Shown: positions 1 through 64,000 of the stretch, piece by piece
Layout of the letters: each line of letters opens with the position of its first letter
Position numbering within the stretch: position 1 is the stretch's first letter
NCBI RefSeq assembly: GCF_008271365.1
Contig: NZ_CP043430.1
Coordinates: 744,001-808,000 of the forward strand
Direction: 5' to 3'
Length of the DNA: 64,000 nt
From: Microbacterium sp. 1S1
GTDB lineage: Bacteria > Actinomycetota > Actinomycetes > Actinomycetales > Microbacteriaceae
Notes under the pieces: generated by a model
What the model was told of the DNA's origin: nothing
What the model saw: only the letters and a program-made list of their open reading frames with translations
Databases searched by the model: none
Translations under genes and position numbers: made by a program

Positions 1-269
1 TGCAGTACGGGCCTGGCCACGCGTCCGATCGGGAGACCGGTCACGCCGTCTCCCGACAGGCACGCGAGCTGCTGGTGTGGACCCGCTTCCACCCTGACGC
101 GGTGCCGGACTGGTGCGAGGAGCTGGTCGAAACCGCCGCGGGCACCACGATCACGCGGCTTCCCTCGCCGCGCGGCACGTCGGTGCACCAGGTCCGCCGG
201 GCATTCGGGCCGGGAGCACTCGGGCTGCGCTGGGGTTACGGCCCTCGTGACGGCGGTCAGCCCGGCTGA
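1..269 (+). CDS. C-terminal end of an unrecognised protein (5' end outside window)
   Basis: An open frame enters from the left edge (first full codon at base 3) and stops with TGA at 267-269, giving the last 88 residues of a protein. The piece contains an amphipathic stretch around RQARELLVWTRFHPD and ends in GYGPRDGGQPG. No family motif is recognised. The 3' end overlaps the convergent rhodanese gene by 13 nt. The high-GC codon use matches the neighbours, so it is probably a real gene end rather than a chance frame. Function unknown. Confidence 0.5.
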   Translation, partial: QYGPGHASDRETGHAVSRQARELLVWTRFHPDAVPDWCEELVETAAGTTITRLPSPRGTSVHQVRRAFGPGALGLRWGYGPRDGGQPG

Positions 270-1096
270 TCGCCCGTCGCGACCGGCCGCCCCGGGGTGT
301 TCGACCACTGGCTCCAGGAGCCGGGGTAGACCTTCGCGGGGATCCCGACCTCGTGCAGGACCAGTGCGGTGTGCGCCGCCGTGATGCCGGATCCGCAGTA
401 GGCCGCGACCGGCGTGTCCTCGGCGATCCCGGCTTCGGCGAGCGTCGCGAGCACGCTGTCCCGGTCGCGGAGTCGGCCGTGCTCATCGAGGTGTCGCAGT
501 GTCGGAAGGTTGCGGGCTCCGGGGATGTGTCCGGCGACCGGGTCGAGGGGCTCGCTCTCGCCGCGGTAGCGCTCCGGGGCGCGCACGTCGAGCAGGACGC
601 CGCGCGCCGGGAACGTCGCCGCCTCGTCGATCGAGAGCGCCTCCTGCCCCGGGGTGGAGAGCTCGACATCCCCCATCTCCGGCACGACGTCGTCGGTCGT
701 CAGGTCGTATCCGGCCGCTGTCCACGCGCGCAGGCCCCCGTCGAGCACCCGGACGTCGACCCCCGCCTGACGAAGCAGCCACCAGGCGCGAGCCGCCGCG
801 AGCCCCCGCGTGTCGTCGTACGCGACCACCGCGTCTCCCTGGCGGACGCCCCAGCGCCGCGCCGCCGCCTCCAGCGTCTCCCTGGACGGGAGCGGATGAC
901 GTCCCTCCGTCGGAGCCCCCGGCGTGGAGAGTTCCTGATCCAGCGAAGCGAACACCGCGCCGGGGATGTGGCCCGAGAGGTAGTCGCTGTGACCGGCTTC
1001 GGGTCGATCGAGACGCCAACGCACGTCGATGATCCGGATCGCAGCCCCTTCGTCGATGAGGTCGTGGAGGTCGGTCGCGCTGAGGAAGTGACTCAT
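257..1096 (-). CDS. sseA: Thiosulfate/3-mercaptopyruvate sulfurtransferase (tandem rhodanese)
   Basis: A 279-residue protein with two rhodanese domains, the usual size for cytoplasmic SseA-type enzymes that move sulfane sulfur from thiosulfate or mercaptopyruvate to acceptors such as cyanide or thiols. The N-terminal domain (about 1-130, IIDVRWRL, SGHIPGAVF) is the non-catalytic copy. The C-terminal domain carries VLLDVRAPERYRG and the active-site loop CGSGITA with the catalytic cysteine at about residue 234. The loop CGSG[IV]TA is the form commonly seen in 3-mercaptopyruvate sulfurtransferases, but thiosulfate cannot be excluded as donor. It is divergent from ribA. Confidence 0.9.
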   Translation of the reverse strand: MSHFLSATDLHDLIDEGAAIRIIDVRWRLDRPEAGHSDYLSGHIPGAVFASLDQELSTPGAPTEGRHPLPSRETLEAAARRWGVRQGDAVVAYDDTRGLAAARAWWLLRQAGVDVRVLDGGLRAWTAAGYDLTTDDVVPEMGDVELSTPGQEALSIDEAATFPARGVLLDVRAPERYRGESEPLDPVAGHIPGARNLPTLRHLDEHGRLRDRDSVLATLAEAGIAEDTPVAAYCGSGITAAHTALVLHEVGIPAKVYPGSWSQWSNTPGRPVATGDQPG

Positions 1097-1213
1097 GGTG
1101 CGAGGCTACCGAGCCTTCGGCGACCGGTGTCGGCACCCGTCACGGACGGACACGTCTCCGGGGTGCCGAGAACGCACGGGAATAGAGACGCAGCTCCGGC
1201 GTTTCCTCCTCAC

Positions 1214-1864
1214 ATGATTGAAACTTCAACGGTCGCCGCCGAGCGCACCCGTGTGCGCGTGCCCCTGCGCTTCGCGGACGGGTTCGCGACGACGGCCGAC
1301 GTGGTGACGTTCGACGGTCTCGTGGACGGACGCGAGCACCTCCTGCTCGGCCTCGGCGACTGGCAGGGCGCGTTGGCCCGCGGGGCGGACGGCGGCGACG
1401 CTCCCCTCGTCCGTCCTCACAGCGAGTGCCTCACGGGCGACGTCTTCGGCTCGGAGCGCTGCGACTGCGGGCCGCAGCTGCGGGAGGCCGTCGAGCGCAT
1501 CGCCGACGAGGGCGGCTTCCTCCTCTACCTGCGCCAGGAGGGTCGCGGCATCGGCCTCTACGCCAAGCTCGACGCCTACGCGCTGCAGGACGCGGGCCTC
1601 GACACGTACGAGGCGAACGTCGCACTCGGCCACGGCGAGGACGAACGGGACTACACGGTCGCCGCGCAGATGCTGCGGGCCATGGGCGTGGACAGCATCC
1701 GTCTGCTCAGCAACAACCCGGACAAGGCCGCCCAGCTCGACGCCCTCGGCGTCCGCGTCGCGGAGCGCGTCCGCACCGAGGTGCACCTGTCCGAGGCGAA
1801 CACGCGCTACCTCCAGGCGAAGCGCGACCACACGGCTCACACGATCGACCTGACCGCGGCGTGA
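1214..1864 (+). CDS. ribA: GTP cyclohydrolase II
   Basis: RibA opens the imidazole ring of GTP, the first step of riboflavin synthesis. The 216-residue protein is a stand-alone cyclohydrolase, not the RibBA fusion. The zinc ligands are visible as Cys72, Cys83 and Cys85 in SECLTGDVFGSERCDCG, and the GTP-binding motif RQEGRGIGL follows at about 108-116. The ATG at 1214 is chosen because the family's conserved region starts soon after it; no good Shine-Dalgarno precedes it. A 9-bp inverted repeat (1130-1138 with 1161-1169) lies in the divergent intergenic region. The gene stands away from other rib genes, and the following MarR gene starts 17 nt after its stop. Confidence 0.9.
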   Translation: MIETSTVAAERTRVRVPLRFADGFATTADVVTFDGLVDGREHLLLGLGDWQGALARGADGGDAPLVRPHSECLTGDVFGSERCDCGPQLREAVERIADEGGFLLYLRQEGRGIGLYAKLDAYALQDAGLDTYEANVALGHGEDERDYTVAAQMLRAMGVDSIRLLSNNPDKAAQLDALGVRVAERVRTEVHLSEANTRYLQAKRDHTAHTIDLTAA

Positions 1865-1881
1865 CATCGAGGGAGGACGAC

Positions 1882-2352
1882 ATGAGCGGGACGCGGCACC
1901 CGCGGCGGCTCGACGACGACGAGCTGGCGACCTGGCTGCCGATCATCCGGTTCGTGCAGCTCCTGCCCCAGGTCCTCGATCGGGCGTTGAAGGACGAGGT
2001 GGGCTTGAACCACGCGCGGTACGCGATCCTCGTGACCCTCGCCGGGCAGGGCGAGGAAGCGGTCACGATGACCGAGCTCGCGCGCATCGCCGGACTGAGC
2101 AGGTCGCGCCTGAGCCACGCGCTGGATTCCTTGGAGGAGCGCGGCTGGGTGGAGCGGACGTCGTGCAGCACCGACAAGCGGACCCTCTCCGCGGCACTGA
2201 CCCCTGCGGGCTGGGAGATGCTCCGTGCCGCGGCGCCGGTCCACGTGGCCCAGATCCGTGACCTCATCCTCGACCCGCTGTCCGCGGAGGATCGACAGCG
2301 GCTGCAGGACATCCTGGGGGCGCTGCTCCCCGGCGTCACGGCCGCACTCTGA
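1882..2352 (+). CDS. MarR-family transcriptional regulator
   Basis: A 156-residue protein with the MarR winged helix at about 45-115: TMTELARIAGLSRSRLSHAL is the recognition region and STDKRTLSAALTPAG the wing. The ATG at 1882 has a clear GGGAGGA site. It follows ribA by 17 nt and is probably cotranscribed with it, though that does not prove it controls riboflavin synthesis. Such dimeric regulators usually respond to phenolic or other small ligands; the ligand cannot be read from the sequence. Confidence 0.85.
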   Translation: MSGTRHPRRLDDDELATWLPIIRFVQLLPQVLDRALKDEVGLNHARYAILVTLAGQGEEAVTMTELARIAGLSRSRLSHALDSLEERGWVERTSCSTDKRTLSAALTPAGWEMLRAAAPVHVAQIRDLILDPLSAEDRQRLQDILGALLPGVTAAL

Positions 2353-2355
2353 CGC

Positions 2356-2378
2356 ACGTTCTGCTCTGAGCAGAACGT
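2356..2378. promoter_or_regulatory. Perfect 23-nt palindrome, likely PopR/ClgR operator
   Basis: Two 11-nt arms (ACGTTCTGCTC and its complement) flank one central T. The core reads TTCTGCT-N3-AGCAGAA. As I recall it, the PopR site reported upstream of clpP3 in Streptomyces lividans is TTCTGCC-N3-GGCAGAA, so this matches all but one position per arm. It ends 37 nt before the regulator's ATG, just upstream of where the -35 would lie for a TTATCG/TATCGT -10 at about 2403. There is no T-run, so a terminator for the MarR gene is less likely, though possible. Confidence 0.7.
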
Positions 2379-2414
2379 CTCGATCCCTCCGCAGGGGTCG
2401 GCTTATCGTGAGGC

Positions 2415-2765
2415 ATGGCCGACATCGTCCCGTTCCCCCGCGCCCCGCGTCCCGTCCGCCCGCCGTCGAACGGCCCTGAACCGCTGTGGCGCGAGCTGCT
2501 CGGCGACCAGCTGCGGCGGCTGCGCCATGACCGCGGCGAGACCCTCACCGAGACCGCGGAGAAGGCCGGCGTCTCGCCGCAGTACCTCTCCGAGGTCGAG
2601 CGCGGTCGGAAGGAACCGTCGAGCGAGATGATCGCCGCGATCGCGGGCGCGTTGGACTCGAGCCTCATCGAGCTCACGAGCGCCGTGGCCGACGGGCTGC
2701 GTCAGGCCGCTCCCGCGACGGCCGCGGTGTCCGCCGCCCGCGGCACCTTCGCCCTCGCCGCCTGA
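2415..2765 (+). CDS. XRE-family regulator of the ClgR/PopR type
   Basis: A 116-residue protein with one HTH_3 domain at about 30-90. The segment [20 protein letters not shown] is characteristic of ClgR/PopR, the actinobacterial activators of clpP operons. The C-terminus is FALAA, and its last four residues equal the end of the SsrA degradation tag. In Streptomyces the terminal alanines of PopR are known to make it a ClpP substrate, giving feedback control, so the same is inferred here. The palindrome at 2356-2378 is probably its own operator. The gene is convergent with the clpP pair. It could instead be the general ClgR; operator and context favour PopR. Confidence 0.8.
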
Positions 2766-2827
2766 CCCGTCCCCGTCCCCGTCCCCGTCCCCCGTCCCAC
2801 GTCCCGTCCCGTCCCCGCGCCGTCCCG
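2766..2827. repeat. Low-complexity CCGTCC/GTCCCC tract
   Basis: About 60 nt directly after the regulator's stop is made of imperfect repeats of GTCCC and GTCCCC (six to nine units). No gene fits here. It looks like a slippage-prone simple repeat in the convergent intergenic gap, just before the strong hairpin at 2851. Confidence 0.7.
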
Positions 2828-2850
2828 TTTCACCTGCACGACCGGAGCAC

Positions 2851-2887
2851 GGGTGCACGACGGATACCGGGAATCCATCGTGCACCC
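2851..2887. terminator. Bidirectional hairpin between popR-like gene and clpP operon
   Basis: Arms 2851-2865 and 2873-2887 (GGGTGCACGACGGAT and its near-complement, one mismatch in 15) enclose a 7-nt loop. The hairpin sits 6 nt from the stop of the convergent clpP gene and has no U-run, as is usual in high-GC actinobacteria. Confidence 0.65.
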
Positions 2888-2893
2888 GTCACC

Positions 2894-3496
2894 TCATCGT
2901 GCGTCCGGGGCGCGGGGACCGAGCACGGTGTCGATGAGGCCGTAGTCGAGGGCACCGGCGGCCGTGAAGACCCGGTCCCGGTCGGTGTCGAGGCGGAGCT
3001 CCGCGAGGGAGCGGCCGCTGTGCCGGGCCAGGATCGTCTCCATGTCGGAGCGCACCCGCACGACCTCGTCGGCCGCGAGGATGAGGTCGGGGATGGCGCC
3101 GCGCGATTGACCGGCCGGCTGGTGCAGCACGATGCGCGCGTGGGCGAGGGCCGCTCGCTCCCCCGGTGCCCCCGCCGCGACGAGCAGCGCCGCCGGACCG
3201 ATGGCCTGGCCCACGCACGTCGTCGCGATCCGCGGCCGGATGTGCTGCATGGTGTCGTAGATCGCCAGCGCGGCACCCGGGTCCCCGCCCTCGCTGTTGA
3301 TGTAGAACTGGACACCGGTCTCGGGGCTGTCCGCGTCGAGGTGCAGGAGCTGCGCGATGAGTGCGTTGGCGACTCCCGCGTCGATGCCGGTGCCGAGGTA
3401 GATGACGCGTTCCGCGAGCAGATGTGAATAGACGTCCATGACACGCTCGCCCCGCGGGTGCTGCGCGATGACGTTCGGGATCGTGTAGCTGCTCAT
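2894..3496 (-). CDS. clpP: ClpP-like subunit lacking the catalytic serine
   Basis: A 200-residue protein with the ClpP fold: FYINSEGGDPGAALAIYD at 65-81 and the heptamer core to about 185. In active ClpP the nucleophile lies in GQAAS; here the segment is GQAIG, so Gly100 replaces serine. His125 (RIVLHQP) and Asp170 (LDTDRDR) are kept. The subunit is therefore predicted to be inactive and to act as a structural or regulatory ring partner, like ClpR of cyanobacteria and plastids. It is the second gene of a two-gene operon; its ATG overlaps the stop of the upstream clpP (ATGA), so the two are translationally coupled. Confidence 0.85.
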   Translation of the reverse strand: MSSYTIPNVIAQHPRGERVMDVYSHLLAERVIYLGTGIDAGVANALIAQLLHLDADSPETGVQFYINSEGGDPGAALAIYDTMQHIRPRIATTCVGQAIGPAALLVAAGAPGERAALAHARIVLHQPAGQSRGAIPDLILAADEVVRVRSDMETILARHSGRSLAELRLDTDRDRVFTAAGALDYGLIDTVLGPRAPDAR

Positions 3497-4107
3497 GCGT
3501 CCACCCCCAGTCCGACCCGCGCCCGCCGGCGAGGCAGAATCTCCGCGGACGACTGCACGATCTCGTCGACGAATCCGTACGCCTGCGCCTGCGCGGCGGT
3601 GTACCAGCGGTCGTGCAGGGAGTCCTCGAAGATCCGCGCGATCGGCTGCCCCGTGTCGTCGGCGATGAGCCCGAGGACGGTGTCGCGCATGTGGCGGAGG
3701 TCGTCGGCCTGCGCCTCGATCTCCACCGCGGACCCGCCGATGCCCGCAGACCCCTGATGCATGAGGATGCGGGCGTGCGGCAGCGCCCGGCGCTTGCCCT
3801 TCGTCCCCGCGGAGAGCAGGAACTGCCCCGCGCTGCAGGCGAGGCCGAGGGCGAGGGTGGAGACGTCGTTCGGGATGATCCGCATGAGGTCGCGGATGGC
3901 GAGCATCGACGGCACGGAGCCGCCGGGAGAGTGGATCCAGAGGGCGATGTCGGCCGCCGGGTCTTCCGCCGAGAGGGTGAGGAGCTGCGTCATGAGCAGC
4001 GTGCCGTTGTCGTCGTCGAGGGCGCCGTCCAGGACGAGCACCCTGTCGTGGAAGAGGGCGCGCCTGGCCTCGGGCCCGAACTGCGGGAGGTTGTTGTCTT
4101 CGCTCAT
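3493..4107 (-). CDS. clpP: ATP-dependent Clp protease proteolytic subunit
   Basis: A 204-residue ClpP family serine protease. IHSPGGSVPSMLAIRD gives the substrate-binding strand, the nucleophile is Ser92 in GLACSAG, His117 lies in ARILMHQGS, and the acidic residue is in IFEDSLHD. This is the catalytically complete member of the pair. The start at 4107 (MSEDNN) is preceded by GGGG on the minus strand; a longer frame to 4212 has no family support. The pair is probably an accessory ClpP (ClpP3/ClpP4-like in Streptomyces) rather than the housekeeping ClpP1/ClpP2. No copy of the 2356 palindrome is seen in its 136-nt upstream region, shared with the divergent thioesterase gene. Confidence 0.88.
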   Translation of the reverse strand: MSEDNNLPQFGPEARRALFHDRVLVLDGALDDDNGTLLMTQLLTLSAEDPAADIALWIHSPGGSVPSMLAIRDLMRIIPNDVSTLALGLACSAGQFLLSAGTKGKRRALPHARILMHQGSAGIGGSAVEIEAQADDLRHMRDTVLGLIADDTGQPIARIFEDSLHDRWYTAAQAQAYGFVDEIVQSSAEILPRRRARVGLGVDA

Positions 4108-4243
4108 GACCCCAGCATCCGGCTCGGGCTGCGGCCGCGGGGGCGAATCCGCCCGGAGCAGATCCGCTGTGGGCGGCGTCGCGTGCATCCGCCCGAAAAC
4201 GCGGCGTAACACCGCCGACGCACGCCCCGCCTAGCCTCGGGGC

Positions 4244-4714
4244 ATGGCGAAGCAGAAAGCACCCGCATGGCAGTCCGAGGACGGCCTGAACTTCCGCACC
4301 CGAAAATGGGTGCGCCCGGAGGATCTCAACGCGAACGGCACGCTGTTCGGGGGGAGCCTGTTGAAGTGGATCGACGAGGAAGCGGCGATCTACGCGATCG
4401 TGCAGCTCGGGAACTACCGCGTGGTCACCCGGCACATCTCCGCCATCACCTTCGAGGCGTCCGCCGTGCAGGGAGACCTCATCGAGATCGGTCTGCAGGC
4501 GACGCGCTTCGGCATCACCTCGCTCACGATGAGGGCCGTCGCGCGCAACATGATCACCCGTAAGCGAATCCTGACCATCGACGAGATCGTGTTCGTCAGC
4601 ATCGGCGAAGACGGCCTGCCGACCCCGCACGGCTACGACGAGATCACCTACGACCGCGACCGGATGCCGACCGAGCGCATCGCCACCGGCACCATCTCCC
4701 TGCCCAAGCCCTGA
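4244..4714 (+). CDS. Acyl-CoA thioesterase (hotdog, YciA/BACH type)
   Basis: A 156-residue single hotdog domain. The segment NANGTLFGGSLLKWIDEEAA contains the Asn and Asp positions conserved in YciA/BACH acyl-CoA hydrolases, and VVTRHISAITFEASAVQGD forms the following strands. It should hydrolyse short to medium acyl-CoA to the acid and free CoA in the cytoplasm. The ATG at 4244 lacks a clear ribosome site and may be leaderless. It is divergent from the clpP operon and convergent with the gene at 4808, and is followed directly by the repeat element at 4726. Confidence 0.8.
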   Translation: MAKQKAPAWQSEDGLNFRTRKWVRPEDLNANGTLFGGSLLKWIDEEAAIYAIVQLGNYRVVTRHISAITFEASAVQGDLIEIGLQATRFGITSLTMRAVARNMITRKRILTIDEIVFVSIGEDGLPTPHGYDEITYDRDRMPTERIATGTISLPKP

Positions 4715-4725
4715 CTCTTCCTCGC

Positions 4726-4804
4726 CGACCCACCCCTTGAGGTCGACCCACCCCCATAAGTGCGTCACTTAAGGGGGTGGGTCGCGCGGAAGGGGGTAGG
4801 TCGA
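4726..4804. repeat. Four-box intergenic element, family A, copy 1
   Basis: This 79-bp element fills the convergent gap between stops at 4714 and 4808. It has four copies of a box close to AAGGGGTGGGTCG: two inverted (4726-4738, 4743-4755), then two direct (4773-4784, 4790-4804). The inner pair forms a hairpin of 11 + 6 bp with one A-A mismatch around TAAGTG-CGT-CACTTA. A second 79-bp copy lies at 6374. It probably works as a bidirectional terminator or mRNA end structure. Confidence 0.75.
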
Positions 4805-4807
4805 CGG

Positions 4808-6235
4808 TCAGGCGACGGCGAGGACCGCGCGACGGTGGGTGACGCGGTGGCCGATCCAGAAGCCGACCGCGATCAGGCCGACCAGACCGATCCCGAGGAT
4901 CCACGGGAGCAGAGAGGGCGCGGCGCCCGCCGTGGCCGTCGCGAGGGTGCCGGAGCCGTCCGCGATGCGTCCGTTACCCGCGGCGAGATCGGCAGCACCG
5001 GCGTCGAGCTTCGCGCTCCCGCCCGCCAGGGTGCCGGAACCCTCGGCGACCGCGTCCGCACCGGTGCGGAGTTCGGTCATCCCGGACCGGAGGTCGCCGG
5101 CTCCCGACTGCAGCGCGCCGACGCCCGTGGCCAGAGACCCGGCACCCTCGTCGAGCCGTGCCGCGCCGGCGCTGAGTTCTGCGGTGCCGGAGTACAGCGA
5201 CGAGGCTCCGGTGGAGAGGGTCTGCAGCCCGGACGAGAGATCCGCCGCGCCCGCCGCGAGCCGGGACGTGCCGTCCTGCAGCGTCTGCGCTCCGGCGACC
5301 AGGGCGGGAGCGCCCTTCGGCGAGACCAGCGCCACGGTCCCCGGCCAGCCCTTCGAGGCGTCGCCGTTGATGAGCGCGCCGACGCCGGCCGTGAGGCGAG
5401 CGGAGCCGTCGGCGGCGCCGATGAGTCCCTGTGCGAGACCCGGAGCAGCCGCGGCGGGGGCGGCCAGCGCGCCGACCTGCTTCTCGACGCCCGCGGCAAG
5501 CACCGCGAGCTGCTGGAGCTGCACGTCGTCGGGGTTCGCGGCGAGGAGACCCTGCAGACCGGCGGCGAGCGTCCGCGCGTTGCCGGGGGCGCTCGTCGCG
5601 ACGCCCGTCAGCAGGGCCTTCGTGTCCGGATGGGCGAGTTTCTGCACGTCGGCACTCACTCCGGCGCGCAGCGTGGTGCTGAGGGTCGTCGCACCCTCGA
5701 GCACACCGTTGGCGTACCGGTGGGCGCCGTCGACACCGGCGGCGAGAGTGGTCGCGCCGTCGACGAGCTGTCGGGCCCCGGCATCCGCCGCCGCCATCTT
5801 CGCGGCGAGCTCCTGCGATCCGGCGAGCGCCGTCTGCGCTCCGCCGCTCACCCGTCCGGCGCCGTCGAGAGCGGTGGCGACTCCCGCGGCGAGGGTGCCC
5901 GCGCCCTCGGCGAGGGTGGTGGCGCCCGCGGCGGCGGCGGTCGCCCCGTCGCTGAGCTTCGCTGATCCCTGCTGCGCCGTCGCGGTGCCTGCCGCGAGAT
6001 CCTGCGTGCCCGCGGCCAGCTCGTCGGCTCCCGCGGCGAGGTCGGCGGCTCCCTCGGCGAGGTCCGAGGATCCTCCATGCGCGGCGGTCGTGCCCTCCGC
6101 GAGCTCCGAGGCGCCCGCGGACACCTTGCTCATCGTGGCGAAGAACAGCAGCACCATTGCCGCCAGCAGAAGACTGAGGACGATCACGGCGATGCGCATG
6201 CCGAGGCCGTGCGCGTGGGTCTTTTCACTCGTCAT
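4808..6235 (-). CDS. Membrane-anchored heptad-repeat protein (YhgE-like, X-rich)
   Basis: A 475-residue protein with a membrane segment near the N-terminus (about 13-35), another near the C-terminus (about 440-462), and between them some 400 residues of Ala/Gly-rich heptads such as ELAAGTQDLAAGTATA. This is the pattern of the middle part of YhgE/Pip-type proteins and of the X-rich soluble part of some RND/MmpL partners, where the heptads form a long coiled rod outside the membrane. A GGGAG site precedes the start. No enzyme domain is present. It is flanked on both sides by family A repeat elements. Its role is unknown; a cell-envelope or secretion accessory role is only a guess. Confidence 0.75.
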   Translation of the reverse strand: MTSEKTHAHGLGMRIAVIVLSLLLAAMVLLFFATMSKVSAGASELAEGTTAAHGGSSDLAEGAADLAAGADELAAGTQDLAAGTATAQQGSAKLSDGATAAAAGATTLAEGAGTLAAGVATALDGAGRVSGGAQTALAGSQELAAKMAAADAGARQLVDGATTLAAGVDGAHRYANGVLEGATTLSTTLRAGVSADVQKLAHPDTKALLTGVATSAPGNARTLAAGLQGLLAANPDDVQLQQLAVLAAGVEKQVGALAAPAAAAPGLAQGLIGAADGSARLTAGVGALINGDASKGWPGTVALVSPKGAPALVAGAQTLQDGTSRLAAGAADLSSGLQTLSTGASSLYSGTAELSAGAARLDEGAGSLATGVGALQSGAGDLRSGMTELRTGADAVAEGSGTLAGGSAKLDAGAADLAAGNGRIADGSGTLATATAGAAPSLLPWILGIGLVGLIAVGFWIGHRVTHRRAVLAVA

Positions 6236-6373
6236 TGAGGACTCCCGAGGTCAGTGGCGTCGTTGCCACCCGCGACTGTAGGGCCGCCCTCTCCTCGTCC
6301 CGCCGGTTTTGCCGCCAGGTACCAAGTACCACCATCGCCGGTACTCAGTTTCTTGTCGGCCTCGCACAATCGC

Positions 6374-6452
6374 CGACCCGCCCCCTTATGTGCGAGCCAC
6401 CCCCATATGTGACGCACTTTCCGGGGTGGGTCGCGCGGAAAGGGGTGGGTCG
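6374..6452. repeat. Four-box intergenic element, family A, copy 2
   Basis: This copy has the same length (79 bp) and design as the one at 4726: two inverted boxes (6374-6387, 6394-6404) then two direct boxes (6423-6433, 6439-6452), with ATATGTGACGCACTTT in the centre. The right half lies inside the 3' end of the PLP-enzyme gene and encodes its last residues, so the element overlaps coding sequence here. Confidence 0.75.
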
Positions 6453-7624
6453 GCGAGAGTGGCGAAGGCGTTCGCGAGGTCGGCGAGCAGATCGTCGACG
6501 TTCTCGAGGCCGATGGACAAGCGCAGGACGTCGGCCCCGGGACGCGCCTCCGCGGGGACCGGGCGGTGCGTCAGCGCGGCGGGGTGCTGGATGAGGGAGT
6601 CCACGCCTCCGAGCGACACGGCGTGCGTGAAGAGGCGGGTCGCCCCGGCCACCGCCGCGGCCGCGGCATAGCCACCGCGCACCCGCAGGGCGATCATCGC
6701 CCCCGGTCCGCGGAGCTGGCGTTCGAGGATGCCCCGCGGATCGCCGTCGAGCCCGGGATAGAAGACCTCGGCGACCTCGGGCCGGTCGACCAGCCACTGC
6801 ACGATGCGACGAGCGCTCTCTTGCTGATGCCGCACGCGGATCGGCAGAGTCGTGAGACCGCGGTGGAGCAGGTAGGCACCGAGCGGGTGCAGGAGCCCCC
6901 CGGTCACCGCACGCACTCGACGCAGCGCCTCCGCGGTCCTCTCGTCACAGGCGACGACGCCGGCGATGACATCACCGTGGCCGCCGAGGTATTTGGTGGC
7001 GCTGTGCAGCGACATCGCGGCGCCGTGGTCGATCGGGTTCTGCAGCACGGGCGTCGCGAACGTGTTGTCGACGACCACCGGCACCGCGCCCGCCTGACGC
7101 ACCACGTCCGCGATGTCCGCGACCTCGAGTGTCGGATTCGCCGGGGTCTCCACCACGATCACCCCGGTGTCCGCGCGCACGGCGGCCGCGACCCCGTCGG
7201 GGCGGCAGTACGTCGTCTCCACGCCGAGCAGCCCGGAGCCGAGCAGGTGGTCGGTCCCTCCGTACAGCGGGCGCACCGCGACCACGTGCCGCGCGCCCGT
7301 GGCGCCGGTGTGCGCGAGGAGCACGGCGGTCATGGCCGCCATCCCGGAGCCGAAGGCGACGGCGGCCTCGGCGTGCTCGAGCTCGGCCAGGGCGTCCTCG
7401 AACCGCGCCACGGTCGGGTTCCAGAGCCGGGCGTAGACCATGCTGCCGTCCTGGGGCGGGCGGCCGCCGGTAGCCATCGCCTCGTACGAGTCACCGCCGC
7501 GCTCGACGTCGGGCAGCGGGTTGGTCGTGGAGAGGTCGATCGGCAGGGCGTGGACACCGAGCCCCTCGAGGTCGGCGCGGCCGCTGTGGACGGCCACGGT
7601 GTCGGGATGCAGCGGTGCGATCAT
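6386..7624 (-). CDS. Cystathionine gamma-lyase / methionine gamma-lyase family PLP enzyme
   Basis: A 412-residue Cys/Met-metabolism PLP enzyme. The cofactor lysine is in SATKYLGGHGD, the phosphate-binding region is FGSGMAAMTAVLL, and VETPANPTLEVADI and DNTFATPVLQNPI are family hallmarks. It could be a cystathionine gamma-lyase, methionine gamma-lyase or gamma-synthase; the sequence does not separate these safely. The divergent Lrp-type gene at 7737 suggests amino-acid responsive control and favours a degradative lyase. The enzyme fold should end near ANAFATLAD; the last 18 or so residues (from PPLSARPTPE) are encoded by the family A repeat and are probably a passive extension. Confidence 0.85.
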   Translation of the reverse strand: MIAPLHPDTVAVHSGRADLEGLGVHALPIDLSTTNPLPDVERGGDSYEAMATGGRPPQDGSMVYARLWNPTVARFEDALAELEHAEAAVAFGSGMAAMTAVLLAHTGATGARHVVAVRPLYGGTDHLLGSGLLGVETTYCRPDGVAAAVRADTGVIVVETPANPTLEVADIADVVRQAGAVPVVVDNTFATPVLQNPIDHGAAMSLHSATKYLGGHGDVIAGVVACDERTAEALRRVRAVTGGLLHPLGAYLLHRGLTTLPIRVRHQQESARRIVQWLVDRPEVAEVFYPGLDGDPRGILERQLRGPGAMIALRVRGGYAAAAAVAGATRLFTHAVSLGGVDSLIQHPAALTHRPVPAEARPGADVLRLSIGLENVDDLLADLANAFATLADPPLSARPTPESASHMGVART

Positions 7625-7736
7625 CCTTCCACGGTGGCGGAATCACGACGTTCTCGCTGATCTTCGACAGAACAACTCATCGATTCGACGATCCTCGCTA
7701 TTCTGTGCAAGATCCAGCGCCACGAAGGAGGACACG

Positions 7737-8204
7737 TTGGCGAAAGCCCAACTCGACGAGATCGACCTCGAACTACTGGCTGCGCTGAGTCGCGATGCGA
7801 CCGTCACGAACAAGGCGCTCGCGCATCGCCTCGGCCTGGCGGAGTCCACCTGCGCGCACCGTATCCGCGCCTTGCGGGACCGGGGCGTGATCCGCGACAC
7901 GCGCGTCCGCCTCGACGGCTCCGCCCTCGGCTACCCGCTGCAGGCCATCATCAAGGTCCGCCTCGCCCACCACACCGGGCCGAAGGTCACGGCGCTCTTC
8001 GACGCCCTCGTCGCGATCCCGCGGGTGCTCCAGGTGTTCCACGTCGCTGGCGTGGACGACTTCCTCGTGCACGTGGCCGTGCAGGACGCGACGGCCCTGC
8101 GCGACATCGTGCTCGAGCACATCACCGTGCATCCCGTGGTCCGCGGCACGGAGACCCAGCTCGTGTTCGAGCTGCGCGACGGGACCGGTTTCCTCCCCCG
8201 CTGA
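7737..8204 (+). CDS. Lrp/AsnC-family transcriptional regulator
   Basis: A 155-residue regulator with the N-terminal AsnC HTH (IDLELLAALSRDATVTNKAL, about 7-55) and a C-terminal RAM ligand-binding domain. The TTG at 7737 is chosen because it follows GAAGGAGG by 5 nt and begins right before the conserved LDEIDLELL; longer frames upstream cover the promoter. It is divergent from the PLP enzyme with 112 nt between them, holding a possible -10 TATTCT about 35 nt upstream. Proteins of this type next to gamma-lyase genes usually control them in response to an amino acid. Confidence 0.88.
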   Translation: MAKAQLDEIDLELLAALSRDATVTNKALAHRLGLAESTCAHRIRALRDRGVIRDTRVRLDGSALGYPLQAIIKVRLAHHTGPKVTALFDALVAIPRVLQVFHVAGVDDFLVHVAVQDATALRDIVLEHITVHPVVRGTETQLVFELRDGTGFLPR

Positions 8205-8246
8205 ACGAGGGGGCAGGATGGAGGGACGCCGCTGCAAAGGAGCACC

Positions 8247-9956
8247 ATGAGCCGTCGCGCCACCCCCGCCACCGAAGCGATCCGCCGGATGCGGAACCTC
8301 CTCTTCTCGCACGCCACGGATTACGACGCCGCCCGCCGGGACTTCGTCTGGCCGGAGCTGGACGCGTTCAACTTCGCGCTCGAGTGGTTCGACGTCATCG
8401 CAAGCGAGAAGCCCGACCGCCCGGCCGTGCAGATCGTCGAGGCCGACCTCAGCCTCCGCTCCTGGACGTACGGGGAGCTGTCCGCCCGCTCCGACCAGGT
8501 CGCCGCCTGGTTGCGCGGTCTCGGCATCGGCCGCGGCGACCACGTGATCGTCATGCTCAACAACACGATCGAGCTGTGGGAGGTGATGCTCGCGATCACG
8601 AAGCTGGGCGCGGTGTCGATCCCGACCTCGACGCTGTTGTCGGCCTCCGATCTCGCGTACCGCATCGAGCACGGCCGCGCCGGCGCCGTGGTCACCCTCG
8701 GCGCCCTCGCCGATCGCCTCACGGGCATCGACGCGGGCGTCCTGCGCATCGGGGTCGGTACGGACCTCCCCGCGGACTGGAAGCGGTTCGCCGACGCGGA
8801 CGAGTCGACGGAGGAGTTCACCCCCGACGGCCCGACCCCGGCCGGCGACACCGCTCTGCTGTACTTCACGTCCGGCACGACGAACCGGCCGAAGCTCGTG
8901 CAGCACACCCACGTCTCCTACCCCGTCGGCCATCTGTCGACCATGTGGTGGCTCGGGGTGCGGCCGGACGACGTGCACCTCAACATCTCCTCCCCCGGGT
9001 GGGCCAAGCACGCCTGGTCGAGCTTCTACTCGCCCTTCCTGGCCGAGGCGACGGTGTTCGTCTACAACTACGACCGCTTCGACGCGAACACGCTCATGGA
9101 GGTCATGGACACCCACCACGTCTCGACGTTCTGCGCCCCGCCGACGGTCTGGCGCATGCTCATCCAGGCCGACCTCTCCCGGCTCACGCACCCGCCGCGC
9201 GAGCTCGTCGGCGCCGGCGAGCCGCTGAACCCCGAGGTCATCGACCGCGTGCGCGACGCCTGGGGAGGCACCATCCGGGACGGCTTCGGCCAGACGGAGA
9301 TGACGGCCTGCATCGGCAACTCCCCCGGCCAGACGGTCAAGGTCGGGTCGATGGGCCGCCCGCTGCCCGGGTACCCGGTCGTGCTGCTCGATCCGGCGAC
9401 CGGCGAGGTCGTGGAGGACGAGGGCGAGATCGCGCTCGACCTCACACAGCCGCCCCTCGGCCTCATGGCGGGGTACTACGACGATCCGGAGAAGACGGCG
9501 GAGTCCCGTGCCGGCGGCTTCCATCGCACCGGCGACATCGCCGTGCGCGACGCCGACGGCTACCTGACCTACGTCGGCCGCTCCGACGACGTGTTCAAGG
9601 CCTCCGACTACAAGATCTCCCCGTTCGAGCTCGAGTCCGTGCTGTTGGAGCACGAGCTCGTCGTCGAGGCGGCGGTGATCCCGAGCCCCGACCCCACGCG
9701 ACTGGCGGTGCCGAAGGCCTACGTCTGCCTGACGCCCGACGCGCAGGCTGACGAGACCGCCGCTGCCCGAGCCGTGTTCGGCTATGCGCACGAGCGGCTG
9801 TCGTCCCACCTCTGGGTGCGGATCATCGAGTTCGTGCCGGAACTGCCGAAGACGATCTCCGGGAAGATCCGCCGCGTCGAGCTCCGGGCACGCGAGAGCG
9901 ACCGTGTGGCCGCGGGCGACGAGTCGCGGCAGCACCGCGACCGCGACTACCGCTGA
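8247..9956 (+). CDS. Acyl-CoA synthetase (AMP-binding, ACSM-like)
   Basis: A 569-residue member of the ANL superfamily that makes an acyl-AMP and then an acyl-CoA. The P-loop LLYFTSGTTNRPKLV is at about 208-222, DGFGQTEMT is the A5 motif, YLTYVGRSDDVFKASDYKIS holds the hinge Asp, and PKTISGKIRR has the C-terminal catalytic lysine. The order and the N-terminal ELDAFNFALEWFD region resemble medium-chain or acetyl-CoA synthetase-like enzymes rather than long-chain FadD. An AAAGGAG site precedes the ATG. It follows the Lrp gene by 42 nt and may be cotranscribed. The substrate cannot be stated. Confidence 0.88.
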   Translation: MSRRATPATEAIRRMRNLLFSHATDYDAARRDFVWPELDAFNFALEWFDVIASEKPDRPAVQIVEADLSLRSWTYGELSARSDQVAAWLRGLGIGRGDHVIVMLNNTIELWEVMLAITKLGAVSIPTSTLLSASDLAYRIEHGRAGAVVTLGALADRLTGIDAGVLRIGVGTDLPADWKRFADADESTEEFTPDGPTPAGDTALLYFTSGTTNRPKLVQHTHVSYPVGHLSTMWWLGVRPDDVHLNISSPGWAKHAWSSFYSPFLAEATVFVYNYDRFDANTLMEVMDTHHVSTFCAPPTVWRMLIQADLSRLTHPPRELVGAGEPLNPEVIDRVRDAWGGTIRDGFGQTEMTACIGNSPGQTVKVGSMGRPLPGYPVVLLDPATGEVVEDEGEIALDLTQPPLGLMAGYYDDPEKTAESRAGGFHRTGDIAVRDADGYLTYVGRSDDVFKASDYKISPFELESVLLEHELVVEAAVIPSPDPTRLAVPKAYVCLTPDAQADETAAARAVFGYAHERLSSHLWVRIIEFVPELPKTISGKIRRVELRARESDRVAAGDESRQHRDRDYR

Positions 9957-9959
9957 GCG

Positions 9960-10361
9960 CTACGAGACGACGGCGACCGGCGCCGTGGGCGTCGCGGTCG
10001 AAACGGTCTTGAGCGTGGCCGTCGTCGTGGCCGGCGTCGCAGGCTTCACCCGCGCGACCTTGCGTCGCGCCTCGAAACCGCCGGCCGTGAGCATCGCGCG
10101 CACGATCCCGCCGATCACGAGCATGCCCACGAGCGACGCTCCGGCCAGGATCAGCGGGAGCCACTGGTTCCCGAAGCTCGCGGTGAAGCTCATCAGCGCG
10201 CACACGATCCACAGGCCGACCGCGCCTCCCGCGAGCCCCCCGGCCCCGCGGATGATCGCGATCGCGGCCACGATCGCGCAGACCGCGGCCAATGCCGCCC
10301 CCACGTACCCGATCGGTACCAGGATCGAGGCCAGGTCTCTGGCCACTCCCACTGTTGTCAT
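9960..10361 (-). CDS. Small unrecognised membrane protein
   Basis: A 133-residue protein with four predicted hydrophobic segments (around ILVPIGYVGAALAAVCAIVA, GLAGGAVGLWIVCALMS, WLPLILAGASLVGMLVIGG) and a Thr/Ala/Val-rich hydrophilic tail. No family recognised. A GTG at 10403 would add 14 residues; the ATG at 10361 is preferred because a GGGGGGT purine run lies 6 nt upstream, but the longer start has GGGGAG at 8 nt and is possible. It is convergent with the acyl-CoA synthetase and downstream of the MATE gene. Confidence 0.65.
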   Translation of the reverse strand: MTTVGVARDLASILVPIGYVGAALAAVCAIVAAIAIIRGAGGLAGGAVGLWIVCALMSFTASFGNQWLPLILAGASLVGMLVIGGIVRAMLTAGGFEARRKVARVKPATPATTTATLKTVSTATPTAPVAVVS

Positions 10362-10475
10362 GACGACCCCCCGTCCGGCGGAACCCCTCCGCACCTTCGA
10401 CACTAGAAGTGTCTCCCCGGGAGGCCATCCGTCTCAAGTCCGATCCGGGTCATCCTTCCGGGGGATATCCGCGGC

Positions 10476-11948
10476 TCAGCGCCGGCTCGGCCACCGGAGC
10501 CGGCGGGGGCGCACGACCGGAACGGGTCGGGTGACGACCGCGTCGACGACCATCGAGCCGTCGGTGGGACCGACGATCGCGATCGCGGAGGTCTCGGTCG
10601 CCTCGGCCGGTGCGACCGGCTGCGAGGCGAGCTCGCGATGCGCCTTCAGGTACGCCGGCACGAGCAGCACGATCGCTCCCACCCAGGCGAGCGGGTTGCT
10701 GAGGGCCACGCCGTCGAACCCGATCATCGCGCCGAGGACCACGGCGGCGACGACGCGCATCACGAGCTCGATCACACCGGTCACCGTCGGCACCAGCGTG
10801 TGCCCGAGCCCCTGCAGCGCGCCGCGGAGCACGAAGAGCATGCCCAGCGCCCAGTAGCCGCAGCCGTTGATGATGAGCATCCGGTGAGCCATGGCGACGA
10901 CGTCGTCCGAGCCGTCGCCGACGAACAGCCGGACCATCGGCGCACCGAACGCGATGAGCAGACCGCCCAGGACGATCGCCGCGCCGACCGCCATCCAGGT
11001 GGCCTCGATCACGCCACGCCGGATGCGGTCGGGGCGACGACCACCGTGGTTCTGGGCCGCGTACATCGACACGGCCAGGCCGAGCGAGGAGAGCAGTGCC
11101 ACGGCGAGGCTGTCGACCCGGGACGCGGTCGTGTAGGCCGCCACCGCGTCCGCGCCGAGCGTGTTCAGGGCGACCTGCACCGTGAGGGTGCCGATCGCGA
11201 TGATAGAGGCCTGGAAGCCCATGGGGAGACCGAGGCGCAGGTGGTCGGCGATGTCGGTCCGGGAGATGCGCCAGTCCGACCGCCGCAGATGGAGCATGGG
11301 CAGCCGACGGCGCACGAACTCCAGGCAGAGGACGACCGAGACGGCCTGCGCGACGACGGTGGCGAGGGCGGCTCCCGCGACCCCCCACTCCAGCGGGCCG
11401 ACCATGAGCACGACGAGGCCGACGTTGAGCGCGCACGACACCGTGAGGAAGACGAGCGGCGTCTTCGAGTCGCCGATCGCGCGGATGATGGCGGAGAGGT
11501 AGTTGAAGAACATCGTCGCGCCCGCGCCGAGGAAGCTGATCTGCGTGAACACGGTCGCCTCGGCCATGAGCTCGGGCGGCGTCTGCAGCAGCGCGAGGAT
11601 CGGCCCCGCGATGAGCGGGGCGACGACGGTGAGGACCACGCTCGTGATGCCGCTGAGGAGAACGCCGGTGGCGACGGAGCGTCGGACGGCGGCGTCGTCG
11701 CGGGCGCCGAAGGCCTGGGCGATGGGGATAGCGAAGCCGCTCGTGAGACCCCAGGCGAAGCCGAGGAGCAGGAAGAGCAGGCTTCCGGTGGCGCCGACGG
11801 CGGCCAGCGACTGGACGCCGAGGTGACGTCCGACGACGATCGCGTCGGCGAACTGGTAGAGCTGCTGCACGACGTTGCCGAGCAGGAGCGGGATCGAGAA
11901 GGCGAGGATGACGCGCCACGGGCGGCCCGTGGTGAGGGTGGTGGCCAT
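10476..11948 (-). CDS. MATE-family efflux transporter
   Basis: A 490-residue inner-membrane antiporter with twelve predicted helices in two similar halves. RPWRVILAFSIPLLLGNVV at the start and AAVGATGSLLFLLLGFAWG are typical of MatE domains; the DinF/NorM type exports cationic or other drugs using Na+ or H+. The hydrophilic C-terminus ends in an Arg/Pro-rich tail. The ATG at 11948 begins the family-like sequence; it has no ribosome-binding site, so translation may be leaderless or start further upstream. It is divergent from the amino-acid permease. Confidence 0.88.
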   Translation of the reverse strand: MATTLTTGRPWRVILAFSIPLLLGNVVQQLYQFADAIVVGRHLGVQSLAAVGATGSLLFLLLGFAWGLTSGFAIPIAQAFGARDDAAVRRSVATGVLLSGITSVVLTVVAPLIAGPILALLQTPPELMAEATVFTQISFLGAGATMFFNYLSAIIRAIGDSKTPLVFLTVSCALNVGLVVLMVGPLEWGVAGAALATVVAQAVSVVLCLEFVRRRLPMLHLRRSDWRISRTDIADHLRLGLPMGFQASIIAIGTLTVQVALNTLGADAVAAYTTASRVDSLAVALLSSLGLAVSMYAAQNHGGRRPDRIRRGVIEATWMAVGAAIVLGGLLIAFGAPMVRLFVGDGSDDVVAMAHRMLIINGCGYWALGMLFVLRGALQGLGHTLVPTVTGVIELVMRVVAAVVLGAMIGFDGVALSNPLAWVGAIVLLVPAYLKAHRELASQPVAPAEATETSAIAIVGPTDGSMVVDAVVTRPVPVVRPRRLRWPSRR

Positions 11949-12147
11949 GAAGGTAGGGCTCGCAGGGAAAGGAGGGACGGATCGGGGGTGCATCCAGTTT
12001 ATCGAATCGTTTCGTTCGGAGGGAACACACCGCTGTCGGTATGCCGGAGGACGAGTCTCGATTTCGGACGAGCGCACCCCGGTGGTTACTCTGCATCAGT
12101 CGCCGACGCGCGGGTGTGGGCGACGGTGTCGACGAGGACCGGAGGAG

Positions 12148-13617
12148 ATGAGCGTGACGAAGGAAGACACGGGGGCCATCCGCCAGGGGCAGACCGGAGC
12201 CGGAGGCGAGGAGCACCTGCGGCGTGCGCTCAGCAACCGGCACATCCAGCTCCTCGCGATCGGAGGGGCGATCGGCACCGGCCTCTTCATGGGCAGCGGC
12301 AAGACGATCTCCGTCGCCGGACCGTCCGTGATCTTCGTCTACATGATCATCGGGTTCATGCTGTTCTTCGTCATGCGGGCGATGGGCGAGCTGCTGCTGT
12401 CGAACCTGAAGTACAAGTCGTTCAGCGATTTCGCGAGTGACCTCCTCGGCCCCTGGGCCGGCTTCTTCACCGGCTGGACCTACTGGTTCTGCTGGGTGGT
12501 CACGGGCGTGGCCGACGTGATCGCGATCGCCGGGTACACCGATGCGCTCATCCCCGGCATCCCCCTGTGGATCCCCGGTCTTCTCGTGGTCGTGATCCTG
12601 CTGGCGCTCAACCTGCCCACCGTCGCCGCGTTCGGCGAGATGGAGTTCTGGTTCGCCCTGATCAAGATCGTCGCGATCGTCGCCCTCATCGTCACCGGCC
12701 TCGTGATGATCGTCACCGGGTTCTCGCACGACGCCGGAACCGCGAGCTTCGCCAACCTGTGGGAGCACGGCGGCATGTTCCCGCATGGCTTCCTCGGCTT
12801 CGTCGCGGGCTTCCAGATCGCGGTGTTCGCGTTCGTGGGAATCGAACTCGTCGGCACGGCCGCCGCGGAGACCAAGGATCCGAAGCGCAACCTTCCGAAG
12901 GCCATCAACGCCATCCCCATCCGCGTCCTCCTCTTCTACGTGGGCGCGCTCATCGTGCTCATGTCCGTCACGCCGTGGACCGAGTACGTCGCCGGGGAGA
13001 GCCCCTTCATCGCGATGTTCGCCCTGGCCGGGCTCGGCATCGCGGCCACCGTCGTCAACCTCGTGGTACTGACCTCCGCGATGTCCAGCGCGAACTCGGG
13101 CATCTACTCCACGTCGCGCATGGTGTTCGGACTGGCGCAGGACGGCGACGCCCCTCGGGTCTTCGCCCGCCTCTCGCGGCGCCGCGTGCCACAGAACGCC
13201 CTGTTCCTCTCGTGCATCCTGTTGCTCTCCGGTGTGGTCCTGCTGTACGCCGGCAAGGACATCGGCACCGCGTTCGAGATGGTCACGACGGTCTCGGCCG
13301 TGTGCTTCATGTTCGTGTGGACGATCTTCCTGTGCAGCTACCTCGTGTACCGGCGCCGGCGCCCCGAGAAGGCGGCCACCTCGGCGTTCAAGATGCCGGG
13401 CGGCGTCTTCATGGTGTTCGTGGTGCTGGCGTTCTTCCTGTTCATCCTGTGGGCGCTGACCACCCAGCCGGACACGCTGACCGCCCTCCTCGTGACGCCG
13501 ATCTGGTTCGCGATCCTCGTCGTCGCCTGGCTGTTCGTCCGGAAGTCCCCGCACCACCTGGAGCGCCACGCCGCCCACATCGCGTACCTGCGCGACGACT
13601 CGATCCCGGCCGACTGA
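12148..13617 (+). CDS. Amino acid permease (CycA-like, APC family)
   Basis: A 489-residue APC-superfamily proton symporter with twelve hydrophobic segments. RHIQLLAIGGAIGTGLFMGS is the hallmark first helix, followed by PSVIFVYMIIGFMLFFVMRA and NSGIYSTSRMVFGLAQDG. The pattern is closest to CycA (D-serine/D-alanine/glycine) or GabP-like permeases. The ATG overlaps the GGAGGAG site almost directly (spacing 2), whereas the GTG six bases later (12154) has a better spacing of 8 nt, so the real start may be 12154. Substrate class is inferred from family only. Confidence 0.87.
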   Translation: MSVTKEDTGAIRQGQTGAGGEEHLRRALSNRHIQLLAIGGAIGTGLFMGSGKTISVAGPSVIFVYMIIGFMLFFVMRAMGELLLSNLKYKSFSDFASDLLGPWAGFFTGWTYWFCWVVTGVADVIAIAGYTDALIPGIPLWIPGLLVVVILLALNLPTVAAFGEMEFWFALIKIVAIVALIVTGLVMIVTGFSHDAGTASFANLWEHGGMFPHGFLGFVAGFQIAVFAFVGIELVGTAAAETKDPKRNLPKAINAIPIRVLLFYVGALIVLMSVTPWTEYVAGESPFIAMFALAGLGIAATVVNLVVLTSAMSSANSGIYSTSRMVFGLAQDGDAPRVFARLSRRRVPQNALFLSCILLLSGVVLLYAGKDIGTAFEMVTTVSAVCFMFVWTIFLCSYLVYRRRRPEKAATSAFKMPGGVFMVFVVLAFFLFILWALTTQPDTLTALLVTPIWFAILVVAWLFVRKSPHHLERHAAHIAYLRDDSIPAD

Positions 13618-13621
13618 CGCG

Positions 13622-14074
13622 TCAGGCCACCGACTCGAGCGTCGGGGGCTGCGAGGTCGCGACCTTCGGTCCCACGACGCGGGGGCGGAGCGCGAGGAAC
13701 AGCAGCACCATGCCGGCGGCGAGCAGCATGTGTCCCACGCCCGCGATGCCGGCGATCATCTTCGTCGACTCCTGCCCGAGAACGGTCAGGCACCCGTGCC
13801 AGACGAGCATCGCCGAGGTCAGCACGAGCCCGGTGGTGTAGGTCCAGAAGAACCAGCCGAACAGGCGGCTCTCGGAGAGCGCGAACGCCTTCTCCAGGAG
13901 CATCACGACGAGGAAGACGACGAAGCCGAGCACGAGCAGATGCGTGTGCACGAGTCCGAGCTGCGTCGGGGCCCCCTCCGGGAATCCATTGATCTTGGTG
14001 AACTCGCGGTAGAAGAGTCCGGAGGCGACGCCCACCAGCATGGAGGCGAACGCGGCGGTGAAGAGCCTGCGCAT
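13622..14074 (-). CDS. DUF2871-type four-helix membrane protein
   Basis: A 150-residue integral membrane protein with four helices, including HTHLLVLGFVVFLVVMLLEK and GMVLLFLALRPRVV. The pattern of His residues at helix ends (VHTHLL, VWHGC, VGHML) resembles small haem-copper-like DUF2871 proteins; metal or haem binding is not shown. AAAGGAC precedes the ATG by 6 nt. It lies 78 nt downstream of the NarL-type regulator on the same strand. Confidence 0.75.
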   Translation of the reverse strand: MRRLFTAAFASMLVGVASGLFYREFTKINGFPEGAPTQLGLVHTHLLVLGFVVFLVVMLLEKAFALSESRLFGWFFWTYTTGLVLTSAMLVWHGCLTVLGQESTKMIAGIAGVGHMLLAAGMVLLFLALRPRVVGPKVATSQPPTLESVA

Positions 14075-14152
14075 GAGTGTCCTTTCTGTCTGCCTCCAGC
14101 CTCTCCGCGCGACCCGCGCCGCGGATCCATCGAACGGTTGAGACCGGCGCGC

Positions 14153-14775
14153 TCAGAGCAGTCCGGTGTCGCGGGCGACCGCGACCGCCTTCGCACGGCT
14201 GTCGACCCCGAGCTTCTCGAAGACGTGCACCAGGTGCGTCTTCACGGTCGCCTCGGTGACGAACAGGGCCTTCGCGATCTCCCGGTTCGAGGCTCCGGTG
14301 TCCAGGAGCCGGAGCACGTCGAGCTCGCGTCCCGTGAGCTGCACCCGTGGGGCGCGGAGGGCCCGGCCGACGCGCGCGGTCAGTTCCGGCGTCAGCACCT
14401 GCCCGCCGGATGCGGCCTGGCGGACCGCCCGGACGATGTCCTCCGGGTCGACATCCTTGAGGAGGTAGCCTGCCGCGCCCGCCTCGATCGCGCCGAGGAT
14501 CTGGGCGTCCCGGTCGAACGTCGTGAGGAGGAGAACAGCCGGGGCCGGGTCGAGAGCGCGGAGCGCCGCCGTCGTCTGCACCCCGTCCATGCCCGCCCCC
14601 AGCCGCAGATCGCAGAGGACGACATCGGGGCGGAGATGCCGGGCGAGCGTGACCGCCTCCTCCCCCGACGCCGCCTCCCCACGACCTCCGCGTCGTCGCG
14701 GCGGTCGAAGAGCGAACGGACGCCGGCGCGCACGATCGGGTGGTCGTCGACGAGAAGAACGCGCACGGGAGTCAC
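14153..14775 (-). pseudogene. NarL/FixJ-type response regulator interrupted by a frameshift
   Basis: The receiver domain starts at the GTG at 14775 (VRVLLVDDHPIVRAGVRSLF) and reads well to DDAEVVG. It then jumps frame: the rest of the receiver (PDVVLCDLRLGAGMDG with the phospho-Asp) and the LuxR-type HTH (TGRELDVLRLL, NREIAKALFVTEATVKTHL) lie in another frame to the stop at 14153. The break is at the GGGG run 14677-14680, where one base is missing relative to the expected GTGGGCGAG. Either the regulator is dead or the base was lost in sequencing. The GTG overlaps the kinase stop (GTGA), so the pair was one operon. Confidence 0.8.
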
Positions 14776-16016
14776 GACCGGCCTCCGAGGGGCAGATGCG
14801 CGGAGAGCGCGGCGCCGTCCCCGGGCGTGCTCTCCACGTCGAGTCCGCCGCCGAGCTCGCGCAGCCGGGCCCGCATCGCGCGCAGCCCGTACCCACCGCC
14901 CGGCCCCGCCGACTCCAGTCGGGACGGGTCGAAGCCGCGGCCGTCATCCACCACGTCCAGTCGCACGGCGTCGCCGGCATCCGCCAGCGTCACCACCACA
15001 CGGGACGCGGCGGCATGACTGCGCACATTGGCGAGCGCCGACTGCGCCGTCCGCAGCAGAGCGACCTCGGTGTCGAGACCCAGGGCCGGGAGCTCCTCAT
15101 CGACGTGGAGGGCCGTCGTGATCCCGGTCTCGGCCGTCAGGCGGTCCAGCATACGTGCGAGGGCATCGCTCAGCGCGGAGCCGTCCAGCTCGACGGGCAT
15201 GAGGTCGTCCACGATGCGGCGCGCGTCGGCGAGCCCCTCCGCCGCGAGCTCCCCGATCTGCCCCAGTGCCCGACCCCGGCCGTCCTCGTGCTCCTGCGCC
15301 GACCGCGCGAGCAGGACGATGGACGACAGGCTCTGGGCGACGGTGTCGTGGATGTCGCGGGACACCCTGGCACGCTCCGCTGCGGCGCCGGATTCCCGCT
15401 GGGTGCGGGCGAGCTCGTCCTGGAGGGCCGCCATCTCCCGCTGCGTGGCGACGAGGGAGGCGATGAGTCGCCGTCGCTCCCGTCCGTCGCGGACCAGTTC
15501 CAGGTAGCCGCGGGAGATGCCGAGGGCGAAGATGCCCCCCACCAGCGGTCCGATCACGTTCGCGTATGTGGTGGTCCCGGTGTGCAGCAGGGGTGCGCCG
15601 ATGACGACGGCGAGGATGAGGATGCTGAGCGTGGCGGCCCAGCGCAGCCGGAGCAGGAAGCCGGCGAGCAGCCACAGCGAGAACGCGAGCCAGACGAACT
15701 CCGGCGACAGCGCCACCGCACCCAGCCAGATCACCGTGAGCCCGAGCAGCCAGCCCGCGGCGAGAGCGCGGTCGTCCGTTCGAGACGAAAGCAGGAGCCC
15801 GCCGCCGTACCAGCCGAGGAAGGCGAGGGCGATCGCGAGGAGACCCGGCATCGGGACCCCGTCGACGAGCGAGCGCACGACGCCGACGACCGTGAGGACG
15901 ACGGTGATGACCGCCTGGCCGATGCGGAGCGACGTGACGAGCCGCCCCCAGGAGCGCGTGCGTGCTCCCGCCCGCCCTCCGGGGTGGTCGGTCTCCGCGA
16001 TGTCTCCGGTCGGCAT
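14772..16016 (-). CDS. Sensor histidine kinase of the NarL-partner type
   Basis: A 414-residue kinase with five or six membrane helices in the first 170 residues, a coiled linker, the HisKA_3 dimerisation domain with His223 in SRDIHDTVAQSL, and an HATPase domain (DVVDDGRGFD, GGYGLRAMRARLRELGG). There is no large extracellular domain, so the signal is probably sensed in the membrane. The start at 16016 is uncertain; an in-frame ATG at 16055 is also possible. Its partner regulator follows with a 4-nt overlap but is frameshifted, so signalling may be lost or rerouted. Confidence 0.85.
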   Translation of the reverse strand: MPTGDIAETDHPGGRAGARTRSWGRLVTSLRIGQAVITVVLTVVGVVRSLVDGVPMPGLLAIALAFLGWYGGGLLLSSRTDDRALAAGWLLGLTVIWLGAVALSPEFVWLAFSLWLLAGFLLRLRWAATLSILILAVVIGAPLLHTGTTTYANVIGPLVGGIFALGISRGYLELVRDGRERRRLIASLVATQREMAALQDELARTQRESGAAAERARVSRDIHDTVAQSLSSIVLLARSAQEHEDGRGRALGQIGELAAEGLADARRIVDDLMPVELDGSALSDALARMLDRLTAETGITTALHVDEELPALGLDTEVALLRTAQSALANVRSHAAASRVVVTLADAGDAVRLDVVDDGRGFDPSRLESAGPGGGYGLRAMRARLRELGGGLDVESTPGDGAALSAHLPLGGRS

Positions 16017-16148
16017 GCTGACATTCTCGTCCGCCGGGCCCCTGCACGCCTCCATCCTTCGGTCGACCCGGTTCGAATCGCCGGCTGGCGGCCTCCGGCC
16101 CGGATCCGGAACCCTTCAGGCGATCCGAACGGAGGTATCGTGGGGCCG

Positions 16149-16802
16149 ATGTCGACACCGCACCCGTTCCCGGCGACGATCGCGGGGGCCGTCGACCACG
16201 AGCTCGTGATCCGCAAATCGCGGTTCCTCACCCACGTCGCACCGGTGTCGACGGTGGCCGAGGCGGAGACGGTGATCGCGGCCGTCCGGAAGCGGGCGTG
16301 GGACGCGAACCACAACTGCACCGCGATGGTGACGGGTCTGCACGGTGATCAGGCGCGGTCGTCCGACGACGGCGAGCCCTCCGGCACGGCCGGCGTCCCG
16401 ATGCTCGAGGTCCTCCGGCGCCGCGGTCTCACGGATGTCGTCGCGGTGGTGACCCGGTACTTCGGCGGAGTCAAGCTCGGGTCAGGTGGCCTCATCCGCG
16501 CGTACTCCACCGCGGTGTCCGAGACGCTGGACCGGGCCGCACTCGTCCGACGCGAGGCGCTCACGCAGGCGACCGTCGACGTGCCGCACGCCGAGGCGGG
16601 CCGCTACGACAACCTGCTCCGAGACTGGGCTGCGTCCCACGGGGCGACGCTCGGCACACCGGCGTACGGGGCCTCCGCGCGACTGGAGGTCTGGGTGCCC
16701 GCCGCCGCGATGCCGCGGCTGACCGCCGACCTCGCCGCGGCGTCGGGAGGTGCCGTGGCCCCGGTGATCGGCGTCGAGCGGATCGTCGACGTCCCGGAGT
16801 GA
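16149..16802 (+). CDS. YigZ/IMPACT family protein
   Basis: A 217-residue protein with the UPF0029 N-terminal domain (KSRFLTHVAPVS, DDGEPSGTAGVPMLEVL, VTRYFGGVKLGSGGLIRAYS) and the C-terminal DUF1949 domain. It is related to eukaryotic IMPACT, which acts on translation control; the bacterial role is not settled. The GTG at 16140 is in frame and lies 4 nt after GGAGG, so translation may start three codons upstream of the ATG used here. Confidence 0.88.
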   Translation: MSTPHPFPATIAGAVDHELVIRKSRFLTHVAPVSTVAEAETVIAAVRKRAWDANHNCTAMVTGLHGDQARSSDDGEPSGTAGVPMLEVLRRRGLTDVVAVVTRYFGGVKLGSGGLIRAYSTAVSETLDRAALVRREALTQATVDVPHAEAGRYDNLLRDWAASHGATLGTPAYGASARLEVWVPAAAMPRLTADLAAASGGAVAPVIGVERIVDVPE

Positions 16803-16868
16803 ACCGCTCCCGGCGACCGCACGCCGTCCGACGGATATCCTGGACGCCGCGGTCGCGGAAGGAGAGCG

Positions 16869-17783
16869 ATGTTCGACAGTCCGCTCTCGGCCTCGCCGTA
16901 CGAGATCCTCGGCGTGGATCCGGCGGTCGACGAGGCCGAGCTCCGCCGGGCGTATCGGCTGCGACTGCGCCAGACCCACCCCGACACCGGCGGCGATGCG
17001 GCCGTGTTCATCCAGGTGCAACGCGCATGGGAGCTCGTCGGCACCGCCGAGGACCGCGCCGCGTACGACCGCCGCGCGGGACTGACAGACGACGGCGGCG
17101 AGTGGAGCGGCTGGCGCCCGCAGACCGTGCGCACCGACACCAGGCCGCGCGCCCGCTCCTACGGACACCCCGGCGGCTGGCGCCGCGAACGCTATCTCTC
17201 CCTGATCCGCGAGTGGGCGGGCCACGGGGTCGAAGTGCCCGATCCGTACGCCCCCGCTCTCGTGCGCGCCGCCCCGCGGGAGCTCCGGCGGCTGCTCGCC
17301 GATGCGCTCGCGGAGGAGGCCACCGCCCGGACGGTCTCCGACCTCGGCATGGGCTTCACGGTGTGGCACGACGTCGCCGCCGGACAGACGCCGGAGGACA
17401 AGCTCGACCACGTGGTGCTCAGCCCCTCCGGCCTCTACGGCGTCATGTCCGAGGACTTCGGCGGGGTCGTTGGCTTCCGCCGCGGGGAGATCACCGGTCC
17501 GAGCGTCACACGAGCCCCGGTCACGGCGGCCCTCGCCCGGATGCGCGCGGTGGCGAAGGCGGCGAAGGTGAAGTTCGGCGGCGCGATCGTGGTGCTGCCG
17601 GACGACGATCTCGCCCAGGCGGTGACCCCGCTCGGGAGCAGCCGCGGGGTTCCGGTCGTCGTGGTGCGTCGCAGCGCGTTGGCGATGGTGCTGCGACAGG
17701 GCGTCCCCGGAGCGCGGGCGATCGGCGGCAACGAACTGTTCGACGTCCGCACCCGGCTCCAGCAGACGGTCCGCTTCGTCTGA
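16869..17783 (+). CDS. J-domain (DnaJ-like) protein
   Basis: A 304-residue protein. The N-terminal 70 residues are a J domain: YEILGVDPAVDEAELRRAYR, then the HPD tripeptide in RQTHPDTGGD, the signature that stimulates DnaK ATPase. It lacks the Gly/Phe and zinc regions of true DnaJ, so it is a specialised co-chaperone. The C-terminal half (LDHVVLSPSGLYGVMSEDFG) resembles a NERD-like nuclease-related fold, as in other actinobacterial proteins of this layout; that assignment is tentative. AAGGAGA precedes the ATG by 5 nt. It sits 66 nt after YigZ. Confidence 0.8.
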   Translation: MFDSPLSASPYEILGVDPAVDEAELRRAYRLRLRQTHPDTGGDAAVFIQVQRAWELVGTAEDRAAYDRRAGLTDDGGEWSGWRPQTVRTDTRPRARSYGHPGGWRRERYLSLIREWAGHGVEVPDPYAPALVRAAPRELRRLLADALAEEATARTVSDLGMGFTVWHDVAAGQTPEDKLDHVVLSPSGLYGVMSEDFGGVVGFRRGEITGPSVTRAPVTAALARMRAVAKAAKVKFGGAIVVLPDDDLAQAVTPLGSSRGVPVVVVRRSALAMVLRQGVPGARAIGGNELFDVRTRLQQTVRFV

Positions 17784-17816
17784 CGACGGCGACGCGCCCG
17801 GCATCCCGGCATGCTC

Positions 17817-17845
17817 TTTTGAATCACTCAAAAAACGTGTAGAGT
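17817..17845 (+). promoter_or_regulatory. FurA-type operator and promoter for furA-katA
   Basis: An AT-rich inverted repeat TTTTGA-N5-TCAAAA (17817-17833) is followed by a -10-like TAGAGT at 17840-17845. The start codon at 17853 lies about 7 nt after the -10, so the transcript is probably leaderless or nearly so. In mycobacteria FurA binds an AT-rich palindrome at the same place, upstream of its own start, so autoregulation is likely. Confidence 0.65.
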
Positions 17846-17852
17846 CGGGCGC

Positions 17853-18272
17853 ATGGAAACGGAACTCGACTCGGCGTTGCGCGACGCCGGGCTGCGTGCG
17901 ACCGCGGGCCGCGTCGCCGTTCTCGAGGCTCTCGGCTCCATGGCCCACACGGATGCGGAGCGGGTCTACCGCGCCGTGTCCGACGTGCTTCCGACCACGT
18001 CGATCCAGTCGGTGCACAACATCCTCGCGGACCTGACGACGGCGGGCCTCATCCGCCGGATCGAACCGGCAGGCTCCGCGGCGCTGTACGAACGGCGCAT
18101 CGACGACAACCACCACCACGTCGTCTGCACCGCCTGCGGTGCGGTCGGCGATGTGGACTGCGTCGTCGGCGAGGCGCCGTGTCTCACCCCGTCCTCGACG
18201 GGGGGCTTCACCGTGCAGACAGCTGAAGTCACCTTCTGGGGCCTCTGCCCCAGCTGCCAGAACGCCGCGTAG
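17853..18272 (+). CDS. furA: Fur-family regulator (FurA/PerR-like)
   Basis: A 139-residue metal-dependent repressor. The winged helix covers about 1-80 (GLRATAGRVAVLEAL, TTSIQSVHNILADLTTAGLI); the dimerisation domain has DDNHHHVVCTACG and the C-terminal CPSC, giving two CxxC pairs for structural zinc. The catalase gene starts 63 nt downstream on the same strand, the classical FurA-katG/KatA arrangement, so it should repress the catalase and be inactivated by peroxide. Confidence 0.88.
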   Translation: METELDSALRDAGLRATAGRVAVLEALGSMAHTDAERVYRAVSDVLPTTSIQSVHNILADLTTAGLIRRIEPAGSAALYERRIDDNHHHVVCTACGAVGDVDCVVGEAPCLTPSSTGGFTVQTAEVTFWGLCPSCQNAA

Positions 18273-18335
18273 GCGCATCCGCCGATCCCTCCGCGAGGGG
18301 CCGTTCGGCATGTCCGCGCGCAGAAGGAGAACACC

Positions 18336-19805
18336 ATGACCAACCCCACCGATGCGGGCCGTCCGGCCACGACGACGCAGGCCGGAGCGCCGATCGCGAG
18401 CGACACGCACTCGCTGACCGTGGGCCCCGACGGCCCCACGGCGCTGCACGACCACTACCTGGTCGAGAAGCTCGCCTCCTTCAACCGCGAGCGGGTGCCG
18501 GAGCGCAACCCGCACGCCAAGGGCGGCGGGGCGTTCGGTGAGTTCGTCGTCACCGAGGACGTCTCGAAGTACACCCGGGCCGCCGTGTTCCAGCCGGGCG
18601 CCACCTCGGAGACGCTCCTTCGCTTCTCGTCCGTCGCCGGGGAGCAGGGCTCTCCGGACACCTGGCGCGACGTGCGCGGCTTCTCGCTGCGCTTCTACAC
18701 GACCGAGGGCAACCTCGACATCGTCGGCAACAACACCCCGACGTTCTTCCTCCGCGACGCCATCAAGTTCCCCGACTTCATCCACTCCCAGAAGCGCCTC
18801 GGCGACTCGGGGCTCCGTGACGCCGACATGCAGTGGGACTTCTGGACGCTCTCGCCCGAGACCGCCCACCAGGTCACCTACCTCATGGGCGAGCGCGGCC
18901 TGCCCCGTAGCTGGCGCCACATGAACGGTTACGGCTCGCACACCTACTCCTGGATCAACGCCGAGGGCGAGGTGTTCTGGGTCAAGTACCACTTCATCTC
19001 CCACCAGGGCGTCGAGGCGATGAGCCCGGAGGAGGCCGAGCAGCTCGCCGGAAGCGACGCGGATCACTACCGTCGCGACCTGTTCCAGTCGATCGCCGCG
19101 GGCGACTTCCCGAAGTGGGACCTGTACGTGCAGATCATGCCCTACGACGAGGCCAAGGACTACCGCTTCAACCCGTTCGACCTCACCAAGACGATCTCGA
19201 AGAAGGACTACCCGCGTATCAAGGTCGGCACGCTGACCCTGAACCGCAACCCCGAGAACTTCTTCGCGCAGATCGAGCAGGCCGGCTTCGCCCCGGGGAA
19301 CCAGGTGCCCGGTACCGGCATCTCCCCCGACAAGATGCTCATGGGCCGCATGTTCGCCTACCCGGACGCTCAGCGTCACCGCATCGGCGCGAACTACAAC
19401 CAGCTGCCGGTGAACCAGCCGCACGCCGCCGAGACCCGCAACTACCAGCACGAGGGCTCGATGCGGTACCAGTACAACGACGCCGCGCACCGCACCTATC
19501 AGCCGAACTCCTTCGGAGCCCCCGGCGGCCCCGAGGCCGACCCGGCGAAGGGCATCGAGGTGAACTGGTCGGCGGACGGCGAGCTCACCCGCTCCGCCGC
19601 GACGCTGCACGCCGAGGACGACGACTTCGGTCAGGCCGGCACGCTGTACCGCGAGGTCTTCGACGGCCCGCAGCGCGCCCGCTTCCTGGAGGTGCTGACC
19701 GGTCAGGGCCGCTCGATCACGGTCGACGCCATCCGTGAGCGCTTCTTCCAGTACTGGACGAACGTGGACGCCGAGCTCGGCGCGGCTCTCCGCGACCGCG
19801 TCTGA
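18336..19805 (+). CDS. katA: Catalase (haem, KatA type)
   Basis: A 489-residue monofunctional small-subunit haem catalase that splits H2O2 to water and oxygen. The distal His60 lies in [13 protein letters not shown], the distal Asn in [15 protein letters not shown], and the proximal haem-ligand Tyr in [12 protein letters not shown]. No leader peptide, so it is cytoplasmic. AGAAGGAG precedes the ATG. It is the second gene of the fur-kat operon and is followed by the strong hairpin element at 19808. Confidence 0.93.
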
Positions 19806-19807
19806 CC

Positions 19808-19883
19808 CGAGACCCCTGGTTCTCCTCGAAACCCCCTCCCGCGACACCGCGGGAGGGGGTTTCGGCGTGTAACCGGGGTCTCG
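19808..19883. repeat. Four-box intergenic element, family B, copy 1 (terminator of katA)
   Basis: This 76-bp element has an outer CGAGACCCC at 19808-19816 paired with GGGGTCTCG at 19875-19883. Inside is a perfect 16-bp stem, GAAACCCCCTCCCGCG (19828-19843) with its complement (19848-19863), around ACAC. The inner hairpin is strong enough to end katA transcription. A second 76-bp copy lies at 20725. Confidence 0.8.
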
Positions 19884-19915
19884 GCGTCGACAGACGAGAG
19901 GGGGAGGATGGTGGG

Positions 19916-20716
19916 GTGGCTGTTTCCCTCTCCGACCTGACCGAGATGCCCGCCCCGCAGCACGTCTACGCGGCGGACGGCGCACGACTGGCGACCTATA
20001 CGTGGGGCGAGCTCGACGCGCCCGTCGTGGTGACCGTGCACGGCTTCGCCTCGGGCGCCCGCGACAACTGGGTGCTGACCGGCTGGGTGCGCGAGCTGAC
20101 CAGGGCCGGGTACCGCGTGCTCGCTCTCGACCAGCGGGGCCACGGGCAGAGCGACAAGCCGCACGAGTCCGACGCGTACGCCATCCGGAACCTCGTGACC
20201 GACGTCGAGACCGTCATGGACACGTATCTCGTCGACGACGCGTTCTACCTCGGCTACTCCCTCGGCGCCCGGGTGGGCTGGGAGGTCGCCCGGGAACTCC
20301 CGCACCGGATCGGTCGTGCGGTGCTCGGCGGTGTGCCCGACGGGATCCCGCTCGCGCGCCTGGACCTCGACCAGGTCCGCGCGTACATCACGGACGGCAC
20401 GCCGGTGGAGGACCGCACGACACAGAACTACATCGCGCTGACCGAGCGCGTGCCGGGAAACGACCTGCGCGCACTCGTCGCCCTCGCGGAGGGGCTCCGC
20501 GCCTCCGGCACGATCGACCCCGACCCGGCGGACGCCCCGGTCGTCCCGCTGCTGTTCGCGACGGGATCCAAGGACGCGATCATCGAGGGCTCTCGCGCTC
20601 TGGCCGCCGCCGCTCCCGACGCCCGCTTCGTCGAGCTCCCGAACCGCCACCACTTCAACGCCCCCGGCTCGCGCGACTTCAAGGAGGCCGCACTCGCCTT
20701 CTTCGCCGAGTCCTGA
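19916..20716 (+). CDS. Alpha/beta hydrolase
   Basis: A 266-residue alpha/beta-hydrolase. The oxyanion region is VTVHGFASGARDNW, the nucleophile Ser is in GYSLGAR, the acid is probably the Asp of GSKDAII, and the His is in NRHHFNAPG. DQRGHGQSDKP is typical of esterases, epoxide hydrolases and haloperoxidase-like members. The GTG at 19916 follows GGGGAGG by 8 nt. The substrate is unknown. It stands between two family B elements. Confidence 0.82.
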   Translation: MAVSLSDLTEMPAPQHVYAADGARLATYTWGELDAPVVVTVHGFASGARDNWVLTGWVRELTRAGYRVLALDQRGHGQSDKPHESDAYAIRNLVTDVETVMDTYLVDDAFYLGYSLGARVGWEVARELPHRIGRAVLGGVPDGIPLARLDLDQVRAYITDGTPVEDRTTQNYIALTERVPGNDLRALVALAEGLRASGTIDPDPADAPVVPLLFATGSKDAIIEGSRALAAAAPDARFVELPNRHHFNAPGSRDFKEAALAFFAES

Positions 20717-20724
20717 CCCCGCCG

Positions 20725-20800
20725 AGACCCCGTCTACGCGCCGAGACCCCCTCCCGCACGCGTGTGCAGGAGGGGGTCTCGAAGTGAGAGCGGGGTCTCG
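20725..20800. repeat. Four-box intergenic element, family B, copy 2
   Basis: This 76-bp element fills the convergent gap between stops at 20716 and 20804. Outer boxes are CGAGACCCC (20725-20733) and GGGGTCTCG (20792-20800). The inner stem is 20744-20761 with 20764-20781, nearly perfect. Length, order and box sequence match the copy at 19808. It probably ends transcription from both sides. Confidence 0.8.
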
Positions 20801-20803
20801 GGA

Positions 20804-21346
20804 TCAGGCGGTGGCTTCCTCGCGCTTCGGGAGGACCCAGCCCGCGCGGGGGAAGTGGCAGGTGTAGCCGTTCGGATACTTGATCAGGTAGTCCTGATGC
20901 TCCGGCTCCGCCTCCCAGAACGGTCCGGCGGGCTCGATCGTCGTGACGGCCTTGCCCGGCCACAGGCCCGAGGCGTCGACGTCGGCGATCGTGTCCTTGG
21001 CGACCTGCTCCTGCTCGGGGGTCAGCGGGAAGATCGCCGAGCGGTAGCTCGACCCGATGTCGTTTCCCTGACGGTTCAGCGTCGACGGGTCGTGGATCTG
21101 GAAGAAGAACGCGAGGATGTCGCGGTAGGTCGTCTGGCTCGGGTCGAACACGATCTCCACGGCCTCGGCGTGACCCGGGTGGTTGCGGTAGGTGGCGTGG
21201 TCGTTCTCCCCGCCGGTGTAGCCCACGCGAGTGTCGAGCACGCCGGGCTGGCGACGGATGAGGTCCTCCATGCCCCAGAAGCAGCCGCCCGCGAGGACGG
21301 CCGTCTCGGTCCCGGGGGTGCGGGTGATGGTTCCGGTGTCGGTCAT
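20804..21346 (-). CDS. msrA: Peptide-methionine (S)-S-oxide reductase
   Basis: A 180-residue MsrA that reduces the S form of oxidised methionine in proteins. The catalytic Cys lies in [12 protein letters not shown] near residue 22, and [14 protein letters not shown] and [11 protein letters not shown] are conserved. The C-terminus has no resolving CxxC, so thioredoxin may act directly. It starts within the msrB stop (ATGA overlap), so both enzymes are made together. Confidence 0.93.
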
Positions 21347-21810
21347 GACTGCTCCTCAGAGGTGTGGGTGGTGAAGAGGGGGCTGTAGCGACCGTACCCC
21401 TCCTTCTCGAGATCCTCCGCCGGGATGAAGCGGAGGGCCGCCGAGTTCATGCAGTAACGGAGGCCGCCCTCCGCCGCCGGTCCGTCGTCGAAGACGTGTC
21501 CCAGGTGGCTGTCGGCCCCGGAGGACCGCGCCTCGGTGCGGGTCATCCACAGCGTGCGGTCGGTCTTCGTGGTCACGGCGTCGGCGTCGATCGGGCGCGT
21601 GAAGCTCGGCCAGCCGGTGCCGCTGTCGTACTTGTCCCGCGAAGAGAAGAGCGGCTGGCCGGAGACGACGTCGACGTAGATGCCGTCGTCGTGATTGTTC
21701 CAGTAGGCGTTGCGGAAGGGCGGCTCGGTGGCGTCCTGCTGCGTGACCTCGTACTGCAGGTTCGTGAGACCGCTGACGGCCTCGGGGGTCCTGCCGTAGT
21801 CGTTCGACAT
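21343..21810 (-). CDS. msrB: Peptide-methionine (R)-S-oxide reductase
   Basis: A 155-residue MsrB that repairs the R form of methionine sulfoxide. [22 protein letters not shown] and the catalytic Cys in [11 protein letters not shown] are present. The two CxxC zinc motifs of many MsrB proteins are absent, so it is the zinc-free type. AAGGAG precedes the ATG. It is the first gene of the msrB-msrA operon; a hairpin (21827) lies just upstream of its ribosome site. Confidence 0.93.
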
Positions 21811-21826
21811 GAGTGGCTCCTTGTCC

Positions 21827-21847
21827 GACGCCGCTGGCTGCGGCGTC
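21827..21847 (-). terminator. Hairpin between the sialic-acid operon and msrB
   Basis: GACGCCGC and its exact complement enclose a 5-nt loop. On the minus strand it lies 68 nt downstream of the last gene of the sialic-acid operon and 17 nt upstream of msrB, so it may end that operon or shape the msrB leader. Confidence 0.5.
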
Positions 21848-21914
21848 ACAGAGGAGAACCACGAGAGCCCGGCTTTTGGTCCCGTGGGGCTGGGAGCGGG
21901 CTGGGAGTTTCCGG

Positions 21915-22832
21915 TCAGCCCGCGTCCCGGACGACGGCGAGGTTCCGCTCCGCGGTCCGCACGACCTCCGCGACCGTGCGATCCTCCGGCCGCCGCGCGA
22001 CCTTGAGGCCGCGCCAGGGCACGTCGCCCGCGGCGTAGAGCCCCGCGCGGACGTGCGCCGCGTCGAGCAGCGACGCGGACGCGGGATGGGCCTCCGCGAT
22101 GGGCAGGTGCGCGTCCGTCCAGGCGGGTCCGTACGGGCTCTCCACCGGAGCGGCTCCGGAGAACGCGAGCCCGGTCAGCAGCCCGGTGTCCGCCGCCTCG
22201 GCGATCTGCGCGGTCACCGCGTCCGCATCCCGCAGCTCGATCGCCGACCGCCCCCAGTTGAGCCAGAGGCCGACCGGGGCACCGGCGGACCGGATCGCCG
22301 CGATCTCGGCAGCGAGCGGGAGGAATCCCTTCTCCGGCGTCTGACCGGGAACGGCGGCGTCGCAGTGCTCGATGACGAGCCGCGCTCCGCTCCAGTCCCA
22401 CGCGGCGACCTCTTCCAGCGACCGGGCGAGCGCGTCCGCCTCACCGAGCCCCCGCGGGGCGGAGTGCAGCATGACGACGGCGACGGACGCCGGGCTCTCG
22501 GCGCTGAGCCGCGCGACATCGTCCGCCACGCGGCGGAGATCCGCGAGCGCTGCCGTTCTGCCGTCCGCGTGCGGCGAGGCGAGCCCGTACGCCGGCTCCT
22601 CGCCGAGTCGGCGCATGACGAAGGGCACCGGCGTGACGGCGAGCGGCACCGCCGGCACGTGGTCGAGGAACCAGGCGGCGTCGTGCGGATGGACCGCCCC
22701 CATCCACGGCACCTCGAGCCCTGCCACCCCGGGGAGCGCGCAGAGCTCCGGCAGCAGCGCGGCCTCGAATGCCGGATCCCACCGGGCGTGCGCCGGAGAC
22801 AGCGGGTACGCGCTGAGGAGCACGGGAGTCAC
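21915..22832 (-). CDS. DUF4862-like TIM-barrel protein of the sialic-acid operon
   Basis: A 305-residue protein starting at a GTG that overlaps the nanE stop (GTGA). [20 protein letters not shown] near the start and LVIEHCDA plus [15 protein letters not shown] in the middle suggest a sugar-isomerase-like barrel; the resemblance to DUF4862 is from memory. It is the last gene of the operon, so a role in amino-sugar handling, such as an isomerase or mutarotase, is plausible but not shown. Confidence 0.65.
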
Positions 22833-23515
22833 GGACGGGCCTCGGCGAGACTCCGCGCGAACCAGGACGTGATCGTGGCGGGGTGCGTGATGGCGGTGCC
22901 GACGCACACCGCGAAGGCGCCCGCGGTCATCGCGGCGGCGGCGTGCGCCGGGGTGTGGATGCGCCCTTCGGCGACGATCGGTCGCGTGCACTGCCGGTCG
23001 ATGAGGCCGATGAGGTCGAGGTCGGGGCCGTCGCCCTTCGGCCGCTCACCGGTGTAGCCGGAGAGGGTGGTGCCGAGGATGTCGGCGCCCGCGGCCTCCG
23101 CAGCGATCGCGTCGTCGAGCGAGCCGCAGTCGGCCATGATGAGCGCGTCCGAGCGCGCGCGCAGGCCGGCGATCGTCTCAGCGAGCGTGCGGCCGTCCGG
23201 CCGGGGGCGACGGGTGCCGTCGATCGCCACGATGTCCGCGCCGGCGTCGGCCACGGCCACGGCATGCTCCAGCGTCGGCGTGATGAAGACGTCCGCGTCG
23301 CCGTCCTTCCACAGTCCGATGATCGGAACCGGGAGCGCCGCCACCGCACGGATGTCGTCGATGCCCTGCACGCGGATCCCGGCGGCACCGCCGACGAGGG
23401 CGGCTTCGGCGACCTGCGCCATGGTCCGCGGGTCGCGCATCGCCTCGCCGGGGTAGGCCTGGCACGAGACGATCAGGCCGCCGCGCAGGCGTTCGAGGGT
23501 GGGGGTCGGGGTCAT
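22829..23515 (-). CDS. nanE: N-acylglucosamine-6-phosphate 2-epimerase
   Basis: A 228-residue TIM-barrel enzyme converting N-acetylmannosamine 6-phosphate to N-acetylglucosamine 6-phosphate. RGGLIVSCQAYPGEAMRDP at the N-terminus and VAIDGTRRPRP, MADCGSLDDA and TTLSGYTGE in the barrel are NanE hallmarks; the catalytic Lys is the one in GLWKDGDADVFITPT and EGRIHTP closes the site. It overlaps nanK by an ATGA. Confidence 0.9.
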   Translation of the reverse strand: MTPTPTLERLRGGLIVSCQAYPGEAMRDPRTMAQVAEAALVGGAAGIRVQGIDDIRAVAALPVPIIGLWKDGDADVFITPTLEHAVAVADAGADIVAIDGTRRPRPDGRTLAETIAGLRARSDALIMADCGSLDDAIAAEAAGADILGTTLSGYTGERPKGDGPDLDLIGLIDRQCTRPIVAEGRIHTPAHAAAAMTAGAFAVCVGTAITHPATITSWFARSLAEARP

Positions 23516-24444
23516 GGTCGCCTCCAGGCGGAAGCCGCGGCTCCTCGCAGCGGCGCGTCGTCGCCGAGCGTGCCCGGCAGGATGGGGGTGGCATGCAGAG
23601 CGTCGATGGCGTCGGCGCGGAAGGCGGCCCGCAGGGAGTCCCACCAGAGCTCACCGATCCGCGGCACACCGCCGGTGACGACGATGCGCTCCGGGTCGAG
23701 GAGCGTGGCGGCTCCCGCGAGCGCCCGGCCGACCGCGGCGGCGGAGTCCTGGACGGCGCGGACGGCGAGAGCGTCACCGGCCCCGGCTGCGGCGGCCACC
23801 GCGCGGGCGTCGGGGACTCCCGCGTCACCGCCGAGCGACAGATAGTGCCGGTGCAGCCCCACACCGGAGCCGAGGGCCTCGAGATGTCCGTTCCGGCCGC
23901 AGGGGCAGCGGAGGTGCGCGGCGCCTGGGATCGGGAGGTGTGCGAGCTCGCCCGCGACGTGGTGGGCTCCGCGCACCGGCCGGCCGTCGAAGACGATGCC
24001 TGCTCCCACCCCGGTGCCGACGGCGACGACGAGGGCGCTCGCTGTTCCGGCGGCGGCACCGTGGAGATACTCCCCCGCAGCGTGTGCGTCGACGTCGTTC
24101 TGCACGGCGACCGGCGCATCGGCGGGGAGGCGGTCCGCGAGGGCTTCCCGGATCAGAGCGGCCAGCGGAGTGCCCGGCCAGTCGGCGAAGGTCTCGGTGG
24201 CTGACACGATCGTCCCCGACTGTGCGTCGACCACGCCCGCGGTACCGATGCCGACCCCGGCGAGCACGGTCCGGTCGTCGAGCAGCCGCTCCGCGAGCGC
24301 GGCGACCGTCGCCACGACCGCGGCGGGGCCCCCGCTCGCGGGGGTCGGCGCCGCGGCGGTGCGCAGCAGCGCGTCCGCCCGGTCGGCGAGCGCCGCGGCC
24401 GTCTTGGTGCCGCCGATGTCGACGGCGAGGACGACCTGGCGCAT
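23512..24444 (-). CDS. nanK: ROK-family kinase, probable N-acetylmannosamine kinase
   Basis: A 310-residue ROK kinase with the ATP phosphate motif DIGGTK at 8-13 and the catalytic Asp in VQNDVDAHAAGE. The ROK zinc motif normally reads CxCGxxGCxE; here it is CPCGRNGHLEALGSG, so the last cysteine is replaced by histidine. Position between nanA and nanE identifies the likely substrate as N-acetylmannosamine. The start codon overlaps the stop of the upstream nanA-like gene. Confidence 0.85.
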   Translation of the reverse strand: MRQVVLAVDIGGTKTAAALADRADALLRTAAAPTPASGGPAAVVATVAALAERLLDDRTVLAGVGIGTAGVVDAQSGTIVSATETFADWPGTPLAALIREALADRLPADAPVAVQNDVDAHAAGEYLHGAAAGTASALVVAVGTGVGAGIVFDGRPVRGAHHVAGELAHLPIPGAAHLRCPCGRNGHLEALGSGVGLHRHYLSLGGDAGVPDARAVAAAAGAGDALAVRAVQDSAAAVGRALAGAATLLDPERIVVTGGVPRIGELWWDSLRAAFRADAIDALHATPILPGTLGDDAPLRGAAASAWRRP

Positions 24445-25388
24445 CACACCGCGACCGGGAGGAGGCCGAGCTCGTCGAGGATCGTGCGGATGCCGGCGAC
24501 GGCCTGCGGGGAGAGCGGCTCCACGGTGTCGGCCATCGCCGCGTGGTCGATGATGCCGCGGGCGTGCATCGCCGCCTTGAACGCTCCGACACCGGTCGCG
24601 TCGCCGGACAGCCCCTGCGGCTGGAACACGATGTCGAAGAGACGGTTGATGCGCTCCTGCTCGGCCCGGGCGGTCGCCCAGTCGCCCCGCTGCGCGGCCT
24701 CCCAGAGGCGCACGTAGCCCGCGGCCTCCACGTTCGCGAGGCCGGGGACGACACCCGCGGCACCGACGAGGGCCATCGCGTCGACCACGACCTCGTGCCC
24801 GGTGAGCAGCTGCAGCGGGCGGCCCGCGGCATCGTTCGCCGCGATCAGTCGACGGAAGCCGACGTCGTCGCCGGACGAGTCCTTCACCCCCTGGAGGACG
24901 CCCTCCCGGCCGAGCTGCACGAGCAGGTCGATGCCGAGCTTGGAGTGCACGCGCACCGGGACGTCGTAGGCCCACAGGGGAACGTCGATCGCGGCGGCGA
25001 TCGTCCGGAAGTGCGCGGCGACCTCGGCCGGCGAGTTCAGCGTGTACAGCGGCGCGGTGGTCACGATCGCCTGCGCGCCCGCGGCGGCGAGCCGGCGCGC
25101 CGTCTCGATGATGCGAGGGGCCGTGAGCTCGATCGCCCCGGCGATGACGGGGACCCGTCCGGCGTTCGCGGCGACGATCGTCTGCAGCAGCTCGACGCGC
25201 TGGTCGTCGGTGAAGTAGGCCGTCTCGCCGGTGGAGCCGAGCGCGAACAGGCCGGAGACGCCCTCCCCGATGAGTCGCTCCACCAGACGGGTGAGCGACG
25301 CGTGGTCGATCGTCCCGCCGGGGAGCAGCGGGGTGGCGACGGGCGGGACGACGCCGGAGAACGAGAGGGCGGGAGCGGGGGAAGGCAT
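24444..25388 (-). CDS. nanA: N-acetylneuraminate lyase (DHDPS/NAL family)
   Basis: A 314-residue class I aldolase of the DapA/NanA family. GLFALGSTGETAYFTDDQR holds the GSTGE carboxylate-binding motif, AYDVPVRVHSKLG the catalytic Tyr, and LQGVKDSSGDD the Schiff-base Lys. With NanK and NanE adjacent it most likely splits sialic acid into N-acetylmannosamine and pyruvate rather than making dihydrodipicolinate. Confidence 0.87.
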   Translation of the reverse strand: MPSPAPALSFSGVVPPVATPLLPGGTIDHASLTRLVERLIGEGVSGLFALGSTGETAYFTDDQRVELLQTIVAANAGRVPVIAGAIELTAPRIIETARRLAAAGAQAIVTTAPLYTLNSPAEVAAHFRTIAAAIDVPLWAYDVPVRVHSKLGIDLLVQLGREGVLQGVKDSSGDDVGFRRLIAANDAAGRPLQLLTGHEVVVDAMALVGAAGVVPGLANVEAAGYVRLWEAAQRGDWATARAEQERINRLFDIVFQPQGLSGDATGVGAFKAAMHARGIIDHAAMADTVEPLSPQAVAGIRTILDELGLLPVAV

Positions 25389-25403
25389 GGGTGTTCCGTC
25401 TTT

Positions 25404-26204
25404 TCAGTGGTGGGGTTCGAGCAGCGAGGGCGCAGCCCCCAGCAGCGTGCGGGTGTAGGGGTCGGCGGGGTCGTCGAAGACCCGGGCGGCGTCGCCGTGC
25501 TCGACGACGCGGCCCTTGTTCATCACGGCGATCTCGTCGGAGAGGTAACGGACCGTCTGGATGTCGTGGGAGATGAAGACCATGCCCAGTCCGAGCTGCT
25601 GCTTCAGGTCGGTCAGGAGGTTCAGGATCTGCGCGCGCACGGAAACGTCGAGGGCCGAGGTCGGCTCGTCGGCCACGATGACCTGCGGGTCGAGCACGAG
25701 AGCCCTGGCGATCGCGACGCGCTGCCGCTGGCCGCCGGAGAGCTGACGGGGCAGTGCCTCCAGCGCGGAGGACGGCAGCCCTACGAGCCCGATGAGGTCG
25801 CGCACCTTGCGCTCCCGGCTCGCCGGACTCCCGAGGCGGTGCACCTGCAGGGGATCGAGCAGCGCGTCCCGCACCGTCATGCGGGCGTTCAGAGCCGTCG
25901 CGGGATCCTGGAAGACCACGGAGAGGATACGCCCCAGGCGCTGTCGTACCGCGGGCGTGAACGTGCGCACCGTCTGCCCGTCGAAGATCACCCGCCCGCT
26001 CGTGGGCTTCTCGAGACCGATCAACACCTTCGCGGAGGTGGACTTGCCGGAGCCGGACTCGCCCACGATCCCCAGCGTCTGGCCGCGGCGGACCGTCAGC
26101 GAGACCCCGGCGAGCGCGTCGACGTACTGCGGGCGGAACAACGACGAGCTGCGGGCCCGGTAGCGGACGCGCACGTCCTGCAGCTGGATGACGGGTTCGC
26201 TCAT
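25404..26204 (-). CDS. Dpp/Opp-type ABC transporter ATPase (second ATPase)
   Basis: A 266-residue OppF/DppF-like ATPase. Walker A is GESGSGKST at 48-56, the signature is LSGGQRQR and Walker B is VIVADEPTSALD. The C-terminal PADPYTRTLLGAAP segment is typical of peptide-class ATPases. It overlaps the upstream fused gene by 4 nt. It energises the importer encoded at 26201-30882, here probably taking up sialic acid. Confidence 0.9.
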   Translation of the reverse strand: MSEPVIQLQDVRVRYRARSSSLFRPQYVDALAGVSLTVRRGQTLGIVGESGSGKSTSAKVLIGLEKPTSGRVIFDGQTVRTFTPAVRQRLGRILSVVFQDPATALNARMTVRDALLDPLQVHRLGSPASRERKVRDLIGLVGLPSSALEALPRQLSGGQRQRVAIARALVLDPQVIVADEPTSALDVSVRAQILNLLTDLKQQLGLGMVFISHDIQTVRYLSDEIAVMNKGRVVEHGDAARVFDDPADPYTRTLLGAAPSLLEPHH

Positions 26205-28252
26205 CGCCCTGCTCCGATCGGTTCGACGGGCGCATCGTCGGGATGCGCGGAGTAGTAGTGCTCGGTGCCGGCGATGTGCCGCCGCACGGGTTCCACGCCG
26301 ACGTATCGCGTGGGATCCGCGGAGCGCGGGGCGAAGCGGTCGCCCTCCGGGAAGTCCCGCGGCGACGGCACGACGCCCGACACCTGGTGCAGGCGGTCAG
26401 AGCCGGCCTCGATCGAGAGCACCGCGCCCAGGAGGCCCTGCGTGTACTCGTGGACGGGCTGCGTGAGCACCTCACGCGTGGTGCCCTGCTCGACGACCTG
26501 ACCCGCGTACATCACCGTGATGCGGTGCGAGAGCTCGGCGACGAGGGCGAGGTCGTGCGAGACGAACACCAGTGCGAAGCCGAGCTCCCGCTGCAGGCGT
26601 ATGAGGAGCTCCACGACCTGGGCCTGCACCGTCACGTCGAGGGCCGTCGTGGGCTCGTCGGCGATCACCAGGCGCGGGTCGCGGGTCAGCGCCATCGCGA
26701 TGAGCACGCGCTGCCGCTGACCGCCCGACAGCTCGTGCGGGTACGAGGCGAGCGTGCGCTTCGGGTCGAGACCGACGAGCTCCAGCAGCTCCTCCGCCGT
26801 GCGGGTGCCGCCGCGGGATGTGAGCTGCTTCATCTGCGCGCGGATCAGCATCGCGGGATTCAGCGAGCTCAGGGCGTCCTGATAGATCATCGCGATGTCG
26901 TGGCCGCGCAGCACGTTGCGCTCCTTCGGCGTCATCCGCAGCAGATCCCTGCCGTCGAACAGGATGCGCCCGCGGATGTCGGCCTTCGGATCGAGCAGGC
27001 CCATGATCGCCAGCGAGGTGATGGACTTGCCGCACCCCGACTCCCCCACGAGCGACATGGTCTCGCCGGGGCGCACGGTGAAGCTGACATGATCGACCAC
27101 GTCGACGTCGCCGTGGCGCGGGAAGGAGATGCACAGGTCCTGCACCGCGAGCAGCGGCGCGGCGTCCCCCGTGTACACCAGGCGATCGGTGCGGGCGAGT
27201 TCGCGGGCGCGCAGCTCGGCGAGGCGTTCGGCCAGCGGCACCGCCTCCGCGGTGGGCACGAGCACATCGGGCACACCGCTGGGCACCGAGAGGTTGACCG
27301 CGGTGTCGACCGTCGGGATGACGTGGGTGTCGTCCGGGGCGGCGGCTTCCTCCAGGTCGTGCGTCGACTCCTCCGTGTTCGCGGCGTCGGCCGTGACCTT
27401 CCTGGCGCGTGGCGACACCATCGCGTCGGTCATCCCCTCGGACAGGATGTTGAGGCACAGCACCGTGATCATGATGAGGATGCCGGGGAAGAACGTCGCC
27501 CACCAGGCCCCGCTCATGAGCAGATTGCGGCCGGCGGCGATCACGTTGCCCCACGACGGCTCGGGGTCGGGCACACCGGCCTGCAGGAACGACAGCGAGG
27601 CCTCGAACACGATCGCGTCGGCGACGAGCACCGTGGCGAAGACGAGCACCGGCGCCATGGCGTTGCGGGCGACGTGCCGCACGATGATGCGCGGAGTTCC
27701 GGCGCCCATCACGCGGACGGCCGAGACGTAGTCCTCGCCGTACTGGTCGAGGATGTTCGCGCGGACGATGCGGGTCAGCTGCGGCACGTAGAGGAACGCG
27801 ATCGTCAGCACGAGCACCGGCAGCGACTTGCCGAACACCGCCACGAACACGGCGGCGAGCGCGATGCCGGGGAACGACATGACGACATCCATGACGCGCA
27901 TGAGGGTCTCGGAGATCCACTTCGGCGCGGTCGCGGCGACCGTGCCCAGCACGCAGGCGACCGCGAGGGCGACGAGGGTGGCCCCGAGCCCGATCACGAG
28001 GGAGTAGCGGGCGCCGTAGACCAGCCGGGAGAAGATGTCGCGACCCTGCCGGTCGGTGCCGAACCAGTGCTCCGCGCTCGGTGGCTGCACCGGGGAGCCG
28101 GAGGCGAGCGGGTCGTACGGCGCGATCAGCGGAGCCAGGATCGCGGCGAGCGCGATGATCGCGAGCACCGCGAGACAGACGATCGAGCCGAGGGAGAGGC
28201 GGCCCCAGCGGAGGCCGGGGACGGAGAGCCGTTCCGTGAGTCTGCGTCGCAT
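26201..28252 (-). CDS. Fused ABC permease-ATPase (DppC-DppD), sialic-acid importer
   Basis: A 683-residue fusion. Residues 1-285 are a DppC-like permease with six helices, HWFGTDRQGRDIFSRLVYGA after the first helix and the EAA-type loop EDYVSAVRVMGAGTP (174-187). Residues 285-365 are an acidic, Pro-rich linker. Residues 366-640 are a DppD ATPase with Walker A GESGCGKS at 403-410, LSGGQRQR and VIADEPTTALD. The frame is open throughout. C. glutamicum SiaG is, as I recall, a similar fusion, which supports a sialic-acid role. Confidence 0.88.
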   Translation of the reverse strand: MRRRLTERLSVPGLRWGRLSLGSIVCLAVLAIIALAAILAPLIAPYDPLASGSPVQPPSAEHWFGTDRQGRDIFSRLVYGARYSLVIGLGATLVALAVACVLGTVAATAPKWISETLMRVMDVVMSFPGIALAAVFVAVFGKSLPVLVLTIAFLYVPQLTRIVRANILDQYGEDYVSAVRVMGAGTPRIIVRHVARNAMAPVLVFATVLVADAIVFEASLSFLQAGVPDPEPSWGNVIAAGRNLLMSGAWWATFFPGILIMITVLCLNILSEGMTDAMVSPRARKVTADAANTEESTHDLEEAAAPDDTHVIPTVDTAVNLSVPSGVPDVLVPTAEAVPLAERLAELRARELARTDRLVYTGDAAPLLAVQDLCISFPRHGDVDVVDHVSFTVRPGETMSLVGESGCGKSITSLAIMGLLDPKADIRGRILFDGRDLLRMTPKERNVLRGHDIAMIYQDALSSLNPAMLIRAQMKQLTSRGGTRTAEELLELVGLDPKRTLASYPHELSGGQRQRVLIAMALTRDPRLVIADEPTTALDVTVQAQVVELLIRLQRELGFALVFVSHDLALVAELSHRITVMYAGQVVEQGTTREVLTQPVHEYTQGLLGAVLSIEAGSDRLHQVSGVVPSPRDFPEGDRFAPRSADPTRYVGVEPVRRHIAGTEHYYSAHPDDAPVEPIGAGR

Positions 28253-28253
28253 G

Positions 28254-29210
28254 TCACACCGCCCGGATTCGAGGATTGATGAGCACGTACAGGAGGTCGA
28301 CGACGATGTTGATCACGACGAAGGCCAGCGCGACCGCGAGCGTCACGCCCTGCACGAGATTGGGTTCGTTGTTGGTGACGCCGTTGAGGATGAGGGTGCC
28401 CATGCCGGGGATCGCGAAGATGATCTCGATCACCACGGCGCCGCCGAGCAGGTACCCGATGCGGAGACCCAGCACGGTCACGGGGGTGATCAGCGCGTTG
28501 CGCAGCACGTTGCGACCGACGACGATCACCCGCGGGATGCCGGCGCCGAGGGCGGTGCGCACGTAGTCGCGGTCGAGCTCCTCGACCATCGAGGTGCGCA
28601 CGACGCGGGACAGCTGCCCGATCACGGGCACGGCGAGGGCCACCGCGGGAAGGGTCATCCGGGCGAGCCACCCGGACGGGTCGTCGGCGAAGGCCGGAAG
28701 CGGGCCCGAGGCCGGCAGCACCCCGAGCGCCAGGGTGAAGACCTGGATGAGGAGGATCGCGAGCCAGAAGGAGGGCGTGGACAGCGCGGCGACGCCGAAG
28801 ACGCGGATGACCTGGTCGGGCCAGCGGTCGCGGGAGACCGCGGCGAGGACGCCGATCACGAAGGCGACGATGACCGCGATCAGGAGACCGAGGAAGGTCA
28901 GGGCGAGCGTCACCGGGAAGGCCCTGGCGACCTCGTCGACCACGGGCAGGCTGCGGGCGGAGTAGGTGCCCAGGTCGCCCTGGACCAGCCCGAACAGGAA
29001 GTTCACGTAGCGGACGAGCAGCGGGAGGTTCAGTCCGTGGTCTTCGCGGTACGCCTCCAGCGCTTCGGGGGAGGCGGTCTCGCCGAGCGCAGTGCGCGCC
29101 GGGTCGACGGGTGAGAAGGACATCACGAAGAAGACCAGGAACGTGATGCCGAGGATCATCAGCGGCAACTGCAGCAGTCGCCGGCCGACGAGGCGGAGCG
29201 TGTGGGACAC
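28254..29210 (-). CDS. Dpp/Opp-type ABC permease (DppB-like)
   Basis: A 318-residue permease with six helices; LRLVGRRLLQLPLMILGITF and SPVDPARTALGE are the family start, and RVVRTSMVEELDRDYVRTA the coupling loop. It begins with GTG after AAGGAGCGGCAC. The next gene, the fused permease-ATPase, starts 1 nt after its stop. Together they form the membrane channel of the importer. Confidence 0.9.
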   Translation of the reverse strand: MSHTLRLVGRRLLQLPLMILGITFLVFFVMSFSPVDPARTALGETASPEALEAYREDHGLNLPLLVRYVNFLFGLVQGDLGTYSARSLPVVDEVARAFPVTLALTFLGLLIAVIVAFVIGVLAAVSRDRWPDQVIRVFGVAALSTPSFWLAILLIQVFTLALGVLPASGPLPAFADDPSGWLARMTLPAVALAVPVIGQLSRVVRTSMVEELDRDYVRTALGAGIPRVIVVGRNVLRNALITPVTVLGLRIGYLLGGAVVIEIIFAIPGMGTLILNGVTNNEPNLVQGVTLAVALAFVVINIVVDLLYVLINPRIRAV

Positions 29211-29236
29211 GTGCCGCTCCTTCCGGAGGTGGGGTG

Positions 29237-29271
29237 GCGGGGGCGCGCTCTTCGGGTGAGCGCACCCCCGC
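29237..29271 (-). other. Intercistronic hairpin between binding protein and permease genes
   Basis: Fourteen-base arms (29237-29250 with 29258-29271, one mismatch) enclose TTCGGGT. The structure lies in the 76-nt gap after the binding-protein stop. Such hairpins between binding protein and permease genes commonly protect the upstream mRNA and lower downstream expression, so more binding protein is made than channel. Confidence 0.65.
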
Positions 29272-29286
29272 GCTGTCGGTCAGGTG

Positions 29287-30882
29287 CTACTTCGCGGCCA
29301 CGCCGACGTCGAGGAACGACAGTCCGGTCGTGGGGACCGGCTGGAAGCCGACCAGCTCCTGGGAGTTCCAGGCGGTGGGCAGCTTGCGGTGGAACAGCGG
29401 GTACAGCACGGCCTGGTCCGAGATCAGGTCATAGGCCTGATTCCAGGATTCCTGCTGCTCGTCGCCCTCCTGGGTGACGGCGGTGTCCAGCAGCGTGCGC
29501 AGCTCGGCGTACTCCGGGGAGTCGGACCGGGCGGTGCGGGTCTGGGTCCAGACGTTCTCGCCGTACCACCAGTTCATGAGCAGGTCGGGGTCCACGCCGA
29601 ACACCGACGGGTCACCGGGGGCGATGGCGACCGTGTAGTCGCCGGAGTCGACCTTCTCGTACATCGAGGCCGACTGACTGATGTCGAGGGTGGTGTCGAT
29701 GCCGATCGCGTCGAGGGACTCCTTGATGAGCGGCGCCACCTCCTTCACCCAGCCGGTGTCGGTCATGCGCAGCGTGATCGCGAGGTCGGAGACGCCGGCT
29801 TCCTCCAGCAGCTCCTCCGCCTTCTCCGGATCGTACGAGTAGACGGTGGACGCCTCGTGGTAGTTCGGGTAGTCCTCGGGAAGGAACGACGTGGCCGGGG
29901 TGGCGTTGCCGAGCATGCCGGTCTCGATGATCTTGTCCATGTCGAGCGCGTAATGCAGCGCCTGGCGGACGCGAACGTCGTCGAACGGCTCGGCCTTCGT
30001 GTTGAACATCATGAAGAGGAGGCCGAAGGACTGCACGCTCTCGACCTCGGCCGAGGCGGCCAGTCCGTCCGCATCGATGTAGGGCACGTCCTCGATCGCC
30101 TGCACCGTGCCGGTCGACATCGCGGTGACGCGGGCGGAGGCATCGGCGAGGAGGTTCCAGTTCATGCCGGCGGCGAGCGCGGGACGGGGGCCGTTGTAGT
30201 CGTCGTACCGCTCGAAGACGATCTTGTCCTCGGGCACGGCGGAGACGAGGGCGTAGGGGCCGGAGCCGACCGGGTTCGCGCCGAAGCCCTCGGGGTCGGC
30301 TTCGACCACGGCCTTCGGCACGATCTTGACGACGCCGAGACGATCGTCGATGAGGGAGAACGGATAGTCGGTGGTGATCCGGACGGTGTCCTCATCGACG
30401 GCGGTGACGGTGTCGATGAACTCGACGAACGAGCGGAACAGCGAGTTGTTCGCCGGGTCGAGGACGCGCTCGTAGCTGAAGACCACGTCGTCGGCGGTGA
30501 CCGGGTCTCCGTTCTGGAACGTCGCGCCTTCGCGGAGGTCGATGTCATAGGTCGTCTCGTCGACCTGCGTCGGGAAGTCGGCCGCAAGGGCGGGGGCGGG
30601 CTCCTGCGTGACCGGGTCGAGGTCGATGAGTCCCTCGAAGACGTGCCAGTTCGCCGAGACCGTCACGGCGCCGGACGCGACCATCGGGTCGAAGCTGCCG
30701 TTCAGGGTGTACGAGATCCCGGCCTCGATGATGCCGTCCGGGTCGATGTCGCTCGCGGCGGGGCTCTCGACGGTGCTCTCGGCACCGCCGCCGCAGCCGG
30801 CGAGCGCGAGGGACGCGGCGACCGTGCCAGCGACCGCCATCGCGAATCGACCCGCCCGGCGGCGAGTGATGTGTCGGTTCAT
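29287..30882 (-). CDS. ABC transporter substrate-binding lipoprotein (family 5)
   Basis: A 531-residue SBP_bac_5 (DppA/OppA class) protein. The signal peptide ends in the lipobox LALAGC, so Cys27 or so is lipidated and the protein is tethered outside the membrane. YPFSLIDDRLGVVKIVPK and RVRQALHYALDMDKII are typical. First gene of the operon; in this class the ligand is usually a peptide, but with the nan genes it is probably sialic acid. GGAG precedes the ATG at 30882 by 6 nt; the frame runs further upstream to 30963, but that region is the promoter. Confidence 0.88.
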   Translation of the reverse strand: MNRHITRRRAGRFAMAVAGTVAASLALAGCGGGAESTVESPAASDIDPDGIIEAGISYTLNGSFDPMVASGAVTVSANWHVFEGLIDLDPVTQEPAPALAADFPTQVDETTYDIDLREGATFQNGDPVTADDVVFSYERVLDPANNSLFRSFVEFIDTVTAVDEDTVRITTDYPFSLIDDRLGVVKIVPKAVVEADPEGFGANPVGSGPYALVSAVPEDKIVFERYDDYNGPRPALAAGMNWNLLADASARVTAMSTGTVQAIEDVPYIDADGLAASAEVESVQSFGLLFMMFNTKAEPFDDVRVRQALHYALDMDKIIETGMLGNATPATSFLPEDYPNYHEASTVYSYDPEKAEELLEEAGVSDLAITLRMTDTGWVKEVAPLIKESLDAIGIDTTLDISQSASMYEKVDSGDYTVAIAPGDPSVFGVDPDLLMNWWYGENVWTQTRTARSDSPEYAELRTLLDTAVTQEGDEQQESWNQAYDLISDQAVLYPLFHRKLPTAWNSQELVGFQPVPTTGLSFLDVGVAAK

Positions 30883-30917
30883 GTGTGCTCCAGGTGATGG
30901 GGGGCGACGCCTTGAGG

Positions 30918-30935
30918 ACATCAGACGTCTGATGT
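30918..30935. promoter_or_regulatory. Perfect 18-bp palindrome, operator of the GntR regulator
   Basis: ACATCAGAC followed by its exact complement lies in the divergent region between the binding-protein gene and the GntR gene. On the minus strand a -10-like TAGAGT (30936-30941) abuts it directly. Binding here would block the catabolic operon and could also control the regulator gene. Confidence 0.8.
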
Positions 30936-31010
30936 ACTCTAAACACACGTTCGACCGGATCACAAGAGTGAGAGGATCGGAGCGTTTCCGGCAGGCAGGA
31001 GAGGGACCCT

Positions 31011-31733
31011 ATGAAGTCCACCACGGGGAGGGCGTCGCGGATGCGGCGAGCCACGACGGCGGATCAGATCAAGCAGCTCATCCTCACACGCGGACTCACC
31101 CCCGGCGACCCGCTGCCGACCGAGGCCGAACTGTGCGAGGAACTCGACGTCTCGCGCTCCTCGGTCCGTGAAGCGATCCGCACGCTCTCCACGCTCGACA
31201 TCGTCGACGTCCGGCACGGACACGGCACCTACGTGGGCGCGATGTCGCTGGACCCGATGGTCGAGGCGCTCGTCTTCCGCGGTGTGCTCTCCCCCGAAGG
31301 CTCACTGCAGGCGCTGCGCGAGGTCGTGGAGGTGCGCCTCGCCCTCGATCTCTCCATGGCCGAGCGCGTGGTCGGGGCCGCCCAGGCGCAGGAGGACCCG
31401 GAACTCGACGAGCTCGTCGCCGAGATGGTCGACAAGGCCGGCCGCGGCGAGTACTTCCTCGACGAGGACCGGGCGTTCCACACCCGGCTTTTCGGCGCGA
31501 TCGACAACCGCCTGGTGGGCCAGCTCGTCGGAGCCTTCTGGGACGTGCACACCGCCGTGCTCCCGCAGCTCGGCATCGCCCAGCCCGATGACATCCACAA
31601 GACCGCCAAGGCGCACGGCGACATGCTGGACGCCGCACGCGCGGGCGACGTCGAGCGCTACCGCCGAGCCGTCATCGAGCACTACCAGCCGCTGCAGCGC
31701 GTGCTAGCGACAGCAGAGGACGTGCGGGCCTGA
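31011..31733 (+). CDS. GntR-family (FadR/FCD) regulator of the sialic-acid operon
   Basis: A 240-residue regulator with a GntR winged helix (TTADQIKQLILTRGL, LPTEAELCEELDVSRSSVRE) and a C-terminal FCD domain with the metal-type residues in DEDRAFHTRLFGAI and KAHGDMLDAARAGD. AGGAGAGGG precedes the ATG. It is divergent from the nan operon with the 18-bp palindrome between them, so it is most likely its repressor (NanR-like) released by a pathway sugar. Confidence 0.88.
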   Translation: MKSTTGRASRMRRATTADQIKQLILTRGLTPGDPLPTEAELCEELDVSRSSVREAIRTLSTLDIVDVRHGHGTYVGAMSLDPMVEALVFRGVLSPEGSLQALREVVEVRLALDLSMAERVVGAAQAQEDPELDELVAEMVDKAGRGEYFLDEDRAFHTRLFGAIDNRLVGQLVGAFWDVHTAVLPQLGIAQPDDIHKTAKAHGDMLDAARAGDVERYRRAVIEHYQPLQRVLATAEDVRA

Positions 31734-31782
31734 GCCCAGGACTCGGTAGTCTGACTTTCCCACCCACGGAAAGAGGACCCGC

Positions 31783-32700
31783 ATGTCCGTTGGACTGCTC
31801 GCCGTCGTCGACGACATCCTGAGCGCCGCGATGAAGGCGTCGGCGAAGGCCGCCGGAGTCGTGATCGACGATGCCGCCGTCACCCCGCAGTACGTGCAGG
31901 GCATCACGCCGGCTCGTGAGCTCCCCGTGGTCGGCAAGATCGCCCTCGGGTCGCTGGTGAACAAGTTCGTCATCATCATCCCGATCGCCCTCCTCCTCAC
32001 CGCCTTCGCGCCGTGGGTACTGCCGTACCTGCTGATCCTCGGCGGCTCGTACCTCTGCTTCGAGGGCGCGGAGAAGGTGCTCGAGTGGTTCGGCGTGCAC
32101 CACGGCCACGCTGACGAGGGAGCCCGCGACGAGAGGAAGCTCGTGCTCGGTGCCGTCCGCACGGACCTCATCCTCTCGACCGAGATCATGCTCATCTCGC
32201 TCGCCAGCCTCGACAAGGGACTCGACATCTGGTCGACCCTCGCCATCCTCGCCGTGATCGCACTGCTCATGACCATCGCCGTGTACGGCGCCGTGGCTCT
32301 GCTGGTGAAGATCGACGACATCGGGCTGAAGATGGCGAAGAACCCCGTGCAGCGCGTGCGGCACACCGGTACCCGGATCGTCCGGTCGATGCCCGCGGTC
32401 TTCCGCTTCATCAGCGTGCTCGGCACCGTCGCGATGCTCTGGGTCGGCGGACACCTCGTCCTTGTCAACCTCGGCGAAGTCGGTCTGCACGCCCCGGTCG
32501 ACGTGCTGCACGCGGTCGAGCACGCCCTCGAACCGCTGGGGGGCGTGATCGTGTGGGTCGTCGACACGATCATCTCGGCGATCGCCGGTCTCGTCTGGGG
32601 TCTCGTGATCGTCGGCATCGTCCTCGGCATCGCGAAGCTCTTCGGCAGGAAGCCGAGCTTCCACGAGGGCGAGGCCTCCCCCGCCGACATCCACGTCTGA
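31783..32700 (+). CDS. DUF808-family integral membrane protein
   Basis: A 305-residue inner-membrane protein with several helices. SVGLLAVVDDILSAAMKASA, VVIDDAAVTPQYVQG and ELPVVGKIALGSLVNK identify DUF808 (YedI-like), a conserved family without a settled function. AAAGAGG precedes the ATG, and a -10-like TAGTCT lies at about 31746. The acetyltransferase gene starts 1 nt after its stop. Confidence 0.85.
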   Translation: MSVGLLAVVDDILSAAMKASAKAAGVVIDDAAVTPQYVQGITPARELPVVGKIALGSLVNKFVIIIPIALLLTAFAPWVLPYLLILGGSYLCFEGAEKVLEWFGVHHGHADEGARDERKLVLGAVRTDLILSTEIMLISLASLDKGLDIWSTLAILAVIALLMTIAVYGAVALLVKIDDIGLKMAKNPVQRVRHTGTRIVRSMPAVFRFISVLGTVAMLWVGGHLVLVNLGEVGLHAPVDVLHAVEHALEPLGGVIVWVVDTIISAIAGLVWGLVIVGIVLGIAKLFGRKPSFHEGEASPADIHV

Positions 32701-32701
32701 C

Positions 32702-33229
32702 ATGAGCGCCGTGCATCTCAGGGACGCCGAGAACGCCGACCTCGACACGATCACCGCGATCCACAACCACGCCGTCGTGCACACGACCGCGATCTGGAAC
32801 GAGGAGGCGGTGGACCGTTCCGATCGGGCAGCCTGGCTCGCCGATCGGACCGCACGCGGCTATCCCGTCGTCGTCGCCGCCGACGAGACCGGCGTGGTGG
32901 GCTACGCGTCCTACGCTCAGTGGCGCCCGCATAGCGGCTACCGCCTCACCGTGGAGCACTCCGTCTACGTGCGCGGCGACCAGCGCGGCCGAGGAATCGG
33001 CACGGCCCTCATGACGGAGCTCATCGCCCGAGCCAGGACCGACGGGATGCACGTGATGATCGGCGGGGTGGAGAGCGGCAACACCGCCTCCATCGCCCTG
33101 CACGAACGACTCGGATTCCGCGAAGTGGGGCGCATGCCCCAGGTCGGCGCGAAGTTCGGCCGCTGGCTCGACCTCAGCATGCTGCAGCTCGTGCTCGACG
33201 AGCGCCCCACCCCCGACGCGGCGCTCTAG
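32702..33229 (+). CDS. GNAT N-acetyltransferase (phosphinothricin-type)
   Basis: A 175-residue acetyltransferase of the PAT/YncA group. The acetyl-CoA loop is RGDQRGRGIGTALMTELI, followed by GGVESGNTASIALHERLGF, and the N-terminal NHAVVHTTAIWNEEA matches phosphinothricin acetyltransferases. Relatives acetylate methionine sulfone, phosphinothricin or similar amino acids. It forms a tight + strand run with the DUF808 and pnuC genes. Confidence 0.87.
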   Translation: MSAVHLRDAENADLDTITAIHNHAVVHTTAIWNEEAVDRSDRAAWLADRTARGYPVVVAADETGVVGYASYAQWRPHSGYRLTVEHSVYVRGDQRGRGIGTALMTELIARARTDGMHVMIGGVESGNTASIALHERLGFREVGRMPQVGAKFGRWLDLSMLQLVLDERPTPDAAL

Positions 33230-33232
33230 CCG

Positions 33233-33940
33233 ATGGGTCTCCTGCAGTGGCTGGTCGACACGTTCTCCTCCTCCTGGGTGCTGCCGGGCGGGCAGACCCT
33301 TCTGGTGCGTGAGGTCGTCGGGAACGCGTTCGGACTCGCGAGCGCCCTCGGCGGCATGCGGCGGAAGGTCTGGGCCTGGCCGGTCGGCATCGTCGGCAAC
33401 GTCCTGCTGCTGACGGTGTTCCTCGGTTCCGCGCTCAGCCCCGATCCCTCTCTCCCGCATCTGCTCGGGCAGGCCGGGCGACAGGTCATGTTCATCGCCG
33501 TCGCGATCTACGGATGGATCCGCTGGCGGAACGCCGACGGCGGCCGCGTCGTGCCACGGTGGGCGCCGGCCCGCGCCCGGATCGGGTTGGTGCTCGCGCT
33601 CGCCATCGGAACCGTCGCCCTGACGCCGGTGTTCCGCGCCCTCGGTTCGTGGGAACCGGTCTGGGCCGATGCCTGGACCTTCGTCGGGTCGCTGCTCGCG
33701 ACGTACGGCATGGCCAAGGGATGGACCGAGTTCTGGCTCATCTGGATCGCCGTCGACGTCGTCGGGGTGCCCCTGCTCTTCAGCGCGGGCTACTACGCGA
33801 CGGGGCTCATGTACGTCTTCTACGGCCTCTTCACCGCGGTCGGCTTCGTGATCTGGTGGCGGGCGCAGCGCCAGGCCGCTCCCCCGATCGTGATCCTCCC
33901 GCCCGACCCGAGTCCTCGCCGTCCGGACGGCGAGGTCTGA
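33233..33940 (+). CDS. pnuC: Nicotinamide mononucleotide/riboside transporter
   Basis: A 235-residue PnuC with seven hydrophobic segments. VREVVGNAFGLASALGGM, VGIVGNVLLL, AIYGWIRWR and TEFWLIWIAVDVVGVPLLF (helix with the ligand-binding WxxW-type residues) are typical. It brings NAD precursors across the inner membrane by facilitated diffusion. No NadR-type kinase is next to it. The ATG lies 3 nt after the acetyltransferase stop. Confidence 0.87.
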   Translation: MGLLQWLVDTFSSSWVLPGGQTLLVREVVGNAFGLASALGGMRRKVWAWPVGIVGNVLLLTVFLGSALSPDPSLPHLLGQAGRQVMFIAVAIYGWIRWRNADGGRVVPRWAPARARIGLVLALAIGTVALTPVFRALGSWEPVWADAWTFVGSLLATYGMAKGWTEFWLIWIAVDVVGVPLLFSAGYYATGLMYVFYGLFTAVGFVIWWRAQRQAAPPIVILPPDPSPRRPDGEV

Positions 33941-34014
33941 TCCACGCCGCCGATTGTTTCGGTGCGTGTCGCCACCGCTCGCCTCGACGCGGTCCCGTCC
34001 CGTTTCATGGGGGC

Positions 34015-35379
34015 ATGACCCGGCAGATCCGCTTCAACGCCTTCGACATGAACTGCGTCGCCCACCAGTCGTCCGGCCTGTGGCGGCATCCCGACGACCG
34101 GTCGCGGCAGTACAACACCCTCTCCTACTGGACCGAGCTGGCGAAGCTCCTGGAGAGCGCGACCTTCGACGGGATCTTCATCGCCGACGTCCTCGGCACC
34201 TACGACGTCTACGGCGGCACGAACGAGGCCGCGATCCGCAACGGTGCCCAAGTGCCGGTGAACGACCCGATCCTCCTGGTCAGCGCGATGGCCGCGGTGA
34301 CGGAGCATCTGGGGTTCGGCGTCACCGCCGGCACCGCGTTCGAGCATCCCTATCCGTTCGCGCGCCGGCTGAGCACACTCGACCATCTGACTCAGGGGCG
34401 CGTCGGGTGGAATGTCGTGACGGGCTATCTGCCGAGCGCCGCCCGGAACATGGGTCAGGAGGACCAGCTCGCCCACGACGACCGCTACGACCATGCGGAC
34501 GAGTACGTCGAGGTGCTCTACAAGCTCTGGGAGGGCTCGTGGGAGGACGACGCCGTCGTGGAGGACCGCGAGCGCGGCATCTTCACCGACCCGTCGAAGG
34601 TGCACCCGATCCGCCACGAGGGCAAGCACTTCTCGGTGCCCGGCATCCACATCTCCGAGCCGTCGCCGCAGCGCACCCCGGTGATCTATCAGGCCGGTGC
34701 AAGCCCCCGCGGCGTCAGGTTCGCGGCGGAGAACGCCGAGGCCATCTTCGTCGCCGCCCCCTCCAAGGAGGTGCTCGCCGGAACCGTGAAGCGGATCCGG
34801 GACGCCCTCGAGGCCGCGGGGCGCGGCCGGTACGACGCGCGCATCTACACACTGCTCACCGTCATCACTGCCGCGACGAGCGCAGAGGCGACTGCGAAGC
34901 ACGCCGAGTACCTCTCGTACGCGAGTCCCGAGGGGGCGCTGACGTTCATGTCCGGGTGGATGGGCGTCGACCTCTCGCAGTACGCCGAGGACGAGCCGGT
35001 CGGGAACGTCGAGTCGAACGCGATCCAGTCGGTGCTGCAGCACCTGAAGGAGGAGGCCGACCTCGGTCGTGAGTGGACGGTCGGGGACTTCGGCCGCCAC
35101 AACGCCATCGGCGGGCTCGGGCCGACGATCGTCGGCTCCGGGGTCGAGATCGCCGACGAACTGCAGTCGTGGGTCGAGGAGACCGACATCGACGGCTTCA
35201 ACCTCGCGTACGCCGTCACCCCCGGCACCTGGCAGGACGTCATCGAGCACGTCATCCCGGTGCTGCGGGAGCGCGGCGCCTATCCCGAGGAGTACGTCCC
35301 CGGCACACTGCGCCACAAGCTGCACGGTCGCGGCGACCGGGTCCAGCCCACGCACCGCGCCGCGCAGTACCGCCTCTGA
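34015..35379 (+). CDS. FMN-dependent monooxygenase, LLM class (NtaA/SnaA/DszA type)
   Basis: A 454-residue luciferase-like oxygenase. FNAFDMNCVAHQSSGLWRHP, YWTELAKLLESATFDGIFIA and RVGWNVVTGYLPSAARNMG are hallmarks of the NtaA/SnaA/DszA branch, which uses FMNH2 from a separate reductase to oxidise chelators, sulfides or similar compounds. The ATG at 34015 is the only start close to the conserved region; the ribosome site is weak. No flavin reductase lies beside it. Substrate unknown. Confidence 0.87.
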   Translation: MTRQIRFNAFDMNCVAHQSSGLWRHPDDRSRQYNTLSYWTELAKLLESATFDGIFIADVLGTYDVYGGTNEAAIRNGAQVPVNDPILLVSAMAAVTEHLGFGVTAGTAFEHPYPFARRLSTLDHLTQGRVGWNVVTGYLPSAARNMGQEDQLAHDDRYDHADEYVEVLYKLWEGSWEDDAVVEDRERGIFTDPSKVHPIRHEGKHFSVPGIHISEPSPQRTPVIYQAGASPRGVRFAAENAEAIFVAAPSKEVLAGTVKRIRDALEAAGRGRYDARIYTLLTVITAATSAEATAKHAEYLSYASPEGALTFMSGWMGVDLSQYAEDEPVGNVESNAIQSVLQHLKEEADLGREWTVGDFGRHNAIGGLGPTIVGSGVEIADELQSWVEETDIDGFNLAYAVTPGTWQDVIEHVIPVLRERGAYPEEYVPGTLRHKLHGRGDRVQPTHRAAQYRL

Positions 35380-35400
35380 CCCGTTCGAGCCGAAGGCGGA

Positions 35401-35577
35401 TCAGTCGGCGTCGCGGGTGAAGAGACTCCGCAGCACGAGGAAGACCACCACGGCGACGACCGCGACGATGGCGAGCTTCGCGATGAACCAGAGCACCGAG
35501 AACAGCGCGCTGACGATCCACCACGCGATGACGACGGCGAGGATGACGCCGAGGACGGTCCAGATGTTCTTGGTCAT
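35401..35577 (-). CDS. Small membrane protein (58 aa)
   Basis: A 58-residue frame, MTKNIWTVLGVILAVVIAWW onward, with two hydrophobic segments joined by FIAKLA and a charged end, RSLFTRDAD. The regular amino-acid pattern, high-GC third positions and position in an otherwise empty 200-nt gap support a real gene. Its role is unknown. Confidence 0.6.
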   Translation of the reverse strand: MTKNIWTVLGVILAVVIAWWIVSALFSVLWFIAKLAIVAVVAVVVFLVLRSLFTRDAD

Positions 35578-35586
35578 GCCTCCAGC

Positions 35587-35952
35587 CTACGGAGTCGCGG
35601 CGGCCGGGATCTCGTCCAGCGAGCGGTAGACGGGCAGTCCGCGCTCGTGGGCGATGGCGACGTCCTGGTCCGCGCCCGCCGATTCCCCCGGCAGGCGCAG
35701 CACCGCGTCGCAGTGCTGGAGGAGGCGATGGGCAGTCTCGTACATTACGTCGCCGCCTCCCGCGTCGGCCTCGTCGAGGGTGCGGAGGATGGGCAGGGCG
35801 GCCCACTCCCCGATCATCGGCACGTGCCCGAGGCGGAAGATCGGGCCTGCGGCCTCTTCGAGGGACGCGAGATTGCGGGCGATGAGGGCGGGATCGCCGC
35901 CTGTTCCCGAGCGGTACGGACCGGCGATGAGGATGAGGAGTGGTTTCGTCAT
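35587..35952 (-). CDS. Nucleoside 2-deoxyribosyltransferase-like protein (DUF4406)
   Basis: A 121-residue Rossmann-like protein. LLILIAGPYRSGTGGDPALI and the C-terminal GESAGADQDVAIAHERGLPV match the small nucleoside deoxyribosyltransferase-like DUF4406 group. The catalytic Glu of true transferases is not clearly present (QDVAIA), so activity is doubtful. The ATG at 35952 begins the conserved sequence; a start at 35976 would overlap the divergent promoter. It is divergent from the DeoR gene, which may control it. Confidence 0.7.
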   Translation of the reverse strand: MTKPLLILIAGPYRSGTGGDPALIARNLASLEEAAGPIFRLGHVPMIGEWAALPILRTLDEADAGGGDVMYETAHRLLQHCDAVLRLPGESAGADQDVAIAHERGLPVYRSLDEIPAAATP

Positions 35953-36006
35953 GCCGATGACTGTAGTCTGAATCATGCAAGAACGTGCAACTTCGTGAGG
36001 AAACAC

Positions 36007-36762
36007 ATGCTCGCCGCCCAGCGCAAGGATCACCTGCTCGCCCTCCTCGACCGCGAGGGGCGCGTCGTGGCGAAAGATGTGGCTGCGGATCTCGGCGTCT
36101 CGGAGGACGCGATCCGCCGCGATCTCCGCGAGCTCGCCGAAGAGGGCCGGCTGCTCCGCGTCTACGGCGGCGCCATCCCCGTGCCCGCTGCGGATCGGCC
36201 GGTGGTCGAGCGCGCCACCGTGGCCACCGAGAGCAAGGAGCGCGTCGCCCGCGCGGCCGTCGCGCACATCCGGCCCGGGTCCACCATCGTGCTGGACGGC
36301 GGCACCACCACGCTGGCCCTGGCCGCCCTCCTCCCCGCCGAAGCCGGTCTCACGGTCATCACACCGAGTCCGGCGGTGGCTCTGTCGGTGGCTGCGCACT
36401 CCGATGCGCGCGTGATCCTCATCGGCGGCGAGCTGACTCGGCACTCGATGGTGGCCGGCGGTGCCCTGGCGATGGAGGCCGTGCAACATCTGGCCGCGGA
36501 CGTCTTCTTCCTGGGCGTGACCGGCGCCGACCCCGGCGCCGGCTTCACCACCGGCGAGCTGGACGATGCCGTCACGAAGCGGGCTCTCGCGACGCGGTGC
36601 GCGGAGACCATCGTGCTGGCGAGCGAGGAGAAGATCGGCGCGGTCTCGCGGTACCCGGTCCTGCCGCTCGATGCGGTGGACGCGGTCATCACCGACCCCC
36701 TCGACGAGAACCCGCTGATCGCCGAGCTTCACACGCAGGTCGGGGGCCCGAACGCCGCGTGA
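36007..36762 (+). CDS. DeoR/GlpR-family transcriptional regulator
   Basis: A 251-residue regulator with the DeoR HTH (RKDHLLALLDREGRVVAKDV, EDAIRRDLRELAEEG) and the C-terminal sugar-phosphate sensor (TIVLDGGTTTLALA, DVFFLGVTGADP). GAGGA precedes the ATG by 8 nt. The short upstream region carries the half-sites TGCAAGAACGTGCA, an inverted repeat that may be its operator. The effector should be a phosphorylated sugar; no sugar gene is adjacent. Confidence 0.87.
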   Translation: MLAAQRKDHLLALLDREGRVVAKDVAADLGVSEDAIRRDLRELAEEGRLLRVYGGAIPVPAADRPVVERATVATESKERVARAAVAHIRPGSTIVLDGGTTTLALAALLPAEAGLTVITPSPAVALSVAAHSDARVILIGGELTRHSMVAGGALAMEAVQHLAADVFFLGVTGADPGAGFTTGELDDAVTKRALATRCAETIVLASEEKIGAVSRYPVLPLDAVDAVITDPLDENPLIAELHTQVGGPNAA

Positions 36763-36777
36763 TCGCCGCCACCGCCG

Positions 36778-37515
36778 TCAGTCCGCGGACGCCGCGCCCG
36801 TCCGGTCGCCGAGGAGGTCGTGGAGATGCCCGGCGGCCGCAAGCAGCGCGACGCTGCGGCGCGTGAGGTCGGCCAGGCGGGCGGCGAGGACGTCCCGCAC
36901 TTCCGCCGGACCGCTCCGCGCCCGCACCCGCTCGACGAGGACGGAGATCGCCGGGATGCCATAGCCACCCGCACGCAGAGCTGCGACGATCCGCGCCTCC
37001 GTGATGGCGGTCGCACCGTACGTCCGCGAGGAGGCGGCGGTCGTGGTGCGCGCGGGCCGCACGAGGCCCTCGCGCTCCCAATGCCGCAGCGCCGAGGGAC
37101 GAACGCCGAGCGCCTGTGCGAGCTCGCCGATGCTCAGGGCGTCCTCGGTCAGGAACACCTCGTCGGCCTCGGCGAGCGCGACGTCCAGTGCCCGCACCGC
37201 CTCGTTCACCCGAGCCCGTTCGGCCGCCAGCTCCGCGTGCAGGACGTCGATCCGCTCGGCAGCCTCCGCGACCGTCCCGGCGACGAGGCCCGGCACGAGC
37301 GCCCGCGCCGGGACCGGGCCGAGTGCGGCGGCCATCGCACGGTAGACGCGCAGTGCCATGAGATGTCGGGCGCCGAACTGTCGGTATCCGTTCACCGCTC
37401 GCACGGCCGGCGGGATCACGCCCAGGCGTTCGAGGTCGCGGACTTGCTGCACGGAGTAGCCGACGCGGGCGGCCAATGCGCGTGTGCTCATCACCTCCTC
37501 TGGAGGGTTCAGCAT
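36778..37515 (-). CDS. Regulator with two MerR-type DNA-binding domains
   Basis: A 245-residue protein with two MerR winged helices: one at the N-terminus (ALAARVGYSVQQVRDLERLG, NGYRQFGARH) and a second in the middle (LSIGELAQALGVRPSALRHW, SRTYGATAI). Ordinary MerR proteins have one and dimerise. A coiled stretch with ERIDVLHAELAAERARVNE links the two. The ATG at 37515 follows GGGAG by 7 nt; 37491 is an alternative. It is divergent from the DUF6194 gene, which it probably controls. Confidence 0.82.
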   Translation of the reverse strand: MLNPPEEVMSTRALAARVGYSVQQVRDLERLGVIPPAVRAVNGYRQFGARHLMALRVYRAMAAALGPVPARALVPGLVAGTVAEAAERIDVLHAELAAERARVNEAVRALDVALAEADEVFLTEDALSIGELAQALGVRPSALRHWEREGLVRPARTTTAASSRTYGATAITEARIVAALRAGGYGIPAISVLVERVRARSGPAEVRDVLAARLADLTRRSVALLAAAGHLHDLLGDRTGAASAD

Positions 37516-37577
37516 GGTTCTCTCCCGCAATATCCGCCTCCAGCCCTCCATAAGGACATCAACCCGATCATTGAAGC

Positions 37578-38018
37578 ATGGACAGGCAGCAGATCATCGA
37601 CCATGTGCGGTCCCTCGACGGCGCCCTCGCCGTGACCCCCGAGCCGGGCAGCGACTTCCCGGAACTCGCCTGGGGAGACTCCTTCTTCTTCCACGCCCCC
37701 GACGGCCGGATGCCCGAGCGCACGCAGCCGTTCGGCACCATCGTCACAAAGGACTATCCCGAAGACGCGTCCTCCGCACTCGACAGCTCCGGACGTTTCC
37801 GCGTCAACATCCACGTCGGTCGGGAACGTGCCGCTGCGCTCGTTTCCACCGATCCCGCACCCACGGCAGTCGACGTCTTCCGTCGCCACCCCCTCTACGG
37901 TGACGCGGGCTGGATCTGCGTCATCAACCCGGCGGAGGCCACAGGACAGCACGTCCTGACGCTCCTGCGCGACGCCCATGCCGAGGCGCGAGCCCGAGCC
38001 GAGCGACGGAGCCGGTGA
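37578..38018 (+). CDS. DUF6194-family protein
   Basis: A 146-residue protein with LAVTPEPGSDFPELAWGDSF, the ERTQPFGTIVTKDYP segment and FRVNIHVGRERAAALV. These match a conserved actinobacterial family (DUF6194) without a known reaction. It is divergent from the double-MerR regulator with 62 nt between them, a conserved-looking pairing that suggests inducible expression. Confidence 0.75.
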   Translation: MDRQQIIDHVRSLDGALAVTPEPGSDFPELAWGDSFFFHAPDGRMPERTQPFGTIVTKDYPEDASSALDSSGRFRVNIHVGRERAAALVSTDPAPTAVDVFRRHPLYGDAGWICVINPAEATGQHVLTLLRDAHAEARARAERRSR

Positions 38019-38040
38019 GCGCGTGGGCACCGTGCAGGGC

Positions 38041-38553
38041 ATGACAGAGGCGGAGCGGCGGACCGTCGCGGTCTGGGCAGCAGACTGCGCCGAGCGCGTG
38101 CTCCCCCTCTTCGAACGGGAGGACCCCGCCGATGACCGGGCGCGCGACGCGATCGCGCGCACCCGGGCCTTCGCCCGCGGGGAGCTGACGGCGGCCGGAG
38201 AGATCCGTCGACGCTTCGTCGCCGGTCGCGCCGCGGCGAGCGCACAGACCCCTGTCGGCCGTGCCGCCGCGCGTTCCGCCGCGCAGGCCGCCGGGGTCGC
38301 TCACATGGGGGCGCACGCGCTGGGAGCGGCCGCGTATGCCGCCGTGGCCGTCGGGCTCGCTCGTCCCGACGATCCTTCCGCGACCGCCACCGAGATCGAG
38401 GCGCAACAGGAACTCCTCGGCCCGGAAGCCGCGGCGGCCCTCCGCTCCCTCCCGCCGCTCGGCACGGACACCGCCGGTCCGCTCGGCCCCGGGATGCTCG
38501 CGTCGGGCGCACTCGGCGACGTCATCCGCATCCACCAATCCCGACTCACCTGA
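38041..38553 (+). CDS. Imm5-like putative immunity family protein
   Basis: A 170-residue, Ala-rich helical protein starting MTEAERRTVAVWAADCAERV, then ERDPADDRARDAIARTRAFA-like helices and HMGAHALGAAAYAAVAVGLA. This layout resembles the Imm-5-like family found with and without toxins. No toxin gene is near, so an immunity role is not supported here. The ATG at 38041 avoids overlap with the preceding gene; GTG codons at 38023 and 38032 are also in frame. Confidence 0.7.
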   Translation: MTEAERRTVAVWAADCAERVLPLFEREDPADDRARDAIARTRAFARGELTAAGEIRRRFVAGRAAASAQTPVGRAAARSAAQAAGVAHMGAHALGAAAYAAVAVGLARPDDPSATATEIEAQQELLGPEAAAALRSLPPLGTDTAGPLGPGMLASGALGDVIRIHQSRLT

Positions 38554-38574
38554 CGCCGCCACGGGCGCGCACAC

Positions 38575-38592
38575 GCTTCAGCCCCGATTCAG
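38575..38592 (+). promoter_or_regulatory. TTCAG direct repeats upstream of the response regulator
   Basis: GCTTCAG (38575-38581) and GATTCAG (38586-38592) are spaced exactly 11 bp apart, one helical turn, 24 nt before the regulator's ATG. OmpR-type regulators bind such direct repeats. The same half-site occurs three times at 40671-40697, before the PepSY gene. Confidence 0.55.
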
Positions 38593-38615
38593 CGACGACC
38601 CGCCACACTGGGGGG

Positions 38616-39293
38616 ATGCGGATCCTGGTGGTGGACGACGAAGTGCGTCTGGCCGAGGGCGTGCGCCGCGGACTCGAAGCCGAGGGGTTCGCGGTCGACG
38701 TCGCCCACAACGGCGTCGACGGCCTGTGGCGGGCGCGCGAGACGCGGTACGACGCCATCGTGCTCGACCTGATGATGCCCGGCATGAGCGGTTGGAAGGT
38801 CTGCGAGGCGCTGCGCACTGAGGAGAACTGGACCCCGGTACTGATGCTCACGGCCAAGGACGGCGAGTGGGATCAGGTGGAGGCGCTGGAGAGCGGCGCC
38901 GACGACTATGTCACGAAGCCCTTCTCGTTCGCGATCCTCGTGGCGCGGATCCGCGCACTCGTGCGCCGCGGCGCCGTCGCGCGACCGACGATCCTCGAGG
39001 CGGGCGACCTGCGACTGGACCCCGCCGGGCACCACGTCTGGCGCGGCGACACCCCGATCACCGTGACGGCCCGTGAGTTCGCGGTGCTCGAGCACCTGAT
39101 GCGGCATCGTGGCCAGGTGCTGTCGAAGCGGGACCTCCTCGCGGGCGTCTGGGACGACGACTTCGACGGCGACCCGAACATCGTCGAGGTCTACATCGGG
39201 CATCTCCGCCGCAAGGTGGACAAGCCGTTCGGACGCGAGGCCATCGAGACCATCCGTGGCGCGGGATACCGGTTGGCGGCGAACGGTGGCTGA
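38616..39293 (+). CDS. OmpR/PhoB-type response regulator
   Basis: A 225-residue regulator. The receiver domain has DDE at 7-9, phospho-Asp51 in IVLDLMMPG and the Lys in DDYVTKPFSF; the winged helix covers about 130-222 (TVTAREFAVLEHLMRHRGQV, IVEVYIGHLRRKVDKPFG). It controls transcription when phosphorylated by the kinase whose GTG overlaps its stop. TTCAG repeats upstream suggest autoregulation. Confidence 0.92.
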   Translation: MRILVVDDEVRLAEGVRRGLEAEGFAVDVAHNGVDGLWRARETRYDAIVLDLMMPGMSGWKVCEALRTEENWTPVLMLTAKDGEWDQVEALESGADDYVTKPFSFAILVARIRALVRRGAVARPTILEAGDLRLDPAGHHVWRGDTPITVTAREFAVLEHLMRHRGQVLSKRDLLAGVWDDDFDGDPNIVEVYIGHLRRKVDKPFGREAIETIRGAGYRLAANGG

Positions 39294-41067
39294 GCGGCGC
39301 TGGCGATCGGTCCGCGGCAGGACCACCCTCGGTGCCACCCTCGTCGTCGCGGTCGCGCTGCTCCTCGGAGCCTTCTCCTTCTACGGGGTGCTGAGCGCGA
39401 GCATCCACGGCAGCGCCGAACGCGCGGCGGAGCAACGGCTGGAAGAACTCGTCGACCGATTCGACGGTCCCGGACGGCGTGGCCCCGACCAACTCGACGA
39501 CGATCTCGTGCAACTGCTCGGGCCGGACGGATCGGTCAGGGCGGCCAGCGAGGAGGCCGTCGACGCGCTCGGCACCTCCCCGCTGCCCGCGGACGACGAT
39601 CCGCAGGTGCTGAGTGTCGACGGGGAGCCGATGATCGTGGTGTCTGAGGGCGTCGAGGGCGACCAGACCCTCGTCCTGGCGGTGCCCCTGGACGAGGAGG
39701 CGGAGACGCTCGCGACGGTGGCCGCGCTTCTCGCGATCGCCGTCCCCGCGCTGCTGCTGCTCGTGGCCGTCACGACCTGGCTCGTCACGGGACGCGCGCT
39801 GCGCCCGGTCACCCGCATCCGGCAGGAGGTCGAGGGCATCACCGCCGAACGACTCGACCACAGGGTGCCCGTTCCCGACACCGCGGACGAGATCCGCTCC
39901 CTCGCGGTCACGATGAACGGGATGCTGGACCGGCTCGACGCGGCGGCGACCGCCCAGCGACGGTTCGTCTCCGATGCGTCACATGAGTTGCGGTCTCCCC
40001 TGGCGACGATCCGTCAGCACGCCGAGCTCGCCCAGGCGCATCCGGAGGTGACGAGCATCGGTGAGCTCGCGGAGGTGGTGTCCGAGGAAGGGCTCCGGCT
40101 CCAGGGCATCGTGGAGTCGCTGCTGCTCCTCGCCCGCCTCGACGAAGGCGCGGCCGGGAACGCGGAACCGGTGGACCTCGACGACCTCGCCCTCGCGGAG
40201 GCGCGGCGGCTGCGGACGACCCGGCTCGACGTCGACGGCTCCGGCATCCACGCCGCCCGCACCATGGGCGATCCTCGGCTGCTCGGCCAGCTGTTGCGGA
40301 ACCTCGCGGACAACGCCGCGCGACACAGCAACGGCCGCGTCGCGATCGGGACGGAATCACGACCGCAGCACGTGACCCTCACCGTCGAAGACGACGGGGC
40401 CGGCATCCCGCCGGAGGAGCGGGACCGCATCTTCGAACGCTTCGTCCGGCTCGACGAGGCCCGCAGCCGCGACGCGGGAGGCAGCGGCCTCGGCCTCGCC
40501 ATCGCCCAGGGCATCGCCACCGCCGCCCACGGCTCGATCACGGTGGACACCTCCCGGTGGGGCGGCGCCCGCTTCACCGTCACCCTCCCCTGGCCGGCCC
40601 ACTCTCCTGACCCCGCCCGGGCCGGCCCACTCTTCGGCCCCTCGCCCGGGATATCGGTTCCTGAACGGGGCTTCAGGATGCTTCAGGGTGGCTTCAGCGC
40701 CGTCAGGAGACCATCGAGACATGAACGACAAGACTCCTGCTCCCGACCAGAACCCCACGCCGGACGAGAACGACGCCGCGGGTCAGAACTCGGCACCCGC
40801 CGTCCCGAACGCGGGCCAGGACCAGAACGCCGGACAGAGCTCCCCCGCCGGCCCTGCCACGACCGACGGCACGAACCCCGGCTCCCCGACGGTGCCGGTC
40901 GAGCCGGCCGCCACCCCGAACGCCGCACCGCAAGCACCGGTCGCATCGACGCCCGCGAAGCCCGGACGCAAGCGCGCCCTCCTCATCGGGGGCGGGATCG
41001 CGGCTGCGGTGCTGCTCGCCGGCGGTGGCGTGGCCGTGGGCGCCGCGATCGGCGACGAGTTCGGTGA
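39286..41067 (+). CDS. Sensor histidine kinase with an over-running 3' end
   Basis: The kinase begins at GTG 39286 and has helices at 14-37 and 145-168, an extracytoplasmic loop between, a HAMP linker (170-222), His233 in SDASHELRSPLAT, and an ATPase domain (DDGAGIPPEERDRIFERF, GGSGLGLAIAQG) ending at about residue 440 (VTLPWPAH). The frame then stays open for another 150 Arg/Pro-rich residues to 41067, overlapping the PepSY gene by about 350 nt in another frame. A TGA lies out of frame just after the domain end (CTCTCCTGACCC), so a one-base error or mutation probably removed the true stop near 40611. The functional protein likely ends there. Confidence 0.8.
   Translation: MAERRWRSVRGRTTLGATLVVAVALLLGAFSFYGVLSASIHGSAERAAEQRLEELVDRFDGPGRRGPDQLDDDLVQLLGPDGSVRAASEEAVDALGTSPLPADDDPQVLSVDGEPMIVVSEGVEGDQTLVLAVPLDEEAETLATVAALLAIAVPALLLLVAVTTWLVTGRALRPVTRIRQEVEGITAERLDHRVPVPDTADEIRSLAVTMNGMLDRLDAAATAQRRFVSDASHELRSPLATIRQHAELAQAHPEVTSIGELAEVVSEEGLRLQGIVESLLLLARLDEGAAGNAEPVDLDDLALAEARRLRTTRLDVDGSGIHAARTMGDPRLLGQLLRNLADNAARHSNGRVAIGTESRPQHVTLTVEDDGAGIPPEERDRIFERFVRLDEARSRDAGGSGLGLAIAQGIATAAHGSITVDTSRWGGARFTVTLPWPAHSPDPARAGPLFGPSPGISVPERGFRMLQGGFSAVRRPSRHERQDSCSRPEPHAGRERRRGSELGTRRPERGPGPERRTELPRRPCHDRRHEPRLPDGAGRAGRHPERRTASTGRIDAREARTQARPPHRGRDRGCGAARRRWRGRGRRDRRRVR
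40671..40697 (+). promoter_or_regulatory. Three TTCAG direct repeats before the PepSY gene
   Basis: CTTCAG occurs at 40671, 40681 and 40692 (10- and 11-bp steps), 24 nt before the ATG at 40721. The half-site equals that in front of the response-regulator gene, so the PepSY gene is probably a target of that regulator. CCTGAA upstream also pairs with the first TTCAGG as a short inverted repeat. Confidence 0.55.
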
Positions 41068-41602
41068 CGACGACGACCGCCCCGCCATGGAGGGCCCCCG
41101 CCACGAGGGCGACCACGGCCCGCGCGGCGATCACCGCGACGACGACGACGCCCGCCCGAGCGGAGACCGCGGGCCCGTGACCGGCATCGGCACCGACGAC
41201 GTCGACGAGCTCCTCGCGATCGCGGCCGCTGCCCAGAGCGCCGCCGAGGGCGAGGTCACGTCGATCGACGCGAAGCGCGACGGGACGTGGGAGGTGCAGC
41301 TGACCACCGCCGCCGGGGACGAGACCGAGGTGCGCGTCGACGACGAGCGCAGCGCGAGCGTGGTGTCGACCGACGCTGCGGACGCCGACGATCAGGGGCC
41401 GACCCTGACCCTCGACGAGGAGACCATCCGCACCCTCGTCGACGCGGCTCTCGCCGAGGCCGACGGGATGATCACCGACCTCGACGTGGACTCCGACGAC
41501 GTCAGCCCCTACGACGCCTCCGTCCTCACCACGGACAACCGTTCGATCGACATCTCCCTCGACGCCTCGTTCGCGGTCGTGGGTACCGACATCGACGAGT
41601 GA
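40721..41602 (+). CDS. Membrane-anchored PepSY-type protein
   Basis: A 293-residue protein: a Pro/Asn/Gln-rich N-terminal stretch on the inside, one membrane helix (RALLIGGGIAAAVLLAGGGV), a His/Asp-rich linker (PRHEGDHGPRGDHRDDDDA), and two PepSY-like segments outside (AAEGEVTSIDAKRDGTWEVQ and AEADGMITDLDVDSDD). PepSY modules inhibit or modulate proteases and envelope partners. An in-frame GTG at 40688 is a possible earlier start. It lies directly after the two-component genes and is likely their target. Confidence 0.75.
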   Translation: MNDKTPAPDQNPTPDENDAAGQNSAPAVPNAGQDQNAGQSSPAGPATTDGTNPGSPTVPVEPAATPNAAPQAPVASTPAKPGRKRALLIGGGIAAAVLLAGGGVAVGAAIGDEFGDDDDRPAMEGPRHEGDHGPRGDHRDDDDARPSGDRGPVTGIGTDDVDELLAIAAAAQSAAEGEVTSIDAKRDGTWEVQLTTAAGDETEVRVDDERSASVVSTDAADADDQGPTLTLDEETIRTLVDAALAEADGMITDLDVDSDDVSPYDASVLTTDNRSIDISLDASFAVVGTDIDE

Positions 41603-41630
41603 CGGCCGAGCCGACGGCTAGCATGCAAGG

Positions 41631-41858
41631 ATGACGAACTCCGATCCGATCGACGAGGTCTCCATCGGCGGCGAGGTCATCCGCCTCGGGCAGTTCCTCA
41701 AGTTCGCGGGCCTGCTCGACTCGGGCGGTGATGCGAAGGAAGTCATCATCGACGGCTACGTCACCGTGAACGGCGAGGTCGACCGCCGCCGCGGGCGTCA
41801 GCTCCGCGACGGCGACGTGGTGACCTTCGAGGGCCGGGCGGTCCGCGGCCGGCCCTGA
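41631..41858 (+). CDS. Small S4-domain RNA-binding protein
   Basis: A 75-residue single S4 domain of the YbcJ type: IRLGQFLKFAGLLDSGGDAK and YVTVNGEVDRRRGRQLRDGD, the alphaL RNA-binding motif. Such small proteins bind structured RNA, possibly in ribosome assembly. The last 60 nt overlap the convergent EamA gene. Confidence 0.87.
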   Translation: MTNSDPIDEVSIGGEVIRLGQFLKFAGLLDSGGDAKEVIIDGYVTVNGEVDRRRGRQLRDGDVVTFEGRAVRGRP

Positions 41859-42790
41859 CCCGGGGGCACGGACACGTCCGCCCCCTCCGCACCCCGGTTC
41901 CGCGCTTCGCTCACGAGCACCGCGGTCACCCCGGCACCGCACAGGACGAAGCCGCCGAGCGTGACCGGGGTCAGCGGCTCGCCGAGCAGGAGCGCCCCGC
42001 TGATCGCCGTCGCCGGTGCCACGAGGAACAGCAGGGCTTGCAGGGCGGTGATCCCGACCCGGCGCAGCAGCCACCAGTACAGTCCATAGGCCGCGAGCGT
42101 GGGAAAGACCGCGGTCAGGACCACGGCCAGCCAGAACGATGGTCGAGCCGGCGGGATCAGCGCCCCCGAGAGCGCTCCGATGACGAGGAGCAGTACGGCG
42201 GTCACGCTCACGTGGATGGTCAGGGTCAGCAGCACCCCCGTGCGCACGGCCGTCCGCCGCTGCACGAGGGTGCCGATGACGAGGCACACCAGGGCCGCTG
42301 CCGGAAGGAGGTAGGCGGCGAGCGGGGCCGAGCCGTCGCCGAACTGCGACTGAACGACGAGGAGCACACCCGCCGCTCCGATCCCGAGCCCCGCCACCTG
42401 GCCACCACGCACCTGGAGGCCCAGCACCGGGCCGACCAGGACGGCGATGAGCAGCGGCTGGACGGCGTCGATCAGCGCGACGGTCCCGCTGGCGATGCCC
42501 GCGCCGACGGCCGCGTACACCGCCGCGCAGTAGCCGAACTGTGCGAGCGACCCGATGACCGCTTGCACGCCGAGTTCGCGCCGCATCATCCCCTTCCCCG
42601 CCCCGGACACCGCGGTCACGCCGATGAGCAGGAGCGCCAAGGGAGCGAACCGCCAGACGAGAAGCGTGAGCGGGTCGACGTCGGTCGTGGCGACGGCCGG
42701 GATGAGGAAGCCCGAGCTCCAGGTGAGCACGAAAGCCGCCGCGGCGCCCACCGTGAGAGTCGCCGAGAGTATACCGATCTGTTTACTCAT
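41798..42790 (-). CDS. EamA/DMT-family exporter
   Basis: A 330-residue transporter with ten helices in two EamA halves, including VLTWSSGFLIPAVATTDVD at the start and ALQALLFLVAPATAISGALL in the second half. Members export amino acids or other metabolites. The C-terminal 60 nt overlap the S4 gene tail to tail. It is divergent from a TetR gene with paired GTATAC operators between, so it is probably its target. Confidence 0.87.
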   Translation of the reverse strand: MSKQIGILSATLTVGAAAAFVLTWSSGFLIPAVATTDVDPLTLLVWRFAPLALLLIGVTAVSGAGKGMMRRELGVQAVIGSLAQFGYCAAVYAAVGAGIASGTVALIDAVQPLLIAVLVGPVLGLQVRGGQVAGLGIGAAGVLLVVQSQFGDGSAPLAAYLLPAAALVCLVIGTLVQRRTAVRTGVLLTLTIHVSVTAVLLLVIGALSGALIPPARPSFWLAVVLTAVFPTLAAYGLYWWLLRRVGITALQALLFLVAPATAISGALLLGEPLTPVTLGGFVLCGAGVTAVLVSEARNRGAEGADVSVPPGQGRPRTARPSKVTTSPSRS

Positions 42791-42817
42791 TCCCTCACTA
42801 TACAGGTTGGTATACTC
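42767..42817. promoter_or_regulatory. Operator region between the EamA and TetR genes
   Basis: GAGTATACC (42767-42775) and its exact inverse GGTATACTC (42809-42817) flank the intergenic region, and TATAC-N6-GTATA forms a palindrome at 42799-42814. The sites overlap both start regions (42790 and 42823), so one repressor could control both genes. Confidence 0.65.
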
Positions 42818-42822
42818 TTTGC

Positions 42823-43428
42823 ATGTCGATCCCCGTGCCGGAGCTCCCGCTGCTGACCCCCGGAGCGCGCCGCGTGCTCGACGCCGCCTCCGATCTCTTC
42901 TACGAGCGCGGCATCCACGCCATCGGGGTCGACACCATCGCCGCCGCGGCCGGGGTGACGAAGAAGACGCTCTACGACCGGTTCGGGTCCAAGGAGGCCC
43001 TCGTGGTGTCGTACCTCCAGCACCGGGATGCGCGCTGGCGAGACCACGTCGCCGCCCACCTGGCGCGCGTTCCGGAGCCAGGGCCCGTGCGCGTGCTCGC
43101 GATCTTCGACGCCGCCATCGCCTGGGTGCCTGACAACAGCGCCAAGGGGTGCAGCGCCATCAACGCCAGGGCCGAGATCGACGGCGCGGGGGACGCGCCG
43201 CTCGTGCTCGCCGAAGCCCGGCGCGAGAAGGAGTGGCTGCTCGCGGTCTTCGCGGAGCTCTGCAGTGAGGCCGGGTTCCACGACCCTCACCGGCTCGCCG
43301 AGACGCTCATGCTCCTCTACGAGGGTGCGATCGTCACGGTCGGCATGGGGACGTTCGCGGAGCCGTTCGCGACCGCTCGGGAAAGCGCGCGCCGGTTGCT
43401 GGACTCGGCGCCGACCGGCGTGTCCTAG
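42823..43428 (+). CDS. TetR-family repressor
   Basis: A 201-residue regulator. The HTH covers about 12-60 (ARRVLDAASDLFYERGIHAI, VTKKTLYDRFGSKEALV), followed by a helical ligand-binding domain of the TetR_C type. It is divergent from the EamA exporter and probably represses it. The short leader (3 nt after the operator) suggests leaderless or nearly leaderless translation. Its stop overlaps the convergent membrane-protein gene by 4 nt. Confidence 0.88.
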   Translation: MSIPVPELPLLTPGARRVLDAASDLFYERGIHAIGVDTIAAAAGVTKKTLYDRFGSKEALVVSYLQHRDARWRDHVAAHLARVPEPGPVRVLAIFDAAIAWVPDNSAKGCSAINARAEIDGAGDAPLVLAEARREKEWLLAVFAELCSEAGFHDPHRLAETLMLLYEGAIVTVGMGTFAEPFATARESARRLLDSAPTGVS

Positions 43429-43898
43429 ACGCTCGCCGTCGGCGAGGACCGCGGCGGCAGGACCGCGCGCACCGTGACCACGAGGAAGGCCACGAGCAGC
43501 ACCACCATCGTCACATCCGCCACGATGTAGGCGTAGTGGGCGCCATCGGTCCCCGGCGCCTCCTCCCCCGCGATGACGAGGTCGCTGCGCCGATTGAGGA
43601 TGGGGCGGATGATGACCACCTCGACGAGGAACACCACCCACAGCCCGCCGAGGAGCAGGGCGGAGGACCGCCCGACCCTGGCCCGCACACTGACCGCCGT
43701 CAAGACGAGGAGCACCGCGCCTGCGAGGACGTTGAGGGCCGTGAACACGAGGCGGCCGATGCCGAGACCCAGCGGGATCGTGATCCCGGGTGCCAAGAAC
43801 TTCAGCGGCGCCTCGAGGAACGATATCGCGATGATCGCGCCGAGCAGGAACGCCGGCAGAAGCAGGCGCAGCGCGGTCACCGTGCGTCCACCTCTCAT
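43425..43898 (-). CDS. Four-helix membrane protein of unknown function
   Basis: A 157-residue protein with four hydrophobic segments: LLLPAFLLGAIIAISFLEAP, LVFTALNVLAGAVLLVLTAV, LLLGGLWVVFLVEVVIIRPI and VADVTMVVLLVAFLVVTVRA. SFLEAPLKFLAPGITIPLGL resembles small DUF4149-like membrane proteins. No catalytic residues stand out. It is divergent from the COG2345-like regulator gene with 89 nt between them. Confidence 0.75.
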   Translation of the reverse strand: MRGGRTVTALRLLLPAFLLGAIIAISFLEAPLKFLAPGITIPLGLGIGRLVFTALNVLAGAVLLVLTAVSVRARVGRSSALLLGGLWVVFLVEVVIIRPILNRRSDLVIAGEEAPGTDGAHYAYIVADVTMVVLLVAFLVVTVRAVLPPRSSPTASV

Positions 43899-43987
43899 GC
43901 CCCCAGGCTAAACGGCGCATCCAGACCCCCGGAGGGCGGTAGCCGTGGAAATCGCCGCACAGGCTGGTGAGATGGATAATGGGTAAC

Positions 43988-44627
43988 ATGCCACGTCCTA
44001 CCGACGCCTATCGCGGCCTCGCTCAGAGCAGCAGACTGCGGGTTCTCGCCGCCATCATGGACACCCCGGGAATCGGTCTCGCGGAGCTCTCCCTCACCAC
44101 GGGGCTCCACGTGAATACGCTCCGCGACCACGTGCGCGTGCTCGAAGGTGAGGGGCTCACCCGCTCCGAGGTCGAGCACACCGGTCGGCGCGGCCGCCCG
44201 CGCCTGCGGTTCTCGCCGGTCCCGCCGACAGAGCCGAACGAGGTCGAGGAACGTCGCATGCAGGAAGCCATCCGCAACGGCGACCTCATGCGCGCGGTTC
44301 TCCCGGCGACCCGGTCAGGCCTCCCCGAGGCGGCGACCCACCAGCTCGACGCGCTGTTCCATCACCTCGACGACGTGGGCCTGCAGCCGGAGATCGACGA
44401 GAAGAAGCTCACGGTCGACCTCTCCCCCTGCCGCTTCCGCGCCCTGCTGACCGACGACCAGAGCGTGGTCTGCCGGGTGCACGAGGAGCTGATGAAGTCG
44501 GTGCTGGCCCGAGCCGGAGGACCGGTCGAGGTCGCGCGCGTGATCCCGTTCGCGACGACCCAGTCCTGCCATGTGCGGCTGACACTCCGCGAGGACGCCG
44601 CTGCGGAGGCACCGGGGCGGCCTCAAC

Positions 44628-44635
<8 letters not shown>
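43988..44635 (+). CDS. Winged-helix regulator with a Cys-rich sensor (COG2345/SufR-like)
   Basis: A 215-residue protein with an ArsR/MarR-like winged helix (SSRLRVLAAIMDTPGIGLAE, NTLRDHVRVLEGEGL) and a C-terminal domain with SPCRFRALLTDDQSVVCRVH and TTQSCHVRL. The Cys-x13-Cys and last Cys correspond to Fe-S ligands in SufR-like COG2345 regulators, so redox or iron sensing is inferred. A -10-like GATAAT at 43975-43980 places the transcript start at or next to the ATG at 43988, so the mRNA is probably leaderless. It overlaps dnaB by 8 nt, tail to tail. Confidence 0.78.
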
Positions 44636-46001
<1,366 letters not shown>

Positions 46002-46443
46002 TGTGTTCCCTTCGATGCGACGGTTCTGAGGCGGACCCCGGCGCGCGCATCCGCGGATGTCGGTGCGGGGGCCGCGGCCGCTCGGCGGCCATCCCCAGAC
46101 AAACAGGAGCCCCCGACATTCGGTCGCTCGACCACGCTATGAGCGGTCTCCACACGGTGCAACACAGCCTGTGGATAACCATGTGGACAGCGTGCGGAGA
46201 ATCTCGGAGTGTCTGTGCAGAACGGGTGTGGATAACCCGGTGGATGGTGTGAGTGGGAGACTTTTTTTATCCTGCTGAGCTGGGATAAGTCGTTTCCCCA
46301 CCCTGTGGATGAAAACGAGTTTAAATTGCGCGTTGAAGGTTTCCCCGTCTGGGGGGACATGTGTAGAACCTGGGGAAAGTCAAGCCGGAAATCCGCCGGG
46401 CGCGTCACGATCTGACACGAGTCGAATCGGATGTAAACGCCCC
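46002..46443. other. Gene-free region upstream of dnaB with DnaA boxes
   Basis: No gene is visible in this 440-nt stretch. It is more AT-rich than its surroundings and holds two exact DnaA boxes, TGTGGATAA (46170-46178 and 46227-46235), and one with one mismatch, TGTGGATGA (46304-46312). It also has a T7 run (46262-46268) next to the inverted repeat TTATCC-N10-GGATAA (about 46266-46287). It probably contains the dnaB promoter. Confidence 0.65.
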
Positions 46444-46472
46444 TGGACAGAGCCGAGGTCGACGAGTATTCT
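46444..46472 (+). promoter_or_regulatory. Promoter for the exported Val-rich protein
   Basis: TGGACA (46444-46449) and TATTCT (46467-46472) are separated by exactly 17 nt, a good sigma-70-type pair. The start codon at 46531 lies about 52 nt after the expected transcript start and is preceded by GGGGGAGGA. Confidence 0.6.
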
Positions 46473-46530
46473 GCCTCCCATCGACACACCCGTGACGACT
46501 GGACGTTGACCTTCAGAGGGGGAGGACGAC

Positions 46531-47595
46531 GTGGACGCTCGGACCACCCGACGCGGCGTACCCGCCGTGGTCCTCTGGGGTGGCTTCGGCGCGCTCGCCT
46601 GGGCGGCACTCACGGTGCTCACCGGCGGCGGATCCGCGCAGGCCGATGAGCAGCCCCAGGGCCAGCTCGACAGCCTCACCTCGGTGGTGTCCGAGACGGT
46701 CACGGCGGTGACGAAACCGGTCGTGAACGACGTCGTGGCTCCTGTTGTGAACCATGTAGCGACGCCGGTGGTCCAGGAGGTCGTCGCGCCCGTCGTGCAG
46801 GAGGTAGTGAAACCGGTCGTGACTCACGTCACCGCTCCGGTGCAGCAGGCCGCTCCCGAGGTCGTTGAGACAGTGACCGAGACCGTGACGCAGGTCCCGA
46901 TCGTCGGAGACACCGCCGCCCCCGTGCTCGAGACCGTCGCGGAGACCACGGAGACGGTCGTCGAACCCGTCACCGACGTGCTCGTCTCTGCCCCGGCCTC
47001 ACAGATCACCGCGCCCGTGCTCGACCTCGTCGGCGACCTTCCGCTGGTCGGCGGCATCGTCGTCGACTCGGGCGCCATCGAGCTCGTCGAGAACGTCGTC
47101 GGCGTCGTCGACGACACGACCGGCCTCGTCGGCGGCGTTGCGGAAGAGGCCGTCCCGCCCGTCGTCGAGGCGCTCACGCCGCAGGTCCCGGTCGCACCGC
47201 AGACGCCGGTGGACGCCGTCCCTGCGAGCACCGTGACCCCGCGTGCGGACTTCACCATCGTGCCGCCGGCGCTCACCTCCCCGCGCTCTGCGTCTCCCTT
47301 GGCGGGCCACGAGTCTGCGCTGTGGGCTGGCTCTCCGGTCAGGGCGACCCTCTCCGCGACGGACACGCAGAGCCCCGTTGGTGACACCGCTCCGGCGCCG
47401 TTCGGCGCCCCTCCGGGCGCCCCCGTCGCCCCCGCTTCTTCTTCCGCCGCATCCGGCGGAACCTCCGCCAGCGCCCACGCTCGCGTGAGCGAGATCGGCG
47501 CCACCCCGCTCCGTGCCTGGGAGCGGGCCGTCGGCGCGACGGACGACGCCCTTCCAGGCGCTCCCGTCGCTGACACCGACGTCTCTCCCGACTGA
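46531..47595 (+). CDS. Exported valine-rich repeat protein
   Basis: A 354-residue protein with a signal peptide (PAVVLWGGFGALAWAALTVL, probable cleavage SAQA/DE near residue 39). Residues 62-102 hold five octapeptide units of the type APVVQEVV. A Val/Thr-rich middle and a long Pro/Ala/Ser-rich, probably disordered C-terminus follow. No membrane anchor or sorting motif is seen at the end, so it is secreted or loosely bound. It is followed after 102 nt by the chaplin-like gene on the same strand, suggesting a shared surface role. Not recognised as a known family. Confidence 0.75.
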   Translation: MDARTTRRGVPAVVLWGGFGALAWAALTVLTGGGSAQADEQPQGQLDSLTSVVSETVTAVTKPVVNDVVAPVVNHVATPVVQEVVAPVVQEVVKPVVTHVTAPVQQAAPEVVETVTETVTQVPIVGDTAAPVLETVAETTETVVEPVTDVLVSAPASQITAPVLDLVGDLPLVGGIVVDSGAIELVENVVGVVDDTTGLVGGVAEEAVPPVVEALTPQVPVAPQTPVDAVPASTVTPRADFTIVPPALTSPRSASPLAGHESALWAGSPVRATLSATDTQSPVGDTAPAPFGAPPGAPVAPASSSAASGGTSASAHARVSEIGATPLRAWERAVGATDDALPGAPVADTDVSPD

Positions 47596-47697
47596 CGGCC
47601 TGTCGCGTCATCCCACCCGGGTGACAGATGCCGTGCTGCGCGCGCACTCTCTCGCGCGCATCCCATCAGACAGACCAGTCACGTCAGGAGAACCATC

Positions 47698-49580
47698 ATG
47701 CGTAGTTACGCGAAGCGCGTCCTCTGGGGCACGCTCATCGCCGGCGGGATCACCCTGCTCGGCGCGACGGCCGCCAATGCGGCCGAGACATCCGGAGACG
47801 ACGGACTCCTCTCCGGAACCCAGGCCGTAGCGCCGATCACCGCTCCGATCACGGTCGTCGACAACGCGATCTCCGTGCTCGGTGACGCGGCGTCGACTTC
47901 ACCGGCACCTGCTCCCGCCCCGGCACCAGCCCCAGCCCCGGCTCCCGCCCCTGCACCGGCCCCGGCACCTGCTCCGCAGACGAGCGGTGACCAGGGAACC
48001 GCCTCCGGCACGCAGGCGGCCGTCGCGGTGAACCTTCCCGTCACGGTGACGGACAACGCCATCAGCCTCACCGAAGACTCCACGACCAGCACCCCGGCCG
48101 CCGCTCCTCCCCAGAGCGCGGCTCCCCAGGCCCCTGACGCGGCCGGGGTGCTTTCCCTCGACACGGACGGCCTGGAGGGCGTGCTTTCGGGCACCCAGGC
48201 TCTGGTGGCGGTCACCGCCCCGGTGACCGTGTCCGACAACGCCATCTCGCTGCTCGGTGACTCCGAGTCGGCCGCCGAAGGTGGGAGCGCCGCAGCACCG
48301 GCCCCTGCTCCGGCGACCGGGTCGAGCACTTCGGGCGAGGACGGCACGGCCAGCGGCACCCAGGTGGTCGCCCCGGTGACCGCCCCGGTCACCGTCGGCG
48401 GCAACGCCATCTCGCTCCTGGGCGACAGCGAGGCCACCGGCAGCACCGGCGGCACCACACCGGCACCGGCAGCACCCGCGACCGGGTCGAGCACTTCCGG
48501 CGAGGACGGCACGGCCAGCGGCACCCAGGTCGTCGCCCCGGTGACGGCCCCCGTGACCGCCAGCGGCAACGCCATCTCCCTCCTGGGCGACAGCGAGGCC
48601 ACCGGCACCACCGGCAGCACCACCACCCCTGTCGCACCCGCGGCCGGCGGCAGCACCACCGGCGGTGACGACAGCATCCTCGGCGGTTCGCAGGTCGTCG
48701 CACCCGTGGCGGCTCCGGTGACCGTCGGCGGCAACGCCATCTCCCTCCTGGGCGACAGCGAGGCCACCGGTACCACCGGCACCACCACACCGGCGCCCGC
48801 CCCCCCCGCGGCGGGCGGCAGCCCTCGGGCGAGGACGGCACGGCCAGCGGCACGCAGGTCGTCGCACCCGTGACGGCCCCCGTGACCGTCGGCGGCAACG
48901 CCATCTCCGTCACCGACGACGCGACCGTCACCGGCACCACCGGCGGCACCACCGCCCCGACCGCACCCACGACCGGAGGCAGCACCACCGGCGGAGACAA
49001 CAGCACCCTCGGCGGCACCCAGGTGGTCGCACCCGTGACGGCCCCCATCGGCGTCACCGGCAACGCCATCTCCGTCACCGACGACGCCACCGTCACCGGC
49101 ACCACCGGCGGCGCCACGTCCCCGACCGCACCCACGACCGGAGGCAGCACCACCGGCGGAGACGACAGCATCCTCGGCGGGACTCAGCTGGAACTCCCGG
49201 TGACGCTTCCCATCACGATCGGCGGGAACGCGATCTCCGTCGTCGGCGAGAGCACGGTGACCGATCCGGGCACGAACCCCGGCACTGACCCCGGTACGGA
49301 TCCGGGCACCGACCCGGGAACGGACCCCGGCACCGACCCCGGAACGAACCCGGGGACCGACCCTGGCACGAACCCGGGCACCGCCCCCGGAACGAACCCG
49401 GGAACCACTCCGAGCACCGGAGCCGGCATGACAAGCATGCCGTGGGCTGCGGGTGCCGCCGCGACGGGTGAGGCCACCGGCCTCGCGATGACCGGTGGTG
49501 CCTCGGCCCCGTGGCTGTGGGCCCTGGCCGCTCTCCTGCTGCTGGGAGGTGCGGGCCTGCTGCGCCGTCGCGCGGCGTAG
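47698..49580 (+). CDS. Chaplin-like, LAMTG-anchored surface protein (one frameshift)
   Basis: Reading across one frameshift gives about 627 residues: signal peptide (RVLWGTLIAGGITLLGATAA, cleavage ANA/AE near 29), nine repeats of about 40 residues, a PGTN/PGTD tetrapeptide tract, and the sorting end LAMTG-GASAPW, hydrophobic helix, RRRAA. Each repeat fits SG-x5-PV-x2-PV-x-V-x-GN-x-I-x3-G, the spacing of the Streptomyces chaplin domain, but the chaplin cysteines are absent. LAxTG is the class E sortase signal used by long chaplins. The frame breaks at about 48822, where one base is missing in repeat 7; without repair the protein ends at 48873, unanchored. AGGAGAACC precedes the ATG. Confidence 0.75.
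47788..49262 (+). repeat. Nine tandem chaplin-like coding repeats
   Basis: Units of about 120-190 nt including variable linkers. The core protein pattern is SGTQVVAPVTAPVTVGGNAI. Units 4 and 5 are nearly identical in DNA and units 7-8 closely related, which points to recent duplication; units 1-3 have diverged and have longer Pro/Ala linkers. Confidence 0.75.
49263..49412 (+). repeat. 12-nt tandem repeats encoding PGTD/PGTN
   Basis: About twelve units of a 12-nt motif code for DPGT, NPGT and related tetrapeptides. This forms the flexible wall-spanning stalk between the chaplin-like repeats and the LAMTG anchor. Tracts of this kind often vary in copy number between strains. Confidence 0.75.
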
Positions 49581-49710
49581 GCGCTGAGCCCCGGCGGTGG
49601 CGATGTCCTCGGGGGAGGAGACGCGCCACCGCCGGCGCGCGGCAGCGCCCGCACGTGCGGTGCAGCCCTCGCTGCGCTTCCTCTGCCGAGCGTGACCGCC
49701 GCGCAAACGG

Positions 49711-49745
49711 CGGATGCCCCGTGGTCCCCCACCGCGGGGCATCCG
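49711..49745. terminator. Strong hairpin between the chaplin-like gene and the cupin gene
   Basis: CGGATGCCCCG (49711-49721) pairs with 49735-49745, and GGT with ACC inside, giving 15 pairs with one G-T around CCCCC. It lies in the 200-nt convergent gap, which holds no gene, and should end transcription from both sides. Confidence 0.75.
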
Positions 49746-49782
49746 TGCGCCCGTTCTGCGGACGCATTGGACGTGATGGGGC

Positions 49783-50148
49783 TTAGCCGAGCTCCTGGAG
49801 CTCCGCCGTCATGTCGCCGCCCGCGTCTCCGGTGTTGACCGTACCCTTCGGTTCGAAGAGGATCGCCTGCACCTCTTCCTCGGCTTTCGGGCAGTGTTCG
49901 ACGCCCCGAGGCACCACGAACACGTCGTTCGGATTCAGGATGACGTCGCGGTCGCGGAGCTGGATCGTCAGGCGTCCGCTCACCACGAAGAACAGCTCGT
50001 CGGTCTCGGGATGCGTGTGCCAGACGAACTCGCCCTGCAACTTCACCACCTTGACGTCGTAGTCGTTGACGCTCGTGAGCCGGTGTGGCTGCCAGTGCTC
50101 GTGAATCGTGGAAAGGGCCTCGTGCACATTGCGAACGTCATCCGTCAT
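49783..50148 (-). CDS. Small cupin-domain protein
   Basis: A 121-residue single cupin. Metal ligands are in FVWHTHPETDELFFVVSG (His, His, Glu) and RGVEHCP (His). The N-terminus (HEALSTIHEHWQPHRL) matches a widespread family of small cytoplasmic cupins without assigned substrate. It is convergent with the chaplin-like gene and lies downstream of gene remnants. Confidence 0.82.
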   Translation of the reverse strand: MTDDVRNVHEALSTIHEHWQPHRLTSVNDYDVKVVKLQGEFVWHTHPETDELFFVVSGRLTIQLRDRDVILNPNDVFVVPRGVEHCPKAEEEVQAILFEPKGTVNTGDAGGDMTAELQELG

Positions 50149-50158
50149 GGCCAGCAGC

Positions 50159-50395
50159 CTATCCGCCCGGGGCGATCGATCCGTCAGCGTCGATGACGGC
50201 GGCAGTGCCCGGGAAGTCCCGCCGCCCGCGCTCGCCCATCAGGGCGGACGCCCGACCGGACGGATCGGGTGAAGGGGCGCCGCCTTCGGCATCGAAGCGA
50301 ATGGACCGGACTTCTCCGCCGAGGAAGGCGCCGTCCGCACGGAGACGGACCGACAGGTAGGCGCCGAAGCGCGTCTCCTCCTCCGCCTCGAAGAC
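50159..50395 (-). pseudogene. C-terminal remnant, possibly of a CapA-type enzyme
   Basis: In the frame ending with TAG at 50159-50161 the last 78 codons read like a real protein end: ETRFGAYLSVRLRADGAFLG, then IRFDAEGGAPSPDPSGRASA and RRDFPGTAAVIDADG. The style resembles the C-terminus of CapA-like metallophosphatases, but this is from memory and weak. No start or upstream domain exists; the frame joins abruptly to an acyltransferase fragment in another frame, so it is a decayed gene end. Confidence 0.4.
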
Positions 50396-50693
50396 ACAGC
50401 AGATACAGGTAGAGGAACCGGACGACGCGCGGACGGAACACCACGGCCCACGGTCGGGCCAGCGCCGCGGAGGCGAAATATCCGGACAGGAACAGGAACA
50501 ACGGCATGAGGAACGGCCAGATGAGGTCGCTCGCGAGGTCCCAGGCTCCGGGGAGGGGGATGCCGAGTCGCCAGTCGGCCTTCAGGTAGGTCTTCAGCAC
50601 GACGTGCCAGAACACCACGAGGACGATCAGCAGCCCCTTCGCGGCATCACCCCAGGGCGCTCTGGATGTCGGGAACGGGGGTGGTGCCGCCAT
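50396..50693 (-). pseudogene. N-terminal remnant of an acyltransferase-3 family membrane protein
   Basis: From ATG 50693 the frame gives about 100 residues typical of the first three helices of OafA-type acyltransferases: GDAAKGLLIVLVVFWHVVLK with the conserved His, PFLMPLFLFLSGYFASAALA and RFLYLYLL. It then runs into Arg-rich nonsense where the other remnant begins. The rest of the roughly 350-residue enzyme is missing. A deletion fused two genes on the same strand. Confidence 0.6.
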
Positions 50694-50774
50694 GGAATCG
50701 AGCCAACAGCACCGCATGTTGCGTCGGCGTATGAGAAATCACCGTCGCCTGATCCTCACCGCGTCCTGACGCAG

Positions 50775-50806
50775 AAACGCCCCCCGTCCCGGAGGACAGG
50801 GGGCGT
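50775..50806 (-). terminator. Rho-independent terminator of the rpsF-rplI operon
   Basis: A 14-bp stem with one mismatch (50775-50788 with 50793-50806) encloses a 4-nt loop. On the minus strand the stem is followed by TTTCTG, a short U-rich tail. It lies 34 nt after the rplI stop. Confidence 0.8.
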
Positions 50807-50839
50807 TCGTTCGACAGGCGCGAAGGCCCGCCGAGTGTC

Positions 50840-51292
50840 TTACTTGGCGGCGACGACCTGCAGCGTGATGACGGCAGTGACGTCCTCGTGCAGACGCACG
50901 GTCGCCTCGTGCTCACCGGTCGCCTTGATGGGCGAGGGGATGTGCACCTTGCGCTTGTCGATCGAGCCGAGGCCCGCAGCCGTGACGGCCTCTGCGACGT
51001 CGGCGGTCTTCACCGAGCCGAACAGACGGCCTTCCTTGCCGGCCTTCACCGCGAGGCGCACCTTGGTGCCCTCGAGGGTGTTCTTGAGGGCCACAGCCTC
51101 GTCGCGGTCGTGGATCGCGCGTGCCTGACGCGCGGCCTGGATCGACGCGACCTGCTTTTCGCCACCACGGGTCCACGCCGTAGCGAAGCCCTGGGGGATG
51201 AGGTAGTTGCGGGCGTACCCGTTCTTGACCTCGACCACGTCACCGGCGCTACCCAGCCCGGCGACCTCGTTCGTGAGAATCAGCTTTGCCAT
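50840..51292 (-). CDS. rplI: 50S ribosomal protein bL9
   Basis: A 150-residue L9 with the N-terminal rRNA-binding domain ([29 protein letters not shown]), the long connecting helix ([20 protein letters not shown]) and the C-terminal domain ([14 protein letters not shown]). Last gene of the operon; starts 11 nt after rpsR. Confidence 0.96.
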
Positions 51293-51303
51293 CTCAGTAC
51301 CCC

Positions 51304-51558
51304 TTACCGGCCGGCGCCAGCGTAGGGCAGGAGCGCCATCTCGCGCGCGTTCTTGATCGCGGTGGCGATCAGACGCTGCTCCTGCACCGACACACCGGTG
51401 ATGCGACGGGCGCGGATCTTGCCGCGCTCCGAGACGAACTTGCGGAGGGTGGCGACATCCTTGTAATCGATGACGCCGACCCGGATGGACTTCGCGGGAG
51501 CGGCGTTCTTCGCGCCCTTCCGCGGCTTGCGGCGGTCGCCGCTCGACTTTCCAGCCAT
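51304..51558 (-). CDS. rpsR: 30S ribosomal protein bS18 (cysteine-free form)
   Basis: An 84-residue S18: [20 protein letters not shown] and [20 protein letters not shown] are the conserved core. The N-terminal zinc-binding cysteines of the C+ form are absent, so this copy needs no zinc; a zinc-containing paralogue may exist elsewhere. It follows ssb with 71 nt between, a gap that holds the repeat at 51587. Confidence 0.95.
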
Positions 51559-51586
51559 TGCTTTTCCTTAGTGATGAGCGGGGTGC

Positions 51587-51611
51587 GGCCCTTCGACAAG
51601 CTCAGGGACCC
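51587..51611. repeat. Dispersed palindromic repeat (CTTCGACAAGCTCAGGGACC type)
   Basis: GGCCCTTCGACAAGCTCAGG and the next bases form an imperfect inverted repeat between ssb and rpsR. I recognise this sequence as one scattered through the intergenic DNA of many Microbacteriaceae and some proteobacterial genomes, where it is often read by chance as VPELVEG or LRQAQGP. Only one copy is seen here. Confidence 0.65.
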
Positions 51612-51629
51612 ACCCGTGAAGAAGTGTTT

Positions 51630-52130
51630 TCAGAAGGGGGTGTCGTCGCCGAAGCTGCCCGGAGTGCTCCAGGCGTCGGCGCTGGTCGAGGAACCGGGCG
51701 TGGACCACGGCTCCTCCGACACCTGCTGCTGCTGCGCGGGACGGGACTGACCCCCGCCGCCGCCCGAGGCCGCACGAGTGACCTGCGCGGTCGCGTACCG
51801 GAGCGAGGGGCCGATCTCGTCGACCTCCAGCTCGATCGCGGTGCGCTGGTTGCCCTCGCGGTCCTGGTACGAGCGCTGACGCAGGCGGCCCTGCGCGATC
51901 ACGCGCATGCCCTTGGTGAGCGAGCCCGCCACGTGCTCGGCGAACTCGCGCCACACCGACGCGCGGAGGAACAGCGCTTCGCCGTCCTTCCACTCGTTCG
52001 CGGCACGGTCGAAGTTGCGAGGCGTCGACGCGATGGTGAAGTTCGCCACCGGCAGCCCGTTCTGCGTGTAGCGCAGCTCGGGGTCGGCGGTGAGGTTGCC
52101 CACCACGGTGATGACGGTTTCGCCGGCCAT
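51630..52130 (-). CDS. ssb: Single-stranded DNA-binding protein
   Basis: A 166-residue SSB. The OB fold covers 1-115 ([38 protein letters not shown]), followed by a Gly/Gln/Ser-rich linker and the acidic partner-binding tip DDTPF. It coats single-stranded DNA and recruits repair and replication enzymes. It starts 4 nt after rpsF. Confidence 0.95.
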
Positions 52131-52134
52131 GGGA

Positions 52135-52503
52135 TCAGGCCTTCGCAGCCTTGGCGGACTTGCGGGCAGCCTTCTCCTCGGCGCGCTTGGCCTCGGAAGC
52201 GATCATCGCCTGAGCCTCCTCGGCGCGGAGCACCTTGGTGCGCATGATCTGCTCGTTCAGCTTGAGCTGACGGTCGAGCTCCTGCGTGGCGGCGCTGGTC
52301 GCGGTGAAGTTGACGACGGCGTAGATGCCCTCGGTCTTCTTCTGGATCTCGTAGGCGAGACGGCGCTTGCCCCAGATGTCGACGTTCTCGATCGAGCCAC
52401 CATCGTTGGTGATGACCTTCAGGAACTTGTCGAGCGTCGGGGCGACCTGGCGCTCGTCGATCTCGGGGGTCAGAATGACCATGAGTTCGTACTGGTGCGT
52501 CAC
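52135..52503 (-). CDS. rpsF: 30S ribosomal protein bS6
   Basis: A 122-residue S6: [40 protein letters not shown] and [20 protein letters not shown]. The Ala/Lys-rich C-terminus is an actinobacterial extension. It starts with GTG at 52503 after GGAGGTGGGTAA and opens the rpsF-ssb-rpsR-rplI operon. Confidence 0.96.
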
Positions 52504-52623
52504 TTACCCACCTCCTTCGGACTAGAACGGCTCTCGGGACTTTCCCGGGAGCAGGAGGGTGTGTGCACGTGCCCGCCGTGGGCGCCCGAGTGGGGGCCGG
52601 AAGGCAGACAACCTCGACAGTCT
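52504..52623 (-). promoter_or_regulatory. Promoter and leader of the rpsF operon
   Basis: A -10-like TAGACT on the minus strand (52618-52623) is followed by a leader of about 110 nt with a hairpin, CTCCCGGGA-AAG-TCCCGAGAG (about 52531-52552). Leaders of this operon bind the S6-S18 complex in many bacteria; whether this one does cannot be read with certainty. Confidence 0.4.
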
Positions 52624-52728
52624 AGCGGAGATTCCTCGGAGCCGCCTCCCACGGATCGCGCCCGTCCTTGGCATGCTGGAGGGCGTGCCTGGTGACGGTC
52701 ATCGGCACGTGACCTGGAGGGGGGCGCC

Positions 52729-53433
52729 ATGCGCGTCAACAAGTGGGGGGTCGGCGTCGTACTCGCCGCCGCCGTCATGCTCACCGGATGTTCGGCGGGA
52801 GGGTCGGACAAGCCGGCCGAATCGAAGCCGAGCGGAGCTGCGTCGCAGGAGGCGGAAGCACCGTCCAGCGACTGCCCCGAGCTCGCCGACGGCGCCACGG
52901 TCGACGGCTCCGCGCTCGGCGCCTGCATCGCCGAGGCCATGACCGACACCGCCGGCTACGCCGCCAAGACCACCGTGATGGGCATGGAGTCCACCACGCG
53001 CTTCAACCCGTCGGAGAAGGCTCTCGAGTCGCTCTCCCCGATGGGCTCGATCGTGGCCATCGGTGACGACGTCTGGGTGAAGTCGCCGTCCAGCGACTGG
53101 CAGACCGCCGACCCGTCGTCGAGCGACCCGATCATCGCGGGCCTCAGCACCACCGCGAAGGACGTCACCGCCATGGATCCCGCCGCGACGGCGAAGGCCA
53201 TCACGGGCGAGTTCGCCGTGACCGGCACCGGCGAGCGTCTCGGCCAGAAGGTGTACCTCGTCAGTGGCACCGTCGAGCAGGCCGGCACCCCTGTCGACGT
53301 CGTCTTCGAGGTCACCGAGGACTACGTCAACCTCGCCTCGACCAGCTCCGCCACCGTCGAGGGACAGTCGGTCGACGTCGCGCTCGAGATCACCGAGTGG
53401 GACGTGAAGCAGGACATCGTCGCGCCGGTCTGA
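52729..53433 (+). CDS. LppX/LprG-like lipoprotein
   Basis: A 234-residue lipoprotein: signal peptide with lipobox VMLTGC (Cys21), a Ser/Glu-rich linker, and a beta-rich domain (ESTTRFNPSEKALESLSPMG, YVNLASTSSATVEGQSVDVA) of the kind seen in mycobacterial lipid carriers LppX/LprG; that assignment is tentative. GGAGGGGGG precedes the ATG. It stands alone, followed by a perfect bidirectional hairpin. Confidence 0.75.
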   Translation: MRVNKWGVGVVLAAAVMLTGCSAGGSDKPAESKPSGAASQEAEAPSSDCPELADGATVDGSALGACIAEAMTDTAGYAAKTTVMGMESTTRFNPSEKALESLSPMGSIVAIGDDVWVKSPSSDWQTADPSSSDPIIAGLSTTAKDVTAMDPAATAKAITGEFAVTGTGERLGQKVYLVSGTVEQAGTPVDVVFEVTEDYVNLASTSSATVEGQSVDVALEITEWDVKQDIVAPV

Positions 53434-53447
53434 TCGGACGAGACTCG

Positions 53448-53479
53448 CGAAGGGCCGGAGCGCACGCTCCGGCCCTTCG
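53448..53479. terminator. Perfect bidirectional terminator hairpin
   Basis: CGAAGGGCCGGAGCG (53448-53462) and its exact complement (53465-53479) enclose 2 nt (effective loop larger). It lies between the convergent stops at 53433 and 53493 and serves both the lipoprotein gene and the importer operon. Confidence 0.8.
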
Positions 53480-53492
53480 TCGTCTCCGTCCG

Positions 53493-54332
53493 TCAGTAGG
53501 CGACGGGAGGCACCTCGGCCCAGACGATGCGGTCCTCGGCGGAGGGGGCATCGGGAATGCGGCCCGTGCCGTCCGGCTCCGGGATCGCGGCGAGCAGCGC
53601 CTGCGTGTAGGGGTGTCGTGGCGTCGCCCACAGCTCAGCGGTCGGACCGGATTCGAGCACTCGCCCGCCGAACATGACGAACGTGCGATCGGCGATACGA
53701 CGCACGACCGCGAGATCGTGGGAGATGAAGAGCATCCCCGCGCCGGACTCGGCCACGAGGTCGCGCATGAGCCCGGCGACACTCGTCTGGGTGGACGCGT
53801 CGAGCGCGGAGATCGGCTCGTCGGCCACGAGCAGCGAGGGCCGTGCGGCGAGTGCCCGCGCGATCGCGATGCGCTGCTTCTGACCGCCCGAGAACTGATG
53901 CGGGAAGCGACTGCGCACCTCGGCGGGCAGTCCGACCCGCTCCAGCCATTCCTCCACGGTGGAGCCGGCGGCACCGCGCGCGCGGGCGGTCGCGATGCCG
54001 TCGGAGATCTGGTCGCCGATCCGCCGTCGCGGGTTCAGCGAGGTCGCCGGGTCCTGGAAGACCATCTGGATGCCGGTGAGCGCCGTGTCACGACGACGGA
54101 TCCCCAGCGGCGCGACGGGGGCGCCGCGGAACGATACGGTCCCGGCGGCCGTCTTCTCGATGCCGACGACGGCGCGAGCCAGGCTCGACTTGCCGCTGCC
54201 GGACTCACCCACGAGGGCGACGGTCTCCCCCGCCGCGACGCTCAGCGAGACGCCGTTCACCGCGATCACGGGCGGGTTGCCGGGATACCGCACCACCACC
54301 TCGCGCGCGTCGAGGACGCTGACCTCACTCAT
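53493..54332 (-). CDS. Opp/Dpp-type ABC transporter ATPase (OppF-like)
   Basis: A 279-residue ATPase with Walker A GESGSGKSS near 39-47, FSGGQKQRIAIARAL as signature and LLVADEPISALD as Walker B. The tail ATPRHPYTQALLAAIPEPDG is typical of peptide-class ATPases. Last gene of the second importer operon; overlaps the other ATPase gene by 8 nt. Confidence 0.9.
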   Translation of the reverse strand: MSEVSVLDAREVVVRYPGNPPVIAVNGVSLSVAAGETVALVGESGSGKSSLARAVVGIEKTAAGTVSFRGAPVAPLGIRRRDTALTGIQMVFQDPATSLNPRRRIGDQISDGIATARARGAAGSTVEEWLERVGLPAEVRSRFPHQFSGGQKQRIAIARALAARPSLLVADEPISALDASTQTSVAGLMRDLVAESGAGMLFISHDLAVVRRIADRTFVMFGGRVLESGPTAELWATPRHPYTQALLAAIPEPDGTGRIPDAPSAEDRIVWAEVPPVAY

Positions 54333-55140
54333 CCGCGGCCTCCTCGGGGCTCTCCTCGATGCGCGACCCCGGCAGGGCCGCGAGCAGCATACGGGTGTAC
54401 TCGTGCTGCGGGGCGCGGAAGAGCGTCTCCCGATCGGCGAGCTCGACGATGCGACCGTCCTTCATGACGGCCACCGTGTCGGCGATCGCGCTCATGACGC
54501 CCAGGTCGTGGGTGACGAGCAGCACGGCGAGATTCCGCTCGATCGCCAGGTCGCGCAGCAGCTTCAGGATGCCGGCCTGAACCGTCACGTCGAGCGCGGT
54601 CGTCGGCTCGTCCGCGAGCAGGACCTCCGGGTCGCAGGCGAGGGCGCACGCGATCGCGATGCGCTGCCGCTGTCCGCCGGAGAACTGATGGGGATACCGC
54701 TTCAGGGCCTCGGCCGGGTTCGGCACCTGCACGGTCTCGAGCAGCTCCACCGCCCGCGCGCGCGCAGCAGCTCCCTTGAGTCCGAGGTGCACGCGCATGT
54801 GGTCGGTGAGCTGACGGCCGACCGGCAGCTGCGGGTGCAGCGAGGCCGACGGGTCCTGGAAGACCATCGCGATGCGCTTCCCGCGGATGCGGTTGAGCCC
54901 CCGGCGGTTACGACCGACGAGCTCCTCCCCCGCGAGCAGGATCGAGCCGCCGGTCTTCGCCTGTCGCGGCAGCAGGCCGAGCACGGCGAGGGAGGTGAGT
55001 GTCTTGCCGGAGCCGGACTCGCCCGCGAGGCCATGGATGCGCCCCGGTTCGAGTTCCAGGGAGACGCCCTTGACGAGCGGACGGCCGATGTCGATCGTGA
55101 GGTCGCGGATGCTGAGCGTCGCCGTGCTCTGCGCGGTCAT
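54325..55140 (-). CDS. Opp/Dpp-type ABC transporter ATPase (OppD-like)
   Basis: A 271-residue ATPase: Walker A GESGSGKTL, MVFQDPSASLHPQLPVGRQL, signature FSGGQRQRIAIACAL and Walker B LLADEPTTALD. The frame runs upstream into the permease gene, but the start at 55140 (MTAQSTATLSIRDL) overlaps the permease stop by 4 nt in the usual way. Works with OppF and the two permeases. Confidence 0.9.
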   Translation of the reverse strand: MTAQSTATLSIRDLTIDIGRPLVKGVSLELEPGRIHGLAGESGSGKTLTSLAVLGLLPRQAKTGGSILLAGEELVGRNRRGLNRIRGKRIAMVFQDPSASLHPQLPVGRQLTDHMRVHLGLKGAAARARAVELLETVQVPNPAEALKRYPHQFSGGQRQRIAIACALACDPEVLLADEPTTALDVTVQAGILKLLRDLAIERNLAVLLVTHDLGVMSAIADTVAVMKDGRIVELADRETLFRAPQHEYTRMLLAALPGSRIEESPEEAADE

Positions 55141-56048
55141 GCGGGCACCCCCGTCGCGGAGGCCGTGTGCTCGGCCTGCTTCTCGTGTGTGATCTCCGCG
55201 GTCGGGTCGAGCACGTCGCGCATCGCATCGCCGAGGAAGTTGAACGCGAGCACCACGGTGAGGATCGCGAGCCCCGGGAAGACCCCGAGCCACCAGGCGT
55301 CGAAGTTCTGCATCGCCCCGGAGATCATCGACCCCCACTCGGCCGTCGGCGGCTGGGCTCCGAGACCGAGGAAGGAGAGGCCGGAGAGCAGGAGGATGGC
55401 CGCACCGATGTCGAGCGTCGCGAGCACGAGCACGGGGCCGGCGATGTTCGGGAGGATGTCGACGAAGAGGGTGCGCAGCGGCGAGTGGCCGAGAAGGCGA
55501 CCGGCGATCACGTAGTTCTGTCCGCGGAGGCCGAGCACGATGCTGCGGGTGACGCGGGCGTACTGGGGCCATGAGACCACGATCGCGGCGATGACCGCGT
55601 TGAACAGGGAGGGGCCGAGCGACGCGGCGACCACCATGGCCAGGATCACGGTCGGGAAGGCCATGAACAGGTCGGTGATGCGCATGAGGGTCTCATCGAC
55701 CGCGCGACCGAAGTAGCCGGCGACCGCACCGACGAGCGTCCCGATGATCATGGCGGCGATCACCAGCATGAGCGCCAGCGGGAGGCTCACCGTGGCACCC
55801 GTCATCAGCCGGGAGAAGATGTCGCGACCGTTGCCGTCCGTACCGAGGATCGTGTCGATGCCCGGTGCCTGCAGTCGAGGCAGGACCTGAGCGTTCGGCG
55901 GGTACGGCACCCACCACTGCGCGGTGAAGGCGACGATGATCCACGCACCGGCGATGACCGTGCCGATGATGCCGAGCGGGGTGCGCCAGGCACGCGGCCA
56001 GCGGAAGCGGAAGCGGCCGGCGGGGGTCGCTGCGGCGATGCGGCTCAT
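55137..56048 (-). CDS. Opp/Dpp-type ABC permease (OppC-like)
   Basis: A 303-residue permease with an extended N-terminal region and six helices: ARFRWPRAWRTP-like start, TILGTDGNGRDIFSRLMTGA after helix 1, and the coupling loop LRGQNYVIAGRLLGHSP. Its start overlaps the OppB stop (4 nt). Together they form the channel. Confidence 0.9.
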   Translation of the reverse strand: MSRIAAATPAGRFRFRWPRAWRTPLGIIGTVIAGAWIIVAFTAQWWVPYPPNAQVLPRLQAPGIDTILGTDGNGRDIFSRLMTGATVSLPLALMLVIAAMIIGTLVGAVAGYFGRAVDETLMRITDLFMAFPTVILAMVVAASLGPSLFNAVIAAIVVSWPQYARVTRSIVLGLRGQNYVIAGRLLGHSPLRTLFVDILPNIAGPVLVLATLDIGAAILLLSGLSFLGLGAQPPTAEWGSMISGAMQNFDAWWLGVFPGLAILTVVLAFNFLGDAMRDVLDPTAEITHEKQAEHTASATGVPA

Positions 56049-57106
56049 GCGATCCTCACTCTCGGGTCGAGCACGCCGTAGAGCAGGTCCACGATGAAGT
56101 TGATGAGGAGGTAGATGACGCCGACGACGAGGCCCACGCCCATGATGCCGGGCAGGTCGAGGTTCGCGGCGGAGTTGTAGGCGTACGTCCCCAGCCCCGG
56201 CCAGGCGAACACCGACTCCACGAGCACGGTCCCGGAGAGCAGGGCGCCGAACGCGACACCGACGACCGTGAGGATCGGGAGCGAGGCTCCCCGGAGCACG
56301 TAGTCGAGGATGACGCGCATCGCCGGCAGACCCTTGGCCCTGGCCGCCCGCACGTAGTCGCTGCCGAGGACCTCGAGCACCGAGGTGCGGATGAAGCGGG
56401 TCAGGAGGCCGATGGTCACGAGTGAGAGCACCATGACCGGCAGCGCGAGATGCGCGAGAGCGTCGAAGAAGCCGACAGCGTCGCCGTTCAGCAGGTAGTC
56501 GACCGTGTAGAGCCCGGTCACGCGCGGCGGCGGGGTGATCGACGGCGAGATGCGCCCGGAGCCCGGTGCGATGCGCAGCTCCAGGAAGAAGACGTAGAAG
56601 CTGACAAGCGCGAGCCAGAAGGTCGGGACGCTGAGTCCGACGAGGGTGACGACGCGGATGACCTGGTCGGTCACGAGGCCGCGGCGGTAGGCGGCGAGGG
56701 TGCCGAGCACGATGCTGACCGCGAGGCTGACGATGATCGCGCCGATCGCGATCTCGATCGTGGCGGGCACCGCGGTGGCGAGGTCGCTGGTGACCGGGCG
56801 TCCGGTCACCAGCGACGTGCCGAGGTCCCCGCGGAGCAGGTTCCCCATATAGATGAAGTACTGGACGAACAGCGGCTGGTCGAGTCCGTTCGCCTTGATG
56901 AACGCCTCGCGCGTCGCCGGGTTCTGCGACGCGCCCTCACCGAGCGCGGCCGAGACCGGGTCTCCCGGCACCAGGTTGGTGAGCGCGAACGTGACGATGG
57001 TCACGCCCACCAACAGGAGCAGGGAGGTCCCGGCTCGCCGCAGCAGGTACCCGACGAGAGGCGAGCGGCGCCGCTGCGCCTGCCTCTGCACGGCCACTGT
57101 CGTCAT
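56045..57106 (-). CDS. Opp/Dpp-type ABC permease (OppB-like)
   Basis: A 353-residue permease: VGYLLRRAGTSLLLLVGVTI and TNLVPGDPVSAALGEGA are the family N-terminus, RFIRTSVLEVLGSDYVRAAR the coupling loop. The large periplasmic loop between helices 1 and 2 is normal for this class. It follows the binding-protein gene by 10 nt. Confidence 0.9.
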   Translation of the reverse strand: MTTVAVQRQAQRRRSPLVGYLLRRAGTSLLLLVGVTIVTFALTNLVPGDPVSAALGEGASQNPATREAFIKANGLDQPLFVQYFIYMGNLLRGDLGTSLVTGRPVTSDLATAVPATIEIAIGAIIVSLAVSIVLGTLAAYRRGLVTDQVIRVVTLVGLSVPTFWLALVSFYVFFLELRIAPGSGRISPSITPPPRVTGLYTVDYLLNGDAVGFFDALAHLALPVMVLSLVTIGLLTRFIRTSVLEVLGSDYVRAARAKGLPAMRVILDYVLRGASLPILTVVGVAFGALLSGTVLVESVFAWPGLGTYAYNSAANLDLPGIMGVGLVVGVIYLLINFIVDLLYGVLDPRVRIA

Positions 57107-57116
57107 GATGGTCCGC

Positions 57117-58700
57117 TCAGCCGGCCGGCTGGATCTCGGCGATGTCCATCTCCCACACGGAGTTGTAGACGGCGCCGGCCACGCTGGACGCGGAGGAGAT
57201 GTTGCGACCGGGGACGATCAGCGGCACGAACGGACCCTCGGCCTGCATGGCCTCGGCGAACTCCGTGAACGCCTCGGTGCGCTGCTCGGCGTCGGTGGCT
57301 GCGGCCGCACCGGCGGCGATGCCCGCGATCTCCGGGTTGGCCTCGGCCGCCCAGCCGGCGCGGAGGCCGACCTTCAGACCGGGAGCGAAGGGGAGGAAGT
57401 TCGCCGAGTCGGCGTAGTCCGGGCCCCAGAACCACAGGCCGAAGCCCTCGGTGCCGTTGACGTATGCGTCGAGCTCGGTCGCGAACGGGGCCGGAGCCAG
57501 TTCGACGGCGATGCCCGCGTCCTCCAGCTGAGCCTGGATGCGCTCCGCGAGCGGTGTGAACTCCACGCCACCGACGGGGTAGTCGTTCGGGAACTGCAGC
57601 TTGAGGGTCTGACCGGAGTACCCGGCCTCCTCCAGCGCGGCCTTCGCCTTGTCGAGATCCTGCTCCACACCGCTGTCGAGGGCGCCCTCGAAGCCGGGCG
57701 GGATGACGCCGGTCGCCTGGACCGCGCCCGCACCCGCGAGCTCGAGCAGCGCGTCGTAGTCGAGGGCGTACCGGATGGCCTCCGCGATCTTCACGTTCGC
57801 GAGGTCACCGCCGGCCGCTCCCTGGTTCAGCAGCAGGAAGATCGTCTGGCCGGAAGGGACGGAGTCGACCGTGATGTCGTCGCCGAGACCCGCGACCTGG
57901 TCGCCGTTGAGGTCCATCGCGACCATGGAGTCGCCGCCCTTGAGGTTGGCGAGCTGGGTCGCGCTCTCCGAGACGTTGCGCACGACGACACGGCTGTAGG
58001 CCGACTCCTCGTCGCCGTTGTACTCGTCGTTGCGCGTGAGGACGACCTGCGAGCTGAGGTCGAGGGTGTCCAGCACGAACGGTCCGGAACCGGCGGACTC
58101 GCCGTCGAGGAAGCCCTGGGCGCTGTCGGTGCCGTCGGTGGTGCCGCCGTTCTCCATGACGACGTCCGCGTTGACGATGCCGAGCGCCGGGTTCGCGAGG
58201 ATCGCCGGGAGCTGCAGCAGCGGGGTCTCCGAGGTGAAGCGGATGGTCTTGTCGTCGACCTCCTCGATCGTCAGGCCGCCGAGCAGGAAGTTGGGCTTCG
58301 CGTCTGCCATGCCCTGGATGCGCTGCAGGGAGAAGACGACGTCCTTCGCCTCGATGGGCGAGCCGTCGGAGAACACGCGGTCGCCTTCGAGCGTGAACGT
58401 GAACTCGGTCGCCTCGTCGTTCTGCTCCCACGAGGCGAGGCCCGGGACCGGGGTCGAGACGTCGGAGCCCTCGAAGTCGACGAGGGTCTCGTACAGCGCC
58501 TTCGCGATCATGTTGCCGGTCGGGTCGTACGTGTGACCGGGGTCCGTGGTCTCGATCGAGAATGCGGTGTCGATGACCAGGGAGTCGGAGCCCTGGGACG
58601 ACTCGGAGTTGTTCGCCGAGTTCCCTCCCGAGCAACCTGCGAGCGCCAGGAGCGCGACGGCTCCGAGCGCGATGACCGGCGTGATACGGCGTGACGACAT
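57117..58700 (-). CDS. ABC transporter substrate-binding lipoprotein (family 5)
   Basis: A 527-residue SBP_bac_5 protein with signal peptide and lipobox LALAGC (Cys22 or so), then FSIETTDPGHTYDPTGNMIA at the start of the mature domain, FSDGSPIEAKDVVFSLQRIQ and KIAEAIRYALDYDALLELAG. GGAGG precedes the ATG by 5 nt. First gene of the operon. The divergent AsnC-type regulator suggests that amino acids or peptides are the ligand. Confidence 0.9.
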   Translation of the reverse strand: MSSRRITPVIALGAVALLALAGCSGGNSANNSESSQGSDSLVIDTAFSIETTDPGHTYDPTGNMIAKALYETLVDFEGSDVSTPVPGLASWEQNDEATEFTFTLEGDRVFSDGSPIEAKDVVFSLQRIQGMADAKPNFLLGGLTIEEVDDKTIRFTSETPLLQLPAILANPALGIVNADVVMENGGTTDGTDSAQGFLDGESAGSGPFVLDTLDLSSQVVLTRNDEYNGDEESAYSRVVVRNVSESATQLANLKGGDSMVAMDLNGDQVAGLGDDITVDSVPSGQTIFLLLNQGAAGGDLANVKIAEAIRYALDYDALLELAGAGAVQATGVIPPGFEGALDSGVEQDLDKAKAALEEAGYSGQTLKLQFPNDYPVGGVEFTPLAERIQAQLEDAGIAVELAPAPFATELDAYVNGTEGFGLWFWGPDYADSANFLPFAPGLKVGLRAGWAAEANPEIAGIAAGAAAATDAEQRTEAFTEFAEAMQAEGPFVPLIVPGRNISSASSVAGAVYNSVWEMDIAEIQPAG

Positions 58701-58769
58701 CAGGGCCTCCAAGGGCGAGGAGTACATTCGGGTCCGGTCGCCACCGATGTGGACGACCGGGGATCAGAT

Positions 58770-58784
58770 TCGCATCATATGCGA
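58770..58784. promoter_or_regulatory. Palindrome between the importer operon and the AsnC gene
   Basis: TCGCAT-CAT-ATGCGA, a perfect 6-bp-arm palindrome, lies in the 151-nt divergent region, 70 nt from the binding-protein ATG and 68 nt from the regulator ATG. It is the best candidate binding site for the AsnC-type regulator. Confidence 0.55.
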
Positions 58785-58851
58785 CGATGTGTCCAGCAAG
58801 TGCGCGTCACACCGGCACGCATTGTCGAGAACCTCGGATGTGAGGAGCAAT

Positions 58852-59439
58852 ATGTCCAGCAAGGACGCGGATCCGTCGAAGCAATCTGGACGAAGTGCTG
58901 CCCCTTTGGATGAGACGGCGTACAGAATCCTCGACGTGCTGCGCGATAACGGTCGCGTCTCGATCGCCGCCCTCGCCGAGAAGGTCGGCATCTCGCGGGC
59001 CAGTGCCTACACGCGGGTGGAGTCGCTCGTGCACGACGGCGTCATCACCGGGTTCAGCGCGCGGGTGGATCAGGCCAAGGCCGGGCTCTCGATCGGGGCG
59101 CTCGTCTTCGTGACCGTCATGCCGCAGGCCTGGGCGTCGTTCCGCGAGCGAATCATCGAGATGCCGGACGTGGAGTGGTGCGCGATCACGACCGGGGAGC
59201 ACGACGCGATGCTGCTCATCCGTGCCGTCGACGTGAGCGGCGTGCACGAGTTCTCGACGGGGGTCATCGCGCAGCTCCCCGAGGTGCGCACCGTGGTCAG
59301 CGTCGTCGTTCTCGACGAGGTCATCCGCCGGCCGTACCTGTTGCCGGGGGACCTGCCGGAGCGGCAGACCGAGGTCCCGCTCGGGATGACCCGGTGGACA
59401 CCGGCGTCGCCCGGCCGGGACGCGCTGCCGCCACGCTGA
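58852..59439 (+). CDS. Lrp/AsnC-family regulator
   Basis: A 195-residue regulator: HTH at about 18-65 (AYRILDVLRDNGRVSIAALA, GISRASAYTRVESL) and a RAM domain (GVHEFSTGVIAQLPEVRTVV). The C-terminal extension after about 165 is Pro-rich. The ATG at 58852 follows GAGGAG by 5 nt; longer frames lie in the promoter. Divergent from the importer operon and probably its regulator. Confidence 0.88.
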   Translation: MSSKDADPSKQSGRSAAPLDETAYRILDVLRDNGRVSIAALAEKVGISRASAYTRVESLVHDGVITGFSARVDQAKAGLSIGALVFVTVMPQAWASFRERIIEMPDVEWCAITTGEHDAMLLIRAVDVSGVHEFSTGVIAQLPEVRTVVSVVVLDEVIRRPYLLPGDLPERQTEVPLGMTRWTPASPGRDALPPR

Positions 59440-59441
59440 GG

Positions 59442-59801
59442 TCAGGCGGCCGGAATCTCCTCGACGACGCTCAGCTGCGGGAGGCCGTGCATCTCGTAGT
59501 GCTCCACCAGGCGGATGCGGCCGTCATCGGTGAGCTCCAGTTCGCTCTCGCCGTCGCCGGTGACGACGGTGCCGTCGGCCTTGAGCACGTGGACGAACGA
59601 GACCCAGATTGTGTCGCCGGTCCGCGTGCCAACGAACTTGCCGAAGGTGACCGTGTCGCCCTCGTAGCCGCCCCAGATCGCGCCGTCCTTCTCGAAGTAC
59701 TCGAAGACGCTGGGGGCGTCGGGGTCGACGGCGGACGTCGTGGACGAGACCATGCGGAAGCGTCGGCCGTCGAGGGAGGGGAGGGCGGCGGTGGCAGTCA
59801 C
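59442..59801 (-). CDS. Small beta-rich protein, lipocalin-like
   Basis: A 119-residue protein without signal peptide: LDGRRFRMVSSTTSAVDPDA, FEYFEKDGAIWGGYEGDTVT and LVEHYEMHGLPQL. The alternating strand pattern suggests a small lipocalin or FABP-like barrel; relatives are sometimes labelled N-acetylglutamate synthase without basis. GTG start at 59801. It is convergent with the AsnC gene (2 nt between stops). Function unknown. Confidence 0.7.
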   Translation of the reverse strand: MTATAALPSLDGRRFRMVSSTTSAVDPDAPSVFEYFEKDGAIWGGYEGDTVTFGKFVGTRTGDTIWVSFVHVLKADGTVVTGDGESELELTDDGRIRLVEHYEMHGLPQLSVVEEIPAA

Positions 59802-59866
59802 CCCTCGATTATGGGGGATCGGCGGGCACGCCTGGCGTCGTCGGACGCGGCCGGTACCGTGGTCGC

Positions 59867-60772
59867 ATGGAGTGGATCGCAGACCCCGGCGTCGGCGCGT
59901 GGCTGCGCGAGACCCTCGACGACGACCTCAGCAGCATGCACGCGGTCGTCCCCCGTGGCTTCCCTGCGTACGCCCGCGTGTTCCATCCCGCCGCGGTGCG
60001 GGACAGTCCCACGGCGACCGAACCCGACGTGCGTGTCACGTGGGCGGAGACCGCCGCCGCCTTCGGCACGACGATGCACGCAGAGGCGCAGTGGCACCGG
60101 ATCGTGCGCACTCCCGTCGACGCCGACTGGCGGACCCGCATCGCTCCGGACGGCCGCACGTTCACGGCGCCGATGGAGGGCGCACTCGACAGCGATCTCG
60201 TGGCGGTCCTCGCCGGGCACCTCGCCGCCCACACCGCGACGCCGGACGACGGGGTCGTCGCGCTCTGGGAGGGGTTCGGCGGTCTGGTCGGCTTCTTCGG
60301 AGACGGGCCGTCCCGAGCCTTCCTCACGTTCAGCGCCGACCCGGACCATCAGGCGATGCTCGACCGCAGCATCCACGACCCGTTCAACAACGCCTTCCGG
60401 AAGCCGACCTGGCAGGACGGCATCCTTTCGCGGGAGATCTCCGAGGGGCCGCGGCTGCGCCTCCCCGGCCGCGACTACGTGCTGTTCTCCGGCGGCGCCC
60501 GGGATCTCGTCGATCCGGAGTGGATCCTGGCCGTACCGTGGCGCGACCGGGTCGGCGAGGAGCACGGCTTCCCGCCCGCCGCGCAGAGCCCGAACATCCT
60601 GTGGCCGACGGATCGCGCGTGGGTGATGGTGTCGGAGGTCGATTACGACTCCACGATCGTCGCCGGCTCGCCCGACCTGATCCGCGCGATCTGCACGGAC
60701 GCGCGGCTGGAGGCGAAGGCTCTACGCGCGGGCGCCGACCTCACGTGGGACGCCGACGAGGTCAACCGATGA
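59867..60772 (+). CDS. Conserved hypothetical protein (301 aa)
   Basis: A 301-residue soluble protein rich in Trp and Asp: WLRETLDDDLSSMHAVVPRG, VALWEGFGGLVGFFGDGPSR, DPFNNAFRKPTWQDGILSRE and VSEVDYDSTIVAGSPDLIRA. The last segment ends like proteins that load a residue type before a membrane gene. No family recognised. Its stop overlaps the start of the next gene (ATGA), so the two act as a pair. Confidence 0.75.
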   Translation: MEWIADPGVGAWLRETLDDDLSSMHAVVPRGFPAYARVFHPAAVRDSPTATEPDVRVTWAETAAAFGTTMHAEAQWHRIVRTPVDADWRTRIAPDGRTFTAPMEGALDSDLVAVLAGHLAAHTATPDDGVVALWEGFGGLVGFFGDGPSRAFLTFSADPDHQAMLDRSIHDPFNNAFRKPTWQDGILSREISEGPRLRLPGRDYVLFSGGARDLVDPEWILAVPWRDRVGEEHGFPPAAQSPNILWPTDRAWVMVSEVDYDSTIVAGSPDLIRAICTDARLEAKALRAGADLTWDADEVNR

Positions 60773-61851
60773 CATCCCCGCAGGCGTCGGCATCGTTCGA
60801 CGCGAGCGCCCTGACCGACCCCGTCGACCCGGCCGCCGTCCGCGCCTTCGCGGCCGAGCTCCGGTCCCGGCGGACGACCGGCATGGCGGTGTCGTCGATC
60901 ATCGCGATCGTGGCCGTGGCGATCGCCGGGGCCGTGCTGCTCCCGGTCCTCGCCTCCGTGGTGGTGGCAGCGGGCAGCGGCTCTCCCGCCTCGGCGGCGA
61001 TCGCCCTCGTGCTCCTCCTGCTGGTGGCCACGGGGGTGGGCGTCCTCATCTGGTTGGGCGTCCGCAACGCACGCACCACCCGGTATCGCCTGCACCGGTT
61101 CGCCCAGGCCAACGGCATGACCTACGAGCCGCGCGTCGACGATCCGCCGCTGCCCGGGATGATCTTCCACCTCGGCCGCTCGCGCCTGGCCACCGACCTC
61201 ATCCGCGGCACGCACCCGCGGTTCGTGGAGTTCGGCAACTACCAGTACACTGTGCAGTCCGGGAAGAACTCGACGACATACCGGTGGGGCTACGTGGCCG
61301 TGAAGCTCGACGTCCCGCTGCCGAACATCGTGCTCGACGCGAAGGGCAACAACGGCTTCGGCTCCAACCTGCCTGCCTCGTTCCGGCGGGCGCAGCGTCT
61401 GTCCCTCGAGGGTGACTTCGACCAGCACTTCACCCTGTACTGCCCGGACGGCTACGAGCAGGACGCGCTCTACCTCTTCACCCCGGACATCATGGCGCGG
61501 TTCATCGACAACGCCGCGCAGCTCGACGTCGAGATCGTCGACGACTGGCTCTTCCTCTACACGCCCCGCCGGGCATCCACGCTCGATCCGGCGACGTGGG
61601 CCTGGCTCTTCGGAGCCGTGGGCGCGCTGCTGACCAAGCTCGACCAGTGGGCGCGATGGCGCGACGACCGCCTGGTCGCCGCCGCGACACCCGGGGGCCA
61701 TGCACTCCCGTTCGCCCCGCCGGCCGGGATGCTCACGCCGCCGCCCGGGGTGGCGCCGCAGGGCCGACGCCTCAAGCGCACGGGCACCTGGGTCCCGATC
61801 CTCGTGGTGATCGGATTCGCGGTCTTCTGGATGCTCAGCCGCTGGAATTGA
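60769..61851 (+). CDS. Membrane protein with DUF3137-like soluble domain
   Basis: A 360-residue protein with two helices near the N-terminus (SSIIAIVAVAIAGAVLLPVL and AIALVLLLLVATGVGVLIWL), a soluble domain (FVEFGNYQYTVQSGKNSTTY, DGYEQDALYLFTPDIMARFI) and a C-terminal helix (GTWVPILVVIGFAVFWMLSR). The layout resembles DUF3137-type membrane proteins; unproven. Translationally coupled to the preceding gene. Confidence 0.72.
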   Translation: MTSPQASASFDASALTDPVDPAAVRAFAAELRSRRTTGMAVSSIIAIVAVAIAGAVLLPVLASVVVAAGSGSPASAAIALVLLLLVATGVGVLIWLGVRNARTTRYRLHRFAQANGMTYEPRVDDPPLPGMIFHLGRSRLATDLIRGTHPRFVEFGNYQYTVQSGKNSTTYRWGYVAVKLDVPLPNIVLDAKGNNGFGSNLPASFRRAQRLSLEGDFDQHFTLYCPDGYEQDALYLFTPDIMARFIDNAAQLDVEIVDDWLFLYTPRRASTLDPATWAWLFGAVGALLTKLDQWARWRDDRLVAAATPGGHALPFAPPAGMLTPPPGVAPQGRRLKRTGTWVPILVVIGFAVFWMLSRWN

Positions 61852-61864
61852 CGAACCCGATGTG

Positions 61865-61901
61865 GGGGTGGGTGCCGCTCTGGGGAACCGACGCCCACCC
61901 C
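61865..61901 (+). terminator. Hairpin after the membrane-protein gene
   Basis: GGGGTGGGTG (61865-61874) pairs with 61892-61901 (ten pairs, one G-T) around a 17-nt loop. The arm sequence resembles the family A box, but there is only one pair. It probably ends the two-gene unit. The following 200 nt (61902-62106) hold no gene I can support. Confidence 0.55.
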
Positions 61902-62106
61902 ATCCCCCCTCGGGATCGAAAGGAATTCGACGTTCCCTCCGCATTGACGGTTCGACCGTCCCGCCCGTGGTCAGCTGGGGACTGACGCTGCGTGGCGATA
62001 CCGGGATGGTATACCGGCGGACGTTGCACCCGGTTGCGTTCATGCGCGGGAATGCACTTTCCCGCGTGAACCCCAGCAGTCTCGAAGGCAAGTAGCAGCA
62101 GACGAC

Positions 62107-62977
62107 TTGGACGGGCTCATCGAAGCGATTGTGGATTCGCCCACCCCGGAAGTCGTGTTCTCCGCCGGAGATGAAACTCTCACACTCTCCGAGTCGACCG
62201 CTTTTCCCGGAGCACCCTCGCTGCAATTCTCAGTCGCTGACGAGGCTGATGTCGAAGTCGACGGAGAATCAGCTTCGGCTACCCTATTGCTACCGCCGGA
62301 GTCCACCTCGAAGGCGATCCAGATAGAGGCGGACGAAGAACTCGACTTCATCCTTCAAGAGGATGGAAGTGCTCTGATCATGCCAGCCGACGACGACAGC
62401 TTGGTGAGCTACGGGCTACTCGAGCCTCCGTCGGCGACGGTCGACGGCGCCCCGGTTCCTGCGGAGTATCGCGTCGTGGACGATGGTCTGGAAATCTATA
62501 CCCCGTCCGCCCGGGGCGCAGCGTTCGCTGCGACTGCCGGATGGACGTACTCAAATAATGTCAATTCCAAGACTCTCGCCCCTGGGGGATACGTATCGAA
62601 GGCCGCTGCACTCAAAGAACTGAAGAGGTGCTTCAACTGCAGCTTCCCCGTTGGAGGGGGCTGGGGCAAAGTTCCCCGCTGTTGGAAACCTTTGGAACCT
62701 CAAAGTTCCCACCCGGCCCCTCGCACCGGTGAAGGTGACTGCAGCCGACGCATCATATGGCTCGTGGACCTTCACCACTCTGGCGGGGCATTTCGACCAT
62801 GCCGGTTCAACCATCACTTTCCGCATGAACGCCGGTAGAGACGGCGAGTATGTGCTCGCGGTCAACGCGAACGTGAAAGGCTCGAACGTTTGGGAGCCCT
62901 TGAACACCTACATCGCGAAGAATACGTGGACCAATTTCGTTCTGCGCACATGCCAGAACGCGAAAAGCCACTCGTGA
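62107..62977 (+). pseudogene. Broken gene for a secreted CFNC-motif protein
   Basis: The frame from about 62090 opens with residues that look like a mature N-terminus (VAADDLDGLIEAIVDSPTPE) but has no start codon with a ribosome site and no signal peptide. It reads to KELKRCFNCSFPVGG, then shifts: the continuation KFPAVGNLWNL, TFTTLAGHFDHAGSTITFRM and EPLNTYIAKNTWTNFVLRTC lies one base over, to the stop at 62977. One extra G in GTTGGAGGGGGC near 62655 explains the shift. GC is lower and codon use less biased than nearby genes, suggesting acquired DNA. Confidence 0.65.
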
Positions 62978-63435
62978 CCGGCAGAATTCGTCCCCGGGCC
63001 GCAATGTGGGCGTTGATCCTCTCGTGGGGAGCCGGCTCAGCAGTGCAGCTCGGAGTCCTCGTGCACGGAGCGCCCTTCGACCTCGCATCGACGCTCGGCC
63101 TGATGGGGTTGTACCAAGTGTTCAGCATCCCGCTCGCCGTGTGGTCCGTTGCCGCACCTCTCGTCGCGATGGCTGTAAGCGATCGATGGGGACGCACGTG
63201 GATGACCGTAGCCATCGGTTTCCTTGCGGCGCTGATCGGGTTGGGAGTCAGTGCCGCGATCATCGTGCAGCTCACACTTGCGAGCTCCGATACAACGACG
63301 TTCTCGACGCTCCCCGAGACGGTTGTCGCGTTGGGAGCGTTCCACTTCGTCGCGTGGGGGGTGCTCGCGGCCGTGCAGTCCGGAACGGCGCCGAGCCAAC
63401 GCACGGCACATAGGAGAGGCACTCGCCTCACCTGA
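62950..63435 (+). CDS. Small four-helix membrane protein in the low-GC patch
   Basis: A 161-residue protein with four hydrophobic segments (MWALILSWGAGSAVQLGVLV, VFSIPLAVWSVAAPLVAMAV, MTVAIGFLAALIGLGVSAAI, VVALGAFHFVAWGVLAAVQS) and a basic C-terminus. It overlaps the end of the broken gene by 28 nt. The start at 62950 avoids further overlap; no family recognised. Base composition matches the broken gene, so both probably arrived together. Confidence 0.6.
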   Translation: MPEREKPLVTGRIRPRAAMWALILSWGAGSAVQLGVLVHGAPFDLASTLGLMGLYQVFSIPLAVWSVAAPLVAMAVSDRWGRTWMTVAIGFLAALIGLGVSAAIIVQLTLASSDTTTFSTLPETVVALGAFHFVAWGVLAAVQSGTAPSQRTAHRRGTRLT

Positions 63436-63447
63436 CCCACTCCTGTA

Positions 63448-63476
63448 AGGGGACCTGATGCATCGTCAGGTCCCCT
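63448..63476. terminator. Bidirectional hairpin at the convergent gene ends
   Basis: AGGGGACCTGA (63448-63458) and its exact complement (63466-63476) enclose 7 nt, between the stops at 63435 and 63482. Confidence 0.8.
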
Positions 63477-63481
63477 ACAGT

Positions 63482-64000
63482 TCAGAAGACCGGCCCTGGG
63501 GCCTGCTCCACGGCAGGCCCCAGGGCCGTCGTCCCGGCCAGGACCGCGTCGAGCATCTGCCAGGCGTCCGCAGCGCGCATCGCCTCTCCGATCTGCCGTG
63601 CGCGGTCCCGGAACGTCGGCTCGGCCAGCACCCGGTGCACGGCCTCGGCCACCTGCCCCGGCTTCGGCGCATTCGTCCGCAGGTTGATGCCGACGCCGGT
63701 CCAACCGACCCGGGCGGAGACCTCGACCTTGTCCTCCGTCTGACCCGCGACCACCAGCGGGACGCCCTGGGCAAGGGCCTGCTGCACCCCGCCGTAACCG
63801 CCGTTCGTGACGAACACGTCGACCTCCGGCAGCAGCCGGTCGTAGGGCAGGTATTCAGCGACACGGACGTTGGCCGGCAGCTCCTTCGGCAGCACCTCCC
63901 GCGGACGCCCGCCCGTGGAGACCACCACGAGCACGTCGGCCTGGGCGAGCCCGGCGATGGTCGGCAGCACGAGCTGGCCGAAGTCGGCGTTGGCGATGGT
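63482..64000 (-). CDS. C-terminal part of an MGT/UGT-type glycosyltransferase
   Basis: The frame continues to the window edge, giving the last 172 residues of a GT1-family enzyme. VLVVVSTGGRPREVL, VAEYLPYDRLLPEVDVFVTN and GGYGGVQQALAQGVPLVVAG form the sugar-nucleotide site, with QTEDK replacing the usual DQ motif. MGT-type relatives glycosylate macrolides or lipids. The N-terminal acceptor domain lies outside the window. Confidence 0.85.
   Translation of the reverse strand, partial: TIANADFGQLVLPTIAGLAQADVLVVVSTGGRPREVLPKELPANVRVAEYLPYDRLLPEVDVFVTNGGYGGVQQALAQGVPLVVAGQTEDKVEVSARVGWTGVGINLRTNAPKPGQVAEAVHRVLAEPTFRDRARQIGEAMRAADAWQMLDAVLAGTTALGPAVEQAPGPVF

Follow-up and report, generated by a model that had tools for sequence, protein, structure and literature searches.

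A cysteine-free, chaplin-like repeat protein of Microbacterium sp. 1S1 and its conserved partner gene

In Microbacterium sp. 1S1 the gene for a secreted, cysteine-free repeat protein is one half of a conserved gene pair, the other half being a gene directly upstream that encodes a second protein with a signal peptide. Profile comparisons relate the repeats to the chaplins, which have been described from the aerial coats of sporulating filamentous bacteria; Microbacterium is unicellular and is not known to sporulate or to form aerial hyphae. The reading that is preferred here, with moderate confidence, is that of a wall-anchored, single-chain, multi-unit relative of the chaplins, the units of which co-assemble into a beta-rich, moderately hydrophobic layer, with the partner protein helping. 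The window, i.e., the whole stretch of DNA that was analysed, comprises 64,000 nucleotides, all positions refer to it, and the gene pair is encoded on its forward strand.

Architecture of the repeat gene and a change of reading frame

The region of the repeat protein extends from the signal peptide to an RRR end (47,698-49,580). An RBS-like sequence (AGGAGAA, 47,686-47,692) lies ahead of the ATG at 47,698, and the signal peptide MRSYAKRVLWGTLIAGGITLLGATAANAA, recognised from the sequence, is encoded at 47,698-47,784, with a putative cleavage site and an N-terminus that is conserved in alignment A1. Nine repeats of about 38 residues follow between 47,788 and 49,265. A unit profile based on 78 seed units from the family, to which the window itself contributed, recovered each of them with 41.0-69.4 bits. 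Six are encoded in a first reading frame, at 47,788-47,901 (repeat 1, 59.6 bits), 47,980-48,093 (repeat 2, 41.0 bits), 48,163-48,276 (repeat 3, 56.4 bits), 48,328-48,441 (repeat 4, 69.4 bits), 48,493-48,606 (repeat 5, 65.4 bits) and 48,658-48,771 (repeat 6, 65.7 bits), and three in a second frame, at 48,825-48,935 (repeat 7, 55.6 bits), 48,987-49,100 (repeat 8, 48.7 bits) and 49,152-49,265 (repeat 9, 62.3 bits). Across the family the median pitch is 55 amino acids. A PGTD/PGTN stalk was detected as a tandem array with TRF (about 49,260-49,406), and an LAMTG sorting signal, a hydrophobic stretch and an RRR tail were read at 49,482-49,577, the LAMTG being encoded by CTC GCG ATG ACC GGT at 49,482-49,496. 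The anchor region reached 23.4 bits with the NCBIfam LAVTG anchor domain, under the cut-off of 27. Neither of the two reading-frame pieces encodes a single cysteine. The preliminary description of this DNA was thus borne out for the nine repeats, their freedom from cysteine, the stalk and the sorting signal. The pattern SG-x5-PV-x2-PV-x-V-x-GN-x-I-x3-G, which it had proposed for every repeat, fits only one of the nine, even when x5 or x6 is allowed; a looser pattern matches all nine.

The notion that nine repeats are present on one anchored chain had to be given up for the sequenced copy, as no single open frame holds all nine together with the anchor. The first piece (47,698-48,873) encodes the signal peptide and repeats 1-6, and the second piece (48,825-49,580) encodes repeats 7-9, the stalk, the anchor and the stop. 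In the spacer that follows repeat 6 the frame shifts by one base, and the first piece continues with out-of-frame residues up to a stop (48,873). In the first frame this spacer reads TTGTTTPAPAPPAAGGS, which resembles the spacer that follows repeat 5 (TTGSTTTPVAPAAGGST), and SGEDGTA then follows in the second frame. The change was therefore placed at about 48,820-48,826, between the codons for ...PAAGGS and SGED.... As a consequence of the frame change, the sequenced copy would yield an unanchored six-repeat protein, and it may thus not work. The window's only run of at least eight identical bases, a C8 tract, is located at 48,800-48,807. Phase variation by slippage in this tract was not supported, because the family-typical frame carries on past it and the junction lies downstream, with the spacer still in that frame.

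A scan of genome contigs with the A1 profile yielded 314 relatives, the best 80 loci of which were used for the analyses. At 70 of these 80 (including L133, a 3′ fragment) the open frame ends in an anchor motif, at five it runs off the contig end, and at five it reaches a stop without an anchor. In four of the latter (L097, L103, L117 and L143) an anchor is encoded further on in a different frame, and at L101 the open frame enters a masked stretch, with no anchor being reached. Because four homologues also change frame, the frame change in the window is not unique; the four further cases fit both a consensus error and a real loss. That the change is real, and that this strain has a pseudogene, or else a form of the gene that is switched off or unanchored, was judged to be quite possible, albeit not probable. 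The one-base change itself, the recurrence of frame changes in the four homologues together with L101 as a fifth anchorless stop, and the decay of the adjacent acyltransferase/PGA_cap gene to a remnant (50,174-50,696) would agree with a real loss, but both pieces retain family-typical residues as far as the junction, errors in the consensus of a repetitive, GC-rich gene would have the same appearance, a response-regulator gene of the same window (14,156-14,775) is likewise split between frames, and the junction does not coincide with the sole C8 tract. When the whole window was compared with two relatives, 8 and 4 queries came out split, versus 7, 4 and 3 in control comparisons; these counts, noisy since antisense open frames were taken in, are uninformative because the controls give similar numbers. 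Two of the longer split queries went unmatched in Pfam and may not represent genes. The copy in the window may be defective or contain sequencing errors; the homologues are the basis of the conclusions on the family.

The partner gene and the distribution of the family

The partner gene (46,531-47,595) encodes a protein of 354 amino acids with a signal peptide, V/P-rich predicted helices, a disordered remainder and a TDVSPD end. In the AlphaFold2 model (mean pLDDT 59.4, pTM 0.33) the helices span residues 46-207, with block pLDDT values of 55-79 (69-79 for residues 81-200), and the remainder is disordered. The protein had no match above cut-off in Pfam and NCBIfam, rodlin included, and a search of the own genome with its profile matched this gene alone. 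A sigma-70-like promoter match, 9 of 12 by consensus only, is present 58 nt before the partner gene (46,444-46,472). It is the only one between 46,300 and 49,850 (mean in shuffles 0.0); no promoter-like site was found in the gap between the two genes, and the promoter/terminator scan found no terminator-like site in the region. It is therefore plausible that both genes are located on one transcript.

The conservation of the pair was analysed in 101 stretches, i.e., the best 80 of the 314 loci, 20 stretches that matched one of two profiles, and the window. The partner profile was made independent of the C-terminal tail by removal of the last 40 alignment columns, and a threshold of E<=1e-8 was applied. 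Under these conditions the partner was found in 92 of the 101 stretches, and in 75 of the 92 a repeat ORF lies directly downstream. The other 17 comprise five that are cut by the contig end (L083, L115, L126, L132, L136), five with a repeat ORF after the partner that was called with another start (L090, L098, L122, L138, L212), and seven without an ORF with recognisable units after the partner (L200, L201, L203, L204, L205, L207, L208). In L203 and L204 the partner is followed by a signal-peptide protein with an LPxTG end and no recognisable chaplin unit, and thus the partner may serve anchored proteins in general. The gap between the partner and the repeat gene was measurable at 71 of the best 80 of the 314 loci and amounts to 78-134 nt, with a median of 101.

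All 92 partners end in P-[DAG] (61 in TDVSPD and five in IPVSPA), compared with 106 of the 3104 remaining open frames, genuine or spurious, of the same stretches. In L209, L210, L213 and L215 the partner was found only with the full profile, which includes the tail, and their tails also end in P-[DAG]. The near-fixed tail, mostly TDVSPD or IPVSPA, is taken up below in connection with a two-gene module, and the conserved partner that carries it offers a tangible entry point for genetics. Close to the C-terminus, a strongly hydrophobic stretch is present in 10 of 78 partners of a set selected by the tail, and it is absent in the window's partner. Within the order, a partner match at E<=0.001 was obtained in 17 of 149 genomes. 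Outside the order, the own genome aside, 3 of 149 genomes of the phylum matched at E<=1e-5, all of them weakly (26.8-29.2 bits). In 16 stretches with Streptomyces-type chaplins no match to the partner was found; "Streptomyces-type" denotes loci of one genus with 6-15 strong matches per genome, which was taken as Streptomyces.

The Pfam family PF03777 (ChpA-C) matched at E<=0.001 in 22 of 58 genomes, the own genome being counted. Among the 34 relatives of the same genus, 19 had a match; the other 15 had none at that threshold, an observation that counts against the coat model. The listed matches of each genome fall in one single locus. In the phylum, 15 of 396 genomes had a PF03777 match. By title, the best 80 of the 314 loci belong to Microbacterium (70), Agromyces (five) and Janibacter (one), to three Actinomycetes/Actinomycetales without a genus, and to one MAG titled Fulvimarina, which is probably misbinned. 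In the order, 114 of 297 genomes matched A1 at E<=0.001, many of them at the stalk and anchor columns only, and for 38 of the 297 the best E value was <=1e-20, two of these (G540 and G685) matching mostly at the stalk end.

The repeat gene is located between dnaB and rplI in 16 of 18 stretches of the same genus. The remaining two have dnaB as well (in L027 the contig ends, and in L040 rplI is not in the stretch), and in two stretches from other families neither dnaB nor rplI is present beside the repeat gene. The number of repeats was counted in 69 homologues with LxxTG near the end, drawn from the best 80 of the 314 loci, and the 3′ fragment L133 was left out. It was 5 (2 homologues), 6 (10), 7 (32), 8 (13), 9 (9), 10 (2) or 11 (1), and thus nine is on the high side, yet not special.

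Relation to chaplins and proposed role

The preliminary description had likened the repeats to the chaplin core, and the profile check upheld the relation at the level of sequence. PF03777 matched the first piece with 59.5 bits (six stretches) and the second piece with 25.3 bits (three stretches), the curated cut-off being 21, and it matched all 17 congeners of alignment A1 at E<=0.001. For a profile-profile comparison, a profile that drew on 200 of the 584 repeat units was set against 23 Streptomyces-type domains, which had been collected from 24 loci with a GN-based pattern and all of which have two cysteines. The comparison aligned 30 columns without gaps (probability 96.1, score 41.4, E 3.6e-9), whereas 100 column shuffles reached a score of at most 16.2 and a probability of at most 7.4, and a reversed profile gave a score of 20.4 and a probability of 32.9. 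A chaplin-only profile matched all 82 family entries (the best 80 of the 314 loci and the two window pieces), 81 of them at E<=1e-5; the window pieces scored 62.0 and 32.0 bits versus at most 8.6 bits for 410 shuffled proteins. A chance product was excluded because of the Pfam scores above the curated cut-off and the low scores of the shuffled proteins. In the other direction, the unit profile of the repeat family was matched by a unit in 15 of the 16 Streptomyces-type stretches. PF03777 had no match in any of 14 control genomes. Single repeats scored only 21-31 bits, compared with up to 105 for Streptomyces-type domains, and thus the distance between the two is real. Matches of the second piece to PDB sequences were confined to the stalk and involved circumsporozoite repeats and one ARID-domain chain.

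According to the available part of one study, a chaplin domain contains three GN motifs that are 12-13 residues apart (PMC13251363), an arrangement that is not found in the repeat units. The unit keeps the chaplin core, i.e., the first turn, P[VI]..P[VI], GN and [IV].[VI].G, and it is devoid of the last chaplin segment of about 13 residues, which includes the third turn with the third GN and the second cysteine. Among the 584 units T1, G3, G10, Q12 and P21 are nearly invariant. The second GN has been kept (G in 89% and N in 88% of 583 aligned units), the first is mostly GTQ (T 80%, N 5%), and some congeners have GGNQ in the first turn, which is closer to the SGN of chaplins.

Instead of the two cysteines per domain of chaplins, none was found in the 584 units of the family, and the loss is complete in the units examined. 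The preliminary description had stressed this absence. The absence is real, but it is less distinctive than this emphasis suggests, since in the available parts of the literature ChpE (PMC3079736) and the second domain of ChpB (PMC13251363) are also described to lack both cysteines. In the accessible text of the former source, ChpE still forms fibrils, and reduced chaplins form fibrils in vitro, so that the cysteines are not needed there; removal of the cysteines from ChpH severely compromised aerial hyphae (PMC3079736). Cysteine-free short chaplin ORFs were also detected in 3 of the 16 Streptomyces-type stretches (L223, L229 and L235).

Chaplins are surface-active, form amyloid fibrils and are expressed in connection with aerial growth through BldN. 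In Streptomyces, long chaplins are substrates of class E sortases. The coupling of ChpC by a sortase is treated in the available part of a further source (PMC5618241). The search for a class E sortase gene in the genome was successful (L043, 235.8 bits, cut-off 160); a second gene with a sortase domain is class F-like, its 108.9 bits being below the cut-off of 166. The class E enzyme would act on the LAMTG of the repeat protein. A signal peptide and a C-terminal sortase signal, as in long chaplins, are both present, but in different frames in the window's copy, and in place of two chaplin domains there are nine units here and 5-11 in the 69 homologues. Outside the repeat gene, the own genome yielded no short chaplin, neither with PF03777 (E<=0.001) nor with a three-repeat profile (E<=1); both matches of the former and all five of the latter lie inside the repeat gene. 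A whole-protein profile counts a third match in this genome, the place of which is not among the matches listed. A very divergent short chaplin could escape the PF03777 and three-repeat-profile searches. The short chaplins, which are secreted alongside the long ones, are the most important ones for surface activity in Streptomyces, and that they were not found counts against the coat model.

AlphaFold2 modelled four short strands per repeat for repeats 7-9, with moderate confidence (mean pLDDT 69.7, pTM 0.48), and the model thus suggests a beta structure of the repeats. A Foldseek search of these repeats against the PDB yielded nothing significant, the best match being FapC (E 0.13, probability 0.15). 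The moderate confidence of the model, the lack of a significant fold match and the missing third turn with the C-terminal segment count against the coat model. The mean GRAVY value is 0.93 for the core of the unit, 0.84 for the Streptomyces-type chaplin core and -0.14 for the linkers. The linkers are long and lack hydrophobicity, so that a continuous fibre does not readily suggest itself.

In the preferred model one secreted chain would carry nine cysteine-free chaplin-type units, each of them a short strand/turn/strand element, on flexible linkers rich in T, G, P and A. The PGT(D/N) stalk would lift the units from the wall, and the class E sortase would link the chain to the peptidoglycan at LAMTG. 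Since the genome yielded no gene for a short chaplin, the units would most likely assemble with each other, both within one chain and between neighbouring anchored chains. The product would be a beta-rich, moderately hydrophobic and probably amyloid-like layer, which could change wetting, cell-cell contact or attachment. The secreted, predicted-helical partner, probably produced from the same transcript, would help in the export, folding or assembly of the anchored protein. We infer here that the chain is anchored, that its units assemble, that their function is hydrophobic or adhesive, and that the partner has the role given above.

The main rival to the coat model is a beads-on-a-string adhesin or spacer, the units of which would fold alone, without polymerisation, and would bind a ligand or just extend the protein; the chaplin ancestry would be real and the amyloid behaviour lost. 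The long hydrophilic linkers (GRAVY -0.14), the missing C-terminal part of the chaplin domain, the disappearance of both cysteines, the variation from 5 to 11 repeats in the 69 homologues with an LxxTG end, and the strands modelled inside each repeat are consistent with such a protein. It was nevertheless considered to be unlikely, as the retained part is the hydrophobic core, which is as hydrophobic as in chaplins, the cysteines are unneeded for chaplin fibrils in vitro according to the accessible text of PMC3079736, and no other domain scored above the Pfam cut-off.

Starting from the coat model, it is tempting to speculate that the pair forms a two-gene surface-coat module of non-filamentous Micrococcales, in which pre-linked units replace the short chaplins and the tail of the partner is a recognition signal for export or assembly. 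Such a module could be ancestral or parallel to the Streptomyces sheath and would serve attachment or wetting, not aerial growth, and the recurring frame changes of the repeat gene might even turn off its anchored form; this extension is put forward only tentatively. The conserved pair points to a little-studied surface-coat system, and a many-unit chaplin-type protein at one chromosomal place in a genus that is not known to form aerial hyphae raises the question of the role of such units before, or apart from, aerial growth.

That the likeness to chaplins is merely convergent low-complexity sequence is highly improbable, because, in spite of the composition (about 61% of the residues in the mature region are A, T, G or P) and the single-repeat scores of just 21-31 bits versus up to 105, the gapless 30-column profile match lies far above the shuffled and reversed controls, shuffled proteins do not exceed 8.6 bits and PF03777 is absent from the 14 control genomes.

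Comparison with known systems

No description of a Microbacterium chaplin, of the 5-11-unit architecture or of the partner was found among the papers listed in full-text searches of a library without preprints and most subscription journals. The closest known proteins are the long chaplins ChpA-C of Streptomyces, which share with the repeat family the signal peptide, chaplin-type units, the C-terminal sortase signal, a hydrophobic core and the core spacing G-x(6)-G-x(10)-P-x(4)-GN-x-[IV]-x(3)-G. In contrast to the long chaplins with their two units, the repeat family has 5-11 units per chain, and these end about 13 residues early and have no cysteine. In addition, no short chaplins were found in the own genome, the partner gene is absent beside the 16 Streptomyces-type stretches, and the repeat gene sits between dnaB and rplI in its genus.

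The curli protein CsgA and FapC are amyloids with tandem imperfect repeats that contain conserved Q, N and G residues. FapC was the best, albeit non-significant, fold match of the repeats, and no sequence relation to either was shown. These amyloids are not known to be anchored by sortases. ChpE and the second domain of ChpB, as described in the available parts of PMC3079736 and PMC13251363, have in common with the repeat units that they are cysteine-free chaplin domains; ChpE differs in being short, with a single domain, and in having retained the C-terminal segment. CwpA and CwpB of Actinoplanes missouriensis resemble the repeat protein in being SrtE-anchored and hydrophobic, with modelled beta-sheet clusters and disordered stretches, and in occurring outside Streptomyces, but the authors conclude that chaplin domains are absent, and the available part of the paper does not mention a repeat array (PMC13251363).

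The available part of a further source deals with Streptomyces chaplins in soil (PMC12143472). Chaplin-like sequence outside sporulating bacteria had already been noted for Arthrobacter chlorophenolicus, a non-sporulating relative, and the accessible text on this chaplin-like protein mentions neither a repeat number nor a partner gene or a function (PMC4255298). The same source, a review from 2013, suggests in its accessible portion that attachment was an earlier role of chaplins (PMC4255298).

The C-terminal tail of the partner proteins

The tails of the secreted partner proteins were surveyed for the window gene (46531-47595, + strand) together with the 80 named homologous loci (L071-L150) and 20 further stretches matching the repeat-gene or the partner profile (L200-L219). 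With a profile search from which the tail had been omitted, it was revealed that P-[DAG] forms the extreme C-terminus in all 92 of 92 partner proteins, including that of the window, mostly as TDVSPD.

Partner genes were also observed in other arrangements. At L203 and L204, homologues ending in IPVSPA are located upstream of a different protein with a signal peptide and an LPxTG end, in which no chaplin unit was recognisable at either locus. At L088 and L130 two partner-like genes form a tandem pair with the tails TDVSPD and SDVSPD, and the middle part differs in the upstream copy.

Frame changes and a gene remnant

Among the named relatives, the repeat gene of L097, L103, L117 and L143 likewise shifts frame ahead of the anchor, which is present downstream in another frame; these four changes may be errors or may be real. 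Comparison with the relative G029 revealed two genes in the window that are disrupted as sequenced. A response-regulator gene (14156-14775, - strand), the G029 counterpart of which encodes receiver and LuxR-type domains, is split across two frames, and a second consensus error and a real break are both plausible explanations. An acyltransferase/PGA_cap-type gene, full length in G029 (743 aa), is represented by a remnant (50174-50696, - strand), which comprises only pieces matching both ends of the G029 gene in differing frames.

The second sortase gene

The second sortase of the own genome, L044 (G000:C1:530819-531241), is class F-like. It is flanked by what we take to be a DUF4397-like secreted-protein gene on one side and an ECF-sigma-like/anti-sigma-like pair on the other.
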